Positions 1-64,000 of a stretch of 64,000 nt of DNA are shown here, in pieces; the first letter of the stretch is position 1, and each line of letters opens with the position of its first letter. The translations under genes were made by a program, and so were the position numbers. The DNA comes from Ectothiorhodospiraceae bacterium BW-2 (lineage in GTDB: Bacteria > Pseudomonadota > Gammaproteobacteria > Thiohalomonadales > Thiohalomonadaceae): contig CP032507.1 in assembly GCA_008375315.1 (NCBI GenBank), positions 1,178,001-1,242,000 on the forward strand, given 5' to 3'. The notes beneath the pieces were generated by a model. The model ran no database searches and was not told where the DNA came from. It was given only the letters and a program-made list of their open reading frames with translations.

Positions 1-852
1 GACCCGATCATCGAACCTAGCCCCAATAGCCAGCAGCAGATCGCAGTGGGAGATCGCCATATTGGCCTCATAGGTGCCGTGCATGCCTAGCATACCGACA
101 AAGAGTGGATCGGTCGCCGGATAGCCACCTAACCCCATCGAGGTATTGGTTACCGGCACCCCTAGCTCGCGCACAAAGCGGGTTAAGCTCTCTGCCGCAT
201 TACCGATCACGATGCCACCGCCGGTATAGACCATCGGCCGTTTAGCCTTTAGGATCATCTCCAGTGCCCGCTTTATCTGCCCGGTATGGCCTTTGGTAGT
301 CGGGTTGTAAGAGCGCATCGACACCTGTTTGGGGTGGCTGTAGTTAACTTTCTGCGCGGTAATGTCCTTCGGAATATCGACCACTACCGGTCCTGGCCTT
401 CCCGTGGTGGCGATGTAAAACGCCTTTTTTAGCGTGATGGCCAAGTTGTTGACATCATCGACCAGAAAATTATGCTTCACGCAGGGACGAGTAATACCGA
501 CAGTATCGACCTCCTGAAAAGCATCATTCCCAATCAGCGCTCGCGGCACCTGACCGGTAATCACCACCATCGGAATCGAGTCCATATAGGCGGTAGCAAT
601 TCCTGTGACCGCATTGGTCGCCCCAGGCCCCGAGGTCACCAGCACCACCCCCGGCTTGCCGGTTGCGCGGGCGTAACCATCGGCAGCATGGGTTGCCGCC
701 TGTTCGTGACGCACCAGAATATGTTTGACGCTATTCTGCTGATAGAGCGCATCGTAAATATGTAACACAGCCCCCCCTGGATAGCCGAAGAGGTACTCTA
801 CCCCCTCGTCTGCCAAGAATCGGGCCACAATCTCTGCACCGGTCAGTTCCAC
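1..852 (-). CDS. ilvI: Acetolactate synthase large subunit (partial, C-terminal part beyond left edge)
   Basis: Catalyses the ThDP-dependent condensation of pyruvate to acetolactate, the first common step of valine, leucine and isoleucine synthesis. The 284 visible codons read as the N-terminal pyrimidine-binding domain: [14 protein letters not shown] near residue 25, the activating Glu in [38 protein letters not shown], and the start of the central domain ([18 protein letters not shown]). The start is GTG at 850-852, preceded by GGAG at suitable spacing; no upstream ATG fits the family's N terminus. The rest of the gene, and probably the small subunit, lies left of the window. ilvB and ilvI cannot be separated from this part; the family call is certain. 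Confidence 0.95.
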
Positions 853-930
853 TTATGTGCTCCAAGTTAATAGTTTGAATCTCTCTTCGCCGCCTAGCCA
901 TCTAGCCATTTCGCGCAGCGAAAACGGCAA

Positions 931-958
931 AAGCTAGCATATTGTCAAATCGGGTCAA
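931..958 (-). promoter_or_regulatory. Possible sigma-70 promoter for the acetolactate synthase gene
   Basis: On the minus strand TTGACC (958-953) and TAGCTT (936-931) are separated by 16 bp, about 80 bp upstream of the GTG start. The match is moderate, and no attenuator or leader peptide was recognised between it and the gene. Confidence 0.3.
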
Positions 959-965
959 GTGATTT

Positions 966-1253
966 TTATTCAAGGAGCCGCAAGGAGTCCTCCGCTAAGA
1001 GCTGCTGTCGAAAGCGCAGATAGAGCGATTCGACACAACTAGAGAGCTCCAGATAGCTGCGCTGCTGCTCCGGAAAGGTATGCAGCGCGGCGTGGCTTTC
1101 GGCTAGCAGCCACAGTGCCGTATAGCCATAGGGGGTAAAGTAGTGCTCGGTAAAGTTAATGATCGTAAAACCACTAGAGCACAACAGCCGCTGACACTGC
1201 GGCTGTAACAGCGCCGGCTCGGTCACCCCAAGCCAGCAGTGGTAGTTAAACAT
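966..1253 (-). CDS. Small S-adenosylmethionine decarboxylase-family protein (pyruvoyl enzyme)
   Basis: Short SpeH/SpeD-like protein of about 95 residues. The family cleaves itself at the Ser of an ESH motif to form a pyruvoyl cofactor. The sequence keeps LLAESHAALHTFPE, with the precursor Ser at 53, His at +5 (58) and Cys at +20 (73), the spacing of the catalytic triad in class 1b enzymes. I start at the ATG at 1253 because GGAAG lies just upstream and the protein then begins as family members do; an ATG at 1265 and a TTG at 1295 are also in frame. AdoMet decarboxylation (spermidine route) is the default role, but some short homologs are ornithine or arginine decarboxylases. No speE lies nearby. 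Confidence 0.75.
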   Translation of the reverse strand: MFNYHCWLGVTEPALLQPQCQRLLCSSGFTIINFTEHYFTPYGYTALWLLAESHAALHTFPEQQRSYLELSSCVESLYLRFRQQLLAEDSLRLLE

Positions 1254-1448
1254 CTGCGCTTCCATAACCGCTAGTGTAACAAAACTACCGGACAATTTTT
1301 AAGCCATTACCGCCTAAAGTGATGACTTTACTTTGGCATCAGTCGATGAACACTGTAGAATCGTCCCACCAGCCCAGCCGCCGCCCTCTGCCACAGGGTC
1401 GAGCGTAGGCAATAACAAATAGATAGTCTGAATCACAGGAGCGCTGAG

Positions 1449-1967
1449 ATGAACCGCCACATTCAACCCACTTCAGTTGAACGGCTTATGCGGGAGAACG
1501 ACTTTATCGTCTCCAAAACCGATCCTAAAGGCCGCATTACCTACGGTAACCGTATCTTTATCGAATTCTCCGGTTATGCTGAAGATGAGCTACTCGGCAG
1601 CCAGCACAATATTATTCGCCATCCCGATATGCCACGCGCCATCTTCAAGCTATTGTGGGACACCATTCAAAACGGACAGGAGATCTTTGCCTATGTCAAA
1701 AACATGAGCAAAGATGGCAGTTTCTATTGGGTGCTAGCCAATGTGACCCCCTCCTACGATAGCCAAGGCAGAGTGATAGGCTACCTCTCAGTGCGGCGCA
1801 AACCGAAACCCGAGGCGGTACGACAGGCGACAGAGCTCTATCGCGCCATGCTCGCGGCCGAACAGCAGGTAGGCAGTCACGATGCAATCCGCGCCTCTAC
1901 CCACATTTTGACCCAAACACTACAGCAACAGGGGGTCTCCTATGAAGAGTTCGTCCTTGCTCTCTAG
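1449..1967 (+). CDS. PAS-domain protein, Aer-like redox/oxygen sensor
   Basis: Cytoplasmic single-PAS protein of 172 residues. Residues 15-125 match the Aer-type PAS fold: [37 protein letters not shown], and [14 protein letters not shown], which usually binds FAD and reports redox or oxygen state. There is no transmembrane segment and no signalling domain, so it must act through a partner. Its last 26 bases overlap the chemoreceptor gene that follows, suggesting translational coupling and a split Aer-like system in which this protein signals to that receptor. The start is ATG with AGGAGCGCTGAG upstream. Confidence 0.85.
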
Positions 1968-3411
1968 CGTACAGCGCTATCTGCTGCTGATTGTACTGCT
2001 CACGCTCACCCTACTTGCGCTCAACACCCTCCTCTACGGCTGGCACTGGCCGCTGGCACTACTGCTAGCTGCCACCCTCCTCACTGCGCTGACGATAGCT
2101 CGCCATATTAGACGCACACTCGCCCCGCTCAATCGCCTACGCGATATTGTCACCGAGATCAGTCAAGGAAGATTTGATAGCCGCGTTACCGGCATCTATG
2201 CTAACCAGCAGAGCGAAATTACCGATCTCTGCTGGAGTGTTAACGATATGCTCGATCAGCTAGAGTGCTACTTTCGCGAGATAAACACCTCGTTTCAGTA
2301 TCACTCCGATGGCAAATATTTTCGTAAAACCGACACCACCGGTCTCCACGGCGAGTTTGCAACTAACCTAGAGAAGATCAATATCTCACTAGAGAGTATG
2401 TCGGCCCACAGTATGGATTTAATGCGCAATCTGCTCACTGGCCGTATCCAAGAGCTTAGCTCCTCTAATCTCATCGACAATTTAGCTATCATTCAACACG
2501 ACCTAACCGAAACCACCCGCCACATGGAGCAGGTCAGTCAGGAGGCACTCACCACTCTCAATAGCGCTAACCGCAACCGCAATACCGTTTCGGCGATCAT
2601 GGATCAATTAGAGCAGATGACCTGCTCAATCGATAATACCGCCCATTCGATTCAGCAGTTTAATCAGCGCGGCAGCGAAATTCAGCAGGCGGTACAACTG
2701 ATTAACTCGATTGCCGATCAGACCAACCTACTCGCCCTCAATGCCGCCATTGAGGCGGCGCGTGCCGGTGAGGCTGGACGCGGCTTTGCCGTCGTCGCCG
2801 ACGAGGTACGCAATTTGGCCGAAAACAGCAAAAATGCCTCCATCACCATCGGCAAAACGATGGAGGTTCTGCTGCATGAGTCGCAACAGGTGATGAAGAG
2901 CTCAGAGCTGATGCGCACCATGGCTCACGAATCACAGACTCGCTTTGGTGAAGTAGAGCAGCAGTTCAACAACTTTAGCGAGACGGCACAGCGCACCGCA
3001 ACGCTAGGGCAATATGTGCTCGATCAGACCTTTGCTTCGTTAGTCAAGGTTGACCATATTACCTACAAACAACGAACTTATATGAGCCTGCTCTCTGGTG
3101 GCGCAGAGCGTTTTACCGACCAGGTAAAGATTGATCACCACCACTGCCACCTAGGCCAATGGTACTATGACGGCAAGGGGTATGAACTGTTTCGTGACAG
3201 CCCCTTCTACGCCCAAATGGAGCCACCCCACCAAAAGGTACACCACAACGCCCACCAAATATTGGCCTACCTTGGTGCCGGCTGGGAGTCGAATATCGAA
3301 CTACAGCAGCAGATGTACCACCACTTAGAGCTGATGGAGAGCGGTAGTGGTGAGGTGATGCGCCTGATTAGCGAGATGGTCAACAGTAAGCATCTTACTA
3401 CTGATTCGTAA
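1942..3411 (+). CDS. Methyl-accepting chemotaxis protein with C-terminal CZB zinc-binding domain
   Basis: Membrane chemoreceptor of 489 residues. Two hydrophobic segments lie at about 12-30 and 33-52 with almost no periplasmic loop, followed by a HAMP-like linker (about 52-110) and a four-helix signalling domain whose tip reads [18 protein letters not shown] and [16 protein letters not shown]. After residue 385 comes a CZB domain: [16 protein letters not shown] and the His pair in [10 protein letters not shown], the zinc ligands of such receptors. With no external sensor, input probably comes from the overlapping PAS protein and from zinc or oxidant sensing by CZB. No CheA/CheW genes are in the window. 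Confidence 0.9.
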
Positions 3412-3428
3412 GCCGTTTGGTGATGCCC

Positions 3429-3455
3429 CCACGGCAGCCGAGTAGAGCACCGTGG
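3429..3455. other. Inverted repeat downstream of the chemoreceptor gene
   Basis: CCACGG and CCGTGG form a 6-bp stem around a 15-nt loop shortly after the stop codon. No T-run follows, so intrinsic termination is doubtful. The rest of 3412-3667 is AT-rich, holds no gene and probably carries the promoter of the EF-hand gene. Confidence 0.25.
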
Positions 3456-3667
3456 CCAATGCCAGACAATCTTATCTAAGATATTGTTTTATATTAATTT
3501 TTTCTTATTGGGGTAAGATCGCTCAAGTGAACTACATCACATTTCTGACAACACATTTAGAATAACTCAAGCTCCATCTTGATGTGTGAATAATTCCCAC
3601 CTATACTAGCCTTGCTGGTGGGATAATTTCCCACAAAACCTGAAATGAACCAAACTGGAGTAGTCCG

Positions 3668-4321
3668 ATGAAACAAACTAAATTAGTGACCTTAGCCGCA
3701 GCGATCACCGTATTAACCATGAGCAGCTCGGAACTGATGGCAAGAGGGGAGCCTCCTCGTGGTGGAATGGAACGCCCTGATATGCAACAAAGCGGCAATG
3801 CTGGTAACCGGCGTTACCAATCGTTGCAGGAGAGGTTAGATCGAAATGGTGATGGGGTCATTACCGCTGATGATATGTATGCAGTGAGTGCCGAACGGGT
3901 TAGCTTCCATTTTGGAAGTCTTGATACTGATGACAATGGCTACTTGACTGCCGAGGAGCTTGATAATGGCAAGTCTGGAGAGAAACGACATCGTCGCATT
4001 GCTCAGGCTGACATCGACCTAGAGATGTTGGAGAGCTGTCTGGTTGAGCAATTAGGCGAGGCCTATCAGGCTCGACCTACGGGCGAAGCTATTGTTGCGC
4101 AAGCAGATAGTGACAATGATGGTCAATTAAACGCAGATGAATTTTTGGCTCATCGGGAGAGTCACGCTGCGAAACGGTTTACCACTATTGATACTAGTGG
4201 TGATGGCGTCGTCGATAGTGATGAGGTGACAGCCTTCACAACGCAGCTAGATAGTCGGCGTGAAGCGCATCGAACTTGTGTAGAGGCACAACTCGATTTA
4301 GATAAGGTGATCGGTTATTAG
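3668..4321 (+). CDS. Exported EF-hand calcium-binding protein
   Basis: A 217-residue protein with a signal peptide (MKQTK, then a hydrophobic stretch to about residue 24). Four canonical EF-hand loops are visible: DRNGDGVITADD, DTDDNGYLTAEE, DSDNDGQLNADE and DTSGDGVVDSDE, each with Asp/Asn at loop positions 1, 3 and 5 and Glu or Asp at 12. Periplasmic calcium binding is therefore likely; no catalytic domain is seen. It stands alone between a chemoreceptor and a mobile cluster, with TGGAG upstream of the ATG. A role as calcium buffer or sensor is inference. Confidence 0.85.
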   Translation: MKQTKLVTLAAAITVLTMSSSELMARGEPPRGGMERPDMQQSGNAGNRRYQSLQERLDRNGDGVITADDMYAVSAERVSFHFGSLDTDDNGYLTAEELDNGKSGEKRHRRIAQADIDLEMLESCLVEQLGEAYQARPTGEAIVAQADSDNDGQLNADEFLAHRESHAAKRFTTIDTSGDGVVDSDEVTAFTTQLDSRREAHRTCVEAQLDLDKVIGY

Positions 4322-4342
4322 TCAGGCTTACGCTTTCTACCA

Positions 4343-4363
4343 TCCCTCCCCCATCGGGAGGGA
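4343..4363. repeat. REP-like hairpin
   Basis: TCCCTCCC and GGGAGGGA pair over 8 bp around CCATC, followed by GTTAGGGTGAG. This resembles the extragenic palindromes scattered through many proteobacterial genomes; it may also stabilise or end the EF-hand transcript. No T-run follows. Confidence 0.5.
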
Positions 4364-4485
4364 GTTAGGGTGAGCTAACAATGGGTGAGTAGGTGCTACC
4401 GTCAGCAGGTGAAAACGATCGAGTTTAGTGCTACCATACAGGCTTAAATTTAAGTTCAGCATTTAATCTAAGGTGAATCCGTGAA

Positions 4486-4678
4486 CAATACCTTCGCCAA
4501 AATTAGCCCTGCTGTCATCATGTATATCAACGGCTTGTATTCCATTGATCGGTTGTCCGTTAAATTAAATTCGCACTGGAAAACTCGGTTATGATTTTAA
4601 ATTGCGCGAAAAAAATTGGGATTGTTGCGCATCAACAAGTTACCGCCGTATCAGTGGTTAAAAATGGCGAAGGTATTG
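4486..4678 (+). mobile_element. MITE-like element, left copy (193 bp)
   Basis: A 193-bp non-coding element whose ends are 14-bp terminal inverted repeats (CAATACCTTCGCCA and TGGCGAAGGTATTG). The same sequence occurs inverted at 8225-8417 with a single mismatch by direct comparison. It has no transposase. On its right it joins rpn sequence (TTAACCCC) abruptly, replacing the first 50 or so codons that the other two rpn copies have. No target-site duplication is evident. The end motif recurs in the leaders of the ATPase array at 43-57 kb. Confidence 0.8.
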
Positions 4679-5562
4679 TTAACCCCTACAGCAGTAAAGA
4701 TTATGAGACTGACAAGCTCCATATTGTCGATATCAGAGCCGAAGATAGCCGTGGCCGCCAGTTTCAGTTAGAGATTCAGCGTAAAAATTACACCTCGCTG
4801 CCAGAGCGTATAGTCTATAGTTGGTGCCACCTCTATCAGGAGCAGCTAGAAGAGGGGATGAACTACGATGAACTACAACCTGTTTACTCCATCTGGCTGT
4901 TAACCGAGTCGTTTGGACATAAACGGCTCAATGCGGCCCAAAAAGCCGCAAAGACAGCGACTCAAACTAAGAGCCAACCACCTCCACCACTACGACACTA
5001 TGCTCTGCTTGATGAGTCGGGCAGAGCGATAAGTGACCGGTGTGGCGGTATCACGATCTGCGAACTGCACCGTTTTGAATTTAAAGACAATATAGTATCC
5101 AGCGAAGCCCAGCGCTGGATCCGCTTTTTTATGGAAGCGCATCGGCTTGATAGCAATAATTTACCCCAATGGATGAGAACCAAAGAGATGAGACAGGCAC
5201 AGCATACCCTCAGAACATTTTCGGCTAACAAACAGGCTCGTTATCTCTACCTCTCCCGACTTGATGCACAGCGGGAGCACTTAACCATTCTGCATGAGCA
5301 CGATATGATGGAGCAGGAACTACAACAAGCTAAAAGTGCGCAGGAGCTGGCTCAAGCCGAGCGGGATCAGGCTCAAGCCGAGCGCGAACAGGCAATAGAG
5401 CGCGAATTAAGGGCTCAAGCCGAGCGAGAGCAGGCTCAAGCCGAGCGGGAGCAGGCAATAGAGCGCGAATTAAGGGCTCAAGCCGAGCGGGAGCAGGCTC
5501 AAGCCGAGCGGGAGCAGGCTTTAGCTGAGTTAGCTGAGTTAAAAAAGAGACTAAAGTTGTAA
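4591..5562 (+). CDS. Rpn-family PD-(D/E)XK nuclease, copy 1, chimeric 5' end
   Basis: Rpn (recombination-promoting nuclease/putative transposase, PDDEXK_2) homolog that has lost its native N terminus. From NPYSSKDYETDKL onward it is nearly identical to the two copies downstream, including the nuclease core (KLHIVDIRAED, then QLEIQRKNY, the D...ExQ motif). Codons 1-30 come from the MITE-like element, which supplies the ATG and an in-frame sequence unrelated to the family; the conserved DPKVDCVFK segment is missing. The C terminus is a coiled coil of eight heptads of AQAEREQ type (5350-5517). Activity is doubtful; it may equally be a pseudogene kept open by chance. Confidence 0.65.
   Translation: MILNCAKKIGIVAHQQVTAVSVVKNGEGIVNPYSSKDYETDKLHIVDIRAEDSRGRQFQLEIQRKNYTSLPERIVYSWCHLYQEQLEEGMNYDELQPVYSIWLLTESFGHKRLNAAQKAAKTATQTKSQPPPPLRHYALLDESGRAISDRCGGITICELHRFEFKDNIVSSEAQRWIRFFMEAHRLDSNNLPQWMRTKEMRQAQHTLRTFSANKQARYLYLSRLDAQREHLTILHEHDMMEQELQQAKSAQELAQAERDQAQAEREQAIERELRAQAEREQAQAEREQAIERELRAQAEREQAQAEREQALAELAELKKRLKL
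5350..5517 (+). repeat. 21-bp tandem repeat (8 units) in rpn copy 1
   Basis: Eight in-frame 21-bp units encode heptads AQAERDQ, AQAEREQ and AIERELR before the common ending ALAELAELKKRLKL. The other rpn copies carry 11 and 5 units, so this tract varies in number. Confidence 0.9.
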
Positions 5563-5867
5563 GGAGCGTGATTCAAACCATGCTTTTTAGGCGGCCATGG
5601 CCACGAAACCTGAAACCAGTCTCTACGAAACCAGCCCGACAATGCAGATAACCTGTTCCCAATCATTGCATTGCCATAGCTTTATACTCGGGTTTGGAGC
5701 GATTCGTTGATGCGTCGGGATGACACTATTTCTAATGCCCAAACGATTTTCGGTAATTAACGGCGTGTCAGGGCGGGTTTGAAACCCGCCCCTACTGGCT
5801 TGTACAGCGGGATATTTTTTCCCAATTCCATCTTGCACCCACCTCCCCAACGGCCTATTATCAACCC
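5563..5867. repeat. Spacer of the rpn tandem duplication, first copy
   Basis: 305 bp without a credible gene, nearly identical to 6957-7261. It contains a palindrome (GGGCGGGTTT/GAAACCCGCCC, 5771-5791) of a type common between bacterial genes, and short direct repeats of CGAAACC near 5605-5630. The unit of duplication is thus gene plus spacer, about 1.39 kb. A 75-codon minus-strand frame is present in both copies but has no recognisable features. Confidence 0.75.
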
Positions 5868-6956
5868 ATGATATACAACATCGACCCCAAAGTAGATTGC
5901 GTCTTTAAGGCGATATTAGGGCGGCGCAGCCGGCGTCATCTGCTGCTCCACTTTCTTAATGCCATGCTGGAGGATAAGCTGCGCTACCCGCTGGTTAAAG
6001 TGACTATCCTTAACCCCTACAGCAGTAAAGATTATGAGACTGACAAGCTCCATATTGTCGATATCAGAGCCGAAGATAGCCGTGGCCGCCAGTTTCAGTT
6101 AGAGATTCAGCGTAAAAATTACACCTCGCTGCCAGAGCGTATAGTCTATAGTTGGTGCCACCTCTATCAGGAGCAGCTAGAAGAGGGGATGAACTACGAT
6201 GAACTACAACCCGTTTACTCCATCTGGCTGTTAACCGAGTCGTTTGGACATAAACGGCTCAATGCGACCCAAAAAGCCGCAAAGACAGCGACTCAAACTA
6301 AGAGCCAACCACCTCCACCACTACGGCACTATGCTCTGCTTGATGAGTCGGGCAGAGCGATAAGTGACCGGTGTGGCGGTATCACGATCTGCGAACTGCA
6401 CCGTTTTGAGTTTAAAGACAATATAGTATCCAGCGAAGCCCAGCGCTGGATCCGCTTTTTTATGGAAGCACATCGGCTTGATAGCAATAATTTACCCCAA
6501 TGGATGAGAACCAAAGAGATGAGACAGGCACAGCATACCCTCAGAACATTTTCGGCTAACAAACAGGCTCGTTATCTCTACCTCTCCCGACTTGATGCAC
6601 AGCGGGAGCACTTAACCATTCTGCATGAGCACGATATGATGGAGCAGGAACTACAACAAGCTAAAAGTGCACAGGAGCTGGCTCAAGCCGAGCGGGATCA
6701 GGCTCAAGCCGAGCGCGAACAGGCAATAGAGCGCGAATTAAGGGCTCAAGCCGAGCGGGAGCAGGCTCAAGCCGAACGCGAACAGGCAATAGAGCGCGAA
6801 TTAAGGGCTCAAGCCGAGCGGGAGCAGGCAATAGAGCGCGAATTAAGGGCTCAAGCCGAGCGGGAGCAGGCTCAAGCCGAGCGGGAGCAGGCTCAAGCCG
6901 AGCGGGAGCAGGCTTTAGCTGAGTTAGCGGAGTTAAAAAAGAGACTAAAGTTGTAA
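5868..6956 (+). CDS. Rpn-family PD-(D/E)XK nuclease, copy 2 (intact)
   Basis: Full-length Rpn-family protein of 362 residues. Family members are DNA nucleases that raise RecA-independent recombination, and several have been reported as anti-phage toxins. It begins MIYNIDPKVDCVFKAILG, the typical start with the first acidic active-site region, followed by HFLNAMLEDKL, the core DKLHIVDIRAED and QLEIQRKNY. Residues 70-250 are the conserved body; the C terminus is an 11-heptad charged coiled coil (6681-6911), the longest of the three. It differs from copy 3 by few positions outside that tract, so the duplication is recent. No strong ribosome-binding site is visible before the ATG. Confidence 0.88.
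   Translation: MIYNIDPKVDCVFKAILGRRSRRHLLLHFLNAMLEDKLRYPLVKVTILNPYSSKDYETDKLHIVDIRAEDSRGRQFQLEIQRKNYTSLPERIVYSWCHLYQEQLEEGMNYDELQPVYSIWLLTESFGHKRLNATQKAAKTATQTKSQPPPPLRHYALLDESGRAISDRCGGITICELHRFEFKDNIVSSEAQRWIRFFMEAHRLDSNNLPQWMRTKEMRQAQHTLRTFSANKQARYLYLSRLDAQREHLTILHEHDMMEQELQQAKSAQELAQAERDQAQAEREQAIERELRAQAEREQAQAEREQAIERELRAQAEREQAIERELRAQAEREQAQAEREQAQAEREQALAELAELKKRLKL
6681..6911 (+). repeat. 21-bp tandem repeat (11 units) in rpn copy 2
   Basis: Eleven in-frame heptad-coding units (AQAEREQ and AIERELR types), three more than copy 1 and six more than copy 3. The reading frame is kept in all three. Confidence 0.9.
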
Positions 6957-7261
6957 GGAGCGTGATTCAAACCATGCTTTTTAGGCGGCCATGGCCACGA
7001 AACCTGAAACCAGTCTCTACGAAACCAGCCCGACAATGCAGATAACCTGTTCCCAATCATTGCATTGCCATAGCTTTATACTCGGGTTTGGAGCGATTCG
7101 TTGATTCGTCGGGATGACACTATTTCTAATGCCCAAACGATTTTCGGTAATTAACGGCGTGTAGGGGCGGGTTTGAAACCCGCCCCTACTGGTTTGTACA
7201 GCGGGATATTTTTTCCCAATTCCATCTTGCACCCACCTCCCCAACGGCCTATTATCACCCC
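6957..7261. repeat. Spacer of the rpn tandem duplication, second copy
   Basis: 305 bp matching 5563-5867 apart from a few substitutions. Here the palindrome is perfect over 7161-7189 (GTAGGGGCGGGTTT on one arm, AAACCCGCCCCTAC on the other). No gene recognised. Confidence 0.75.
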
Positions 7262-8224
7262 ATGATATACAACATCGACCCCAAAGTAGATTGCGTCTTT
7301 AAGGCGATATTAGGGCGGCGCAGCCGGCGTCATCTGCTGCTCCACTTTCTTAATGCCATGCTGGAGGATAAGCTGCGCTACCCGCTGGTTAAAGTGACTA
7401 TCCTTAACCCCTACAGCAGTAAAGATTATGAGACTGACAAGCTCCATATTGTCGATATCAGAGCCGAAGATAGCCGTGGCCGCCAGTTTCAGTTAGAGAT
7501 TCAGCGTAAAAATTACACCTCGCTGCCAGAGCGTATAGTCTATAGTTGGTGCCACCTCTATCAGGAGCAGCTAGAAGAGGGGATGAACTACGATGAACTA
7601 CAACCCGTTTACTCCATCTGGCTGTTAACCGAGTCGTTTGGACATAAACGGCTCAATGCGACCCAAAAAGCCGCAAAGACAGCGACTCAAACTAAGAGCC
7701 AACCACCTCCACCACTACGGCACTATGCTCTGCTTGATGAGTCGGGCAGAGCGATAAGTGACCGGTGTGGCGGTATCACGATCTGCGAACTGCACCGTTT
7801 TGAGTTTAAAGACAATATAGTATCCAGCGAAGCCCAGCGCTGGATCCGCTTTTTTATGGAAGCACATCGGCTTGATAGCAATAATTTACCCCAATGGATG
7901 AGAACCAAAGAGATGAGACAGGCACAGCATACCCTCAGAACATTTTCGGCTAACAAACAGGCTCGTTATCTCTACCTCTCCCGACTTGATGCACAGCGGG
8001 AGCACTTAACCATTCTGCATGAGCACGATATGATGGAGCAGGAACTACAACAAGCTAAAAGTGCGCAGGAGCTGGCTCAAGCCGAGCGGGATCAGGCAAT
8101 AGAGCGCGAATTAAGGGCTCAAGCCGAGCGGGAGCAGGCTCAAGCCGAGCGGGAGCAGGCTCAAGCCGAGCGGGAGCAGGCTTTAGCTGAGTTAGCTGAG
8201 TTAAAAAAGAGACTAAAGTTGTAA
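7262..8224 (+). CDS. Rpn-family PD-(D/E)XK nuclease, copy 3 (intact, short coiled coil)
   Basis: Full-length third member, 320 residues, with the same N terminus (MIYNIDPKVDCVFK) and nuclease core as copy 2. Its C-terminal coiled coil has only five heptads (8075-8179). The stop codon TAA abuts the right-hand MITE at 8225, whereas copies 1 and 2 continue into the common spacer, so the element cut off the downstream part of the duplicated unit. The conserved core suggests an active nuclease, but this cannot be judged from sequence alone. Confidence 0.88.
   Translation: MIYNIDPKVDCVFKAILGRRSRRHLLLHFLNAMLEDKLRYPLVKVTILNPYSSKDYETDKLHIVDIRAEDSRGRQFQLEIQRKNYTSLPERIVYSWCHLYQEQLEEGMNYDELQPVYSIWLLTESFGHKRLNATQKAAKTATQTKSQPPPPLRHYALLDESGRAISDRCGGITICELHRFEFKDNIVSSEAQRWIRFFMEAHRLDSNNLPQWMRTKEMRQAQHTLRTFSANKQARYLYLSRLDAQREHLTILHEHDMMEQELQQAKSAQELAQAERDQAIERELRAQAEREQAQAEREQAQAEREQALAELAELKKRLKL
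8075..8179 (+). repeat. 21-bp tandem repeat (5 units) in rpn copy 3
   Basis: Five in-frame heptad units, the shortest tract of the three paralogs. Confidence 0.9.
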
Positions 8225-8417
8225 CAATACCTTCGCCATTTTTAACCACTGATACGGCGGTAACTTGTTGATGCGCAACAATCCCAATTTTTTTCGCGCA
8301 ATTTAAAATCATAACCGAGATTTCCAGTGCGAATTTAATTTAACGGACAACCGATCAATGGAATACAAGCCGTTGATATACATGATGACAGCAGGGCTAA
8401 TTTTGGCGAAGGTATTG
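8225..8417 (-). mobile_element. MITE-like element, right copy (193 bp, inverted)
   Basis: Inverted partner of 4486-4678 with one base difference and the same 14-bp terminal repeats. It starts directly after the stop codon of rpn copy 3 and ends inside the 5' part of a Spy-like gene, to which it contributes a start codon and about 18 codons. The pair brackets the whole rpn cluster, so homologous recombination between them could invert about 3.5 kb. Confidence 0.8.
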
Positions 8418-8842
8418 ATTTATGTTTTGTTATCTATGTTAGCCTTTTCATCTGTCCATGCAGGCAGTCATGGTGGTAAACAGCAGGCGTTTATGATGCA
8501 CATGCAGCATGCTAATCCTGTGCCAAATTATGTTGCCATGATTAAGAAAAACGCTAAAGTATTGAACATAACTGAAGCGCAAATGCAGCAGGTGATGGAT
8601 TGGAATCAATCTAATTCACAAAAGATGCATGATATGGTGATGTCAGTTATAGAGTCAGAACGGCAGCTAAAACAGGCATCAATGCAAGGCGTAGCTGTCT
8701 CTGAGATACTAACGCAATCGAATACTATCCATCAGACACGCTTAGAAATCATTGCAGGCAAGACAAGACAAGATGCCGCAATCGTATGATGGAGATTTTA
8801 ACTGAACAGCAGTGGAAGCAGTTAACCTCTCTGATTCAGTAA
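8358..8842 (+). pseudogene. Spy/CpxP-like periplasmic protein, 5' replaced and frameshifted
   Basis: Remnant of a small LTxxQ-type periplasmic protein. A signal peptide (VLIYVLLSMLAFSSVHA) is followed by HANPVPNYVAMIKKNAKVLNITEAQMQQVMDW and helical sequence. The first codons come from the MITE-like element. Near 8764-8773 a 5-bp direct duplication (ACAAGACAAGA) shifts the frame: the current frame ends at 8789, but removing 5 bp restores GKTRCRNRMMEILTEQQW and reads to a TAA at 8840-8842, giving the family's second LTxxQ motif. So the gene was probably intact before one duplication. Sequencing error is possible but a 5-bp insertion makes it less likely. Confidence 0.65.
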
Positions 8843-9193
8843 TATTCTGAAATGGATGTCTTGAGGGAGCTCGGTTCTAATAGCAGCTCCCCATGACTCA
8901 TGTCATCAATCACCCTGACAATCACCGCACTTTCGAGATACTTGGCCCAGGGCGTCGCGCAACAGGGTATGTCTGCCTGCGGGTGGGTGTCCTATCGTTG
9001 TGGCTCACCCCGGTGACCACGATCAACTCCCCCAAGGGCAGATCCAGATCCACTAATCAATTGCACCACATGACTGCCAACTTTGGTACTTCATTTGCAG
9101 TTGTCGTTAGGTGCGAATGCAACGATATTCGAACCTGAACAAATAATATGTTTTGCCATGAGCCACACCACCGACCCACCGCAAAAATACCCC
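8843..9193. other. Intergenic stretch without a recognised gene
   Basis: About 350 bp between the broken Spy-like gene and the tRNA promoter. Frames on both strands were read; none gives a protein I recognise. The minus strand around 8900-9060 has a codon-like texture and may be decayed coding sequence, but I cannot assign it. Confidence 0.4.
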
Positions 9194-9222
9194 TTGACAA
9201 CCCCCACCCAATCTGCTTTAAT
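9194..9222 (+). promoter_or_regulatory. Sigma-70 promoter for tRNA-Phe
   Basis: TTGACA (9194-9199), a 17-bp spacer and TTTAAT (9217-9222), followed by a C-rich stretch (ACGCCCAC) and the tRNA at 9241. The perfect -35 box and GC-rich discriminator are typical of stringently controlled stable-RNA promoters. Confidence 0.7.
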
Positions 9223-9240
9223 ACGCCCACTTCAAAACAT

Positions 9241-9316
9241 GGCCAGATAGCTCAGTCGGTAGAGCAAGGGACTGAAAATCCCTGTGTCCCTGGTTCGATT
9301 CCAGGTCTGGCCACCA
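9241..9316 (+). tRNA. tRNA-Phe (anticodon GAA)
   Basis: A 76-nt cloverleaf. The acceptor stem is GGCCAGA/TCTGGCC with discriminator A and encoded CCA; the D-arm is GCTC..GAGC; the anticodon stem AGGGA/TCCCT holds loop CTGAAAA with GAA at 9274-9276; the T-arm contains GGTTCGATTCC. A single gene with no other tRNA beside it, and no clear T-run terminator follows. Confidence 0.97.
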
Positions 9317-9433
9317 ATTTAACTTGTGAACTCTTTTAAACTCAATAAGTTAGTGACAGTCACCTGTCCCATTTTCGGTTGTTTTTTGACCGTCTATATC
9401 ACCCATCCCACATACCCGCCTCTGATCTGAACA

Positions 9434-11449
9434 CTACCGTCTCGCACTCTCCCTCTCCACCGGCGGATTATGATTAAGTAGATAGCGAGCCGTCTCGTAG
9501 TAGCCCAGTGTCAGCCGTTTTAACATCGCAGCTAACTCGGGTGCCTCGGCGCTAATATCCCCTCTTGGATTCTCATCTTGCAGCGGGTGGAGCACCCCAT
9601 TACGACCATCACTATCGACCTTATAATAGACCGACTCACCAATCAGCCCAATACGAGCCGGATTATGGTGTTCAATAGTAAAAGCGTAGCGCCAGCTATC
9701 GTAACGAGAATCGAACAGATTACGCCCTAAAGTAGTATTAAGATGATTATGGCCGGTAATGGCGGCTAGAGTCGTCATTATATCGACCTCTGAGGCGACT
9801 ATTTCACGCCGCTGCGGTGCCAACTCTCCCGGAGCATAGAGCACCAGCGGCACCCGATAACTCCCTAAGGTTAATTGGCTCTCCTGCCGATGGGTGTGCT
9901 GACCACCCTCATGGTTCAGGCCATGATCGCCAAAAAAGAGAAACAGCGTATTGTCAAAATAGTCCTGCTGCTGTGCCAACGCCATCCAATGGCCGATAGC
10001 GTGATCCATAAAACGATAGGCGTTAAACTCCTCCACCGAGATAAAGCCGTGTTCGGTCACATCGACCTCAGGTTCAAGCCGCTCAAATCCAGCACTATCC
10101 TTAGGAATCGTATAGGGACGATGGTTGCCACTGGTCTGCACGACGGCAAAAAAGGGGCTGCGCTGCCGACTGAAGACGGCATTGGCCTCTCGAAATAGGT
10201 CTAGATCGGAGATACCCCATACATCGACAGCCGGTGAGTTGTAGCTCCCCTCCTCATAGAGGGTAATATCGGCAATATTGTTACTAAATAGCGCCCGAAT
10301 ATTACCCCAACTAGCGCTACCGCCGAGAAAGTAGAACTTTTCATAGCCCTCAAAGGCGTTAACAATCATCTGCTGACTAGCGATAGTCGGATTACGCGAG
10401 GCGGTCTCATTTGGCTGCACATCGGCAATGGCGGTCATTAAAGCAAACATTGATCGAGCGGTGCCGGTATGGGGGGTAAAGAAGTTAGGAAAATAGATCC
10501 CTTGCGCAGCGATTTGGTCAAAATGGGGTGTCGGCTGCAGAGCGTTGCCCGCAAGGCCCGTCTTAAAGCTAGCAAACGACTCCAGTACCACAATCACCAC
10601 ATTCGGCGGCTGTTCAAACAGCGGTGTTGCCTCAACCTGCCGATGGTAGCGCAATACATCGCTATCGGGATCGGGCCTATCGACCCCCAGATAGTCGGCC
10701 AACATCGGATAGGCTTGCCGAGCCGCTTGTTCATCAAAGGGCGTACCCCCATTATTGACACTATAGACAAAATAGACCGCCGGATTGGAGGCAAGTACCC
10801 CGACAAAGGGGTGTGGTGTAAAGAAAGCGTCACTCCAGCGCAGGGGATACCACGACACTTTGCCATAGATAGCAAAAAAATAGAGCAGAACTGTCGCGCT
10901 AATGAGCACCGAGCGCTTTAGCAACGGCAGCGGCTGGTAACTCACCGAAGCGTAGTGGCCTAAATGGCGCCAACTCCACCCGCCGATAGCCCCTAGCAGC
11001 AGTAGTAACCCTACCGCAAGCGGCACCACAGGGTAGCTCTGCCACACCATCTGCGCCGAAATGAGCGGATCGGCGGCAAAACGGAGCACCGTGTAGTCAA
11101 CCCGTTTACCGAGGTAGGCGTAGTGACCAAAATCGACAATATAGAGCAGCAGCAGTGCAGCAACCGCCACGACGAAATAGCCACTCCAGAGCCAACGGCC
11201 AAAACGGCTTAGCGGCGAGAGCCAAGGTATCCAACCTAAGATCGCCAGCGGCGTTAAGAGCAGTAGCGCCACCCGCAAATCAAATTTAGCTCCCAAATAG
11301 AGCGCCTGCCACCAGTGGACAGTCGGCACCGGATCGGTCGGCAGCTCAAACCAGAGCCCAAAACCGAGCCGTAGCCCGCCCATGATTAGCACTAACCACA
11401 ACAGCGGTGCCAATAACAGCCGAATAGGGGGGGGGATCTGCTGCCACAT
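9434..11449 (-). CDS. LTA synthase-family membrane sulfatase (phosphoglycerol transferase-like)
   Basis: Inner-membrane enzyme of about 671 residues. The N-terminal third has five or so transmembrane helices; the C-terminal part is a periplasmic alkaline-phosphatase/sulfatase domain. Visible are NVVIVVLESF (metal-binding Glu), TPHTGTARSMFALMTA with the nucleophile Thr, and LFLFFGDHGLNHEG with Asp-His metal ligands. In gammaproteobacteria such proteins transfer phosphoglycerol or phosphoethanolamine to glycans or lipids; the acceptor is unknown here. I start at the ATG at 11449, seven bases after the selD stop, with GGAG upstream, rather than at a TTG 24 bases earlier. Probably co-transcribed with selD. 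Confidence 0.85.
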   Translation of the reverse strand: MWQQIPPPIRLLLAPLLWLVLIMGGLRLGFGLWFELPTDPVPTVHWWQALYLGAKFDLRVALLLLTPLAILGWIPWLSPLSRFGRWLWSGYFVVAVAALLLLYIVDFGHYAYLGKRVDYTVLRFAADPLISAQMVWQSYPVVPLAVGLLLLLGAIGGWSWRHLGHYASVSYQPLPLLKRSVLISATVLLYFFAIYGKVSWYPLRWSDAFFTPHPFVGVLASNPAVYFVYSVNNGGTPFDEQAARQAYPMLADYLGVDRPDPDSDVLRYHRQVEATPLFEQPPNVVIVVLESFASFKTGLAGNALQPTPHFDQIAAQGIYFPNFFTPHTGTARSMFALMTAIADVQPNETASRNPTIASQQMIVNAFEGYEKFYFLGGSASWGNIRALFSNNIADITLYEEGSYNSPAVDVWGISDLDLFREANAVFSRQRSPFFAVVQTSGNHRPYTIPKDSAGFERLEPEVDVTEHGFISVEEFNAYRFMDHAIGHWMALAQQQDYFDNTLFLFFGDHGLNHEGGQHTHRQESQLTLGSYRVPLVLYAPGELAPQRREIVASEVDIMTTLAAITGHNHLNTTLGRNLFDSRYDSWRYAFTIEHHNPARIGLIGESVYYKVDSDGRNGVLHPLQDENPRGDISAEAPELAAMLKRLTLGYYETARYLLNHNPPVERESARR

Positions 11450-11456
11450 AACTAAC

Positions 11457-12500
11457 CTACTCCACGACCTCAATTAGGGGGCTATTAGGGCGCTGGGATA
11501 TCAGCTCCCCTATCGGCTCCAGTATAAGCTGATACTGCTCACAAATCGCGGCAAACTGCACAGCTTCCCCCTCCCCTAGCGCCAGTAGCAGCCCCCCCGA
11601 AGTCTGTGGATCACACAGCAATTGGCGTTGCAATTCAGTTAAAGGGGCAATGAGGTGGCCATAGCTATCGAAATTTCGCCCCGCCCCGCCAGGCGAACAC
11701 CCTTGGGCCAGATAGTACTCCACCCGTGGCAGTTTCGGCACAGCGCTATAGCTCACTCTGGCGGCAACCCCGCTGCCCTGACACACCTCGCTTAAGTGAC
11801 CTAACAGACCAAAACCGGTCACATCAGTCATCGCATGTAGCGACTGAAGTGTCGCCAACGCCGTCCCAACACGGTTAAGCTGGCACATCGTCTCAACGGC
11901 AAGTTGGCCATCTTGCGGCTGTAACGCCCCCCTCTTTTCGGCAGTGGTTAAAATCCCGATCCCTAGCGGTTTGGTCAGATAGAGCCTATCACCCACCTGA
12001 GCGCAGCTATTTTGCTTTAACTTAGCCCTATCGACAATACCGTTAACCGCTAGGCCAAAGATAGGCTCTGGGGCATCAATCGAGTGGCCGCCTGCGAGGA
12101 GAATCCCTGCCTCATGACAGGCGCGGCGCCCCCCTTCAATCACCTCTGAGGCGACCTCTAGCGCCAATTTATCGAGCGGCCAGCCAAAGATAGCGATTGC
12201 CATCAGGGGGCTCCCACCCATGGCATAGACATCACTAATCGCATTGGTCGCAGCAATACGGCCGAAGGTGTGGGGATCATCGACAATCGGCATAAAGAAG
12301 TCGGTGGTGCTAATTAACACCCGTCCATCACCTAAATCGTAGGCGGCGGCATCATCCCGCGAGCTATGTCCGACTAGGAGCCTCGCATCCTCCGGCTGCG
12401 GCAGTGCGCTATGGAGAATTTGATCCAGCTTGGCTGGGGAAATTTTGCAGCCGCAGCCGGAGCCGTGGCTATATTGGGTTAGACGAACTGATTGATTCAT
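11457..12500 (-). CDS. selD: Selenide, water dikinase (cysteine form)
   Basis: Makes selenophosphate from selenide and ATP for selenocysteine or selenouridine synthesis. The 347-residue length is normal. The N terminus has [16 protein letters not shown] with Cys, not selenocysteine, at the catalytic position and the essential Lys next to it. Further family motifs are [63 protein letters not shown] and [16 protein letters not shown] lies upstream of the ATG at a rather long spacing. No selA, selB or mnmH is in view, so the selenium product used here is unknown. Confidence 0.96.
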
Positions 12501-12591
12501 AACAACGACTCATCTCCTGCGGTAACTGGTGGCGACAGAACCTCACAATATCGCTCTGCCCTTTTTGATAACTTTGGTTGATATTGCCAAT

Positions 12592-13338
12592 CTACCACCG
12601 TTTTACCACCTCTGCCGGTGGGCGGCTAATCGATACCGACTCACCGTTTTGGTAGAGCAGATAGAGCCCTTGGGAGAGGGCATACTGTTTGACAGAGTCA
12701 TTCAGTACCATCGTTGCTACCGCCCCAAACACCTCATGGTCACGATAGCTCGGTAGTAGGCGCTTGAGCTTCTCTAGCCTTTGCAGATGGCGATCAATGT
12801 GCGCTTCTGTCAGTTTACTTTTGCACTCGATAGCGACTAGCGCTCCATCGTTGACCACTAGCAGGTCAATCTCTATCGCCTCACCATCGCGGTGCGCATC
12901 CACACTGTGGTGCACTTCGTGTACTTCAACACCCAGCCCTTGAAATAGTCCAACCGCCGCAGGAGCAATTTGATGCTCAACAAATTCACCTAAGCGATTG
13001 CCTAACTCACCTAAATTTTTACTGACTCGATTGACCGTCTGGCGTAACTCCTCCATGCTTCGTTCGGCCGCTTGTCGGCGCTGCTCTTCGGCCTCTTGGC
13101 GACGCTGTTCGGCTGCTTGATAACGCTGTTCAAACTTTTGCCAACTCTTTTCGGCCTCTTGCCGGCGCTGTTCGGCCTCTTGCCGGCGCTGTTCGGCCTC
13201 TTGGCGACGCTGTTCGGCTTCAGCCGCTTGCTCTTTAAATAGCTGCTTAAGCTCTGCGGTTTGTCGGGCACCTTCGTGCAAAATACGCCAAATCGCCTCT
13301 TCGCATACCGGTTCTGACGATAGGATAGTATCACTCAT
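12592..13338 (-). CDS. DUF3782-type PD-(D/E)XK nuclease-like protein with coiled coil
   Basis: 248 residues. Residues 30-110 form a charged coiled coil with heptads AEQRRQE repeated several times; residues 140-248 carry a predicted PD-(D/E)XK fold: IEIDLLVVNDGALVAIECKSKL has the Asp and the ExK pair. DUF3782 proteins have this layout, and their function is unknown. The start is ATG with GAGGAG at good spacing. It lies between selD and the usp gene without an operon link to either. Its coiled-coil plus nuclease plan parallels the Rpn proteins at 5-8 kb, in reverse domain order. Confidence 0.75.
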   Translation of the reverse strand: MSDTILSSEPVCEEAIWRILHEGARQTAELKQLFKEQAAEAEQRRQEAEQRRQEAEQRRQEAEKSWQKFEQRYQAAEQRRQEAEEQRRQAAERSMEELRQTVNRVSKNLGELGNRLGEFVEHQIAPAAVGLFQGLGVEVHEVHHSVDAHRDGEAIEIDLLVVNDGALVAIECKSKLTEAHIDRHLQRLEKLKRLLPSYRDHEVFGAVATMVLNDSVKQYALSQGLYLLYQNGESVSISRPPAEVVKRW

Positions 13339-13371
13339 CGTAGTTACTCCTCAGTTGTCTCTTCTCTTGAC

Positions 13372-14220
13372 TCAACGCAATAGCAGTACCGGAATGTGGG
13401 CGTTACGAATCACTGCGGTGGTAGTACTGCCGACTAACAGACGCCGAATCACCGAGTGACCATAGGCCCCCATCACCAAAATATCGATATCGGCCTCAGC
13501 ACGATAGTCACACAACTTAGTCTCCACCTCGCCGCTAAGCAAGCGGGTGGTGACGCTAAATTCGGCCGTCTCTAGCGTATCTCTCGCCCACTGCAACTGC
13601 CCCCGATTAGATCGATCATCGCTTCCAACCAGCACCACATGGCAAGCCATTCCCCGAAATAGAGGGCTACCCGCAACCATATCGACCGCCTTGTGGGTGG
13701 TTGCACTACCATCAAAGGCGATCATCACCCGCTGTGGTGGTTTAAACTCCGCTGGACAGACTAGCATCGGTCTTTGCAGAGTTCGTAGCAGAGTTTCGAT
13801 GCGACTACCGATATGGGTACCTAACTTCTCATCATGTTTGCCTAGCACCAGTAGCCGAGTATCCTCCTCTATCGCCAGCAGTGAGTCGAGCAGATCGCCA
13901 TGACGCTGGTGGATAATCGGTTCGGTCACCCCCAGCGCCACCGCCTGCTGACGCATCTCCTCTAGCAACCGCCGCCCCTGCTCCAGAGCCAACTTGCCCC
14001 GCTGTTGGTCTAGCTCCGCCAGCTCCTCCATGAGACTCTCTCGCGCCCCAAGGCCGATATTGCCACTTAAATTGGCTTTAACCGGATAGCTCGCCCTATC
14101 TAAGACATGGAGCAGAATGAGTGGCGCTTGTAACTGCAACGCACTCCAAACGGCATAACGGTTAACCGTCGCCGAGACTTCACTGCTGTCTAGGCAGGCA
14201 ATAACATTCGATTTTGGCAC
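13372..14220 (-). CDS. Tandem universal stress protein (UspA family)
   Basis: 282 residues comprising two Usp domains (about 1-145 and 150-282). The second ends with the nucleotide-binding signature MGAYGHSVIRRLLVGSTT followed by IPVLLLR; the first has the corresponding LVLGKHDEKLGTHIGSR, which is less canonical. Tandem Usps act in stress adaptation as ATP or ligand sensors. The start is GTG at 14218-14220 with GGGGAAGAG upstream, 15 bp after the SulP stop, so the two genes are very likely co-transcribed; a Usp next to a SulP transporter suggests regulation of anion uptake (inference). Confidence 0.88.
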   Translation of the reverse strand: MPKSNVIACLDSSEVSATVNRYAVWSALQLQAPLILLHVLDRASYPVKANLSGNIGLGARESLMEELAELDQQRGKLALEQGRRLLEEMRQQAVALGVTEPIIHQRHGDLLDSLLAIEEDTRLLVLGKHDEKLGTHIGSRIETLLRTLQRPMLVCPAEFKPPQRVMIAFDGSATTHKAVDMVAGSPLFRGMACHVVLVGSDDRSNRGQLQWARDTLETAEFSVTTRLLSGEVETKLCDYRAEADIDILVMGAYGHSVIRRLLVGSTTTAVIRNAHIPVLLLR

Positions 14221-14235
14221 ACTCTTCCCCTCCCC

Positions 14236-15711
14236 CTAATGGTTCATTAACTGATCGACCGCTTCCGGTTTATCATGCACGGCAAACTTATCGACAATGG
14301 TGTGACTAGCCTCATTCAGCCCGACCAGTCTCACCTCCGCCCCCTCGCGTCGAAACTTTAATACCACCTTATCGAGAGCCGCGACGGCACTAATATCCCA
14401 AAAGTGGGCCTGAGTTAGATCGATCACCACCTCATCCAGCACCTCTTTAAAGTCAAACGCCTCGACAAATTTATCGGCTGAGGCAAAGAAGACCTGCCCC
14501 ACCACCCGATAGGTACGCACCGTACCACGCTCATTCAGCACAGAGGCCACATATTTATATTGCGCCACCTTGTTAGCAAAGAAGAGCGCTGCCAGCAATA
14601 CCCCGACAAAGACCCCCCAAGCAAGATTGTGGGTAAAGACCACCACCACGACCGTCACAATCATCACCGTAGTGGAGCTCTTCGGATGGTGTTTAATGTT
14701 GCGTATCGACTCCCAGCTAAAGGTACCGATAGAGACCATAATCATCACCGCCACCAGTGCTGCCATCGGAATTTGCGCCACCCATTGGTCTAAAAAGAGC
14801 ACTAAAATCAGTAAAAATATCCCAGCTGAGAGGGTCGATAGCCGCGTACGCCCCCCCGATTTCACATTAATCACCGACTGACCAACCATGGCACAACCGG
14901 CCATGCCGCCCATGAGCCCCGAAGCAATATTGGCCACCCCCTGCCCCTTGCATTCACGGTTTTTATCGCTCTCTGAATCGGTTAAATCGTCGATAATCGT
15001 CGCCGTCATTAGCGACTCCAGCAGCCCAACCACCGCGAGCGAGAGCGAATAGGGGAGAATAATGGCCAAAGTCTCCCAATCCAGCGGCACCTCTAGCAAG
15101 AGAAACATCGGCAGAGTATCGGGCAGCTCACCCATATCGCCTACGGTACGAATATCGAGCTCCAGCACCATCGCCACAGCGGTCAGCACCACAATCGTCA
15201 CCAACGGTGAGGGCACTAAGCGGGTAAGATAGGGAAAAAGGTAGATAATCGCCAATCCGGCCGCAGTCATTGCATAGACGACCCAAGGGACACCTATTAG
15301 CTCCGGTAGCTGCGCCATAAAGATTAAAATAGCTAACGCATTAACAAAGCCGGTCACCACCGAACGAGACACAAATCGCATTAAAGAGCCCAAACGGATA
15401 TAGCCGGCCACAATCTGTAGCAGCCCGGTTAGCAGCGTCGCCGCCAGCAGATATTGCAGCCCATGCTCCTTCACCAGCGTCACCATCAGCAGCGCCATCG
15501 CCCCAGTCGCAGCCGATACCATTCCAGGCCGCCCCCCCGCAAAGGCGATCACCACCGCCATACAGAACGAGGCGTAGAGCCCCACTTTAGGATCAACCCC
15601 GGCAATGACCGAAAAAGCGATAGCTTCAGGAATTAGCGCTAGCGCGACCACCATGCCAGCGAGTAGATCGCCACGAAGATTACCCAACCACTGTTGCTGT
15701 AGTGATGACAT
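14236..15711 (-). CDS. SulP-family inorganic anion transporter with STAS domain
   Basis: Membrane transporter of about 491 residues. Typical SulP signatures are [34 protein letters not shown] in two parts and [19 protein letters not shown], followed by ten or more hydrophobic segments; the last 110 residues form a STAS domain ([21 protein letters not shown]). Substrates in the family include sulfate, bicarbonate and other anions; the sequence does not settle which. I prefer the ATG at 15711 ([15 protein letters not shown], as in relatives) over an upstream in-frame start at 15801. It heads a two-gene unit with the Usp gene. Confidence 0.9.
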
Positions 15712-15932
15712 TTGAAATATAGAGCTCCCTCTCTCAAGATAACCATTTAACCCGCATTGCGCGAAAGAATCACCCTTTCGATTTCGAAATGATGGCGTCA
15801 TCCCTTGAGCAATGATAGAGTATCCCTAGCTGCCAAACCGAAACGGTAGTCGGGCTATCATACCACAGCGATGGCTACTGAACCAACCATCGCAACAAGA
15901 GATTTAAATTGAACCACCACAGGTAATGCCAC
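15712..15932. other. Divergent promoter region between sulP and mscK-like genes
   Basis: About 220 bp between divergent genes. It must contain both promoters, but no strong sigma-70 pair or operator stands out on either strand. Confidence 0.35.
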
Positions 15933-18900
15933 ATGATCTCCATTGCCATACCCCGATTAAATCGACTCCTACTATCACTGATAGTTATAACCCTCCTCAG
16001 CCAGAACGCCCTTGCCCAAACCGAAGCGGTAGCTGAAAAGCCGACAGAGCCACAGCCAACACCTCTCCATCTGCTAACTAATGAGGCCCTGCTACAGCAA
16101 GCCGAAGAGCAGCTATCCAAGCTCGAATACCACTACTTCGCCCACTCCAGAGAGATAGAGGAGTTCGAGTTTCAGCGTGAGCGGCTACAGCAACAAGCCA
16201 AGCTAAAACAGTTTAGTAAAGCGGAGCAGAGTCAAGACGACACCGAGCCACAGCAACAAGCCCAACTTGAGCAGCAATTAGAGCAGCTTCGGAGCTACCA
16301 ACAACACCTAGAACAGCAGCGCAGCCTCGCTACCGACCATCTAGCGGCCATCAACCGCTTTGTAGCTCTACTCAATCGCGCCATTGCCCAAAAAGAGACC
16401 CTACTGCACTACCAACGCGAAGCGGCTCGGCGCCAGGCCGATGGTACCTTGAAACAGGAAAATCTGCCCAAGGCGCTCTCCAAATGGGTTATCAATAAGC
16501 GCGTTGAGAGCTATGAGAACCGCCTGCAACAGATGCAGCAGGCGATAGTTGAGGTACAGCAGAGTCTCACCACCCTAACGGAACAGAGTGAGGCTCTCCA
16601 ACTAACCCTTAACGACAAAGAGCGGGATAGACGGCTACTTAGCCAACGCCTAGAACAGATGGCACAACAGCAGCAACTACAGCAGCGCTTTCAAGCGCTA
16701 TCGGCCTCGGCACTAGAGCAGAAAATGGCCGAATTAAACCGCGAACAGACCTGGATCGAGAAGACATTAAACCAGCATCTGCAAGACATTACACAGCAAA
16801 TAGAGCAGTTTGAGAGCTGGCAGCAGCAGTGGCAGACACCAACACAACAGCAACCATCGACATCGAATGAGCCCTCGGCCGATAGCGATCTGATCGCGCT
16901 AACCCAACAGCTCGAGCAGCAGCAACAGCAGCAGCGCCAGTGGCAGCAGCAGCTACCGAAGCTACAGCAGCAGATCGAAGCGGCCGAGAGTGACGCCGCC
17001 CTACTCCTACAACAGCTCTTTCCACTCGAAGTAGCACGAACCGTTATGGCGCAACAGCAACCGTCTAGCGAAACGGCTACTGAGGCGAGCCAACGACTAT
17101 CGGCCTCTGAACTGACAACGCTCATGGGCGAGCTCGATCGCTACCGACAATGGAACGAGCAGCAGCAAAAACAGCTAATACAGATAGCCCAGACGATAGA
17201 TCAACAGCAGCAGCAACTACAGCAGCGCCAGCTCCACCAGCAGATGATAACCCAGACCGCCGCCCAAAAAGAGCAGTGGCAGGATGAGCTAAGTCAGATC
17301 GCAACGACAGAGGTCATGGCTCAATTTAACGATCTCAAACAGCAGTGGCAACAGCAGCAACAGCAGCTACAACAGAGTCAGCAACAGCGCCAACAGGCGC
17401 AAAAGAGTCAACAGCAGCTACAACAGCAGTGGCTAGCGCTACAAGACCCCCTGCTACCCCAACTCACCTCAAACGCGAACGCTGGCCACGAGCAGCTCAT
17501 CGAGCTGTTTCAGTTTGCCAATATTGAGCTGCCGCCAGAACTCAAGCAGCAGGCTAACACCGAGCCGCAAACAGATGTTCCCCCCTCCCCGTCTCAGACC
17601 GAGCCCCCCCTCCCTCCTTGGGAACAGCAGCTACAGCAGCTACACCAGCGCCAAAGCTCTCTGCGCGGGCGCAGTCGGTTCGAGTCACAGCAGCAGCAGC
17701 TTGAGCGGCAGCAAGTCGAGCAGCTACAGCAGCTAATCGCCTTAGAGCAGAGCTACCTAGAGCAGCTCAATCAGAGCTATCTGCTAGCGGAGAGGCGAGC
17801 ACTCATCGCCACTGAACTCAAAAAGCGTGTCAGTCAGGGCGAGACGATTGAGTTCCCCGAACCGGCTCAAATAACCACCGCGCTAAAACAGACCGAAAGT
17901 GAAGAGGCACTCAAGCAGCGCGAACAGACACTAGCTCGTCTCAACCACTACCGTTACTACTTAGAGCAGCGACAACTATCGCCCGCCAAAGAGTCAACAG
18001 AGCCCGCAGAGCCAGAACATGGCGAGACAGCCGCCGATCCCTATCTGCAACTGGCCAGTCAAGTCGGGGAACAACTAGATATGATGCAGCAGATCGACAA
18101 ACTCGCCGCAGAGTCACAAGTCGAATTTGCACAGCTACCGGCAGTGGAGCAGAGCGCCCAACAGCAGGCCGCCAAGCGGCAGCTAGAGCAAGAGAATAGC
18201 CTGCTAGAGCGGGCTATGGCCTTTTTTCACGGCTCAGAGCAGCTCAACACCCTTAACGCTATTATGGCCCAATACTACCTTGAGCTAGCGCGTCTTAGAC
18301 AGCAGCAGCAGAACCTGCAGCAGCGGCAACAGAGAGTGGAGCGGCTAGTCGAGACGACCGAACAGCTACGCCCACAGCTAGAGGGTAGCTTAGCTACGCT
18401 AAAACAGCAGTTACAACAGCTCGAACTCGATTACGAACAAGAGCTGCTTATCGGGAAAATGGCACTGGTTCCGGCAGAATCGGAGTCACTGCGACAGCTA
18501 TTTGAGGCCAAATATGGTCTCCGCCCGCTACAACCGCCCGCACTTCCTGCCGCTAAGCGCGAAGCCTATCTCTATCTCCTACAGCAGCGACTACAGATCC
18601 TAAACTACCGGATAGAGGCCGCTCGACGCTGGAGCGGATGGATTGAGTCCTACCTGCAACAGGGACTAGCGCAACAGAGCGGCCAATTTCAGCAACATCT
18701 AACCAAACTGGCGGTGGAGATGAACCATCTTAAACGCCAAATTGAGTTCATTGTCGGTAGCTCAGATGAGACAGCCTCGCCTCAATCTCAGGGAGAGCTG
18801 CATCGACTGCGTCATGACAGGTTAACGCTCTACCATAACACTCTAGTTATGATCGGCATCAAGCTACTGCTGATTGTTGTCCTAACCTTAGGGCTGCTAT

Positions 18901-19646
18901 TCGCTATTCGCACGCTAACCCGCCGCATGGAGCGCCGAGTCGAGCAGCAGTTAGCGCAGGGGCTGATTAGTGATACCACCGCGCTATCCATTATCAATCT
19001 ACTCCGAGTCGCTCTCACCCTCTCGGTTTGGGGGCTCGGTCTGATTATGCTGCTCTCTACCCTCGGTTTTAATGTTGGCGCGATTTTAGCTGGCCTCGGG
19101 ATTGGTGGTCTAGCGGTAGCAATGGCCGCTAAAACTCTGGTGGGCGATATTTTAGGCGGTATCACCATTATCCTCTCCAAGCTCTTCTGCGTGGGAGATA
19201 AAATCAGCTTCAAACAGGGAACTTATATCGTAAAAGCGATCCATATCCGTTACACCGAGCTAGAAGATTTTAGCTATAACTATCGGGTCACTGTCCCTAA
19301 CTCGCTCCTAGCAGAGAGTGAGGTAGTCAACCTCTCCACCCACCCCGGCTATACCCTATTGACCAATATCCGGCTAGCGGTAAGTAATCCGGCACAACGG
19401 CTGTTTAAAGCGCTGGAGATTATCGAAGAGGTGATTCAGGCCGAACCCGGAGCTCGGTTTATTTGGGTCAAACACGACCACTTTGACGACTACAGCTTTG
19501 TGCTGCGCATGCACTACGATGTGTTGGAGTTCAAACAGCGCAATCGGGTCGAGACGGCGATTAATGCCGAAATCGTACGCCGCTTTCAAGAGGAGCAGAT
19601 AAAATTCACCTCGACCGATCTGTCGCTGGTTTTAAGAGCCCCCTAA
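15933..19646 (+). CDS. Large MscS-family mechanosensitive channel, MscK-like
   Basis: Protein of 1237 residues, close to E. coli MscK (about 1120) in layout. A signal peptide (LLLSLIVITLLSQNALAQ) is followed by about 900 residues of glutamine-rich periplasmic coiled coil, then several transmembrane helices from about 970 and the MscS core: the pore helix GAILAGLGIGGLAVAMAAKT, DILGGITIILSKLFCVGD in the beta domain, and a C-terminal alpha/beta domain. It would release solutes on osmotic downshock. The Q tracts are coded by mixed CAG/CAA codons, so they are not simple triplet expansions. Monocistronic. Confidence 0.9.
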   Translation: MISIAIPRLNRLLLSLIVITLLSQNALAQTEAVAEKPTEPQPTPLHLLTNEALLQQAEEQLSKLEYHYFAHSREIEEFEFQRERLQQQAKLKQFSKAEQSQDDTEPQQQAQLEQQLEQLRSYQQHLEQQRSLATDHLAAINRFVALLNRAIAQKETLLHYQREAARRQADGTLKQENLPKALSKWVINKRVESYENRLQQMQQAIVEVQQSLTTLTEQSEALQLTLNDKERDRRLLSQRLEQMAQQQQLQQRFQALSASALEQKMAELNREQTWIEKTLNQHLQDITQQIEQFESWQQQWQTPTQQQPSTSNEPSADSDLIALTQQLEQQQQQQRQWQQQLPKLQQQIEAAESDAALLLQQLFPLEVARTVMAQQQPSSETATEASQRLSASELTTLMGELDRYRQWNEQQQKQLIQIAQTIDQQQQQLQQRQLHQQMITQTAAQKEQWQDELSQIATTEVMAQFNDLKQQWQQQQQQLQQSQQQRQQAQKSQQQLQQQWLALQDPLLPQLTSNANAGHEQLIELFQFANIELPPELKQQANTEPQTDVPPSPSQTEPPLPPWEQQLQQLHQRQSSLRGRSRFESQQQQLERQQVEQLQQLIALEQSYLEQLNQSYLLAERRALIATELKKRVSQGETIEFPEPAQITTALKQTESEEALKQREQTLARLNHYRYYLEQRQLSPAKESTEPAEPEHGETAADPYLQLASQVGEQLDMMQQIDKLAAESQVEFAQLPAVEQSAQQQAAKRQLEQENSLLERAMAFFHGSEQLNTLNAIMAQYYLELARLRQQQQNLQQRQQRVERLVETTEQLRPQLEGSLATLKQQLQQLELDYEQELLIGKMALVPAESESLRQLFEAKYGLRPLQPPALPAAKREAYLYLLQQRLQILNYRIEAARRWSGWIESYLQQGLAQQSGQFQQHLTKLAVEMNHLKRQIEFIVGSSDETASPQSQGELHRLRHDRLTLYHNTLVMIGIKLLLIVVLTLGLLFAIRTLTRRMERRVEQQLAQGLISDTTALSIINLLRVALTLSVWGLGLIMLLSTLGFNVGAILAGLGIGGLAVAMAAKTLVGDILGGITIILSKLFCVGDKISFKQGTYIVKAIHIRYTELEDFSYNYRVTVPNSLLAESEVVNLSTHPGYTLLTNIRLAVSNPAQRLFKALEIIEEVIQAEPGARFIWVKHDHFDDYSFVLRMHYDVLEFKQRNRVETAINAEIVRRFQEEQIKFTSTDLSLVLRAP

Positions 19647-19651
19647 GGGGG
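19639..19651. terminator. Possible hairpin at the mscK-like stop codon
   Basis: CCCCC and GGGGG enclose the TAA stop itself, in a 50-bp gap between convergent genes. The stem is only 5 bp and lacks a T-run, so terminator function is tentative. Confidence 0.25.
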
Positions 19652-19697
19652 AACCTTCGCCTATCTTTAGGTCGTTATGGCTGATGGTCAACCTCTC

Positions 19698-21056
19698 TTA
19701 TGTGGCGAAATAGTCGATAAAAAACTGCGCCTTCTGCTCCATCTCGGCGTACTCCTGCTCACTATCGGAGCCGATGGTAATGCCGCCGCCGGCATGAAAG
19801 TGGATGCGATGGTGGTGGGTATAGGCGCTACGAATGGCGATGTTAGTCTCCATGCGGCCATCCGCACTCACATAGCCGAGACTACCACAGTAGAGATTCC
19901 GCGCCCCATGCTCTAGTTCGGCAATAATCTCCATCGCCCGAATTTTAGGTGCGCCGGTGACCGATCCCCCAGGGAAAGCGTCGGCTAATAGCTGTAACGG
20001 AGAGCTCTTCGCCGAGAGCCGTCCTGTGACGGTGCTAACTAGATGGTGTACATTAGGATGGCTCTGTAGAGCACAGAGCGCTGGCACCTTCACCGAACCG
20101 ATGTCGCAATGGCGGCCAATATCGTGCCGCAATAGATCGACAATCATCACATTTTCGGCCCTATCTTTGCAGCTTAGCTGTAGCTCACGCGCTAGCTGCT
20201 GATCCCGCTCTGCCTGCGCATGGCGAGGTCGAGTCCCCTTAATCGGTTCCGTCACCACCTCGCCATCGGCGCTGACACGCAAAAAGCGCTCCGGCGAGTG
20301 GCTCAGTAGCGCCTCCCCCTGCGGTAGCCGCATAAAGGCTCCGAAGGGGGCACTCTGACGCTGGCGTATTCCACAATAGGCATGCCACGGATCACCGCGA
20401 TAGCGAATCGAGTAGCGACGGGTTAAGTTAATTTGGTAGCAGTCGCCCTGACGCAGGTAGTGCTGTATGCGGCCAAAGGCGTGGTGATACTCCGCGTTGG
20501 TTAATGAGTGGCTAAGTTGACCGACCGTGGTAAAGGGAGCCGTGTCAAAGGCTCGACTGAAGCGCTCAGGGGCTAAGAGCCTTGCTCGCAGCGCCTGTAG
20601 CTCCGCCGTTGCATACGCCTCAGGCAGCATCACCACCCACCACGACTGCTGTCGCAGGTGATCGACCACTACCGCCCAACCGTAGAGCCCGAGCGCCATC
20701 TGCGGCAGTTCGCTAGGGTAAGCGCTGTTTAACTCATACCCCCAATAGCCGGCTAGTCCGCCGCCAAAGGGGAGCTCGGCGGGCGGGTTAGGCCACTGCC
20801 AGCGCTGCAATAGCTGCTGCGCTAGCATAAAGGGGTCGCCCTGCAGCGGCTCTATCGCCCCTTGGCGCAACTGTAGATAGCTGCGACACTGGCTATCGGT
20901 CAGTAGCGTCGCTAGCGGTGCGGCTAACAGAATATCGTAACGATCACCATAGCTACGCGAGGAGCCGCTATCGAGCCATAGACTCCACGGCTCGGTTGCA
21001 AAGGGGGCAAACAGTATCGCCGAATCTGGCCGATAGGGGAGCGGCGTTAGTTGCAA
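19698..21056 (-). CDS. pabB: Aminodeoxychorismate synthase component I
   Basis: Converts chorismate and ammonia to 4-amino-4-deoxychorismate in folate synthesis. The 452-residue protein has the chorismate-binding domain: RYSIRYRGDPWHAYCGIR region, SPERFLRV, PIKGTRPRHA (the Lys here marks PabB; anthranilate synthase has Ala), DRAENVMIVDLLRHDIGR and FPGGSVTGAPKIRAMEII. The N-terminal half contains LDSGSSRSYGDRYDIL, as in PabB. The start appears to be TTG at 21054-21056, overlapping the end of the ParA-like gene by 10 bp, because family sequence begins almost at once and no ATG is available. Confidence 0.93.
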   Translation of the reverse strand: MQLTPLPYRPDSAILFAPFATEPWSLWLDSGSSRSYGDRYDILLAAPLATLLTDSQCRSYLQLRQGAIEPLQGDPFMLAQQLLQRWQWPNPPAELPFGGGLAGYWGYELNSAYPSELPQMALGLYGWAVVVDHLRQQSWWVVMLPEAYATAELQALRARLLAPERFSRAFDTAPFTTVGQLSHSLTNAEYHHAFGRIQHYLRQGDCYQINLTRRYSIRYRGDPWHAYCGIRQRQSAPFGAFMRLPQGEALLSHSPERFLRVSADGEVVTEPIKGTRPRHAQAERDQQLARELQLSCKDRAENVMIVDLLRHDIGRHCDIGSVKVPALCALQSHPNVHHLVSTVTGRLSAKSSPLQLLADAFPGGSVTGAPKIRAMEIIAELEHGARNLYCGSLGYVSADGRMETNIAIRSAYTHHHRIHFHAGGGITIGSDSEQEYAEMEQKAQFFIDYFAT

Positions 21057-21697
21057 GGCGACGCTGTTCTCACCCAGTCGATAATCGGCTGCCAGCTATG
21101 GCAGTCGCTCTGCACCCGCTGCTCCGGCAGCTCGACGATCCCCATCCCCTCCGAAGCAGAGAGGAGGTAGTTGGTCGTCTCGCGCAGTTGGCCGATGATC
21201 GGAAACCGAATCTGCTCTAGTCGCCGTAGCAGCTCACGATGGATTCCTACTTGGGGGCGAACCCGATTGGCCACTAACGCAATCGGTTTATCGATCATAG
21301 CCTGCTGCGCCGTGGCCGCTAGGGTAAAACAGAAACGGGTCAAGGCGCTAGAATCGACCGGTGAGAGCAGCGCTGGAATAACTAACTGATCGGCCGTCTG
21401 TATCAGGTAGTGAACCTCCTCTGGGCGCAGACTGCCGGGGGTGTCGAGTAGAATATATCCCTGCTGGTGCCGCGCCGCTCTTAACTCCCCCTCTAACTGC
21501 TCGAATCGCAGCCGGTGGCAGCAAAGTTTGGGCAGCGACTCTGGGCGGCGGCGAATCCAGTCGCTCAACGAGCCTTGATCATCAAGATCAAAGAAGGTGA
21601 TTCTCTGCCCCGCCCGCTGCAAAAATAGCCCTAAGTTGAGGGTAAAGGTGGTCTTGCCCGCCCCCCCTTTGGTATTTATGGTGGCAACCACTGCCAT
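21047..21697 (-). CDS. ParA/MinD-like P-loop ATPase
   Basis: 216 residues starting with the deviant Walker A motif NTKGGAGKTTFTLNLG, then FDLDDQGSLSDWIRRRPE and the Walker B-like ILLDTPGSL. It belongs to the short, orphan ParA group: no ParB or centromere-like repeat is next to it. Such proteins position plasmids, chemoreceptor arrays or other cargo; the cargo here is unknown. It is translationally linked to pabB downstream by a 10-bp overlap, which is probably positional rather than functional. Confidence 0.85.
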   Translation of the reverse strand: MAVVATINTKGGAGKTTFTLNLGLFLQRAGQRITFFDLDDQGSLSDWIRRRPESLPKLCCHRLRFEQLEGELRAARHQQGYILLDTPGSLRPEEVHYLIQTADQLVIPALLSPVDSSALTRFCFTLAATAQQAMIDKPIALVANRVRPQVGIHRELLRRLEQIRFPIIGQLRETTNYLLSASEGMGIVELPEQRVQSDCHSWQPIIDWVRTASPCN

Positions 21698-21734
21698 ATC
21701 TATTTATCGCTCCTTTCAAATCCGCGCCGGTTAG

Positions 21735-22220
21735 CTACTCGTTTAAGCTAAGCCGCATAATGACTCCATCTTCCCGACCGTAGGCTGCCGGATAGTAGTC
21801 GCGTCTGATCGCTATCTGTTCAAATCCTATCCTAGCATAGAGGCTCATCGCCACAATATTAGAGATCCGCACTTCCAAAAAGAGCACTCTCACCCCCGAT
21901 TGAGTCAGCCGATTAACCACCTCCAGCAGCAGCCAGCGCCCTAAACCTCGCCCCTGATAGTTAGGATGAATGGCCAGATTGTGTAGATGCCCCTCATCCA
22001 GAACCTGCGCACTGATGGTATAGCCTACCACCTCCTCTGCCAGCAACAACACTCGACAGTCGTAACTACCCTCCTTTAGGGTGGCCAAAAAGAGCGCTTC
22101 ACTCCAGCCAAAAGGGGCGACCTGTGCCTCAATCGCCGCCACGGCTGGTAGCTGTTCAAGTCGCATTAAAGAGTACTCAAGCTGCTCCAAACTACTCGCC
22201 GATATTAAACTGCCGCACAC
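21735..22220 (-). CDS. rimI: Ribosomal protein S18 alanine N-acetyltransferase-like GNAT enzyme
   Basis: 161-residue GNAT acetyltransferase. The acetyl-CoA loop reads HPNYQGRGLGRWLL, followed by LEVRISNIVAMSLYARIGFEQIAIRRDYYP, the RimI hallmark (NxxAxxLYxxxGF and R.xYY). RimI acetylates the N terminus of ribosomal protein S18. A tsaB gene lies about 3.5 kb further on in the same orientation, where rimI and tsaB are often close neighbours. An internal ATG 18 codons in could be the start, but the first ATG is kept. Confidence 0.85.
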   Translation of the reverse strand: MCGSLISASSLEQLEYSLMRLEQLPAVAAIEAQVAPFGWSEALFLATLKEGSYDCRVLLLAEEVVGYTISAQVLDEGHLHNLAIHPNYQGRGLGRWLLLEVVNRLTQSGVRVLFLEVRISNIVAMSLYARIGFEQIAIRRDYYPAAYGREDGVIMRLSLNE

Positions 22221-22254
22221 TTTGCCTTAACACGATTGCCCGCCTCAACTCGGC

Positions 22255-23577
22255 TTACATCACCACTGCCCGTAGTGAGTTCGGTAGCGCTTCGGTAATC
22301 TTAACCTGCACAAAACGACCCATCAGCTCACTCGAGCCACTAAAATTGACCACACGATTATTCTCAGTCCGCCCTGCTAGCTGCGCCGGATCTTTTTTTG
22401 ACGGTCTCTCGACCAAAATAGTCTGTTCACTCCCCACCATCGCTCGGCTAATCGCCGCTCCCTGACGGTTTAATAGCTGCTGTAACTCGCTCAAACGCCC
22501 TTTTTTGACCGATAGCGGTACATCATCGATCATGGATGCCGCTGGAGTTCCCGGACGGGGGCTATAGATAAAGCTAAAACTGTGGTCAAATCCGATCTCC
22601 TCAATTAGCGCCATAGTCGCCCGATGATCCTCTCCGCTCTCACCGGGAAAACCGACAATAAAGTCCGATGAGAGCGATAGCCCCGGACGCGCCTGACGCA
22701 GACGACGAATCTTCTGTTTATACTCTAGCGCGGTATGGCCGCGCTTCATGAGGCTCAAGATGCGATCTGATCCCGACTGCAACGGTAGATGGAGAAAGCT
22801 AACTAGCTGCGGCACTTCAGCATAGGCCTCAATCAGGCTGTCACTCAGCTCGACTGGGTGGGAGGTGGTAAAGCGAATTCGGTCAATACCCTCAATCGCC
22901 GCCACAAAGTGGATTAATAGCGCCAAATCGGCCACACCGCCATCGGCCATCGGCCCGCGATAGGCGTTTACATTTTGCCCTAATAGGTTGACTTCGCGCA
23001 CCCCCTGTTCGGCTAACTGCGCGACTTCGGCAATGATATCATCGAACGGGCGACTCACCTCATCGCCCCTCGTATAGGGGACGACACAGAAGGTGCAATA
23101 TTTAGAGCACCCCTCCATCACCGAGACATAGGCCGATGGCCCTGTCGCGTGGGGCTGCGGCAGATAGTCAAACTTCTCGATTTCGGGAAATGAGATATCG
23201 ACCACCGCCCGCCGTTCAGCCCAGACCTGCGCGACCATCTCCGGTAGGCGGTGCAGCGTCTGTGGGCCGAAGATAATATCGACAAAGGGGGCACGACGAC
23301 GAATCGCCTCCCCCTCTTGACTTGCGACACAGCCGCCGACGGCGATCACCAGTGTCGGGCTACGAAGCTTCAGAGGCCGCCACATCCCTAACTGGGTAAA
23401 CAGCTTCTCTTGTGCCTTCTCCCTGACCGAGCAGGTGTTAAGTAGCAATAGATCGGCCTCTTCGGCACTGGCGACCGGCTCAATCCCGTGCGCGGCGCGT
23501 AGGCCATCGACTAGCCGCGATGAGTCGTACTCATTCATCTGACAGCCAAATGTTTTTATATAGAGTTTTTTTACCAT
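22255..23577 (-). CDS. miaB: tRNA-2-methylthio-N6-dimethylallyladenosine synthase
   Basis: Radical-SAM methylthiotransferase that modifies A37 of tRNAs reading UNN codons, using two [4Fe-4S] clusters. The N-terminal UPF0004 domain starts [20 protein letters not shown] with Cys residues of the auxiliary cluster (also NTCSVREKA and AVGGCVASQ); the radical SAM motif is [17 protein letters not shown]; a TRAM domain ends the protein. I start at the ATG at 23577 because it matches the family; an upstream in-frame start at 23595 would add six residues. The tRNA-Phe in this window is itself a MiaB substrate type. Confidence 0.96.
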
Positions 23578-23616
23578 CGTCTCTCTTATCTTCAAATAAA
23601 AATTAAGCTGTTCCCA

Positions 23617-25173
23617 TTAATAGAGCCCTAGATGTTGCAATGTATTCGGACCTGCCACCCCATCCACCCCTAAAGTGTGCTGCCTCTGATAACGGCGTAC
23701 CGCCGCCTCGACCTCCTCCTCATAGAGGCCATCAATCTCCCCCTGATAGTGGCCTAGCGCTTTAAGCCGCTGCTGCAGCCTCTCGACCTGAAAGCCATTG
23801 GCCCCCCGCTGTAGCAGATAGCCCCCCTGACGCCCCTTCTGCGCCTGATAGAAACGCTGCTTTTGAGTCTTAATGTAGCTTTTAGCCTCAGCCGCTGGAG
23901 CGGTCTGAATATCGACCATCTGTTGACTATCGATGTTTAGCGCTTCAATTTTTCGTGCTAGCGCCTCGCTTTTTAGACTCCGATTCTGCTGCGCTAACTG
24001 CTGCGCTAACTGCCGCAGATTATTGAGCGCCTGCTCCTGCTCACCCTGCTCAAATTGGCGCAAAAATTGCGATTGCTCCGCTTCGGCAGCAATTAAGATC
24101 GCCTCGCTAAGCGTGGCGTGCTGTAGCGCCTCATCGGCCTGCTGTGATGATTCGACCACCGTGACCGACCACGGTAGGTTTTGATTCACCTCGGCCCCTC
24201 TAAGCTTATCCCGATAGCTAAACTGTAGCTCGCCTAGCGCCACGGTACCTACCTGCTGCGGCGATAGCTGTAGCTGTAGCAACAGTGATCGCTCCTCTCC
24301 GGCGTAGAACTCCTCTAGCTCAATGCGGGTACACGCCCCACTATCGACAGCCGGATAGCCATAGACCTTAACATCGCTCACCGCCATAGTGGCTCTAAAG
24401 CAGGCGCTAACACCACTAGCTACCGTCTGCGCTAATGAACTTAGCTCCTGCTGAAACAGCCGCGTCAACTGCTGCGGGTTTTCGATAAAGTAGTAGCGGC
24501 CATGGCCATGTTCGGCGATTGTCTGCATGAGATCTTCGTTATAGTCGAGCCCTAGCCCTAGCGTGGTGACCGCAATACCGCGTTCGTGCCAGCGACGAAT
24601 ATCGGCGTAGATCTGTGCCGGTCGAGTCACGCCCGCATTCGCTAACCCATCCGATAGCAGTAGCACCCGATTCACCCCTTGCGCTAACAAAGCATCGCTC
24701 ACCTGCTCCGCCCCCGCCATGAGGCCGCCGTGGAGGTTCGTTGCCCCCCTAGGGGTTAAGCTCTCAATCTGCTGCTGAATCAATCGGGTCGCCTCCCCCA
24801 CTGGGGCCGAAGGCCAGAGGCGGTTAATCTCGTCATCATAGGCGATAATACCGAGCAGATCGCTCGGCTGCAGCTGCGCTACCAGCGCTGAGGCCGCCTG
24901 CTGTAGATAGCCCATCTTACCCGCCTCAGCCATCGAACCGGAGCGATCTAGGACTAGCGAGAGATTTAGGCGCGGCCGCGGCCGCTCTATGAGGCTCTGA
25001 GCCTCAACCACGGCAAATTTTACCAGTAGATAGTAGCTCTGCGCTCTATCCGCCACAATCGCTTCACGCTCACCACTCATCTGGGCGGTCACCGTTACCG
25101 AGGCTGATACCGATACCGGTACCGATACCAAAGCTAATCCGAGCCAAAACAGCCCCATTAGTCGTTGTGCCAT
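23617..25173 (-). CDS. Exported VWA-domain protein with C-terminal peptidoglycan-binding domain
   Basis: 518 residues: a signal peptide (LMGLFWLGLALVSVPVSVSAS), a von Willebrand A domain with the MIDAS motif DRSGSM and the later Thr and Asp (PRGATNLHGGL, LLLSDGLANAG), a beta-rich middle, a helical Q-rich stretch (about 350-430), and a PG_binding_1 domain (LQQRLKALGHYQGEIDGLYEEEVEAAVRRYQ in two parts). It probably sits in the periplasm and binds partners at the cell wall in a metal-dependent way. Its first 16 bases overlap the YcgN-like gene, with which it is co-transcribed. Confidence 0.85.
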   Translation of the reverse strand: MAQRLMGLFWLGLALVSVPVSVSASVTVTAQMSGEREAIVADRAQSYYLLVKFAVVEAQSLIERPRPRLNLSLVLDRSGSMAEAGKMGYLQQAASALVAQLQPSDLLGIIAYDDEINRLWPSAPVGEATRLIQQQIESLTPRGATNLHGGLMAGAEQVSDALLAQGVNRVLLLSDGLANAGVTRPAQIYADIRRWHERGIAVTTLGLGLDYNEDLMQTIAEHGHGRYYFIENPQQLTRLFQQELSSLAQTVASGVSACFRATMAVSDVKVYGYPAVDSGACTRIELEEFYAGEERSLLLQLQLSPQQVGTVALGELQFSYRDKLRGAEVNQNLPWSVTVVESSQQADEALQHATLSEAILIAAEAEQSQFLRQFEQGEQEQALNNLRQLAQQLAQQNRSLKSEALARKIEALNIDSQQMVDIQTAPAAEAKSYIKTQKQRFYQAQKGRQGGYLLQRGANGFQVERLQQRLKALGHYQGEIDGLYEEEVEAAVRRYQRQHTLGVDGVAGPNTLQHLGLY

Positions 25174-25619
25174 GCGATGATATACTCCTCTAGATCGTCA
25201 ATGTCCTCAATAGACTCTTCCGAAATCGCCAGATGGTAGATGCTCATGCCGGCCTCTTCCACCGACTCATCACGATGACTAATGAGCGGATGCCATGAAG
25301 GCAACGGCTTACCCTCGGCCCGCAGACGGTAGGCGCAGCTCGGAGGCATCCAGTCGAGCAGAGCGATATTCTCAGGCCGAATCGTCACACACTCCGGCAC
25401 CTGGTCACTACGGGTCTCATAGATTTGACACCCCCCCCGATCACCACGATAGTAGCGACAGGCGACCGCCGTCAGTGCCCGCTCGCCACTCTCTTCATCC
25501 TCTAGCTGTAGCAGACAGCAGCGACCACAACGATCGCAGAGCAGCTCCCACTCCAGCAGGGTTAACTCGTGCAGGGGGCGTTGCCAAAACGGTACCCCCT
25601 CGTTAGCTATTTTAGCCAC
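25158..25619 (-). CDS. YcgN-family cysteine cluster protein (UPF0260)
   Basis: 153-residue cytosolic protein with the conserved CxxCxxCC arrangement (LLCDRCGRCC), then ACRYYRGDRGGCQIYETR, VPECVTIRP and LDWMPPSCAYRL, a pattern typical of YcgN/UPF0260 and likely to hold a metal cluster. The function is not established in any organism I know of. It overlaps tsaB (8 bp) upstream and the VWA gene downstream, so translation is probably coupled. Confidence 0.88.
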   Translation of the reverse strand: MAKIANEGVPFWQRPLHELTLLEWELLCDRCGRCCLLQLEDEESGERALTAVACRYYRGDRGGCQIYETRSDQVPECVTIRPENIALLDWMPPSCAYRLRAEGKPLPSWHPLISHRDESVEEAGMSIYHLAISEESIEDIDDLEEYIIAWHND

Positions 25620-26283
25620 ACTGCACCACCTGCTGACGCAAATAGACCGGCTCTAGTTCGGTTGCCGCTACGGCAAAATGGGGTTCGTGCGCCACCATGG
25701 TGGCTAGGGCTGCGGCATCAGGATAGTCGTAATCGCTCCACTCGACCCTCAATCCTACCCCGTTCAAATGCTCTGTTAGGGCGGTACGATACTCCCCGAG
25801 CACACCCGCTAAGCACCACTGCCCCTCTCGGGGTAGCTGTAGCCTATCTAGTGGCGCAACCTCTTCGGCGATGGCCTCTACGACTCGCCCCTGCGCTAGT
25901 TTAAATCCGCCCCAATAGAGCTCTCCCATGCGGGCGTCGAGTGCCACCAAAATCTGTTCACTCCCCTGCTGCTGCCATAGACCGGCGGCGATTATCGCCA
26001 GTGTTGAGCGGGGGTAGATCGGCAACTGGTGAGCAAAGGCGAGCCCTTGTGCTACCGCCACGGCCACTCGTACGCCGGTAAAGGCGCCAGGCCCACGACT
26101 ACAGCAGATACCATCGAGCTGCGATAGCTCCACCTCCCCCTGCTGTAACAGCGATTGAACCATCGGCAGCAGCAGGCGGGTATGCTCGCGGGGGGCAAGT
26201 TCAAAGCGACGCAACAGCTCGCCATCGAGCCATAATGCCGCCGAGCAAGCGTCGGTCGCACTATCGATCGCCAATAGTTTCAT
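25612..26283 (-). CDS. tsaB: tRNA threonylcarbamoyladenosine biosynthesis protein TsaB
   Basis: 223-residue partner of TsaD in forming t6A at position 37 of ANN-decoding tRNAs. The ASKHA-fold N terminus reads LLAIDSATDACSAALW, followed by HTRLLLPMVQSLL and SRGPGAFTGVRVAVAVAQGLA, all diagnostic. Length agrees with E. coli TsaB (231). It is followed by the YcgN-like gene with an 8-bp overlap and preceded by the permease gene at 12 bp. Confidence 0.95.
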   Translation of the reverse strand: MKLLAIDSATDACSAALWLDGELLRRFELAPREHTRLLLPMVQSLLQQGEVELSQLDGICCSRGPGAFTGVRVAVAVAQGLAFAHQLPIYPRSTLAIIAAGLWQQQGSEQILVALDARMGELYWGGFKLAQGRVVEAIAEEVAPLDRLQLPREGQWCLAGVLGEYRTALTEHLNGVGLRVEWSDYDYPDAAALATMVAHEPHFAVAATELEPVYLRQQVVQCG

Positions 26284-26295
26284 AGCCTCACCCTG

Positions 26296-27354
26296 TCACT
26301 CTGCCGGCTCCGGCTGGTGGCTCGGCCAAGAGCTAATCACCGCATTAACCAGTGTCGCGAGCGGAATGGCAAAGAAGATCCCCCAAAAGCCCCAAAAACC
26401 GCCAAAAATCAGAATTGCGACAATAATCGCTACCGGATGGAGGTTGACCACTTCAGAGAAGAGCAGCGGCACTAAGATGTTGCCATCCAGCGCCTGAATT
26501 AGCAGATAGACCCCCATTAACCAAGCAAAATCGCCACTCCAACCCCACTGAAAATAGCCTATCACCGCAACCGGAATGGTCACCACTGCCGCGCCGATAT
26601 AGGGCACCAGCACCGATAGCCCGATAGCGACCGCTAGTAGGGTGGTATATTTCACGCCTAAAATAGTAAAGGCGATATAGGTCGCCCCACCGACAATCAC
26701 AATTTCGTAAATTTTACCGCGAATATAGTTGCCAATCTGCTCATCGACCTCGCGCCATACGCGAGCGCTTAAGTTGTGATCTCGGGGTAAGAAACCGCGA
26801 AACCAGCCGAGAATCGCCCCTTTATCCTTTAGGAAGAAGAAGACTAACAGCGGCACCAAAATCAGGTAGATGAGGAGGGTAATAATCCCCGGGATCGAGG
26901 AGAGCGACATCGACAACACCATCTGTCCCATCGAAGCGACCTCTCGTTGTACCCCCGATACCAACTCGTTAATCATCGTTGTCGAAATAATCGGATAGTG
27001 ATCTGGCAGTGCCATTAACAGCTCTTTCCCCTGAGCAAGGTAGTTAGGCGACTCTCGAAATAGATCTGATACCTGAGTCCAGAGCATCGGCGAGAGGCCA
27101 AAAATGAGCAGCACCAGCAGCGCCATAAAGATGCCAAAGACTATCAAGACTAGCGGCAGTCGCGAGCGTTCAGGGCGCTCATGCTTTTTGATAATGCCAT
27201 CGAGCAGATAGGCAAAGACGATCGCCACCAGTACCGGTGTCAACATTTCGCCCAATAGAAGCACCACCCCGAAGCCGAGCAGTAGTAGCAGGGATAATAG
27301 GATAATCTGTGGATCGGAGAAGTAGCGCTCAAACCAGTCGCGAATTAGGCGCAT
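26296..27354 (-). CDS. AI-2E-family (PerM-like) membrane permease
   Basis: 352-residue polytopic membrane protein with about eight hydrophobic segments. It shows the family's large central soluble stretch and the conserved C-terminal motifs YIGAAVVTIPVAVIGYFQ and NILVPLLFSE followed by LHPVAIIVAILIFGGFWGFWG. Members export or exchange small molecules; the substrate is not predictable. It overlaps the small hypothetical gene upstream by 10 bp and belongs to the same transcription unit. Confidence 0.9.
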   Translation of the reverse strand: MRLIRDWFERYFSDPQIILLSLLLLLGFGVVLLLGEMLTPVLVAIVFAYLLDGIIKKHERPERSRLPLVLIVFGIFMALLVLLIFGLSPMLWTQVSDLFRESPNYLAQGKELLMALPDHYPIISTTMINELVSGVQREVASMGQMVLSMSLSSIPGIITLLIYLILVPLLVFFFLKDKGAILGWFRGFLPRDHNLSARVWREVDEQIGNYIRGKIYEIVIVGGATYIAFTILGVKYTTLLAVAIGLSVLVPYIGAAVVTIPVAVIGYFQWGWSGDFAWLMGVYLLIQALDGNILVPLLFSEVVNLHPVAIIVAILIFGGFWGFWGIFFAIPLATLVNAVISSWPSHQPEPAE

Positions 27355-27716
27355 GGGGGTAACTCCGGTAGCTCACCACCCTGCTGCTGATAGTGGCGTC
27401 GAAATAGCTGTTCTAGATCATCAATGACCGCGCTAGCCTCTCGCCCCTGCAGTAGATGTTCGCTCACTAGCGCCGAGGTTTCGTGTAACATTTTGCTGCG
27501 ATCAAGCATATAAAATACCCGTGATAATCGTTTAATTGCGCCAATCACGCTCTCCTGTTCTGGTCGGGATTCGAACTCTGGTTGCGGCAGTGACAGCGCT
27601 ACCGCCGCCCCATACTGTTGGCGCAAAAATTTGCCAAAATCGACTAGCTGCCGCCGCCGCGGCTCATCTAACTCAGCCGCCAGTACAGCTAACTCATCTA
27701 AGGGAGAGAGTGACAT
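27345..27716 (-). CDS. Conserved-looking small hypothetical protein
   Basis: 123 residues, predicted soluble and helical. The N terminus (LDELAVLAAELDEPRRRQLVDFGKFLRQQYG in two parts) resembles the short helical segments found in toxin-antitoxin or DUF2281-like proteins, but I cannot assign a family. A middle stretch with RVFYMLDRSKMLHETSALVSEHLLQG looks conserved. Overlap with the permease gene and a 6-bp gap to the LysR gene indicate a real gene in an operon. Confidence 0.6.
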   Translation of the reverse strand: MSLSPLDELAVLAAELDEPRRRQLVDFGKFLRQQYGAAVALSLPQPEFESRPEQESVIGAIKRLSRVFYMLDRSKMLHETSALVSEHLLQGREASAVIDDLEQLFRRHYQQQGGELPELPPCA

Positions 27717-27722
27717 CGCCGC

Positions 27723-28637
27723 CTACACTCCGCTTTTGCTCTCAAAACCGTGGCAGTAGCCACGGGCAAACTCTAATAGCTTATCCATCGCCCGTAGTCG
27801 AAACTTCTGCTTTTGATGCACAAAGGAGAAGGGGCGCTCAATCGGATTTTCTAGGTTGATGCCGACTAGCGTGCCGAGTCGAAGCTCTTTAGCGATGGTG
27901 CTTTTGGACATAATCGAGATCCCCATACCGGCCTCTATCGCCCCTTTGACCGATTCGGGGCTGCCTAACTCCATCGCGATATTAATATCATCGGGATTGG
28001 CCCCTTCGGCGAGCAGGGTATCGAACATCACCTCGCGCGTCCCCGATCCCTCCTCACGGCAGATATAGGGGTAGGCGAGCAGCTTTGCGATGGGGACGCT
28101 CTCTAGCCTTGCTAAAGGGTGCTCTGGAGGGACGACCACCACCATTTGATCAACCCGACACGGCTCGACGACTAGATTTTTGTTGGTCACCTGCGCCTCC
28201 ACGACCCCTAAGTCGATGGTGTTATCCTCAATCATCGAGACGATCCCCTCGGTATTCGCTACCCGCAGTCGAATGGTGACATCGGGATATTTGGCCTTAA
28301 AATCGCCTAGTAGTGAGGGGAGCATATACTCGGCAATGGTGGTGCTAGCACCGAGCATTAACACGCCGCTAATATCACCGGTTAGATCCCGTACCGACTT
28401 CTCCATCTCTGAGTAGAGCTGAAAAATGCGATCCGCATAGCCATAGACCCGTCCCCCCGCCTCGGTGAGTGAGATACGGTTGTGGGTGCGGTCAAAAAGA
28501 CGGGTATTAAAGTAGTCCTCTAACTGTCGTACCTGAAAGGTCACCGCCGGTTGGGTCATGTGGAGCGCCTCGGCCGCCTTGGTAAAACTGAGGTGACGAG
28601 CCACCGTATGAAAAACATGTAAACGCCTGTCTGCCAT
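27723..28637 (-). CDS. LysR-family transcriptional regulator
   Basis: 304 residues. The N-terminal winged helix-turn-helix reads FHTVARHLSFTKAAEALHMTQPAVTFQVRQLE, split here across helices 2 and 3, followed by a two-lobed effector domain (LMLGASTTIAEYMLPSLLGDF, ICREEGSGTREVMFDTLL). The overall sequence resembles the CbbR/YeiE-like group common in sulfur-oxidising gammaproteobacteria. Its effector and targets are unknown; the genes immediately following it in the same direction do not suggest one. The upstream 120 bp (28638-28760) must carry its promoter. Confidence 0.9.
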   Translation of the reverse strand: MADRRLHVFHTVARHLSFTKAAEALHMTQPAVTFQVRQLEDYFNTRLFDRTHNRISLTEAGGRVYGYADRIFQLYSEMEKSVRDLTGDISGVLMLGASTTIAEYMLPSLLGDFKAKYPDVTIRLRVANTEGIVSMIEDNTIDLGVVEAQVTNKNLVVEPCRVDQMVVVVPPEHPLARLESVPIAKLLAYPYICREEGSGTREVMFDTLLAEGANPDDINIAMELGSPESVKGAIEAGMGISIMSKSTIAKELRLGTLVGINLENPIERPFSFVHQKQKFRLRAMDKLLEFARGYCHGFESKSGV

Positions 28638-28760
28638 TATAATTTACTCAAACTATTTCACAGCTATTAGAGCGAGGCAGTGTAACACGGCGACACAAAA
28701 GCTGACATAGGGGGGGATACATTTTATTAATAGACTTCTTCACCATCCTCTCCTAGGCAG

Positions 28761-30986
28761 CTATAACCGCCGCCGAGCATCAAACACATTCGGTAGCTGA
28801 TTGAGTCGGTTTAGCACTAGGCTAAGCTGGTCGATATTTTTGACCTCAATGGTAATTTGAATCAGGGCGGTATGGTTGCTTTTGTCACTTAGGGTATGGG
28901 AGGAGATGACATTAACCCGATTAGCGCTCAGTAGTGAATAGATATCCATTAACAGCCCCTTACGATCATAGGCCTCTAGATCGATATCGACCGGAAAGGT
29001 CTCGTCACTCTCGCAGCTCCACTCTACCTCTATCAGACGACTGCATTTATCCTCAGGGAGGTTGAGAATATTGGTGCAGTCACAGCGATGGATCGTCACC
29101 CCTCGTCCGAGTGTAATATAGCCGATGATGGCATCGCCCTGAGTCGGCTGGCAGCAGTTGGCCATCTGGGTCAGTAGGTTGCCTACCCCCTGAATCAGTA
29201 CCGGACTCCTATCGCTATCTTTGTGGGCGCTGCGCGAGCTCTCTCTGTGGGGGAGATTGAGCAGGCTGTGGCTGCAAGTCAGTCGTTCTAACGCTGAGGC
29301 GAGCTGTGCGGTATTGAGACTCCCCCGCCCTAGTAAGATTAACAGCTCATCAAAACTCTCCAACTTTAACTCATCGACCACAAGCTGATGGCTTAAATCT
29401 CGCGCACCGAGCCGGTGGAGCTCTCGGTCAAAAATCTGCCGTCCATCCTGTAGATGTTGAGCTTGGTCGAGCTGATTAAACCAGCTACGCACCTTGGTTT
29501 TAGCGCGGGAGGTACGCAGAAAGCCTAGCTGTGGATTGAGCCAGTCGCGACTCGGTCTCGCCTCGCGTCCGGTTAATATCTCTACCTGTTCGCCACTTTG
29601 CAACATATAAGTTAGCGATACAATACGGCCATTGACCTTTGCTCCGCGACAGCGATTGCCCACCTCGGTGTGGATGTAGTAGGCAAAATCGAGCGGGGTC
29701 GCCCCCTGTGGCAGATCGATCACCTCACCTGAGGGGGTCATCACATAGGCTCTATCCTGAAACACCTCCGATTTAAAGCGGTCAATAAAGTCATCGTCAT
29801 TCGCCTCCTCCTCTTTCCAGTCGAGTAGCTGCCGTAGCCAAGCTATCTTCTGTTCAAAGTCGGCATCGCCCCGTCCCCCCTCTTTATAGCGCCAGTGGGC
29901 CGCGACCCCTAGCTCGGCGTGCTGATCCATATCGTAGGTGCGGATCTGCACCTCGACAGTCTTTCCACCTGGCCCTATCACTGCTGTATGGATCGAACGG
30001 TAGTTATTCTCTTTCGGAATAGCGATATAGTCGTCAAACTCTTTCGGAATGTGGGGCCATAACCCATGCACCATACCTAAGGCGTGGTAACAGTCGGCGG
30101 TGGAGTGGGTGAGTACCCGCACCGCTCTAACATCATAGAGATCGTGAAACCCGATCCCTTTGCGCTGCATCTTTTTCCAGATACTGTAGATATGTTTTGG
30201 CCGCCCTTTGATATCGGCCTTAATCCCAACTCGTTCGAGTTCGCTGCGCAGCAGCGCTACCATGTTATCGATATACTCCTGCCGATCCACTCGTCTCTCA
30301 TCGAGAAAGTGGGCAATCTGTTTATACAGATGCGGTTCGAGAAAGTAGAAGGCGAGATCCTCTAGCTCCCATTTGATATGCCAAATTCCGAGTCGATTGG
30401 CCAACGGGGCGTAGATCTCCATCGTCTCACGGGCAACTTTCTGCTGTAGCGGCTCATCGTCCCCCTTTTTTAACAGTCGCATCTCATGCAGTCGGTCGGC
30501 CAGCTTAATCAGTACCACCCGCACATCTTCAGCCATAGCTAATAGCAGTTTGCGCAGGCTCTCGGCCCGATAACCGACTAAATGTTCGTGCTGCTGTAGG
30601 TGGTAGGCGCCGATTTCGTTCATCCGCTCGACCCCCTCGACTAGCCGCGCAATCCCTCTGCCACACTGCACCTCAATCTCTTCGAGAGTGAGACCGCCAT
30701 GCTCGGTCACCTCATGCAGAATTGCGGCGGCAAGCGTTTCGTGATCCATGCCCAAACTGTCGAGAATATTGGCCACCGTCACCGCATGGCGCAGATAGTC
30801 CTCACCTAGGTGGCGGCTAAAATCGGCTCGCGCGTGGAGCGACTCCTGCGCCCGTTCGGCCAGCTCAACGGCTAACCGAATCTGACTTAGCTCCTCACCG
30901 CTACGACGACTCTCCTGTTCACCTAACCAGCGATTAACGACCTTATCGTGCGTAATCTCCGGTAGTTCTGTCTCGACATAGACCAT
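28761..30986 (-). CDS. relA: GTP pyrophosphokinase RelA
   Basis: 741-residue ribosome-associated (p)ppGpp synthetase of the stringent response. The hydrolase domain is degenerate: where SpoT has an HD pair, this reads AAAILHEVTEHGG, so it should only synthesise. The synthetase domain has GRPKHIYSIWKKM, EFDDYIAIPKENNYRSIHT (acidic EFDD as in RelA) and HAELGVAAHWRYKEG; then come TGS (PSGEVIDLPQGATPLDFAY), a zinc-finger region with CCQPTQGD, and a C-terminal ACT domain. Length equals E. coli RelA (744). Confidence 0.97.
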   Translation of the reverse strand: MVYVETELPEITHDKVVNRWLGEQESRRSGEELSQIRLAVELAERAQESLHARADFSRHLGEDYLRHAVTVANILDSLGMDHETLAAAILHEVTEHGGLTLEEIEVQCGRGIARLVEGVERMNEIGAYHLQQHEHLVGYRAESLRKLLLAMAEDVRVVLIKLADRLHEMRLLKKGDDEPLQQKVARETMEIYAPLANRLGIWHIKWELEDLAFYFLEPHLYKQIAHFLDERRVDRQEYIDNMVALLRSELERVGIKADIKGRPKHIYSIWKKMQRKGIGFHDLYDVRAVRVLTHSTADCYHALGMVHGLWPHIPKEFDDYIAIPKENNYRSIHTAVIGPGGKTVEVQIRTYDMDQHAELGVAAHWRYKEGGRGDADFEQKIAWLRQLLDWKEEEANDDDFIDRFKSEVFQDRAYVMTPSGEVIDLPQGATPLDFAYYIHTEVGNRCRGAKVNGRIVSLTYMLQSGEQVEILTGREARPSRDWLNPQLGFLRTSRAKTKVRSWFNQLDQAQHLQDGRQIFDRELHRLGARDLSHQLVVDELKLESFDELLILLGRGSLNTAQLASALERLTCSHSLLNLPHRESSRSAHKDSDRSPVLIQGVGNLLTQMANCCQPTQGDAIIGYITLGRGVTIHRCDCTNILNLPEDKCSRLIEVEWSCESDETFPVDIDLEAYDRKGLLMDIYSLLSANRVNVISSHTLSDKSNHTALIQITIEVKNIDQLSLVLNRLNQLPNVFDARRRL

Positions 30987-31045
30987 GGCTCTACCCCCTC
31001 TGACTCAACTCCTGCCACAACGACTGATAGGCCTTCGCCCATCGT

Positions 31046-32566
31046 TCACGGCTCCTTAAATAGCTCTTTAAACTGCTGCTGTACCTCGGGACTATTAAAA
31101 TGGTTAAAGCTCGACTCGACCTGCTGCCGCTGCTGGCACTGCTTTTGGTAAAGAACGGCGGTTAGAGCGCCGATCGCCTGCGCCGTTTCGATCAGCAGTC
31201 GGGGCTGCCCCCCCTTTGCCTCAAGCTGTTTCAGGTAGTTAGCGAGTGAGAGCTGCTGTACCGAGTAGTCGTTAAATTTGCCCAGCACATCCTGCAACCC
31301 CTTTAGCGCTTTAATAAGCTGGTTAACCGCCTTAGGGTCATAAAAGGGCAACGCGAACTCCATCAGGTAGCGCAACTTTTTACACTGAATGCGCAGCTCA
31401 TGCACCTCCTCATCTGGCGTATCGGCATGAATCGCAGCGGCAACTTTGGCCACTTTTTTATAGCGTTTCCAGATCAGCTCTGCAGTGTAGTCGTGCGCGG
31501 GGAGATCGGCCATCTCTCCGGCGTCAAGAGCCTGTTCAGTGGCAAACTGCCGCTCTAGCTTAGCCATCAACTTCAGATAGATTTTGGAGGTGAAGTAGCG
31601 AGCAATTTTGCGCTGCTGCTGCTGCCGTTGTTTGGCAAACTCATCGAACATAGGTTTTAACCCAGCTCGCAGCGGGGCGGCGACCTGCTGCTCATACTCA
31701 CTCTGTTCGAGCAGATAGACATCCAGATCGCGTAGCTGATTGGTGTGACGCATCACCTCGGCTAGCTCCTGTTTGACCATCGCTGTGGCCGCCTCACTAT
31801 AGACCCCTTTAAGTAGGCTGAGTGCGGAGCGAATTTTGCGCAAACTAACCCGATAGTCGTGCAAAAATTCGGTATCGATATCGGCAATTACCCCCTCTTC
31901 ATTGCAACGAGCGATGCTCAATAGCGCGGTCGCAAGGTGGTTTACCATCGCCTTGCTACCACACTCGGGGCTAAACTCTAGCGGCGGTTTACTCTGGTAG
32001 GGTTCGATAACCCAGCCGAGCGCAGCTAGAGCCGCAGGATAGCTCGAAACGGTGACACCACCCGGCAGTTGTTGCAGTCGCTGCTGCAAAAAGCTCTCCG
32101 CCGCCTCGTAGCCCCGTAGCCCCTGTGGTCGAATTAGCGATAGTTGGCCATTCAAGGTCACCACCTGCAGACGGGCGTGGGTCTTATCGAGCCTATCGAG
32201 CAGCGCAAAGCGCTCCACTACCGCGTTAACACTAAAACGGGGGTAGAGAGCCCGTAACGGTGGCGTATAGTGTTGCACTATCTGTCTTAGCGGGGAGGGG
32301 GGGAGCGCGGCCGTTGCGCCGCCCCGCCCCTCGCAGGTTAGCTCTATCGCTTGGGCGCTACCGAGTAGCCACAACTGCCCCTCTAACGATAACAGCAGCA
32401 GACCGGCGCGGTAGAGGTGGTACTCAAAGGTATCGAGACACTGCGCCTTGCCACTAGCCCGCACAGTATGCTCTACCCGATATCCCCCGCCCTGTAGCTG
32501 CTGACACAGCAACTCCGGTGTTAGCGCCTCGTAACTCAATACGCCGGTGATGGTTACATAGTTCAA
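31046..32566 (-). CDS. CHAD-domain protein with CYTH-like N terminus
   Basis: 506 residues. From about 215 on the sequence is helical with regularly spaced basic and His residues, as in CHAD domains (FLHDYRVSLRKIRSAL, HTNQLRDLDVYL, VHELRIQCKKLRYLMEF), which bind inorganic polyphosphate. The N-terminal 200 residues resemble a degenerate CYTH (triphosphate tunnel) domain, lacking a clear ExExK motif. A function in polyphosphate granules is plausible given the family. It lies upstream of relA in the same direction, 59 bp apart. Confidence 0.85.
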   Translation of the reverse strand: MNYVTITGVLSYEALTPELLCQQLQGGGYRVEHTVRASGKAQCLDTFEYHLYRAGLLLLSLEGQLWLLGSAQAIELTCEGRGGATAALPPSPLRQIVQHYTPPLRALYPRFSVNAVVERFALLDRLDKTHARLQVVTLNGQLSLIRPQGLRGYEAAESFLQQRLQQLPGGVTVSSYPAALAALGWVIEPYQSKPPLEFSPECGSKAMVNHLATALLSIARCNEEGVIADIDTEFLHDYRVSLRKIRSALSLLKGVYSEAATAMVKQELAEVMRHTNQLRDLDVYLLEQSEYEQQVAAPLRAGLKPMFDEFAKQRQQQQRKIARYFTSKIYLKLMAKLERQFATEQALDAGEMADLPAHDYTAELIWKRYKKVAKVAAAIHADTPDEEVHELRIQCKKLRYLMEFALPFYDPKAVNQLIKALKGLQDVLGKFNDYSVQQLSLANYLKQLEAKGGQPRLLIETAQAIGALTAVLYQKQCQQRQQVESSFNHFNSPEVQQQFKELFKEP

Positions 32567-32594
32567 TCGATTCTCTCCTCTCTCAAACGCTTAG

Positions 32595-33278
32595 TTAAGC
32601 TAAGGGGACAAACTCGCCATCGAGCAGCAGTAGCTGCCGATCCATCTGCGCTGCTAGCGCCTCATCATGGGTCACAATCACCAAGGCGGTGCCGATATCG
32701 CGATTTAGCTCTAGCATCAATTCATAGACATCGGTCGCGGTTTTGCGATCCAGATTGCCGGTCGGCTCATCGGCGAGCAGGCAGGCGGGGCGAGTCACTA
32801 GTGCCCGAGCAATCGCAGTGCGCTGCCGCTCTCCGCCCGATAGCTCCCCTGGTTTATGCGCTAGCCGCTCACCTAGCCCGACCCGCTGTAACATCGCAGC
32901 CGCCTCTCGTAGCGCCTCTGCACGCGACTGACGCCGAATCAGTAGCGGCATGGCGACATTCTCTAAAGCGCTAAACTCGGGCAGTAGGTGGTGAAACTGA
33001 TAGACAAAGCCGAGCTTATGGTTACGAACGATGCCTCGCCGCCGTTCGCCTAAACGGTAGATATCCTCCCCCTCAATAAAGACTCTCCCCCCTGTGGGTC
33101 GATCAAGTCCACCTAGTAGCTGGAGCAGCGTGCTCTTACCGCTGCCGGAGGCACCGACAATCGCCACCTGTTCCGCCGCCGCCACCTGTAGATCGATACC
33201 GCGCAACACCTCGACATCAAGCCCCCCTTCGCGAAAACGGCGCTGTAGCTGCTCGGTCACCACGACCCCGCTACTCAT
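32595..33278 (-). CDS. lolD: Lipoprotein-releasing ABC transporter ATPase LolD
   Basis: ATPase of the LolCDE complex that extracts lipoproteins from the inner membrane. Walker A is [11 protein letters not shown], the LolD-specific segment [23 protein letters not shown] is clear, the signature is [15 protein letters not shown] and Walker B is [13 protein letters not shown]. The start is taken at the ATG at 33278, which overlaps the lolC stop by 8 bp and matches LolD length (about 228); an in-frame start 63 bases upstream would add an atypical Arg-rich leader inside lolC. Confidence 0.95.
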
Positions 33279-34515
33279 AGCGCAGCGACTCCGCCGGTTC
33301 GGTTTTTGCCGCTCGCCACGCCGGATAGAGGGTGGCGACAACGGTTAGCAGAAACGAGATGCTAGCGATGGTGCCGACATCCTTCCAGTGGAGTTCCGAG
33401 GGGAGATCGCTAATATAATAGACATCAGCCGGTAGAAACTGGACGCCGAACAGCCGCTCTATCGCCGGAACAAGGGTCTCGACATTGAGCGCTAACGACA
33501 CGCCGCCAATCACGCCCACTAGGGTGCCAATAACCCCAATCACCACCCCCTGCACCATAAAAATAGCCATCACACTGCCAGGCGAGCCCCCTAGCGTGCG
33601 TAGGATGGCGATATCGCTCTCTTTATCGGTCACTACCATCACTAGCGTAGAGACGATATTAAAGGCGGCCACAGCGACGATCAGCAGCAGAATAATAAAC
33701 ATCACCCGCTTTTCGGTCTTTAGCGCCCGAAAAAAGTTAGCGTGGTACTGTGTCCAGTCGCGCACCCAGTAGCTGCCAGGCACCGTTCGCGCCAGATCGC
33801 GGCTAATCAGCGGCGCTCGAAACATATCCTCCAGCTTCAGTCGTACCCCACTCACGCCATCGCCCATACGAAACAGCCGCTTAGCGTCATCTAGGTGGAG
33901 TAGCATCATGGCGCTATCATACTCATACATACCAATCTCAAACAGCCCCACCACCGTAAAGCGTTTCAGACGCGGCACCACCCCAGCGATGGAGACATTG
34001 ACTGTCGGTGAGACGACGGTAATCTTATCCCCCACCGACACCCCTAGCTTAAAGGCCAGTTCGTTGCCGATAAGAGTCTGAAACTCGCCGGGCTGTAACA
34101 GATAGTGGCCATCGACCATCCGCTCACCGACCACCGACACCGTCTGCTCTAGCTGCGGCAAAATTCCGCGCAGCATCACCCCATTGACCTGTTCGCCAAA
34201 TAGCACCATCCCCTCCTTTTCAATGTAGGGTGCGGCAGCCACCACTTCAGGGTGTTGTAGCGCTTGTTCTCTTAGCGGCTGCCAGTGGCGCATCGGGCCA
34301 TCAAAACCGTTAATTGTCGCGTGGGAGGTCATGCCTAGGATGCGCTCTCTTAGTTCGGTCTCAAAGCCATTCATAACCGATAGCACGGTAATTAGCGCCG
34401 TCACACCCAGTGCAATGCCGAGCATGGAGGTAAGAGAGATAAATGAAATAAAGTGGTTACGCCGCTTAGCACGGGTATAACGCAGACCAATAAAGAGCTC
34501 ATAAGGTTGAAACAT
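33271..34515 (-). CDS. lolC: Lipoprotein-releasing ABC transporter permease LolC/LolE
   Basis: Permease of about 414 residues with the MacB-like plan: a first transmembrane helix ([24 protein letters not shown]), a large periplasmic domain, and three C-terminal helices with the conserved loop [17 protein letters not shown]. The start [19 protein letters not shown] is standard for the family, so the ATG at 34515 is chosen over a GTG at 34539. Only one permease gene is present, so a homodimeric LolC-type (LolF-like) complex or a partner elsewhere is possible. Confidence 0.93.
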
Positions 34516-34522
34516 GGTGCCA

Positions 34523-36148
34523 TTAAACCACAGTCGCACTGCGCTTAAAAAGCGCCGCTTGCAAAAGTTGTGCGGTATAGGGGTGGTTAGGGTGGGCTAA
34601 CACCTGTTCGGTCACCCCCTGCTCCACCACCACTCCGTGGCGCATGACTAGCACTCGATGGGCAATCGCCCGCACCACATTCAGATCGTGTGAGATAAAC
34701 AGATAGCTCATCTGATAGCGTAGCTGTAGCTGGCGCAGCAGCACCAACACCTGCTTTTGTACCGAGATATCGAGCGCACTGGTCGGCTCATCGAGCAAAA
34801 TCGCCTTCGGTTTGAGTACCAGCGCTCTGGCGATGGCAATCCGCTGCCGCTGACCGCCAGAGAACTCATGCGGATAGCGATCAGCCATCGCCACCTCTAA
34901 GCCGACCTCCTCTAGCGCCTGCGCTATCGCCGCTTCACGCGCCTTCGCGCTCAAATGGCCGCCGTAGAGCGTTAACCCCTCGCCGATAATCTGCCGTACC
35001 GTCAGCCGCGGCGAGAGCGAGGCGTAGGGATCTTGAAACACGATTTGGAACTGATGACGCAACCCTCTAAGCCTCTTTTGCGAGAGCCGATGCCACGGCT
35101 GCTGGTTAAATTCGATCTCCCCCTCTCCCGACTGTAGCCGCAGCAGTGTCAGGCCTAAGGTGGTTTTGCCCGATCCCGACTCGCCGACAATCCCCACCGT
35201 CTCCCCCGGCCAGAGTTGTAACTCAATCCCATCCACTGCCTTAAAACTACCCACTTGGCGATTAAGCCAGCCTCGACGCAGCGGAAAGTGGCAGCTAATC
35301 GCCCGCGCCGTTAAGAGCGGCGGCGACTGCTGTAGCTGAGGCAGCTCCGTTGCAGAGACCAGCGGCTCTGGCTCGCTTGCTAGCAGTTTACGGGTATAGG
35401 GGTGCTGTGGGCCACTAAACAGCGCCTCGGTTCGGTTCTGCTCCACCACCCGACCGCGCTCCATGACCACCACTCGATCGGCAAAGGCGCGAACTAGGTT
35501 AAGATCATGGGTAATTAGCAAAATCGCTAGCTGCTGCTCCTGCTGTAGCTGCTGTAGTAGCTCCATAATCTGTAGCTGAATCGTCACATCAAGCGCGGTG
35601 GTCGGCTCATCGGCGATCAGCAGTTTGGGCCGACAGGCGAGCGCCATCGCAATCATCACTCGCTGCCGCTGCCCCCCAGAGAGCTGATGGGGGTAGTGGC
35701 GCAGCCTCTCCTCAGCCGGCGTGAGGCCGACCCGCTCCAGTAGCGCCACCACCCGCTGCTGTCGCTGCTCGGCGGATACATTTTCGTGCAGCGCTATCGA
35801 CTCCTCTATCTGTTTTCCGACAGGCTGTAGCGGATTGAGCGCACTCATCGGCTCTTGAAAGATCATCGCCATCTCTTTCCCTCGTAGCTGTTGCAGGCGC
35901 GCCTTAGAGGCCCCCATCAGCGGCTCCCCCTGCCAGTAGATCTCCCCCTCTAAATAGTGGCAGCTATCGCGATCATGTAGCTGTAGCAGCGACATCGCCG
36001 TGACCGATTTACCCGATCCCGACTCCCCCACCAGCGCCAGCCTCTCGCCAGCCTGTAGCTCGAAGCTGATCTGTTCAACCACCGTTTTTCGCTCTTCATA
36101 CCCAAAAGCGAGGGTTAACCCCTCCAACGCCAGCAGCGGTTGGTTCAT
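34523..36148 (-). CDS. yejF: Double ABC ATPase of oligopeptide/microcin C uptake, YejF-like
   Basis: 541 residues with two complete ABC domains (Dpp D and F type). Domain 1: [15 protein letters not shown], signature [15 protein letters not shown], Walker [13 protein letters not shown]. Domain 2: [41 protein letters not shown]. This fused form energises YejABEF-type peptide importers. No permease or binding-protein genes (yejA, B, E) adjoin, so they must be elsewhere. It overlaps the CAP-domain gene by 4 bp (ATGA) and is 7 bp from lolC. Confidence 0.9.
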
Positions 36149-37407
36149 AAGACAACCTCAAAACGGGTTTGATGAAAGGTGATTTCGGCTCGACCCCGAC
36201 CATAGCCCACCACCTTCAGGGTATTGCCATCAATCGCCTCTATCTTTAACTCGGTGAGGGTCGGTGTGTAGCGCCAGCGCACATCACTATTGCTATCGGT
36301 CGCGGTCAACGGCGGCAGATAGACCGCAAACGGTTCGCCGCTACGAGCGTTAATGTAGATCCCCTCGGGCTGTTCAATCACATAGAGCGGCCACGGTAGC
36401 TGTCGTACCTGAAACTGCCACTCTAGCGAGTTGAACTTGCCATCGAGCAGGTAGTCCAGCTCAACCCGATACTCCCCCCCCCACTGCAATCGTTGCAGCG
36501 GAAAGAGGGCAAACTGCAACGGGGTCAGTTGATGGTTAGGATCGTTAGCGTGCCATAGCAGTCGGGTCGGGGTCACCTCCCGCCCCTCATTGAGGGCAAA
36601 CAGCTCAAAACGGCTAACTATCGGCGAGAGGCCACGATAGCGTTCTGGGTTAAACTGTAGCGATATCGGATAGCCGGAGACCGAGTAGTCAGGCAGCGGA
36701 TCGGGCGCTTCATCGTAGAAAGCGGGGAGGGTGTCGCGACTCTCTGGCGGCGGCCAGACTATCCACGGCGGTTGAGCCGCTAACCGCTGCTGTCGAGACC
36801 TATCTACCGCCGCAGCGGCGAGCCTCTGGCGACTATCGGCACAAAGCTGTTGATAGTAGGCTCCCGAGCCACTATAGGAGCGCCCCTTTTGGCAGAGCTG
36901 GCGCAGCTCACGGTTACCGAGGTTATAGACAAAAATGTGGTTCTCTTCACGCCCACTATACCCGATCCCCACCTCATCAATATCGAAGGCGAGAAAGGCA
37001 AAACGGTGGTAAATCGCCCCCATTAAGCTATCGATCGACTCGATCACGGTAACCGCGCTAGAGTGGGTCGAGATATTCTCTAACACCTGTCGCTGTCCAT
37101 ACTCACTGGCAATGACTCTGTCGATCACCGTCTCTCCGGTAAAATAGGGCAGTCCCGGCTGCTGCCGGTGGCCCTGGTGCTGATTAAACTGTAGATAACG
37201 GGCGTGAAGGGTCGCCGCCTGTGCGAGCTCTGCATTGGCGGTTAACGGTAACACACCCGCCTCCCCTCGTAGCTGATTTAGATAGAGAAAACCCTCCTCT
37301 AACGCTACAGCGGCGGAGACAACGGTCACAGTCGCGCCATAAAGGAGCAGCAGAGGCACGATGTTCGGGGTGCCTAGCCGTCTTTTAATCGTCTGCAGCC
37401 CCTTCAT
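36145..37407 (-). CDS. CAP (SCP-like) domain exported protein
   Basis: 420 residues with an N-terminal hydrophobic segment (IVPLLLLYGATVTVVSAAVA) for export or anchoring. Residues 30-160 are a CAP/SCP domain: LNQLRGEAGVLPLTANAELAQAATLHARYL, split across two helices, HQGHRQQPG and the ENIS segment with a following E-S-I-D. The C-terminal half is beta-rich and unassigned. Bacterial CAP proteins are secreted, with roles at the cell surface. It overlaps the next gene upstream (L,D-transpeptidase) by 23 bp. Confidence 0.8.
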   Translation of the reverse strand: MKGLQTIKRRLGTPNIVPLLLLYGATVTVVSAAVALEEGFLYLNQLRGEAGVLPLTANAELAQAATLHARYLQFNQHQGHRQQPGLPYFTGETVIDRVIASEYGQRQVLENISTHSSAVTVIESIDSLMGAIYHRFAFLAFDIDEVGIGYSGREENHIFVYNLGNRELRQLCQKGRSYSGSGAYYQQLCADSRQRLAAAAVDRSRQQRLAAQPPWIVWPPPESRDTLPAFYDEAPDPLPDYSVSGYPISLQFNPERYRGLSPIVSRFELFALNEGREVTPTRLLWHANDPNHQLTPLQFALFPLQRLQWGGEYRVELDYLLDGKFNSLEWQFQVRQLPWPLYVIEQPEGIYINARSGEPFAVYLPPLTATDSNSDVRWRYTPTLTELKIEAIDGNTLKVVGYGRGRAEITFHQTRFEVVL

Positions 37408-38674
37408 AGAGCACTCGCCACTCCCCCTGCTCCAGGGTCAAATAGAGCCGTTTTTGCATCACGCTAGTATAGTTATTCGAGCGATAGTGTTGGGTAAAGT
37501 TAGCCACAATCAGCTCTCTACCTTCGCTAGCGCTCTTAGGGTAGCGTAGTAGAGTGAGCTGCTCTAAGGCGATATCTTGGTAGGTTTTGGTGGCCGCCAC
37601 CTGCTGTTTTCGCTGCCGCCAGCGCTCTAAATTGGCATCGCTATCGCTCCAAAACGATTCGGAATAGCGCTTTAGGTAGCGCTCTAAATCGCCACTTTGC
37701 CAGCTCTGGCGCCACAGCTCTAGCGCCGCTAATGCGCCCTGCTGCTGCTGCTGCCATGTAGCGACATCGAGCCACTCTACCGCTTCGGTCACAATAACAG
37801 GCGTTCGCCCTGGCAGTAGATAGGGCTTTAACTGACTTAAGTCGAGATTGGGCAAAACCACACACCCCTCGCTATCAAGGGGTGGACGGCTATAGTAGAT
37901 TCGCTCCGTGCCATGGAGCCAAATCCCGTAACCGGTCCTGTTTAGGTGGCGATCTAGCTCATTAGGGTAGTTTAAAGTAAAGGCGGAGATGCCATACTTC
38001 TCCGGCAGTTGGCTATCGGGAATATGTTGGGTGACAAAATAGACCCCCTCCGGTGTTTTAAGATCTCCCCGTACCTGCTTATTCCCCCGCAGCTTGCCGG
38101 TACTCACATAGTAATCGTGCTGCAACTGCGGTAGCTGCTGTGCTGAATCCCAGCGGTAGTGGTAGAGGCGGTGGGTCGATTTATCGACCACAATCGCATC
38201 GGGGTGTCTCTCATCTAGCAGCAGCAGCGAGCGCGGATAGTGATCCGGCGGTATCGGCTCTAACAGCGCCCCGATACGGGTCAATAGCTCACTGCGGAGG
38301 TTATTCAGCCGCTGCGACGAAACGGCATCGGTAGCCGTGACCAGCGTTCCTAGGCCGATATCCCCTATCTGACCGGTACGCAGCGAGAGGAGATCTGCAT
38401 AGATCAGGTGGGCTAGATGAAAGTTAGGCACCTGCTGTCTTAGCTGCTCTAAGGTCTCAATCGCCCCCTCTAGATCGCCCTGTTTCACCGCCAACACCCC
38501 CTGCAGTAACTGCTCTTCGGCATCAGGCTGCGGCGGGGGCGAGGTGGTAGCGACTATCGGGCTCTGGGGCAGCGACAGAGTCGCCAGCGCTAACGGATCA
38601 GCCGCCAAAGCCTCCACCACGAAGAGCACCAAGCCATAACCGAAACAGAGCGCCTGCAACAGACCGCGACTCAT
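37385..38674 (-). CDS. L,D-transpeptidase (YkuD) with Cds6-like C-terminal domain
   Basis: Periplasmic cross-linking or anchoring enzyme. After a signal peptide (LLQALCFGYGLVLFVVEALA) and a TPR-like helical region, the YkuD domain shows WLHGTERIYYSRPPLDSEGCVVL, here broken for length, with catalytic His and Cys (motif HGT...S.GC). The last 110 residues form an NTF2/Cds6-type domain (WRQSWQSGDLERYLKRYS to GEWRVLYEG). The start at the ATG at 38674 is two bases after the stop of the TPR gene, giving a proper signal peptide; the upstream GTG alternative lies inside that gene. Confidence 0.9.
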   Translation of the reverse strand: MSRGLLQALCFGYGLVLFVVEALAADPLALATLSLPQSPIVATTSPPPQPDAEEQLLQGVLAVKQGDLEGAIETLEQLRQQVPNFHLAHLIYADLLSLRTGQIGDIGLGTLVTATDAVSSQRLNNLRSELLTRIGALLEPIPPDHYPRSLLLLDERHPDAIVVDKSTHRLYHYRWDSAQQLPQLQHDYYVSTGKLRGNKQVRGDLKTPEGVYFVTQHIPDSQLPEKYGISAFTLNYPNELDRHLNRTGYGIWLHGTERIYYSRPPLDSEGCVVLPNLDLSQLKPYLLPGRTPVIVTEAVEWLDVATWQQQQQGALAALELWRQSWQSGDLERYLKRYSESFWSDSDANLERWRQRKQQVAATKTYQDIALEQLTLLRYPKSASEGRELIVANFTQHYRSNNYTSVMQKRLYLTLEQGEWRVLYEGAADD

Positions 38675-38676
38675 AG

Positions 38677-39594
38677 TTAACGCCGAATCACCGTTAAGGT
38701 CTCTTCCAGGGCTATTTTCCACCCCCCCTCAGTACGACGAAAGCGCAGCCGCTTCTCCGACTCATCGCGATAGTTATCCGAACGGTAGTCCATCCAGAAG
38801 AGCGCTTCAATAGTCTCACTATCCACCACCTTGAGCGATAGCTCCCGCAGGGTGATCTCGATAGTGTCAGGCCCGAGAATCCGCTGTCGCCTTAGCTGCT
38901 GCCACTCTCGGGATGAGGCGATATTTGCATCGTGATACCCCTCCATGTAGTTATCGAAATAGTCTGCCAGATTCTGCCCCTGCCAACTCTGCTGCCAACG
39001 CCGTACCGCACGATGAATCGCCGATAGATCATCTAGCTCGGCCTGATCGGACTCATCCAGCCGAGCCACCCTCTCCTGTCGCTGAGAGATATCGAACAGC
39101 AGCGGCCGTAGCTCCAGCTCAGTTAATGGCTCAGAGGAGTCGTTCAGCGCGGCGACATAGGCATCTTTTGCCATCGTTGCATAGAGATGTTGTAGATTGA
39201 GATAGACCTGCCAGTAGCGACTATCGCTCTGTAGCGCCTGCAGCAGATAACCCTCGGCCTGTTTCAGCTCACCCCGAGCAGCGTGGAGTACCGCACGGTT
39301 GTTATAGAGCTCAATACTCGGTATCTGCTGCTGCAACTCATCGGCTAACGCCTCGGCCTGCTCGACTCGACCAAGGCGGGTCAGTAGCCACAGACGGGTC
39401 GCTTGCAGTGCCCCTAGCTGCTCATCACCATCGAGCTGCTCGATCTGCTGCAATGCAGCGTCATACTCGCTTTGGTTAATTTGGTGCAGAATTTTTTGAT
39501 ACACAATTCTTGATGGCGTTGCCTGTGGCAGAGTCGTCGCTAACAGCAACGAGCAGCACAACAACAACGAGACATAGAGTCGGCAGCAATCCAT
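38677..39594 (-). CDS. TPR-repeat exported protein with Cds6-like C-terminal domain
   Basis: About 305 residues: a signal peptide (LYVSLLLCCSLLLATTLP), two to three TPR units (YDAALQQIEQLDGDEQLGAL, IELYNNRAVLHAARGELKQA) and a C-terminal domain (WQQSWQGQNLADYFDNYMEG to GGWKIALEETL) that parallels the last domain of the adjacent L,D-transpeptidase. The two proteins probably work together on peptidoglycan. The start is the ATG at 39594, since the upstream in-frame start is TTG without a ribosome site. Confidence 0.8.
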   Translation of the reverse strand: MDCCRLYVSLLLCCSLLLATTLPQATPSRIVYQKILHQINQSEYDAALQQIEQLDGDEQLGALQATRLWLLTRLGRVEQAEALADELQQQIPSIELYNNRAVLHAARGELKQAEGYLLQALQSDSRYWQVYLNLQHLYATMAKDAYVAALNDSSEPLTELELRPLLFDISQRQERVARLDESDQAELDDLSAIHRAVRRWQQSWQGQNLADYFDNYMEGYHDANIASSREWQQLRRQRILGPDTIEITLRELSLKVVDSETIEALFWMDYRSDNYRDESEKRLRFRRTEGGWKIALEETLTVIRR

Positions 39595-39620
39595 GACTAC
39601 ATTTTCTATCGGCAACTAAA

Positions 39621-39962
39621 TTACATGGTATGGGTAGGGCGATCTGATTTTAATGCCCCCGCCAGATAGGTCTCGATCTTTTTACGAGTATCGCCCTCTT
39701 CATTGAACTGCACCCCGATACCTGCAGTACGATTCCCCTGTGCGCCTAGCGGCGTTACCCAGACGATCTTACCCGCTAGCGGCAGTCGCTCCTTCTCCTC
39801 CATAAGCGACAGCAGCATAAATACCTCATCGCCAACATGGTACTTTTTGTCGGTCGGAATAAAGAGGCCGCCATTCTTAATGAATGGCATATAGGCCAGA
39901 TAGAGCGAACCTTTATCCCGAATCGTGAGCGAGAGCATCCCCCCCTGCGATTTACCTACCAT
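39621..39962 (-). CDS. pilZ: PilZ-domain protein
   Basis: 113 residues, the type IV pilus PilZ family member that classically follows holB. It reads MVGKSQGGMLSLTIRDKGSL, then LFIPTDKKYHVGDEVFMLLSL, KIVWVTPLGAQGNRTAGIGVQF. As in other PilZ proteins of this group the c-di-GMP-binding RxxxR motif is absent, so it likely acts through protein contacts in pilus assembly. The start at 39962 overlaps the holB stop by 7 bp. Confidence 0.9.
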   Translation of the reverse strand: MVGKSQGGMLSLTIRDKGSLYLAYMPFIKNGGLFIPTDKKYHVGDEVFMLLSLMEEKERLPLAGKIVWVTPLGAQGNRTAGIGVQFNEEGDTRKKIETYLAGALKSDRPTHTM

Positions 39963-40954
39963 GTTGCTGTAACTCCCCGTACCTGTTGTAACCAATCGAG
40001 TAGCAGCGCCTGCTGTTGCAGCGGCTGCAAATAGCTCTTCTGCCAGCGGCGTCGATAGTCGCCCAGCGCCACCAGTAGCCGGTGCAGCGCTTGGGCCGAA
40101 ATATCGAGCCGGTCGGCTATGTTAACATCGAAGCCGACCCCTTGCCCAGCCCGAAACCCACTCTGTTCTCGTATCAGCTCGGCCGCTAGATGCTCCAGCC
40201 AGTCGATAAGGGAGATCTGCTGCTGCCGTTTCACAAACTCAACCACGCTCAAATGCTGCTGCCATAGCGCCACAAAGTCATCCACAAAACGGGGCCACTC
40301 AGCCGCCACCCTCCCTTGGCCATACTCCAGCGCCAATAGCGGCTGTCCATTCGCGAGACGCAAAAGCTCGCTTAACTCCCTCGTCCCACACTGCGGCAGT
40401 TGTGGCTGTAGCCACGATACGACAGCCGCCTCATCGGAGAGGGTCGGTTTAACACTCACCCGCTGACAGCGACTCGCGAGCGTCAGCGGTAGCTGCTCTG
40501 GTCGCGGCGTAAATAGCAGCAGTACCACCCCCTGCGGCGGCTCCTCCAGCGATTTAAGAAGCGCATTAGCCGCAGCTGGCAGCATCATCTCTGCGCCGTC
40601 GAGCCAGGCGATACGGGTTGTACCGGTCTGGCGGGTATGCATCCACTCAGTTAACTGCCGAATCTGATCCACCAGCAGCGGTCGTCCCCCCGACTCATCC
40701 TCATCGGCCAACCAGAGCGCCGGCGAGTGGCCCGCCTCGACATAGCGACACGCATCACACTGGTGACAGGGCGTAAGATCGATCGTGGCACGACAGATGA
40801 GCCCCTGTGCCACCTGTAACGCAAACGGCGCTACCCCATCCCCATGCGATGCTACAAAGTGGATCGCATGGGGCACCCGTTTGGCGCTAAACTGCTGCTG
40901 TAGCTGCTGCCACTGCCGCTTTTGCCACGGGTAAATTAACGGCTCTGTAACCAC
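39956..40954 (-). CDS. holB: DNA polymerase III subunit delta prime
   Basis: 332-residue clamp-loader subunit. N-terminal AAA+ domain: HAIHFVASHGDGVAPFALQVAQGL (modified P-loop, as usual for delta prime), a four-Cys zinc-binding cluster (LICRATIDLTPCHQCDACRYVEAG, in parts), WLDGAEMMLPAAANALLKSLEEPP and LTLASRCQRV. It overlaps tmk by 19 bp upstream and pilZ downstream, the usual gene order in gammaproteobacteria. Confidence 0.95.
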   Translation of the reverse strand: MVTEPLIYPWQKRQWQQLQQQFSAKRVPHAIHFVASHGDGVAPFALQVAQGLICRATIDLTPCHQCDACRYVEAGHSPALWLADEDESGGRPLLVDQIRQLTEWMHTRQTGTTRIAWLDGAEMMLPAAANALLKSLEEPPQGVVLLLFTPRPEQLPLTLASRCQRVSVKPTLSDEAAVVSWLQPQLPQCGTRELSELLRLANGQPLLALEYGQGRVAAEWPRFVDDFVALWQQHLSVVEFVKRQQQISLIDWLEHLAAELIREQSGFRAGQGVGFDVNIADRLDISAQALHRLLVALGDYRRRWQKSYLQPLQQQALLLDWLQQVRGVTATW

Positions 40955-41586
40955 CGTCCTAACTCCTCACTAATCGTTTTATCGACGCACGACAGCGGTT
41001 TAGACGCATCGATAGAGATAAACCGCTCCGGTTCACTACGAATACGCTGTAGATAACCTTGACGCACCCGCTCAAAAAAGGGTAGCGCCTCCTGCTCAAA
41101 CCGATCTAGCGCCCCTCGCTGCGCGATCCGTTGCCGCCCATTAGCCACATCGATATCGAGATAGAGGGTCAAGTCGGGAACCGCCCCCTCTACAGTCCAC
41201 TCGACTAACTGACTGATCATCGACCAAGAGAGGCCCCGCCCCGCCCCTTGATAGGCAAACGAGGCGTCGATAAAGCGATCACTCACCACCCACACCCCCT
41301 CGGCTAACGCAGGAGCGATCTTCTCCACCCAGTGCTGCCGACGAGCGGCGAACATCAGCAGCAGTTCAGTTTGGGCATCAACGGCGTCGGGCTGCAACAG
41401 TAGCTGCCGTATCGACTCCCCTAACGGAGTCCCCCCTGGCTCACGGGTAGTCATATAGGCTATCCCAGCTTGCTGTAATATCTTACCGATGGAGACGATA
41501 GCGGTCGATTTTCCCGCCCCTTCGCCCCCCTCTAGCGTGATAAGAGCCCCCCGATTTGATCGACTCGTTGGCAGCATAGGTCGCAC
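40936..41586 (-). CDS. tmk: Thymidylate kinase
   Basis: 216-residue dTMP kinase. The P-loop is LEGGEGAGKSTAI, followed by TREPGGTPLGESIRQLLL, VVSDRFIDASFAYQGAGRGL and the lid region RQRIAQRGALDRFE; all are family hallmarks. The first 13 residues are not conserved and the ATG three codons later is an alternative start. It opens the tmk-holB-pilZ operon. The 180 bp upstream (41587-41766) holds no gene and separates it from the ATPase array. Confidence 0.96.
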   Translation of the reverse strand: MRPMLPTSRSNRGALITLEGGEGAGKSTAIVSIGKILQQAGIAYMTTREPGGTPLGESIRQLLLQPDAVDAQTELLLMFAARRQHWVEKIAPALAEGVWVVSDRFIDASFAYQGAGRGLSWSMISQLVEWTVEGAVPDLTLYLDIDVANGRQRIAQRGALDRFEQEALPFFERVRQGYLQRIRSEPERFISIDASKPLSCVDKTISEELGRWLQSR

Positions 41587-41760
41587 TCTTCCCTCGGTAT
41601 GATTTCATCAGGCGTCACGATAGGTCTCAACTCTCCCGAGTGAGTCTCCTTCATATTCAATATTAAGAGCGGCCATTCTACCTGTAATAGGCTTAATGAA
41701 ACAACCTTATGACTGTATTCCTATGCCGGAGCAAGGGAACGAGAAAAGCGCATACCACAG

Positions 41761-41786
41761 GTCGGGTTAGCGCGGTGTAACCCGAC
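41761..41786. repeat. Palindrome at the 3' end of array copy A (repeated after every copy)
   Basis: GTCGGGTTA and TAACCCGAC form a perfect 9-bp stem with an 8-nt loop; the stop codon of copy A (41767-41769) lies inside the left arm. Near-identical palindromes end every other copy (for example 45536-45561, with one mismatch). The motif resembles a repeat widespread after proteobacterial genes. Confidence 0.75.
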
Positions 41787-43569
41787 ACCCCTCTCGCCAC
41801 ACCAACCGTTTGGTACCAAGACTCACCACCGCAAACGATTTTAATTTCCACTCCACCGCCGGAAAGAGCTGCTGTAGTTTCGGTTGATACGAGGCTAACT
41901 GCCCCTCTGCCTCATCTAACAGCTTTTTCACCGGCGCCAACTCAGCTAGCTGCTCCCGACTCAGCTCATTTAGCTGCTCTGCGCTCAATTTGAGATCTTT
42001 CAGTGCCAGATATTTCAGCTCAAATAGCAGATCATACAGCGGTGCTTGGCGCTTATCGGGGCGAATCTCAAATAGAAGGTCACTATAGCCGCCGCCTAAG
42101 GAGAGCTCTGAGCGCGGCAGATAGTAGAGGTCATTGGTCAGCAGCAGTAATAGTGTGGTTTTGAGCGTCAACTCGTTACTCCAGCGCATATCGCGATTAT
42201 CGAATATCTGATAGAGGCGCTGTTCGATAAAGTCGGCCAGTGGCTCAAATTCAGCCTTGGTATAGAGCTGTTTTGCCACCGCCTGCTGGCGGTTATTATC
42301 CTCATAGCCATTGAGTAGCTGCTGTTGAATGCGGTCGATATAGAGCGAGCGCACTACTTGATTGGGAATCGTCACCGTTAACTCCCCTAACAGAGTCACC
42401 GAGTCAATCGTTAATACCCCAAAATAGACCAGTAGCGAGATGATAAAACTAGCATCGGACGGATCTTTGAGCATCGCCGCTACGCCAAAGTCCTGTACCA
42501 GCTTCGCTACCTGCAGCGGCTGCTGCGGATTGAGTGCCGATTCAATCACCTCAGCCCCATGGGGTAGTGAGGCGATATAGCGCAGCCGGTTTTTGTCCAT
42601 CGCTAAATTGTCATCTAGCAGCTCATTAGGGTAGCGACACAGCTGCTGCCACTCATCCCAAAAGTAGAGGCAGAGCGTCGGGTTGTAAAGCCGGGTGGTG
42701 TCAGCACCACTAAAACGGTAGCCGTTATAGAAGTTCTGCATCAGTGACATCGCCTCCTCTGCCGCCCCCTCGGGTAGTTCGCACTCTAGCGCTATCTGCT
42801 GATTAAGCTGCATCACCTCCTCTCCGGTGAAGCCGCAGAGTTTGGCAAAACGAGGCCGCTGACTGATATTTTTTGCCACATTGTAGCCGCTGGTGATATC
42901 GCTCATCACCACCGGTGAGACGCCGGTGATAAAGACTCGCTCTAAGCCTAAGCCATCGGTCGCCGCTTTGACCGCTTTAAATACCGTTTTAATCACCCCT
43001 TCACTCTCAACTAGCTCGTTATAGCGCTGCCGACCCTGCTCGCGACTGGTTAGCACCTCATTAGCAAAGTTATCGTACTCATCAATTAGCAGGTAGAGCG
43101 GAAAATTAAACCGTTTCGCCACACTCAGTAGCTGTTCAAATGAGCCCAGCCCATCTGTTGGGTCGATCGGCACCGTTTCCGGTAAAAAGTCGTGGTAGCG
43201 GGCCGAAAAAAAGCTGATTGAGTTATTAATGTGGCGATGAATACGGCTCACTAGCTGCTGATAATCACCTCCCGGATCAATCATCGAAAAATTCCACCTT
43301 AAAATAAAGTAGCGGTTACGGTTCGGGGTCGGGTTTTGCCCTATCGCTAAATCGCCAAACAGGGTCTCAAATTGGTCTGCGGCACCGATATCGTAGTAGC
43401 TCTCTAGCAGCGTTAGCCACAGCGTTTTACCAAAGCGGCGCGGGCGTAGAAACAAGATCTGTTCGCCAACGGCTTCAAGCTCGTGCAGCAGTTCGGTGCG
43501 ATCAAAGTAGAGCTGGCCATCGGTTCTTAACCGCTTAAAATCGCCTTTGCCATACGGAATCTTTACCAT
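41767..43569 (-). CDS. AAA-ATPase-like/PD-(D/E)XK protein, array copy A (modules N1-V1-M1)
   Basis: 600 residues, architecture AAA-ATPase_like (PF09820) then DUF1703/PDDEXK_9; function unknown, often expanded and found near mobile DNA. P-loop LRPRRFGKT at 41-49, Walker B LYLLIDEYD at 158-166, a sensor-like ITGVSPVVMSDITSGYN at 214-230, and a nuclease core with Asp 497 (GGGYSDLLFEI) and ELK at 517-519. Modules: N1 (GKGDFKRLRTDGQLYF), V1 cassette (IDPGGDYQQLVSRIHRHIN) and M1 (IDSVTLLGELTVT). AAGGAG precedes the ATG. It is the last copy in transcription order and its tail (WREGCRVTPR) is coded by the 3' palindrome. Confidence 0.88.
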   Translation of the reverse strand: MVKIPYGKGDFKRLRTDGQLYFDRTELLHELEAVGEQILFLRPRRFGKTLWLTLLESYYDIGAADQFETLFGDLAIGQNPTPNRNRYFILRWNFSMIDPGGDYQQLVSRIHRHINNSISFFSARYHDFLPETVPIDPTDGLGSFEQLLSVAKRFNFPLYLLIDEYDNFANEVLTSREQGRQRYNELVESEGVIKTVFKAVKAATDGLGLERVFITGVSPVVMSDITSGYNVAKNISQRPRFAKLCGFTGEEVMQLNQQIALECELPEGAAEEAMSLMQNFYNGYRFSGADTTRLYNPTLCLYFWDEWQQLCRYPNELLDDNLAMDKNRLRYIASLPHGAEVIESALNPQQPLQVAKLVQDFGVAAMLKDPSDASFIISLLVYFGVLTIDSVTLLGELTVTIPNQVVRSLYIDRIQQQLLNGYEDNNRQQAVAKQLYTKAEFEPLADFIEQRLYQIFDNRDMRWSNELTLKTTLLLLLTNDLYYLPRSELSLGGGYSDLLFEIRPDKRQAPLYDLLFELKYLALKDLKLSAEQLNELSREQLAELAPVKKLLDEAEGQLASYQPKLQQLFPAVEWKLKSFAVVSLGTKRLVWREGCRVTPR

Positions 43570-43654
43570 GTTTGCTCCTTACAATACCTTCGCCAAAGTT
43601 TGTTGCTTCCCACGGTAAGCGTGGGAACCCAAAAAGCGCCTACCGTAGGTCGGG

Positions 43655-45456
43655 TTAGCGCAGCATAGCCCGACACCCATCACGCCACACCAACCGTTTG
43701 GTACCAAGACTCACCACCGCAAATGGTTTTAACTGCCACTCCACCGCCGGAAAGAGCTGCTGTAGTTTCGGTTGATACGAGGCTAACTGCACCTCTGCGT
43801 CATCTAACAGCTTTTTCACCGGCGCCAACTCAGCTAGCTGCTCCCGACTCAGCTCATTTAGCTGCTCTGCGCTCAATTTGAGATCTTTCAGTGACAGATA
43901 TTTCAGTTCAAATAGCAGATCATACAGCGGTGCTTGGCGCTTATCGGGGCGAATCTCAAATAGAAGGTCACTATAGCCACCGCCTAAGGAGAGCTCTGAG
44001 CGCGGCAGGTAGTAGAGGTCATTGGTCAGCAGCAGTAGTAGCGTGGTTTTGAGCGTCAACTCGTTACTCCAGCGCATATCGCGGTTATCGAATATCTGAT
44101 AGAGACGCTGTTCGATAAAGTCGGCCAGTGGCTCAAATTCAGCCTAGGTATAGACGATCTTCTGACACCGCCTGCTGGCGGTTATTATCCTCATAGCCAT
44201 TGAGTAGCTGCTGTTGAATGCGGTCGATATAGAGCGAGCGCACGACTTGATTGGAATCCGCACCGTTAACTCCCTAACAGAGTCACCGAGTCAATCGTTA
44301 ATACCCCAAAATAGACCAGTAGCGAGATGATAAAACTGGCATCGGACGGATCTTTGAGCATCGCCGCTACGCCAAAGTCCTGTACCAATTTTTCTACCTG
44401 TAGTGGCTGCTGCGGATTAAGCGCTGCCTCAATCACCTCCGCTCCGTGCGGTAGTGAGGCGATATAGCGCAGCCGGTTTTTGTCCATCGCTAAATTGTCA
44501 TCTAGCAGCTCATTAGGGTAGCGACACAGCTGCTGCCACTCATCCCAAAAGTAGAGGCAGAGCGTCGGGTTGTAAAGCCGGGTGGTGTCAGCACCACTAA
44601 AACGGTAGCCGTTATAGAAGTTCTGCATCAGTGACATCGCCTCCTCTGCCGCCCCCTCGGGTAGTTCGCACTCTAGCGCTATCTGCTGATTAAGCTGCAT
44701 CACCTCCTCTCCGGTGAAGCCGCAGAGTCTGGCAAAACGAGGCCGCTGACTGATATTTTTTGCCACATTGTAGCCGCTGGTGATATCGCTCATCACCACC
44801 GGTGAGACGCCGGTGATAAAGACTCGCTCTAAGCCTAAGCCATCGGTCGCCGCTTTGACCGCTTTAAATACCGTTTTAATCACCCCTTCACTCTCAACTA
44901 GCTCATGGTAGCTCTCTCGCCCCTTGTCGCGGCGGGTGAGTACCTCATTAGCAAAGTTGTCATACTCATCAATCAACAGGTAGAGGGGCGTGTTAAGGGG
45001 GCGAATTGCCGCTAGCAGGCGGCTCAAGGAGCTCAGTGCATTACCAGATTGAATCGCAATCGGTAGCGTCAATAACTTTTGGTAGCGAATAGTAAAGTCG
45101 TTTATCGAATCGTTAATGTGATCGTGCACCCGTTGTGCAATGTCGTTATGGCTGCCGTGCGGATCAATGACCGAAAAGTTCCACTTCAACATAAAATAGC
45201 GGTTACGGTTCGGGGTCGAGTTTTGCCCTATCGCTAAATCGCCAAACAGGGTCTCAAATTGGTCTGCGGCACCAATATCGTAGTAGCTCTCTAGCAGCGT
45301 TAGCCACAGCGTTTTACCAAAGCGGCGCGGGCGTAGAAACAAGATCTGTTCGCCAACGGCTTCAAGCTCGTGCAGCAGTTCGGTGCGATCAAAGTAGAGC
45401 TGGCCATCGGTTCTTAATCGCTTAAAATCGCCTTTGCCATACGGAATCTTTACCAT
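43655..45456 (-). pseudogene. AAA-ATPase-like/PD-(D/E)XK protein, array copy B (N1-V2-M1), disrupted
   Basis: Same family and length as copy A (1802 bp instead of 1803), but broken. The first 396 codons are open (45456-44266) and carry N1 and cassette V2 (VIDPHGSHNDIAQRVHDHIN). In M1 a C run of four is shortened to three (44272-44274), giving LLGS and a stop; a second 1-bp loss follows within 20 bp. Around 44143-44165 a Lys codon has become TAG and there is a 1-bp gain. The rest, from MRWSNELTLK to the end, is open again and intact. The patchy damage in two short stretches could be decay or poor sequence. Confidence 0.8.
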
Positions 45457-45541
45457 GTTTGCTCCTTACAATACCTTCGCCAAAGTTTGTTGCTTCCCAC
45501 GGTAAGCGTGGGAACCCAAAAAGCGCCTACCGTAGGTCGGG
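45457..45541. repeat. 85-bp array spacer (six copies)
   Basis: Spacers of exactly 85 bp precede the N1-type genes, at 43570-43654, 45457-45541, 47345-47429, 51184-51268, 53083-53167 and 56909-56993, almost identical in sequence. Each contains, reading on the plus strand, the AAGGAG complement, the 16-bp motif CAATACCTTCGCCAAA, a hairpin (TTCCCACG, GTAAG, CGTGGGAA) and the left arm of the 3' palindrome of the following gene. Confidence 0.9.
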
Positions 45542-47344
45542 TTAGCGCAGCATAGCCCGACACCCATCACGCCACACCAACCGTTTGGTACCAAGACTCA
45601 CCACCGCAAATGATTTTAACTGCCACTCCACCGCCGGAAAGAGCTGCTGTAGTTTCGGTTGATACGAGGCTAACTGCCCCTCTGCGTCATCTAACAGCTT
45701 TTTCACCGGCGCCAACTCAGCTAGCTGCTCCCGACTCAGCTCATTTAGCTGCTCTGCGCTCAATTTGAGATCTTTCAGTGACAGATATTTCAGTTCAAAT
45801 AGCAGATCATACAGCGGTGCTTGGCGCTTATCGGGGCGAATCTCAAATAAGAGATCACTATAGCCGCCGCCTAAGGAGAGCTCTGAGCGCGGCAGATAGT
45901 AGAGGTCATTGGTCAGCAGCAGTAGTAGCGTGGTTTTGAGCGTCAACTCATTACTCCAGCGCATATCGCGGTTATCGAATATCTGATAGAGGCGTTGCTC
46001 GATAAAGTCAGCCAGTGGCTCAAATTCAGCCTCGGTATAGAGCTGCTCCGCCACTGCCTGTTGGCGGTTATTATCCTCATAGCCATTGAGTAGCTGCTGT
46101 TGAATGCGGTCGATATAGAGCGAGCGAACCACTTGATTAGGAATGGCTACCTTCAGCTTCCCTAGTGGCGAGACATCCTGAATCGTCAATACCCCAAAAT
46201 AGACCAGTAGCGAGATGATAAAACTAGCATCGGACGGATCTTTGAGCATCGCCGCTACGCCAAAGTCCTGTACCAGCTTCGCTACCTGCAGCGGCTGCTG
46301 CGGATTGAGTGCCGATTCAATCACCTCAGCCCCATGGGGTAGTGAGGCGATATAGCGCAGCCGGTTTTTGTCCATCGCTAAATTGTCATCTAGCAGCTCA
46401 TTAGGGTAGCAACACAGCTGCTGCCACTCATCCCAAAAGTAGAGGCAGAGCGTCGGGTTGTAAAGCCGGGTGGTGTCAGCACCACTAAAACAGTAGCCGT
46501 TATAGAAGTTCTGCATCAGTGACATCGCCTCCTCTGCCGCCCCCTCGGGTAGTTCGCACTCTAGCGCTATCTGCTGATTAAGCTGCATCACCTCCTCTCC
46601 GGTGAAGCCACAGAGTCTGGCAAAACGAGGCCGCTGACTGATATTTTTTGCCACATTGTAGCCGCTGGTGATATCGCTCATCACCACCGGTGAGACGCCG
46701 GTGATAAAGACTCGCTCTAAGCCTAAGCCATCGGTCGCCGCTTTGACCGCTTTAAATACCGTTTTAATCACCCCTTCACTCTCAACTAGCTCGTTATAGC
46801 GCTGCCGACCCTGCTCGCGACTGGTTAGCACCTCATTAGCAAAGTTATCGTACTCATCAATTAGCAGGTAGAGCGGAAAATTAAACCGTTTCGCCACACT
46901 CAGTAGCTGTTCAAATGAGCCCAGCCCATCTGTTGGGTCGATCGGCACCGTTTCCGGTAAAAAGTCGTGGTAGCGGGCCGAAAAAAAGCTGATTGAGTTA
47001 TTAATGTGGCGATGAATACGGCTCACTAGCTGCTGATAATCACCTCCCGGATCAATCATCGAAAAATTCCACCTTAAAATAAAGTAGCGGTTACGGTTCG
47101 GGGTCGGGTTTTGCCCTATCGCTAAATCGCCAAACAGGGTCTCAAATTGGTCTGCGGCACCGATATCGTAGTAGCTCTCTAGCAGCGTTAGCCACAGCGT
47201 TTTACCAAAGCGGCGCGGGCGTAGAAACAAGATCTGTTCGCCAACGGCTTCAAGCTCGTGCAGCAGTTCGGTGCGATCAAAGTAGAGCTGGCCATCGGTT
47301 CTTAACCGCTTAAAATCGCCTTTGCCATACGGAATCTTTACCAT
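45542..47344 (-). CDS. AAA-ATPase-like/PD-(D/E)XK protein, array copy C (N1-V1-M2)
   Basis: Intact 600-residue member. N-terminal block N1 and cassette V1 are the same as in copy A, but the middle block is M2 (IQDVSPLGKLKVAIPNQ) with AEQLYTEAEF in place of AKQLYTKAEF. It has two uncommon substitutions, NGYCFSGAD and LCCYPNELL, which it shares with copy G only, so a stretch of several hundred bases has been exchanged between copies C and G. All catalytic-type motifs are kept. Confidence 0.88.
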   Translation of the reverse strand: MVKIPYGKGDFKRLRTDGQLYFDRTELLHELEAVGEQILFLRPRRFGKTLWLTLLESYYDIGAADQFETLFGDLAIGQNPTPNRNRYFILRWNFSMIDPGGDYQQLVSRIHRHINNSISFFSARYHDFLPETVPIDPTDGLGSFEQLLSVAKRFNFPLYLLIDEYDNFANEVLTSREQGRQRYNELVESEGVIKTVFKAVKAATDGLGLERVFITGVSPVVMSDITSGYNVAKNISQRPRFARLCGFTGEEVMQLNQQIALECELPEGAAEEAMSLMQNFYNGYCFSGADTTRLYNPTLCLYFWDEWQQLCCYPNELLDDNLAMDKNRLRYIASLPHGAEVIESALNPQQPLQVAKLVQDFGVAAMLKDPSDASFIISLLVYFGVLTIQDVSPLGKLKVAIPNQVVRSLYIDRIQQQLLNGYEDNNRQQAVAEQLYTEAEFEPLADFIEQRLYQIFDNRDMRWSNELTLKTTLLLLLTNDLYYLPRSELSLGGGYSDLLFEIRPDKRQAPLYDLLFELKYLSLKDLKLSAEQLNELSREQLAELAPVKKLLDDAEGQLASYQPKLQQLFPAVEWQLKSFAVVSLGTKRLVWRDGCRAMLR

Positions 47345-47429
47345 GTTTGCTCCTTACAATACCTTCGCCAAAGTTTGTTGCTTCCCACGGTAAGCGTGGG
47401 AACCCAAAAAGCGCCTACCGTAGGTCGGG

Positions 47430-49232
47430 TTAGCGCAGCATAGCCCGACACCCATCACGCCACACCAACCGTTTGGTACCAAGACTCACCACCGCAAATG
47501 GTTTTAACTGCCACTCCACCGCCGGAAAGAGCTGCTGTAGTTTCGGTTGATACGAGGCTAACTGCACCTCTGCGTCATCTAACAGCTTTTTCACCGGCGC
47601 CAACTCAGCTAGCTGCTCCCGACTCATATCAGATAGCTGCTCTGCACTCAATTTGAGATCTTTCAGTGACAGATATTTCAGTTCAAATAGCAGATCATAC
47701 AGCGGTGCTTGGCGCTTATCGGGGCGAATCTCAAATAGAAGGTCACTATAGCCGCCGCCTAAGGAGAGCTCTGAGCGCGGCAGGTAGTAGAGATCATTAG
47801 TTAACAGGAGCAACAGCACTGTTTTGAGCGTCAACTCGTTACTCCAGCGCATATCGCGATTATCGAATATCTGATAGAGGCGTTGCTCGATAAAGTCAGC
47901 CAGTGGCTCAAATTCAGCCTCGGTATAGAGCTGCTCCGCCACTGCCTGTTGGCGGTTATTATCCTCATAGCCATTGAGTAGCTGCTGTTGAATGCGGTCG
48001 ATATAGAGCGAGCGAACCACTTGATTAGGAATGGCTACCTTCAGCTTCCCTAGTGGCGAGACATCCTGAATCGTCAATACCCCAAAATAGACCAGTAGCG
48101 AGATGATAAAACTAGCATCGGACGGATCTTTGAGCATCGCCGCTACGCCAAAGTCCTGTACCAGCTTCGCTACCTGTAGTGGCTGCTGCGTATTAAGCGC
48201 TGCCTCAATCACCTCCGCTCCGTGCGGTAGTGAGGCGATATAGCGCAGCCGGTTTTTGTCCATCGCTAAATTGTCATCTAGTAGCTCATTAGGGTAGCGA
48301 CACAGCTGCTGCCACTCATCCCAAAAGTAGAGGCAGAGCGTCGGGTTGTAAAGCCGGGTGGTGTCAGCACCACTAAAACGGTAGCCGTTATAGAAGTTCT
48401 GCATCAGTGACATCGCCTCCTCTGCCGCCCCCTCGGGTAGTTCGCACTCTAGCGCTATCTGCTGATTAAGCTGCATCACCTCCTCTCCGGTGAAGCCGCA
48501 GAGTTTGGCAAAACGAGGCCGCTGACTGATATTTTTTGCCACATTATAGCCGCTGGTGATATCGCTCATCACCACCGGTGAGACGCCGGTGATAAAGACT
48601 CGCTCTAAGCCTAAGCCATCGGTCGCCGCTTTGACCGCTTTAAATACCGTTTTAATCACCCCTTCACTCTCAACTAACTCATGGTAGCTCTCTCGCCCCT
48701 TGTCGCGGCGGGTGAGTACCTCATTAGCAAAGTTGTCATACTCATCAATCAACAGGTAGAGGGGCGTGTTAAGGGGGCGAATTGCCGCTAGCAGGCGGCT
48801 CAAGGAGCTCAGTGCATTACCAGATTGAATCGCAATCGGTAGCGTCAATAACTTTTGGTAGCGAATAGTAAAGTCGTTTATCGAATCGTTAATGTGATCG
48901 TGCACCCGTTGTGCAATGTCGTTATGGCTGCCGTGCGGATCAATGACCGAAAAGTTCCACTTCAACATAAAATAGCGGTTACGGTTCGGGGTCGAGTTTT
49001 GCCCTATCGCTAAATCGCCAAACAGGGTCTCAAATTGGTCTGCGGCACCGATATCGTAGTAGCTCTCTAGCAGCGTTAGCCACAGCGTTTTGCCAAAGCG
49101 GCGCGGGCGTAGAAACAGGAGCTGCCGTCCTGCGGCCTCTAAGTCGTGCAGTGACTTGGTGCGATCAAAGTAGAGTCCGTTCTCCTCTCTGAGGGTTTTA
49201 AAGTGACCTAAACCATACGAAATCTTTACCAT
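47430..49232 (-). CDS. AAA-ATPase-like/PD-(D/E)XK protein, array copy D (N2-V2-M2)
   Basis: Intact 600-residue member with the second N-terminal type (SYGLGHFKTLREENGLYF, DLEAAGRQLLF), cassette V2 and middle block M2. The switch from N2 to sequence common with all copies falls at the P-loop (LRPRRFGKT). Near the C terminus it reads LSAEQLSDMSREQ, a variant shared only with copy F, and LTLKTVLLLLL rather than the more common KTT. Its upstream spacer is the longer, 136-bp class. Confidence 0.88.
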   Translation of the reverse strand: MVKISYGLGHFKTLREENGLYFDRTKSLHDLEAAGRQLLFLRPRRFGKTLWLTLLESYYDIGAADQFETLFGDLAIGQNSTPNRNRYFMLKWNFSVIDPHGSHNDIAQRVHDHINDSINDFTIRYQKLLTLPIAIQSGNALSSLSRLLAAIRPLNTPLYLLIDEYDNFANEVLTRRDKGRESYHELVESEGVIKTVFKAVKAATDGLGLERVFITGVSPVVMSDITSGYNVAKNISQRPRFAKLCGFTGEEVMQLNQQIALECELPEGAAEEAMSLMQNFYNGYRFSGADTTRLYNPTLCLYFWDEWQQLCRYPNELLDDNLAMDKNRLRYIASLPHGAEVIEAALNTQQPLQVAKLVQDFGVAAMLKDPSDASFIISLLVYFGVLTIQDVSPLGKLKVAIPNQVVRSLYIDRIQQQLLNGYEDNNRQQAVAEQLYTEAEFEPLADFIEQRLYQIFDNRDMRWSNELTLKTVLLLLLTNDLYYLPRSELSLGGGYSDLLFEIRPDKRQAPLYDLLFELKYLSLKDLKLSAEQLSDMSREQLAELAPVKKLLDDAEVQLASYQPKLQQLFPAVEWQLKPFAVVSLGTKRLVWRDGCRAMLR

Positions 49233-49368
49233 GTGCGATCCTTAATTGACTCGTTGACACGCTCATGCGTGGGAATGGAGACCTACCTTCAAATAACGCC
49301 AGTATGGATTCCCACGGTGACCAAGAGAACCAGAATACCCAGACAAAAAGCGCCTACCGTAGGTCGGG
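49233..49368. repeat. 136-bp array spacer (two copies)
   Basis: Spacers at 49233-49368 and 54971-55106 have the same length and sequence and precede the N2-type copies D and G. They lack the CAATACCTTCGCCAAA motif and the short hairpin of the 85-bp class, but contain separated GCGTGGGAA and TTCCCACG arms about 30 bp apart, and rejoin the common sequence at AAAAAGCGCCTACCG. Confidence 0.88.
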
Positions 49369-51183
49369 TTAGCGCAGTGTAACCCGACACCCCTCTCGCC
49401 ACACCAACCGTTTAGTACCAAGACTCACCACCGCAAACGATTTTAACTGCCACACCACCGCCGGAAAGAGCTGCTGTAGTTTCGGTTGATACGAGGCTAA
49501 CTGCCCCTCTGCGTCATCTAACAGCTTTTTCACCGGCGCCAACTCAGCTAGCTGCTCCCGACTCAGCTCATTTAGCTGTTCTGCGCTCAATTTGAGATCT
49601 TTCAGTGACAGATATTTCAGTTCAAATAGCAGATCATACAGCGGTGCTTGGCGCTTATCGGGGCGAATCTCAAATAAGAGATCACTATAACCACCGCCTA
49701 AGGAGAGCTCGGAGCGCGGCAGATAGTAGAGGTCATTGGTCAGCAGCAGTAATAGTGTGGTTTTGAGCGTCAACTCATTGCTCCAGCGCATATCGCGGTT
49801 ATCGAACACACAATAGAGGCGTTGCTCGATAAAGTCGGCCAGTGGCTCAAATTCGGCCTCGGTATAGAGTTGCTCCGCCACTGCCTGTTGGCGGTTATTA
49901 TCCTCATAGCCATTGAGTAGCTGCTGTTGAATGCGGTCGATATAGAGCGAGCGAACCACTTGATTAGGAATGGCTACCTTCAGCTTCCCTAGTGGCGAGA
50001 CATCCTGAATCGTCAATACCCCAAAATAGACCAGTAGCGAGATGATAAAACTAGCATCGGACGGATCTTTGAGCATCGCCGCTACGCCAAAGTCCTGTAC
50101 CAATTTTTCTACCTGTAGTGGCTGCTGCGGATTAAGCGCTGCCTCAATCACCTCCGCTCCGTGCGGTAGTGAGGCGATATAGCGCAGCCGGTTTTTGTCC
50201 ATCGCTAAATTGTCATCTAGCAGCTCATTAGGGTAGCGACACAGCTGCTGCCACTCATCCCAAAAGTAGAGGCAGAGCGTCGGGTTGTAAAGCCGGGTGG
50301 TGTCAGCACCACTAAAACGGTAGCCGTTATAGAAGTTCTGCATCAGTGACATCGCCTCCTCTGCCGCCCCCTCGGGTAGTTCGCACTCTAGCGCTATCTG
50401 CTGATTAAGCTGCATCACCTCCTCTCCGGTGAAGCCGCAGAGTCTGGCAAAACGAGGCCGCTGACTGATATTTTTTGCCACATTGTAGCCGCTGGTGATA
50501 TCGCTCATCACCACCGGTGAGACGCCGGTGATAAAGACTCGCTCTAAGCCTAAACCATCGGTCGCCGCTTTGACCGCTTTAAATACCGTTTTAATCACCC
50601 CTTCACTCTCAACTAACTCATGGTAGCTCTCTCGCCCCTTGTCGCGGCGGGTGAGTACCTCATTAGCAAAGTTGTCATACTCATCAATGAGTAGATAGAG
50701 CGGATAGCCTGCATGACGGCATCGACTAACTAGTCGCTCAAGAGAGCGCAAAGCATCCGCTTCATCAATCAGCTCCGCTGCACTAATCGCGTGGGGCCAC
50801 CACGATTGATAGCGAAGTAACGCATCACGAATACTATTATTGATATGGCCATACAGCCCCTGTTTGATCTGCTCATGGTCGCCATTTGGATTAATGGTGG
50901 AGAAGTTCCACCTTAATATGAAGTAGCGATTGCGGTTCGGGGTCGGGTTTTGCCCTATCGCTAAATCGCCAAACAGGGTCTCAAATTGGTCTGCGGCACC
51001 GATGTCGTAATAGCTCTCTAGTAGTGTTAGCCACAGCGTTTTACCAAAGCGGCGCGGGCGTAAAAACAAGATCTGTTCGCCAACGGCTTCAAGCTCGTGC
51101 AGCAGTTCGGTGCGATCAAAGTAGAGCTGGCCATCGGTTCTTAACCGCTTAAAATCGCCTTTGCCATACGGAATCTTTACCAT
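49369..51183 (-). CDS. AAA-ATPase-like/PD-(D/E)XK protein, array copy E (N1-V3-M2)
   Basis: Intact 604-residue member with cassette V3 (TINPNGDHEQIKQGLYGHIN, then ELIDEADALRSLERLV), four residues longer than V1 and V2. N1 and M2 flank it. A private substitution (RLYCVFDNRD for RLYQIFDNRD) lies before the nuclease core. The linker after Walker B is the RRDKGRESYHEL type. Confidence 0.88.
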   Translation of the reverse strand: MVKIPYGKGDFKRLRTDGQLYFDRTELLHELEAVGEQILFLRPRRFGKTLWLTLLESYYDIGAADQFETLFGDLAIGQNPTPNRNRYFILRWNFSTINPNGDHEQIKQGLYGHINNSIRDALLRYQSWWPHAISAAELIDEADALRSLERLVSRCRHAGYPLYLLIDEYDNFANEVLTRRDKGRESYHELVESEGVIKTVFKAVKAATDGLGLERVFITGVSPVVMSDITSGYNVAKNISQRPRFARLCGFTGEEVMQLNQQIALECELPEGAAEEAMSLMQNFYNGYRFSGADTTRLYNPTLCLYFWDEWQQLCRYPNELLDDNLAMDKNRLRYIASLPHGAEVIEAALNPQQPLQVEKLVQDFGVAAMLKDPSDASFIISLLVYFGVLTIQDVSPLGKLKVAIPNQVVRSLYIDRIQQQLLNGYEDNNRQQAVAEQLYTEAEFEPLADFIEQRLYCVFDNRDMRWSNELTLKTTLLLLLTNDLYYLPRSELSLGGGYSDLLFEIRPDKRQAPLYDLLFELKYLSLKDLKLSAEQLNELSREQLAELAPVKKLLDDAEGQLASYQPKLQQLFPAVVWQLKSFAVVSLGTKRLVWREGCRVTLR

Positions 51184-51268
51184 GTTTGCTCCTTACAATA
51201 CCTTCGCCAAAGTTTGTCGCTTCCCACGGTAAGCGTGGGAACCCAAAAAGCGCCTACCGTAGGTCGGG

Positions 51269-53082
51269 TTAGCGCAGCATAACCCGACACCCATCACGCC
51301 ACACCAACCGTTTGGTACCAAGACTCACCACCGCAAATGATTTTAACTGCCACACCACCGCCGGAAAGAGCTGCTGTAGTTTCGGTTGATACGAGGCTAA
51401 CTGCCCCTCTGCCTCATCTAACAGCTTTTTCACCGGTGCCAACTCAGCTAGCTGCTTCCGACTCATATCAGATAGCTGCTCTGCACTCAATTTGAGATCT
51501 TTCAGTGACAGATATTTCAGTTCAAATAGCAGATCATACAGCGGTGCTTGGCGCTTATCGGGGCGAATCTCAAATAGAAGGTCACTATAGCCGCCGCCTA
51601 AGGAGAGCTCTGAGCGCGGCAGGTAGTAGAGATCATTAGTTAACAGGAGCAACAGCACTGTTTTGAGCGTCAACTCATTACTCCAGCGCATATCGCGATT
51701 ATCGAATATCTGATAGAGGCGCTGTTCGATAAAGTCGGCCAGTGGCTCAAATTCAGCCTCGGTATAGAGCTGTTTTGCCACCGCCTGTTGGCGGTTATTA
51801 TCCTCATAGCCATTGAGTAGCTGCTGTTGAATGCGGTCGATATAGAGCGAGCGCACGACTTGATTGGGAATCGTCACCGTTAACTCCCCTAACAGAGTCA
51901 CCGAGTCAATCGTTAATACCCCAAAATAGACCAGTAGCGAGATGATAAAACTGGCATCGGACGGATCTTTGAGCATCGCCGCTACGCCAAAGTCCTGTAC
52001 CAATTTTTCTACCTGTAGTGGCTGCTGCGTATTAAGCGCTGCCTCAATCACCTCCGCTCCGTGCGGTAGTGAGGCGATATAGCGCAGCCGGTTTTTGTCC
52101 ATCGCTAAATTGTCATCTAGCAGCTCATTAGGGTAGCGACACAGCTGCTGCCACTCATCCCAAAAGTAGAGGCAGAGCGTCGGGTTGTAAAGCCGGGTGG
52201 TGTCAGCACCACTAAAACGGTAGCCGTTATAGAAGTTCTGCATCAGTGACATTGCCTCCTCTGCCGCCCCCTCGGGTAGTTTGCACTCTAGCGCTATCTG
52301 CTGATTAAGCTGCATCACCTCCTCTCCGGTGAAGCCGCAGAGTCTGGCAAAACGAGGCCGCTGACTGATATTTTTTGCCACATTGTAGCCGCTGGTGATA
52401 TCGCTCATCACCACCGGTGAGACGCCGGTGATAAAGACTCGCTCTAAGCCTAAACCATCGGTCGCCGCTTTGACCGCTTTAAATACCGTTTTAATCACCC
52501 CTTCACTCTCAACTAACTCATGGTAGCTCTCTCGCCCCTTGTCGCGGCGGGTGAGTACCTCATTAGCAAAGTTGTCATACTCATCAATGAGTAGATAGAG
52601 CGGATAGCCTGCATGACGGCATCGACTAACTAGTCGCTCAAGAGAGCGCAAAGCATCCGCTTCATCAATCAGCTCCGCTGCACTAATCGCGTGGGCCACC
52701 ACGATTGATAGCGAAGTAACGCATCACGAATACTATTATTGATATGGCCATACAGCCCCTGTTTGATCTGCTCATGGTCGCCATTTGGATTAATGGTGGA
52801 GAAGTTCCACCTTAATATGAAGTAGCGATTGCGGTTCGGGGTCGGGTTTTGCCCTATCGCTAAATCGCCAAACAGGGTCTCAAATTGGTCTGCGGCACCG
52901 ATGTCGTAATAGCTCTCTAGTAGTGTTAGCCACAGCGTTTTACCAAAGCGGCGCGGGCGTAAAAACAAGATCTGTTCGCCAACGGCTTCAAGCTCGTGCA
53001 GCAGTTCGGTGCGATCAAAGTAGAGCTGGCCATCGGTTCTTAACCGCTTAAAATCGCCTTTGCCATACGGAATCTTTACCAT
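51269..53082 (-). pseudogene. AAA-ATPase-like/PD-(D/E)XK protein, array copy F (N1-V3-M1), one frameshift
   Basis: The 1814-bp gene matches copy E up to the V3 cassette, where a run of four C (coding strand) is shortened to three at 52693-52695. The frame from 53082 ends soon after (SWWPTRLVQRS) and the remaining 477 codons are open in the next frame. Adding one base restores 604 residues with N1, V3 and M1 and the LSDMSRKQ variant. With no other lesion, it is either newly broken, phase-variable or a sequencing error. Confidence 0.8.
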
Positions 53083-53167
53083 GTTTGCTCCTTACAATAC
53101 CTTCGCCAAAGTTTGTCGCTTCCCACGGTAAGCGTGGGAACCCAAAAAGCGCCTACCGTAGGTCGGG

Positions 53168-54970
53168 TTAGCGCAGCATAGCCCGACACCCATCACGCCA
53201 CACCAACCGTTTGGTACCAAGACTCACTACCGCAAACGATTTTAACTGCCACACCACCGCCGGAAAGAGCTGCTGTAGTTTCGGTTGATACGAGGCTAAC
53301 TGCCCCTCTGCCTCATCTAACAGCTTTTTCACCGGTGCCAACTCAGCTAGCTGCTCCCGACTCATCTTTGCTAGCTGTTCTGAGCTTACTTTAAGATCTT
53401 TCAGTGACAAGTACTTCAGTTCAAATAGCAGATCATACAGCGGTGCTTGGCGCTTATCGGGGCGAATCTCAAATAAGAGATCACTATAGCCGCCGCCTAA
53501 GGAGAGCTCTGAGCGCGGCAGATAGTAGAGGTCATTGGTCAGCAGCAGTAGTAGCGTGGTTTTGAGCGTCAACTCATTACTCCAGCGCATATCGCGGTTA
53601 TCGAATATCTGATAGAGGCGTTGCTCGATAAAGTCAGCCAGTGGCTCAAATTCAGCCTCGGTATAGAGCTGCTCCGCCACTGCCTGTTGGCGGTTATTAT
53701 CCTCATAGCCATTGAGTAGCTGCTGTTGAATGCGGTCGATATAGAGCGAGCGAACCACTTGATTAGGAATGGCTACCTTCAGCTTCCCTAGTGGCGAGAC
53801 ATCCTGAATCGTCAATACCCCAAAATAGACCAGTAGCGAGATGATAAAACTAGCATCGGACGGATCTTTGAGCATCGCCGCTACGCCAAAGTCCTGTACC
53901 AGCTTCGCTACCTGCAGCGGCTGCTGCGGATTGAGTGCCGATTCAATCACCTCAGCCCCATGGGGTAGTGAGGCGATATAGCGCAGCCGGTTTTTGTCCA
54001 TCGCTAAATTGTCATCTAGCAGCTCATTAGGGTAGCAACACAGCTGCTGCCACTCATCCCAAAAGTAGAGGCAGAGCGTCGGGTTGTAAAGCCGGGTGGT
54101 GTCAGCACCACTAAAACAGTAGCCGTTATAGAAGTTCTGCATCAGTGACATCGCCTCCTCTGCCGCCCCCTCGGGTAGTTCGCACTCTAGCGCTATCTGC
54201 TGATTAAGCTGCATCACCTCCTCTCCGGTGAAGCCACAGAGTCTGGCAAAACGAGGCCGCTGACTGATATTTTTTGCCACATTGTAGCCGCTGGTGATAT
54301 CGCTCATCACCACCGGTGAGACGCCGGTGATAAAGACTCGCTCTAAGCCTAAGCCATCGGTCGCCGCTTTGACCGCTTTAAATACCGTTTTAATCACCCC
54401 TTCACTCTCAACTAGCTCGTTATAGCGCTGCCGACCCTGCTCGCGACTGGTTAGCACCTCATTAGCAAAGTTATCGTACTCATCAATTAGCAGGTAGAGC
54501 GGAAAATTAAACCGTTTCGCCACACTCAGTAGCTGTTCAAATGAGCCCAGCCCATCTGTTGGGTCAATCGGCACCGTTTCCGGTAAAAAATCGTGGTAGC
54601 GTGCCGAAAAAAAGCTGATTGAGTTATTAATGTGGCGATGAATACGGCTCACTAGCTGCTGATAATCACCTCCCGGATCAATCATCGAAAAGTTCCACCT
54701 TAAAATAAAGTAGCGGTTACGGTTCGGTGTCGGGTTTTGCCCTATCGCTAAATCGCCAAACAGGGTCTCAAATTGGTCTGCGGCACCGATATCGTAGTAA
54801 CTCTCTAGCAGCGTTAGCCACAGCGTTTTACCAAAGCGGCGCGGGCGTAGAAACAGGAGCTGCCGTCCTGCGGCCTCTAAGTCGTGCAGTGACTTGGTGC
54901 GATCAAAATAGAGTCCGTTCTCCTCTCTGAGGGTTTTAAAGTGACCTAAACCATACGAAATCTTTATCAT
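53168..54970 (-). CDS. AAA-ATPase-like/PD-(D/E)XK protein, array copy G (N2-V1-M2)
   Basis: Intact 600-residue member with N2 (begins MIKISYGLGHFKTL), cassette V1 and M2. It shares NGYCFSGAD and LCCYPNELL with copy C. The segment after the nuclease core is unique to this copy: LKVSSEQLAKMSREQ. The upstream spacer is the 136-bp class, as for the other N2 copy inside the array. Confidence 0.88.
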   Translation of the reverse strand: MIKISYGLGHFKTLREENGLYFDRTKSLHDLEAAGRQLLFLRPRRFGKTLWLTLLESYYDIGAADQFETLFGDLAIGQNPTPNRNRYFILRWNFSMIDPGGDYQQLVSRIHRHINNSISFFSARYHDFLPETVPIDPTDGLGSFEQLLSVAKRFNFPLYLLIDEYDNFANEVLTSREQGRQRYNELVESEGVIKTVFKAVKAATDGLGLERVFITGVSPVVMSDITSGYNVAKNISQRPRFARLCGFTGEEVMQLNQQIALECELPEGAAEEAMSLMQNFYNGYCFSGADTTRLYNPTLCLYFWDEWQQLCCYPNELLDDNLAMDKNRLRYIASLPHGAEVIESALNPQQPLQVAKLVQDFGVAAMLKDPSDASFIISLLVYFGVLTIQDVSPLGKLKVAIPNQVVRSLYIDRIQQQLLNGYEDNNRQQAVAEQLYTEAEFEPLADFIEQRLYQIFDNRDMRWSNELTLKTTLLLLLTNDLYYLPRSELSLGGGYSDLLFEIRPDKRQAPLYDLLFELKYLSLKDLKVSSEQLAKMSREQLAELAPVKKLLDEAEGQLASYQPKLQQLFPAVVWQLKSFAVVSLGTKRLVWRDGCRAMLR

Positions 54971-55106
54971 GTACGATCCTTAATTGACTCGTTGACACGC
55001 TCATGCGTGGGAATGGAGACCTACCTTCAAATAACGCCAGTATGGATTCCCACGGTGACCAAGAGAACCAGAATACCCAGACAAAAAGCGCCTACCGTAG
55101 GTCGGG

Positions 55107-56908
55107 TTAGCGCAGCATAACCCGACACCCCTCTCGCCACACCAACCGTTTAGTACCAAGACTCACCACCGCAAATGATTTTAACTGCCACACCACCGCC
55201 GGAAAGAGCTGCTGTAGTTTTGGTTGATACGAGGCTAACTGCCCCTCTGCGTCATCTAACAGCTTTTTCACCGGCGCCAACTCAGCTAGCTGCTCCCGAC
55301 TCAGCTCATTTAGCTGTTCTGCGCTCAATTTGAGATCTTTCAGTGACAGATATTTCAGTTCAAATAGCAGATCATACAGCGGTGCTTGGCGCTTATCGGG
55401 GCGAATCTCAAATAGAAGGTCACTATAGCCACCGCCTAAGGAGAGCTCTGAGCGCGGCAGGTAGTAGAGATCATTAGTTAACAGGAGCAACAGCACTGTT
55501 TTGAGCGTCAACTCGTTACTCCAGCGCATATCGCGATTATCGAATATCTGATAGAGGCGTTGCTCGATAAAGTCAGCCAGTGGCTCAAATTCAGCCTCGG
55601 TATAGAGCTGCTCCGCCACTGCCTGTTGGCGGTTATTATCCTCATAGCCATTGAGTAGCTGCTGTTGAATGCGGTCGATATAGAGCGAGCGAACCACTTG
55701 ATTAGGAATGGCTACCTTCAGCTTCCCTAGTGGCGAGACATCCTGAATCGTCAATACCCCAAAATAGACCAGTAGCGAGATGATAAAACTAGCATCGGAC
55801 GGATCTTTGAGCATCGCCGCTACGCCAAAGTCCTGTACCAGCTTCGCTACCTGCAGCGGCTGCTGCGGATTGAGTGCCGATTCAATCACCTCAGCCCCAT
55901 GGGTAGTGAGGCGATATAGCGCAGCCGGTTTTTGTCCATCGCTAAATTGTCATCTAGCAGCTCATTAGGGTAGCGACACAGCTGCTGCCACTCATCCCAA
56001 AAGTAGAGGCAGAGCGTCGGGTTGTAAAGCCGGGTGGTGTCAGCACCACTAAAACGGTAGCCGTTATAGAAGTTCTGCATCAGTGACATCGCCTCCTCTG
56101 CCGCCCCCTCGGGTAGTTCGCACTCTAGCGCTATCTGCTGATTAAGCTGCATCACCTCCTCTCCGGTGAAGCCACAGAGTCTGGCAAAACGAGGCCGCTG
56201 ACTGATATTTTTTGCCACATTGTAGCCGCTGGTGATATCGCTCATCACTACCGGTGAGACGCCGGTGATAAAGACTCGCTCTAAGCCTAAACCATCGGTC
56301 GCTGCTTTGACCGCTTTAAATACCGTTTTAATCACTCCTTCACTCTCAACTAGCTCATGGTAGCTCTCTCGCCCCTTGTCGCGGCGGGTGAGTACCTCAT
56401 TAGCAAAGTTGTCATACTCATCAATCAACAGGTAGAGGGGCGTGTTAAGGGGGCGAATTGCCGCTAGCAGGCGGCTCAAGGAGCTCAGTGCATTACCAGA
56501 TTGAATCGCAATCGGTAGCGTCAATAACTTTTGGTAGCGAATAGTAAAGTCGTTTATCGAATCGTTAATGTGATCGTGCACCCGTTGTGCAATGTCGTTA
56601 TGGCTGCCGTGCGGATCAATGACCGAAAAGTTCCACTTCAACATAAAATAGCGGTTACGGTTCGGTGTCGGGTTTTGCCCTATCGCTAAATCGCCAAACA
56701 GGGTCTCAAATTGGTCTGCGGCACCGATATCGTAGTAGCTCTCTAGCAGCGTTAGCCACAGCGTTTTACCAAAACGGCGCGGGCGTAAAAACAAGATCTG
56801 TTCGCCAACGGCTTCAAGCTCGTGCAGCAGTTCGGTGCGATCAAAGTAGAGCTGGCCATCGGTTCTTAATCGCTTAAAATCGCCTTTGCCATACGGAATC
56901 TTTACCAT
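55107..56908 (-). pseudogene. AAA-ATPase-like/PD-(D/E)XK protein, array copy H (N1-V2-M2), one frameshift
   Basis: 1802 bp. The upstream 340 codons (N1, V2) are open, then a four-base C run (coding strand) is reduced to three at 55901-55903, within YIASLPHGAE; the remaining 260 codons (M2 and the nuclease domain) are open in another frame. One added base gives a 600-residue protein like its neighbours. All known active-site motifs survive on either side of the shift. Confidence 0.8.
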
Positions 56909-56993
56909 GTTTGCTCCTTACAATACCTTCGCCAAAGTTTGTCGCTTCCCACGGTAAGCGTGGGAACCCAAAAAGCGCCTACCGTAGGTCGGG

Positions 56994-58808
56994 TTAGCGC
57001 AGCATAGCCCGACACCCATCACGCCACACCAACCGTTTGGTACCAAGACTCACCACCGCAAATGGTTTTAACTGCCACTCCACCGCCGGAAAGAGCTGCT
57101 GTAGTTTCGGTTGATACGAGGCTAACTGCACCTCTGCGTCATCTAACAGCTTTTTCACCGGCGCCAACTCAGCTAGCTGCTCCCGACTCAGCTCATTTAG
57201 CTGCTCTGCGCTCAATTTGAGATCTTTCAGTGACAGATATTTCAGCTCAAATAGCAGATCATACAGCGGTGCTTGGCGTTTATCGGGGCGAATCTCAAAT
57301 AGAAGGTCACTATAGCCACCGCCTAAGGAGAGCTCTGAGCGCGGCAGGTAGTAGAGGTCATTGGTCAGCAGCAGTAGTAGCGTGGTTTTGAGCGTCAACT
57401 CGTTACTCCAGCGCATATCGCGGTTATCGAATATCTGATAGAGACGCTGTTCGATAAAGTCGGCCAGTGGCTCAAATTCGGCCTCGGTATAGAGCTGTTT
57501 TGCCACCGCCTGCTGGCGGTTATTATCCTCATAGCCATTGAGTAGCTGCTGTTGAATGCGGTCGATATAGAGCGAGCGCACGACTTGATTGGGAATCGTC
57601 ACCGTTAACTCCCCTAACAGAGTCACCGAGTCAATCGTTAATACCCCAAAATAGACCAGTAGCGAGATGATAAAACTGGCATCGGACGGATCTTTGAGCA
57701 TCGCCGCTACGCCAAAGTCCTGTACCAATTTTTCTACCTGTAGTGGCTGCTGCGGATTAAGCGCTGCCTCAATCACCTCCGCTCCGTGCGGTAGTGAGGC
57801 GATATAGCGCAGCCGGTTTTTGTCCATCGCTAAATTGTCATCTAGCAGCTCATTAGGGTAGCGACACAGCTGCTGCCACTCATCCCAAAAGTAGAGGCAG
57901 AGCGTCGGGTTGTAAAGCCGGGTGGTGTCAGCACCACTAAAACGGTAGCCGTTATAGAAGTTCTGCATCAGTGACATCGCCTCCTCTGCCGCCCCCTCGG
58001 GTAGTTCGCACTCTAGCGCTATCTGCTGATTAAGCTGCATCACCTCTTCACCAGTCAAACCGCAGAGTTTGGCAAAGTGTGGCCGCTGACTGATATTTTT
58101 TGCCACATTGTAGCCGCTGGTGATATCGCTCATCACCACCGGTGAGACGCCGGTGATAAAGACTCGCTCTAAGCCTAAACCATCGGTCGCTGCTTTGACC
58201 GCTTTAAAGACGGTTTTTATCACCCCCTCACTCTCAACTAGCTCGTTATAGCGCTGCCGACCCTGTTCGCGACTGGTGAGTACCTCATTAGCAAAGTTGT
58301 CATACTCATCAATGAGTAGGTAGAGCGGATAGCCTGCATGACGGCATCGACTAACTAGTCTCTCAAGAGAGCGCAAAGCATCCGCTTCATCAATCAGCTC
58401 CGCTGCACTAACCGCTTGAGGCCACCACGATTGATAGCGAAGTAACGCATCTCGAATACTGTTATTGATATGGCCATACAGCCCCTGTTTGATCTGCTCA
58501 TGGTCGCCATTTGGATTAATGGTGGAGAAGTTCCACCTTAATATAAAGTAGCGATTGCGGTTCGGGGTCGGATTTTGGCCTATCGCTAAATCGCCAAACA
58601 GGGTCTCAAATTGATCTGCGGCAGCGATATCGTAATAGCTCTCTAGCAGCGTTAGCCACAGCGTTTTACCAAAACGGCGCGGGCGTAGAAACAGGAGCTG
58701 CCGTCCTGCGGCCTCTAAGTCGTGCAGTAACTTGGTGCGATCAAAGTAGAGTCCATTCTCCTCTCTGAGGGTTTGAAAGTGACCCAAGCCATACGGAATC
58801 TTTACCAT
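56994..58808 (-). CDS. AAA-ATPase-like/PD-(D/E)XK protein, array copy I (N2'-V3-M1), first in the array
   Basis: Intact 604-residue member and the first copy in transcription order, so its upstream DNA probably holds the array promoter. N2 is slightly divergent (PYGLGHFQTLREENGLYF, KLLHDLEAAGRQ). Cassette V3 here is joined to the SREQGRQRYNEL linker, whereas copies E and F join it to RRDKGRESYHEL. It also has private changes (HFAKLCGLTGEE) and is the most diverged copy at its 5' end. AAAGGATCATC precedes the ATG. Confidence 0.88.
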   Translation of the reverse strand: MVKIPYGLGHFQTLREENGLYFDRTKLLHDLEAAGRQLLFLRPRRFGKTLWLTLLESYYDIAAADQFETLFGDLAIGQNPTPNRNRYFILRWNFSTINPNGDHEQIKQGLYGHINNSIRDALLRYQSWWPQAVSAAELIDEADALRSLERLVSRCRHAGYPLYLLIDEYDNFANEVLTSREQGRQRYNELVESEGVIKTVFKAVKAATDGLGLERVFITGVSPVVMSDITSGYNVAKNISQRPHFAKLCGLTGEEVMQLNQQIALECELPEGAAEEAMSLMQNFYNGYRFSGADTTRLYNPTLCLYFWDEWQQLCRYPNELLDDNLAMDKNRLRYIASLPHGAEVIEAALNPQQPLQVEKLVQDFGVAAMLKDPSDASFIISLLVYFGVLTIDSVTLLGELTVTIPNQVVRSLYIDRIQQQLLNGYEDNNRQQAVAKQLYTEAEFEPLADFIEQRLYQIFDNRDMRWSNELTLKTTLLLLLTNDLYYLPRSELSLGGGYSDLLFEIRPDKRQAPLYDLLFELKYLSLKDLKLSAEQLNELSREQLAELAPVKKLLDDAEVQLASYQPKLQQLFPAVEWQLKPFAVVSLGTKRLVWRDGCRAMLR

Positions 58809-58850
58809 TGATGATCCTTTAAGGTTGTTTGACTATCGGATAACACTGCC

Positions 58851-59072
58851 CTACCCCAACTTACTGTAACTACCGCCGGCCACATCAGCAAAGCTCCAGC
58901 TATTGTTAATAGAAGCGAACAGGCGCTAAGACGATAGTGATTGAGCACTGAATTGTGCCACAAAGCCGGCGCTAGCAATAGCGCGACTGCCGCTGCTAAT
59001 CAGATTCCAGCCAGCGCTGAGGGTGGTGACTGTATCGGTATCGGTCAAGGTATCAACGGTGTCGCGGTGGCG
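58851..59072 (-). pseudogene. Possible remnant of a repeat-containing surface protein
   Basis: In the 456-bp gap upstream of the ATPase array one minus-strand frame reads TVTTLSAGWNLISSGS and, after one in-frame stop (58926-58928), ASINNSWSFADVAGGSYSKLG to a stop at 58851. A shifted frame just upstream contains GPYWFVQVCRSIGTIIV. The AGWNLIS and YWV-type words recur in exported repeat proteins, so this looks like a decayed 3' end. The rest of the gap (59073-59264) shows no gene. Confidence 0.3.
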
Positions 59073-59264
59073 TTAGGGTCGGTCTCTACGATAATGGTGC
59101 CTATTGAGCGACACACCTGCACAAACCAGTAGGGACCGGTTTCGTAGCAATGGCCGCTTAAAAAGCACGGTTTAAATCGCTCCCCTCTTCCCTCCAAATT
59201 ACCGCTTTTAGAGGCTGTCATGTTACCATGATGGCCTGAAATCGACAGCAACCCGGAGAGTTTT

Positions 59265-60260
59265 ATGCTATTTGCTTTCATTGCGATTATTGCCGGATTG
59301 GCGCTACTGGTATGGAGCGCTGATCGTTTTGTCGAAGGAGCAGCGGCAACTGCTCGACACTTCGGCATGCCGCCACTGCTTATCGGCATGGTCATTATCG
59401 GTTTTGGGACATCGGCTCCAGAGATGGTAGTCTCTGCCATCTCCGCCTCACAAGGCAACCCCGGTATCGCTCTTGGTAACGCCTACGGCTCCAACATTGC
59501 CAATATCGCACTCATTCTTGGTCTAACCGCGCTCATCACCCCCATTGCGGTAGAGTCAAAAATTTTGCGCAAAGAGCTGCCGTTATTAGCCGCCGTGACC
59601 CTACTTGCTGCTTGGCAGCTAGCCGATAATGCGATCTCTTTCGCCGATGCACTGGTGCTACTACTGGTCTTTGCCCTCTTGATGGGATGGACTATCTGGC
59701 AGGGGCTAAAGCAGCGAGGAGATGCTCTCTGTAGGGATTGTGAAGCGGCGGAAGAGTCACTCGATCCCGAGATAGCAACTATGCCCATCCGTCGGGCACT
59801 CCTCTGGCTCTTTATCGGCATGATCGCCCTCATCGTTAGCTCGCGAGTATTGGTTTGGGGAGCGGTCGAAATTGCCTCCGGTTTTGGCGTTAGCGATCTC
59901 ATTATCGGTCTGACGATTGTCGCCATCGGTACCTCACTGCCAGAGCTCGCCTCGGCACTCGCCGCAGCCCGTAAGGGGGAGCACGATCTGGCGTTAGGAA
60001 ATGTGATAGGCTCCAATCTGTTTAATACGCTAACTGTGGTCGGTATCGCCGGTATTATCCATCCGATGGCGGTCGGGCCGGAGGTCTTCTACCGCGATAT
60101 GGGCTTTGTCACTCTACTGACGCTATCGCTATTTATCTTCGGCTACGGTTTTAGAGGACGACAGGGACGAATCAACCGTGTTGAGGGGGGGGTGCTGCTG
60201 CTTAGCTATGTTGGCTATACCGCCTACCTAATTAACACCACCTTTATCGCGACCTCCTGA
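59265..60260 (+). CDS. Calcium/sodium antiporter, YrbG-like (CaCA family)
   Basis: 331-residue membrane exchanger with ten or so helices and two inverted alpha repeats: [32 protein letters not shown], cut here by helix ends, and [32 protein letters not shown]. The Glu in each TSxPE is the ion ligand. CGGAGAG lies before the ATG. Its TGA overlaps the bioB ATG (TGATG), so it is co-transcribed with the biotin genes although no functional link is known. Confidence 0.93.
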
Positions 60261-61231
60261 TGGGTAGCGCGACTAAGCCATGGCGTACCGAAGAAGCGCT
60301 TGCGCTACTGCAGCAGCCCTTTTTTGATCTGCTCTATCAGGCGCAACAGATCCATCGTCAGCACTTCAATCCACACCACATTCAGCTCAGTACGCTACTT
60401 AATATCAAAACCGGCGGCTGTGCCGAGAACTGTGGCTACTGCTCTCAGAGCGCCCACTTCGACACTGCCGTCGAAAAAGAGCACCTCATGGCGGTCGATG
60501 AGGTAGTGAGCGCCGCCCGCGAGGCTAAAGCTGCCGGCGCCGGCCGCTTCTGTATGGGGGCGGCGTGGCGGCAGCCGACTCGGCGCGATATGGAGACCCT
60601 TATCGCCATGGTTAAGGGGGTAAAGGCGCTAGGGATGGAGAGCTGCGCTACCTTAGGCATGCTAGACGATAGACAGGTCGCGGCGCTAAAAGAGGCAGGC
60701 CTTGACTACTATAACCATAATCTCGATACCTCCCGCGACTACTATCCACAGGTGGTAACCACCCACAGCTATCAGCAGCGACTCGATACGATTGCACGGG
60801 TGCAGCAGGCGGGGATTCATGTCTGTAGCGGCGGCATTATCGGTATGGGCGAAACCCGCCACGACCGTGCCGCGATGCTCACCGAACTGGCCAATCTCGA
60901 CCCGCCACCGCAGAGTGTTCCTCTCAATCGTCTAGTCGCGGTTGAAGGGACGCCGCTAGCCGAGTCGGAAAGCGTCGATATCTTTGAGTTTATTCGTACC
61001 ATTGCCACAGCACGACTTATGCTGCCGCACGCCTATATCCGCCTCTCCGCCGGACGAGAATCGATGGACGAGAGCGCCCAAGCACTGGCCTTTATGGCGG
61101 GAGCTAACTCGATATTTTATGGCGATAAGCTGCTAACCGCCGCCAATGCCACCACTCATAGCGATAGACGGCTGCTCCAGCGGCTCGATATAACCCCATT
61201 GTCAGAACCGTATGAGTCCCACCCCAGATAG
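60260..61231 (+). CDS. bioB: Biotin synthase
   Basis: Radical-SAM enzyme inserting sulfur into dethiobiotin, the last step of biotin synthesis. The 323-residue protein has the CxxxCxxC cluster motif in [16 protein letters not shown], the further Cys in RFCMGAAWR and ESCATLGML for the [2Fe-2S] cluster, [12 protein letters not shown] and [10 protein letters not shown], and the Arg ligand region in [11 protein letters not shown]. Translationally coupled to the antiporter upstream and overlapping bioF by 20 bp. Confidence 0.97.
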
Positions 61232-62402
61232 TATTGCCCACCAGCTACAACAGAGTCGGCAGCAGCAGCGCTACCGCTCTCGACAGAGGGTCACTGCGGT
61301 TAACGGCCACCGAGTGGTCGTTAATGGCCAGCCGCTACTTAACTTCTGCAGTAACGACTATCTCGGTTTAAGCCACCATCCGCAGCTTATCGCCGCCGAG
61401 CAGCAGGGGGCCGCTAGGTTCGGTGCTGGCAGTGGCGCCTCCCACCTTATTTCGGGCCATAACCACGACCATCACCGGTTAGAACAGGCACTAGCTGACT
61501 TAACCGGACAGGAGGCGGCACTACTCTTTGCTAACGGCTATATGGCCAATTTGGCGCTATTAACGACCTTTAGCGATCGCCACGACACCCTCTACTGTGA
61601 CAAATTGAACCACGCCTCACTCATCGATGGCGCTCGTCTGAGCCGAGCTAAGATCAAACGCTACCCCCATCGCGATATGGCTACATTGAGCCGACTCCTA
61701 GAACAGAGTCGGCAGGGGAGCGCCACCATCGCGACCGACTCAATCTTCAGCATGGATGGTACTCTAGCGCCGCTAGATCAGCTCTACGCTCTAACCGACC
61801 CCGAGTCAACCCCCTCTCCTCGTTGGCTCATTATCGACGATGCCCACGCTTTTGCGGTGCTAGGGCCGCGAGGCGAGGGGAGTTTGGCCCACTTCGGCCT
61901 CCCACCACGCGACAATGTGATTCAGATGGGAACTCTCGGCAAAGGTGCCGGAGTCTATGGCGCTTTTGTAGCGGGGAGTCAGCAGGTGGTTGAACGACTT
62001 ATTCAGCGTGGTCGTAGCTATATCTATACCACCGCCCTCCCGCCGGCCATCGCTGCCGGACTACGCCAGAGCATCGCCCTCATCGAGAGCGAGGAGGGGG
62101 CAATACGACGACAGCAGCTACACCACCACATCGACCATTTTCGTACCCTCTCTCAACAGCTCTCGCTACCGATAAGCGACTCGATGAGCGCCATTCAGCC
62201 GCTACTCACCGGTAGCGAAACCAACGCACTCTCTTGGTCGGCCCAGCTACAGCAGCGCGGCTTTTGGGTGAGTGCTATTCGCCCCCCGACCGTTCCCGAA
62301 GGGGGAAGCCGCCTGCGTATCACCCTCTCAGCTAGCCACACCACCGCCGACATCGAGGCGCTGGTAGCGGCTCTAGCAGAGACGATAACTCCATACATTT
62401 AA
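61212..62402 (+). CDS. bioF: 8-amino-7-oxononanoate synthase
   Basis: PLP enzyme joining pimeloyl-ACP and alanine to form KAPA. Visible in the 396 residues are [51 protein letters not shown] with the PLP-contacting Asp and His, and the Schiff-base Lys in [17 protein letters not shown]. Length agrees with E. coli BioF (384). It lies between bioB (20-bp overlap) and bioH (23-bp gap). Confidence 0.96.
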
Positions 62403-62425
62403 TTAAAGAGCCTGTCACAGTTACT

Positions 62426-63181
62426 ATGTCATCCCCTCACCTTCCCAATTTAGTCCTCATTCACGGCTGGGGCACCCACAGCGGTATTTGGCATACCCTA
62501 AAGCCCAGACTTGAGCCCCACTATCGGCTCCATCTGCTCGATCTGCCCGGCTATGGCCCCCAGCAGGGTTGGCAAGGGGCGTGGAGTCTCGACAGTATGG
62601 TCGCCTATATCGCCGACAATGTACCACCACAGAGTATCTGGTGCGGCTGGTCATTAGGGGGGATGATCGCGCTGCACGCCGCCGCCTCCGGCCTCGAACT
62701 GCAACAGGTGGTGGTCTGTGGCACCACTCCCTGTTTCTGTGAGCGCTACGACTGGCCGCACGGCCTCTCAGAGGAGACGCTAAAGCTCTTCTACCACGAG
62801 CTACAACAGCATCCTCACGCCACACTGCTCCGTTTTCTGGCACTTCAGACCCAAGGTTCGGAGCAGGCACAGCAGGAGCTCCGTTTTCTGCGCCAGCAGA
62901 TATCGCGCTATAGCGAACCCTCGACCGCCGTACTTACGGCAGGGTTATCTATTCTGCTTCACGACGATCTGCGCCCCTATCTGGAGGATATCCGCTGCCC
63001 GGTTAGCGCCATTCACGGCGAGCGGGATCGCCTCGCACCGGCCTCCGCCTTAGATCAGTGGCTAGCCCCCCTGCCCCAAAGCCACTACCAGCTAATCAAA
63101 GGGGCTGGACACGCCCCATTTCTCTCCCATCCGCAGCAGTTTAGCCAACTGCTACAACAACACCTGATCCCATCTAAATAG
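62426..63181 (+). CDS. bioH: Pimeloyl-ACP methyl ester carboxylesterase
   Basis: Alpha/beta hydrolase of 251 residues that removes the methyl group from pimeloyl-ACP methyl ester, ending the BioC-started fatty-acid detour. The oxyanion-hole start is LIHGWGTHSGIW, the nucleophile elbow GWSLGGM, the acid in HGERDRLAP and the catalytic His in GAGHAPFLSHP. Placed directly before bioC with a 6-bp gap, as expected for its role. Confidence 0.94.
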   Translation: MSSPHLPNLVLIHGWGTHSGIWHTLKPRLEPHYRLHLLDLPGYGPQQGWQGAWSLDSMVAYIADNVPPQSIWCGWSLGGMIALHAAASGLELQQVVVCGTTPCFCERYDWPHGLSEETLKLFYHELQQHPHATLLRFLALQTQGSEQAQQELRFLRQQISRYSEPSTAVLTAGLSILLHDDLRPYLEDIRCPVSAIHGERDRLAPASALDQWLAPLPQSHYQLIKGAGHAPFLSHPQQFSQLLQQHLIPSK

Positions 63182-63187
63182 ATCCCT

Positions 63188-64000
63188 ATGACCCCCTCCT
63201 CCCCCCTATTTGATAGAACCGCCCTAAAGGCAGCCTTTAACCGCGCAGCGAGTCGCTATAGTCAACACGCATGGATTCAGCGACTCATTGGGGAACGACT
63301 ACTGGAGCGACTACCACTATTTCGTATCACTCCGCAGCGAGTGGTCGATCTCGGCTGTGGCAGTGGTCAGATGGGCTTCGCCGCCGCTGACCACTACCCC
63401 GATGCCCAGCTATGGCTGTGCGATCTCGCCCACGGTATGGTTAAACAGGCGCAGCAAGAGCTAGCAGATAGCGCCAAACAGCGCTACCACTTCGTGACCG
63501 CCGATGCCGAACAGCTCCCCATAGCGACCGCCTCGATCGATCTTATCCTCTCCAATCTAACCCTACAGTGGTGTCAGCAACTACCGCAGCTCTTTAACGA
63601 ACTAGTTCGCACTCTCAAACCCGGTGGGCTACTGCTATTTACCACACTCGGCCCCGACACCCTCAAAGAGCTACGCCAGAGCTGGCAGCAGATCGACAAT
63701 CTCCCCCATGTTACCCCCTTTATCGATATGCACCTTATCGGCGATGCGATGCAGCAGGCGGGGCTAGCCGATGTGGTGGTCGATAGGGAGCAGCTCACCT
63801 TGACCTACCCTGAACTGCACCAACTGCTAGAGGATATTCGCCTCATCGGCGCCACCAACCACCTACAGCAGCGGCGGCGCCAGCTAACCGCCCCTAGCCG
63901 ATTTAGAGAGCTACATAGCGCCTACGAACACTATCGTCGTGCCGACAATACCCTCCCCGCTACCTACGAGGTGATCTATGGCCACGCTTGGAAACGAGAG
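63188..64000 (+). CDS. bioC: Malonyl-ACP O-methyltransferase (partial, right edge)
   Basis: SAM-dependent methyltransferase that starts biotin synthesis by methylating malonyl-ACP. The 271 visible codons begin with AFNRAASRYSQHAWIQRLIG, the typical BioC N terminus, followed by motif I VVDLGCGSGQMGF, LCDLAHGMV, the motif ADAEQLPIATASIDLILSNL (shortened here) and LKPGGLLLFTTLGPDTLKEL, which is BioC-specific. The frame is still open at the edge. The start is ATG at 63188, six bases after bioH. Confidence 0.94.
   Translation, partial: MTPSSPLFDRTALKAAFNRAASRYSQHAWIQRLIGERLLERLPLFRITPQRVVDLGCGSGQMGFAAADHYPDAQLWLCDLAHGMVKQAQQELADSAKQRYHFVTADAEQLPIATASIDLILSNLTLQWCQQLPQLFNELVRTLKPGGLLLFTTLGPDTLKELRQSWQQIDNLPHVTPFIDMHLIGDAMQQAGLADVVVDREQLTLTYPELHQLLEDIRLIGATNHLQQRRRQLTAPSRFRELHSAYEHYRRADNTLPATYEVIYGHAWKRE

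What the first reader, a model, noticed from the sequence alone, without database searches (positions are those of the whole stretch)
41767..58808. Nine tandem paralogs with all-different block combinations
Nine head-to-tail genes for one AAA-ATPase-like/PD-(D/E)XK family share almost identical backbones but swap discrete blocks: N terminus (N1 or N2), a cassette between P-loop and Walker B (V1, V2 or V3) and a middle block (M1 or M2). From A to I the combinations are N1V1M1, N1V2M1, N1V1M2, N2V2M2, N1V3M2, N1V3M1, N2V1M2, N1V2M2, N2V3M1. No two are the same, each V occurs exactly three times, and each V occurs once as N1M1, once as N1M2 and once with N2. Minor markers near the C terminus shuffle too. 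Seen directly: the block pattern. Inference: repeated recombination or gene conversion generates diversity, perhaps under selection for variety as in phage-defence or self/non-self systems.
Basis: partly seen in the sequence, partly recalled or inferred. Interest (0 to 1): 0.92.

Follow-up and report, generated by a model that had tools for sequence, protein, structure and literature searches.

The report
Shuffled arrays of NLR-like nuclease genes
A bacterium carries many tandem copies of a gene for an immune-receptor-shaped molecular switch fused to a DNA-cutting domain, and the copies keep swapping a few discrete segments with each other, also between distant arrays, which builds a varied repertoire and recurs in unrelated bacteria.

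Summary
Nine head-to-tail paralogs (41767-58808, minus strand) of the DUF1703 family (PF09820 AAA-ATPase_like + PF08011 PDDEXK_9) are block mosaics; three (B, F, H) are frameshifted. Recombination is beyond doubt: PHI p<0.001, at least 30 events, and every block rejects every other block's tree. "No two alike" is not itself remarkable (P=0.06 under free shuffling). The array is one of nine in this 4.07-Mb genome. Its subfamily has 21 genes in five arrays sharing five V-cassette types; a 338-nt identical tract spans V1 between genes 1.6 Mb apart. Two further subfamilies (S2, S3), and on weaker evidence a third (S4), vary at the same place; so do paralogs in Chromatiaceae, Beggiatoa relatives and Chloroflexi. 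The swapped blocks are the helices between strand beta-2 and Walker B, the lid and the winged-helix wing of a fold matching archaeal STAND-type ATPases and NLR/apoptosome cores, ending in an intact nuclease site. Best reading: gene conversion shuffles input modules of an intracellular sensor-nuclease repertoire, probably anti-invader; function is untested. Recombination among DUF1703 paralogs was known (Cardinium); the discrete, position-fixed, recurrent cassettes and the NLR-like core are, as far as I found, new.

The parts
56994..58808 (-). Gene I (first in transcription order), N2 V3 M1, intact 604 aa
   Evidence: ORF and block map
55107..56908 (-). Gene H, N1 V2 M2, frameshifted (CCCC to CCC near codon 340)
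53168..54970 (-). Gene G, N2 V1 M2, intact 600 aa
51269..53082 (-). Gene F, N1 V3 M1, frameshifted (1-nt deletion near codon 130, inside V3)
49369..51183 (-). Gene E, N1 V3 M2, intact 604 aa
47430..49232 (-). Gene D, N2 V2 M2, intact 600 aa
45542..47344 (-). Gene C, N1 V1 M2, intact 600 aa
43655..45456 (-). Gene B, N1 V2 with a private M variant, frameshifted near codon 400 and again ~115 nt on
41767..43569 (-). Gene A (last), N1 V1 M1, intact 600 aa
58689..58808 (-). N block of gene I (aa 1-40)
   Evidence: block map
58662..58685 (-). Walker A of gene I (RPRRFGKT, aa 42-49), conserved backbone
58329..58520 (-). V cassette of gene I (aa 97-160): helices 103-124, 135-138 and 144-158 of the model, between strand 87-93 and the Walker B strand
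58293..58325 (-). Walker B of gene I (LIDEYDNF region, aa 162-172), conserved backbone
57849..58088 (-). H2 block of gene I (aa 241-320, lid/HD): one type in this array, two types genome-wide
57573..57788 (-). M block of gene I (aa 341-412, winged-helix domain; main swap is the beta-hairpin wing aa 390-405)
57021..57488 (-). C-terminal PD-(D/E)XK domain of gene I (aa 441-596; D501, E521, K523)
43102..43281 (-). V1 cassette of gene A, identical to that of gene d3 1.6 Mb away within a 338-nt identical tract
49233..49368 (-). 136-nt spacer E->D, leader of an N2 gene
54971..55106 (-). 136-nt spacer H->G, leader of an N2 gene
43570..43654 (-). 85-nt spacer B->A with palindrome TTCCCACGCTTACCGTGGGAA (also in the other five 85-nt spacers)

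Best explanation
Each gene encodes a self-contained intracellular switch: a STAND/NLR-like nucleotide-binding core (P-loop NBD, helical lid, winged helix) fused at its C terminus to a PD-(D/E)XK nuclease. Gene conversion or double crossover between tandem and distant paralogs moves discrete modules between copies: the N-terminal strip with its leader, the V helices between strand beta-2 and Walker B, the lid (H2) and the winged-helix wing (M). The catalytic ATPase and nuclease parts stay the same. I infer that V, H2 and M form or tune the input surface of the switch, so each paralog answers a different trigger (most likely an invader molecule such as a phage product) and unleashes the same nuclease; the arrays are a combinatorial repertoire. 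Shown: mosaicism, inter-array transfer, ancient cassette types under purifying selection, recurrence at the same positions elsewhere, fold class by prediction, intact catalytic residues. Inferred: recognition role, trigger, nuclease activity, anti-invader function, selection for diversity.
For: Recombination: PHI and Rmin; AU test; 338-nt identical tract A/C-d3 and 190-nt tract D-d3, runs of 214 and 81 polymorphic sites vs permutation maxima of 31 and 24. Five V types shared by five arrays, 19 distinct combinations in 21 genes. V between types: dN 0.49-0.88, dS >1.8 or saturated; within type dN/dS ~0.07-0.15. Same region varies in S2 and S3 (PHI p=0.001, all four V x M combinations); S4 shows one private block per gene. 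Other genera: within-genome pairs 91-97% identical in the backbone have V at 35-58% where 82-93% is expected, e.g. Allochromatium L220/L221; H2 alone swapped in Parabeggiatoa L097/L145 (V 100%, H2 33%). Fold: pLDDT 90, pTM 0.88; VIA Z 17.7 to 2qen, 16.2 to RPP1, 14.3 to CED-4, 13.0 to Apaf-1. ATPase and nuclease residues invariant in 149 sequences apart from one E521Q. Homologs cluster in filamentous or aggregate-forming taxa, the setting in which diversifying NTPase conflict systems are reported (PMC7159879, PMC10907252).
Against: No functional data on any member; no PADLOC match; housekeeping neighbours (tmk, holB, bioB, bioF) and no defence island. No LRR/TPR/WD-type sensor domain. V evolves about twice as fast as backbone even between genomes, so part of the pattern may be relaxed constraint plus heterology-limited conversion. 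S4 PHI is not significant (p=0.10). Non-monophyly of the V types relative to another genus is only suggestive (AU p=0.08 for the monophyly constraint).
Confidence: 0.45

Rival explanations
1. Neutral concerted evolution: gene conversion homogenises conserved stretches, stops at fast-evolving segments that have become too heterologous, and so leaves old divergent islands; mosaics are a by-product with no selection for variety.
For: V, H2 and M are intrinsically faster between genomes (2.16x, 1.80x, 1.71x); the all-different pattern is compatible with free shuffling (P=0.06); three of nine copies are frameshifted.
Against: Divergence of V and H2 between otherwise near-identical paralogs exceeds the between-genome rate by 2-3.5x; whole cassettes do move between arrays (338-nt tract), which without selection should have reduced five types to fewer; each type is under purifying selection; the same positions recur in other subfamilies and in other phyla.
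Confidence: 0.27
2. Target-specificity shuffling of a DNA-recognising nuclease: V sits where initiator AAA+ proteins carry the DNA-contacting initiator-specific motif and M is the winged-helix hairpin, so cassettes would set DNA sequence specificity as TRDs do in type I restriction.
For: Orc1/Cdc6 structures rank among fold matches (Z 11-13); in ORC the ISM and the WH beta-hairpin contact DNA (PMC7450096); the M swap is centred on the predicted wing.
Against: V and H2 have net negative charge in nearly all homologs (mean -0.033 and -0.051 per residue); no methyltransferase or immunity gene beside the array; the equation of V with the ISM rests on topology, not on a residue-level superposition.
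Confidence: 0.12
3. Paralog insulation: V, H2 and M lie at protomer interfaces of an oligomer, and shuffling keeps the many co-expressed paralogs from assembling with each other.
For: NBD, lid and WHD make the wheel contacts in apoptosomes and resistosomes (established knowledge); the blocks map to these parts.
Against: Copies with the same V coexist in one array (three each), which insulation would disfavour; no oligomer evidence.
Confidence: 0.1
4. Secreted or host-directed nuclease effectors, as proposed for Cardinium DUF1703 paralogs.
For: Published expansion with recombination and predicted signal peptides in a symbiont (PMC6387759).
Against: N termini here start MVKIPYG... with no hydrophobic signal stretch (by eye); many carriers are free-living.
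Confidence: 0.04
5. Assembly artefact: copies or block linkages produced by a chimeric assembly.
For: No reads could be examined; some frameshifts sit at short homopolymers.
Against: Single 4.07-Mb contig; five arrays in distinct contexts; copies carry private substitutions; the same mosaic type occurs in independently assembled genomes.
Confidence: 0.03

Closest known systems
DUF1703 paralog expansion in Cardinium cCpun and a midge Rickettsia (Siozios et al. 2019, PMC6387759)
   Same: Same family (PF09820 + PF08011), about 25 paralogs, intragenic recombination detected by RDP4 and PHI.
   Different: Paralogs there are highly divergent (mean 39% aa identity). In the passages read, no discrete cassettes, tandem arrays, position-fixed swap regions, genome-wide cassette sharing or STAND/NLR-like fold were described; a secreted-nuclease role was proposed. 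The supplementary tables could not be read.
STAND NTPases, including archaeal ATPases (2qen, 2fna), plant NLRs, CED-4/Apaf-1 and bacterial Avs proteins
   Same: Predicted NBD-lid-WHD core; here fused to a nuclease effector, as in Avs.
   Different: No repeat sensor domain; effector at the C terminus; non-canonical Walker A (RPRRFGKT); diversity lies inside the NTPase core rather than in a repeat domain.
Plant NLR gene clusters whose paralogs recombine
   Same: Tandem paralogs of an NBD-WHD switch that exchange segments (the plant side is from general knowledge).
   Different: Bacterial, single compact protein, cassettes exchanged also between arrays megabases apart; immune role unproven.
DGR-diversified NTPase conflict systems of multicellular bacteria (PMC10907252)
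   Same: Putative sensors linked to NTPase switches diversified in filamentous or aggregating bacteria.
   Different: Diversity there comes from mutagenic reverse transcription; here from recombining ancient cassettes with little new mutation (dN/dS ~0.1 within type).
Type I restriction hsdS TRD shuffling
   Same: Discrete specificity modules exchanged between related genes (works-like analogy).
   Different: No hsdR/hsdM and no invertase among the flanking genes examined; effector, ATPase and variable parts lie in one protein.

Membership tests
DUF1703 (AAA-ATPase_like + PDDEXK_9) | PF09820 and PF08011 above gathering cut-offs | tested here: met
   P0001: 148.7 and 26.4 bits; P0002: 148.9 and 25.7 bits; cut-offs 26.1 and 25.5
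DUF1703 (AAA-ATPase_like + PDDEXK_9) | Walker A of type RPRRFGK[ST], Walker B DEYD, PD-(D/E)XK residues | tested here: met
   G47, K48, D167, E168, D170, D501, K523 invariant and E521 in 148 of 149 sequences; motif definition in PMC1913061
STAND NTPase class | P-loop NBD followed by helical lid and winged-helix domain | tested here: met
   Predicted model only (pLDDT 90); VIA alignments span residues ~1-424 with 2qen (Z 17.7), RPP1 (16.2), CED-4 (14.3), Apaf-1 (13.0). Shared fold is not proof of function.
STAND NTPase class | GxP motif in the lid and class-specific N-terminal motif | tested here: inconclusive
   The lid starts with an invariant CG (C249 G250) followed by F/L-T/x, not a clear GxP; no STAND-specific profile was run on this family
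STAND NTPase class | Ligand-induced oligomerisation switching an effector | not testable with these tools
   Needs biochemistry
NLR (NB-LRR) receptors | C-terminal repeat sensor domain (LRR/WD40/TPR) | tested here: not met
   The C terminus is a PD-(D/E)XK domain; no repeat family matched in Pfam
Known anti-phage systems in PADLOC-DB 2.0 | Match to a system model | tested here: not met
   Only a chance-level hit (MTase_II, E 0.037) for one protein and none for the other; the library dates from 2023
Type I restriction with shuffling hsdS | hsdR/hsdM/hsdS gene set with TRDs | tested here: not met
   Flanking genes are tmk, holB, TPR/YkuD genes and a Ca exchanger with bioB/bioF-type genes
Pilin-type antigenic variation (one expressed gene plus silent cassettes) | Truncated silent copies feeding one expression locus | tested here: not met
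   18 of the 21 subfamily genes have full-length reading frames, no single expression locus

The most novel reading that the evidence does not exclude
A bacterial NLR-like receptor repertoire: tandem and dispersed arrays of STAND-type sensor-nucleases whose input modules (Walker A-B helices, lid, wing) are combinatorially re-assorted by gene conversion among ancient cassette alleles, a strategy used in parallel by several subfamilies and phyla, comparable to recombining plant R-gene clusters and separate from CRISPR, DGRs and restriction-specificity shuffling.
Probability: 0.4. Interest if true: 0.92.

Novelty: new variant of a known kind. Interest (0 to 1): 0.74.

Why it matters
DUF1703 proteins are widespread and expanded in many bacteria, yet nobody knows what they do. 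Locating the swapped modules on a predicted NLR-like core, and finding the same positions swapped in other subfamilies and in distant phyla, turns an obscure family into a testable hypothesis: nature has already made the domain swaps, so trigger specificity can be mapped by comparing paralogs that differ in one module only. If the sensor reading is right, it adds recombination of ancient cassettes to the ways by which bacteria diversify immune receptors, and offers a simple model for how NLR repertoires evolve.

Tried and rejected
First structure prediction from 20 close paralogs gave a poor model (pLDDT 47); a 137-sequence alignment gave pLDDT 90. The unique-combination argument was tested and dropped (P=0.06). 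A DNA-contact role of V was considered and down-weighted because V is not basic. The AU test for trans-genus V lineages was only suggestive (p=0.08; a first larger run timed out), although V1 is 60% identical to a V in another genus (G004) against 35-42% to V2-V5 of its own genome. PHI on S4 (four genes) was not significant. PDB sequence search found no solved relative; NCBIfam had no model. Phage and plasmid searches gave only distant homologs, 24-44% identity over most of the length. Palindromes in the 85-nt spacers were suspected to be genome-wide REP elements, but 6 of 8 genomic copies lie in this array. Promoter/terminator scan was at chance level. The host species could not be named; best named homologs are in Competibacter, Contendobacter and Chromatiaceae, so Gammaproteobacteria is an inference. 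Cardinium paralogs were not themselves examined for the same cassette positions.
Full report
WHAT IS THERE. Nine head-to-tail genes of about 1.8 kb lie on the minus strand at 41767-58808. They encode 600-604 aa proteins with an N-terminal PF09820 AAA-ATPase_like domain and a C-terminal PF08011 PDDEXK_9 nuclease domain, the family known as DUF1703 (PMC1913061). B, F and H carry frameshifts; two of these involve short homopolymers and may be sequencing errors, the one in F does not. The array sits between tmk/holB on one side and a Ca exchanger with bioB/bioF-type genes on the other, with no defence genes or mobile element next to it.

THE BLOCK PATTERN. PHI is 0.155 against 0.592 in permutations (p<=0.0005) and at least 30 recombination events are needed. 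The appealing symmetry (nine distinct, balanced combinations) arises with P=0.061 when blocks are shuffled independently, so it shows only that the blocks are nearly free of linkage. The 136-nt spacer precedes N2 genes D and G and the 85-nt spacer the N1 genes, so the N block moves with its leader.

ONE ARRAY OF MANY. The genome (one 4.07-Mb contig) holds about 36 full-length PF09820 genes in nine clusters. The window's subfamily S1 has 21 genes in five arrays (window 9; 3, 3, 4 and 2 elsewhere, plus a fragment). Across them there are five V types: V1 in A, C, G, a1-a3, d3; V2 in B, D, H, c4; V3 in E, F, I, b1, b2; V4 in b3, c1, d2; V5 in c2, c3. With N, V, P, H2 and M classes there are 19 distinct combinations in 21 genes. 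For every block, the trees of all other blocks are rejected by the AU test. Genes A and C share a 338-nt identical tract covering V1 with gene d3, 1.6 Mb away, though the genes are only 86% identical overall; D and d3 share a 190-nt N tract. Counted in polymorphic sites the A-d3 run is 214 against a permutation maximum of 31. Gene d3 is thus a mosaic of window-type N and V1 with the H2 type of the other arrays.

AGE AND SELECTION. V types differ at dN 0.49-0.88 and saturated dS, while copies of one type, even in different arrays, have dN/dS around 0.1. So the types are old, each is functionally constrained, and new diversity comes mainly from re-assortment rather than from point mutation. V1 is 60% identical to the V of a homolog in another genus (G004) but only 35-42% identical to V2-V5 in its own genome; a formal test of non-monophyly was suggestive only (p=0.08).

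RECURRENCE. In the same genome subfamily S3 (six genes in one array) shows two V types and two wing types in all four combinations, PHI p=0.001; S2 (three genes) varies in the same Walker A-B region; S4 (four genes) has one private block per gene at N, V, lid or wing, PHI p=0.10. In other genera, relatives found in genome collections include paralog pairs that are nearly identical except in the same regions: Allochromatium palmeri L220/L221 (backbone 97%, V 35% where 93% is expected), the adjacent Allochromatium pair in L219 (V 56%, wing region 54%), Parabeggiatoa L097/L145 (V 100%, H2 33%), Contendobacter, Halochromatium, Lamprobacter, a Thiotrichaceae bin and an Anaerolineales genome. Relative to backbone, divergence between paralogs exceeds the between-genome rate 2.3-3.5-fold in residues 101-160, 2.1-2.5-fold in 241-320 and 1.5-fold in 341-360, 381-400 and 421-440, and is near or below 1-fold in most other windows. 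The pairs within one genome are not independent of each other, so this is a description and not a formal test.

STRUCTURE. AlphaFold2 with 137 homologs gives pLDDT 90 and pTM 0.88. Foldseek and VIA-align 2 match residues ~1-424 to archaeal ATPases 2qen (Z 17.7) and 2fna (16.8), plant NLRs RPP1 (16.2) and WRR4A (15.4), CED-4 (14.3), Apaf-1 (13.0), archaeal Orc proteins (11-13) and BrxC (10.6); the C-terminal part matches the nuclease region of Wolbachia CinB-type proteins (Z 11.8). On this model V is the helices between strand 87-93 and the Walker B strand 162-167, H2 the lid and M the winged helix with its hairpin. ATPase and nuclease residues are invariant in 149 sequences except one E521Q.

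MECHANISM. Shown: exchange of discrete blocks within and between arrays. Inferred: the blocks form or tune the input side of an ATP-driven switch whose output, the nuclease, is constant. The most economical function is an intracellular sensor repertoire against invaders. This rests on the NLR-like core, constant effector, diversified core modules, and occurrence in filamentous or aggregate-forming taxa, where NTPase conflict systems are enriched (PMC7159879, PMC10907252). Against it stand the absence of any functional data, of a PADLOC match and of a defence neighbourhood, and the fact that V is also intrinsically fast-evolving. The main rival is neutral, heterology-limited gene conversion. 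DNA-target shuffling modelled on ORC (ISM plus wing contact DNA, PMC7450096) is possible but V and H2 are not basic.

KNOWN AND NEW. Siozios et al. reported DUF1703 expansion with intragenic recombination in Cardinium and in a midge Rickettsia (PMC6387759), and Knizewski et al. defined the AAA+/PD-(D/E)XK architecture and its link to archaeal ATPases (PMC1913061). I found no report of discrete position-fixed cassettes, their genome-wide sharing, their recurrence across subfamilies and phyla, or the match to NLR/apoptosome cores; the search covered open-access full text only. It is therefore rated a new variant of a known kind.

Noticed in passing
L266 4782-11828 (own genome, ~364.8-371.8 kb): Five near-identical paralogs (183-262 aa, start MTTVAEDRELIKEV) with varying numbers of FEQMEKRFEQMQKTMDER-type coiled-coil repeats and a C-terminal membrane segment; a second, repeat-number-variable gene family.
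   Followed up: partly
L068 1099-10001 and L065 3156-6792 (own genome): Another tandem family of AAA/STAND-like ATPases (PF13401/AAA_35, weak ATPase_2), at least five copies in a row plus two elsewhere, also varying blockwise.
   Followed up: partly
window 43570-56993, 85-nt spacers: Palindrome TTCCCACGCTTACCGTGGGAA in the 85-nt spacers; 6 of the 8 genomic copies of this palindrome type lie in this array. Role unknown (no T tract).
   Followed up: partly
L069 14153-16188: Serine-resolvase plus TnpB-like pair (IS607-like) directly upstream of the S3 array of six mosaic paralogs.
   Followed up: no
L067 5239-15413: A truncated C-terminal fragment of an S1 gene (d1) and the intact genes d2, d3 flank an 1811-aa protein with Lcl_C, Ig-like and peptidase C13 domains.
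   Followed up: no
L066 3456-18051: The three S2 paralogs are interspersed with duplicated copies of another gene (MNYRLLPLLLSLLL...) and lie near a transposase-like gene (MARLPRIIVPGVPHHVTQRGNRRQ), so the repeated unit is larger than the ATPase gene.
   Followed up: no
L190 1-5561 (Thiomargarita MAG): Two DUF1703 copies ~3.8 kb apart with ~100% identical proteins, showing recent duplication without cassette change.
   Followed up: no
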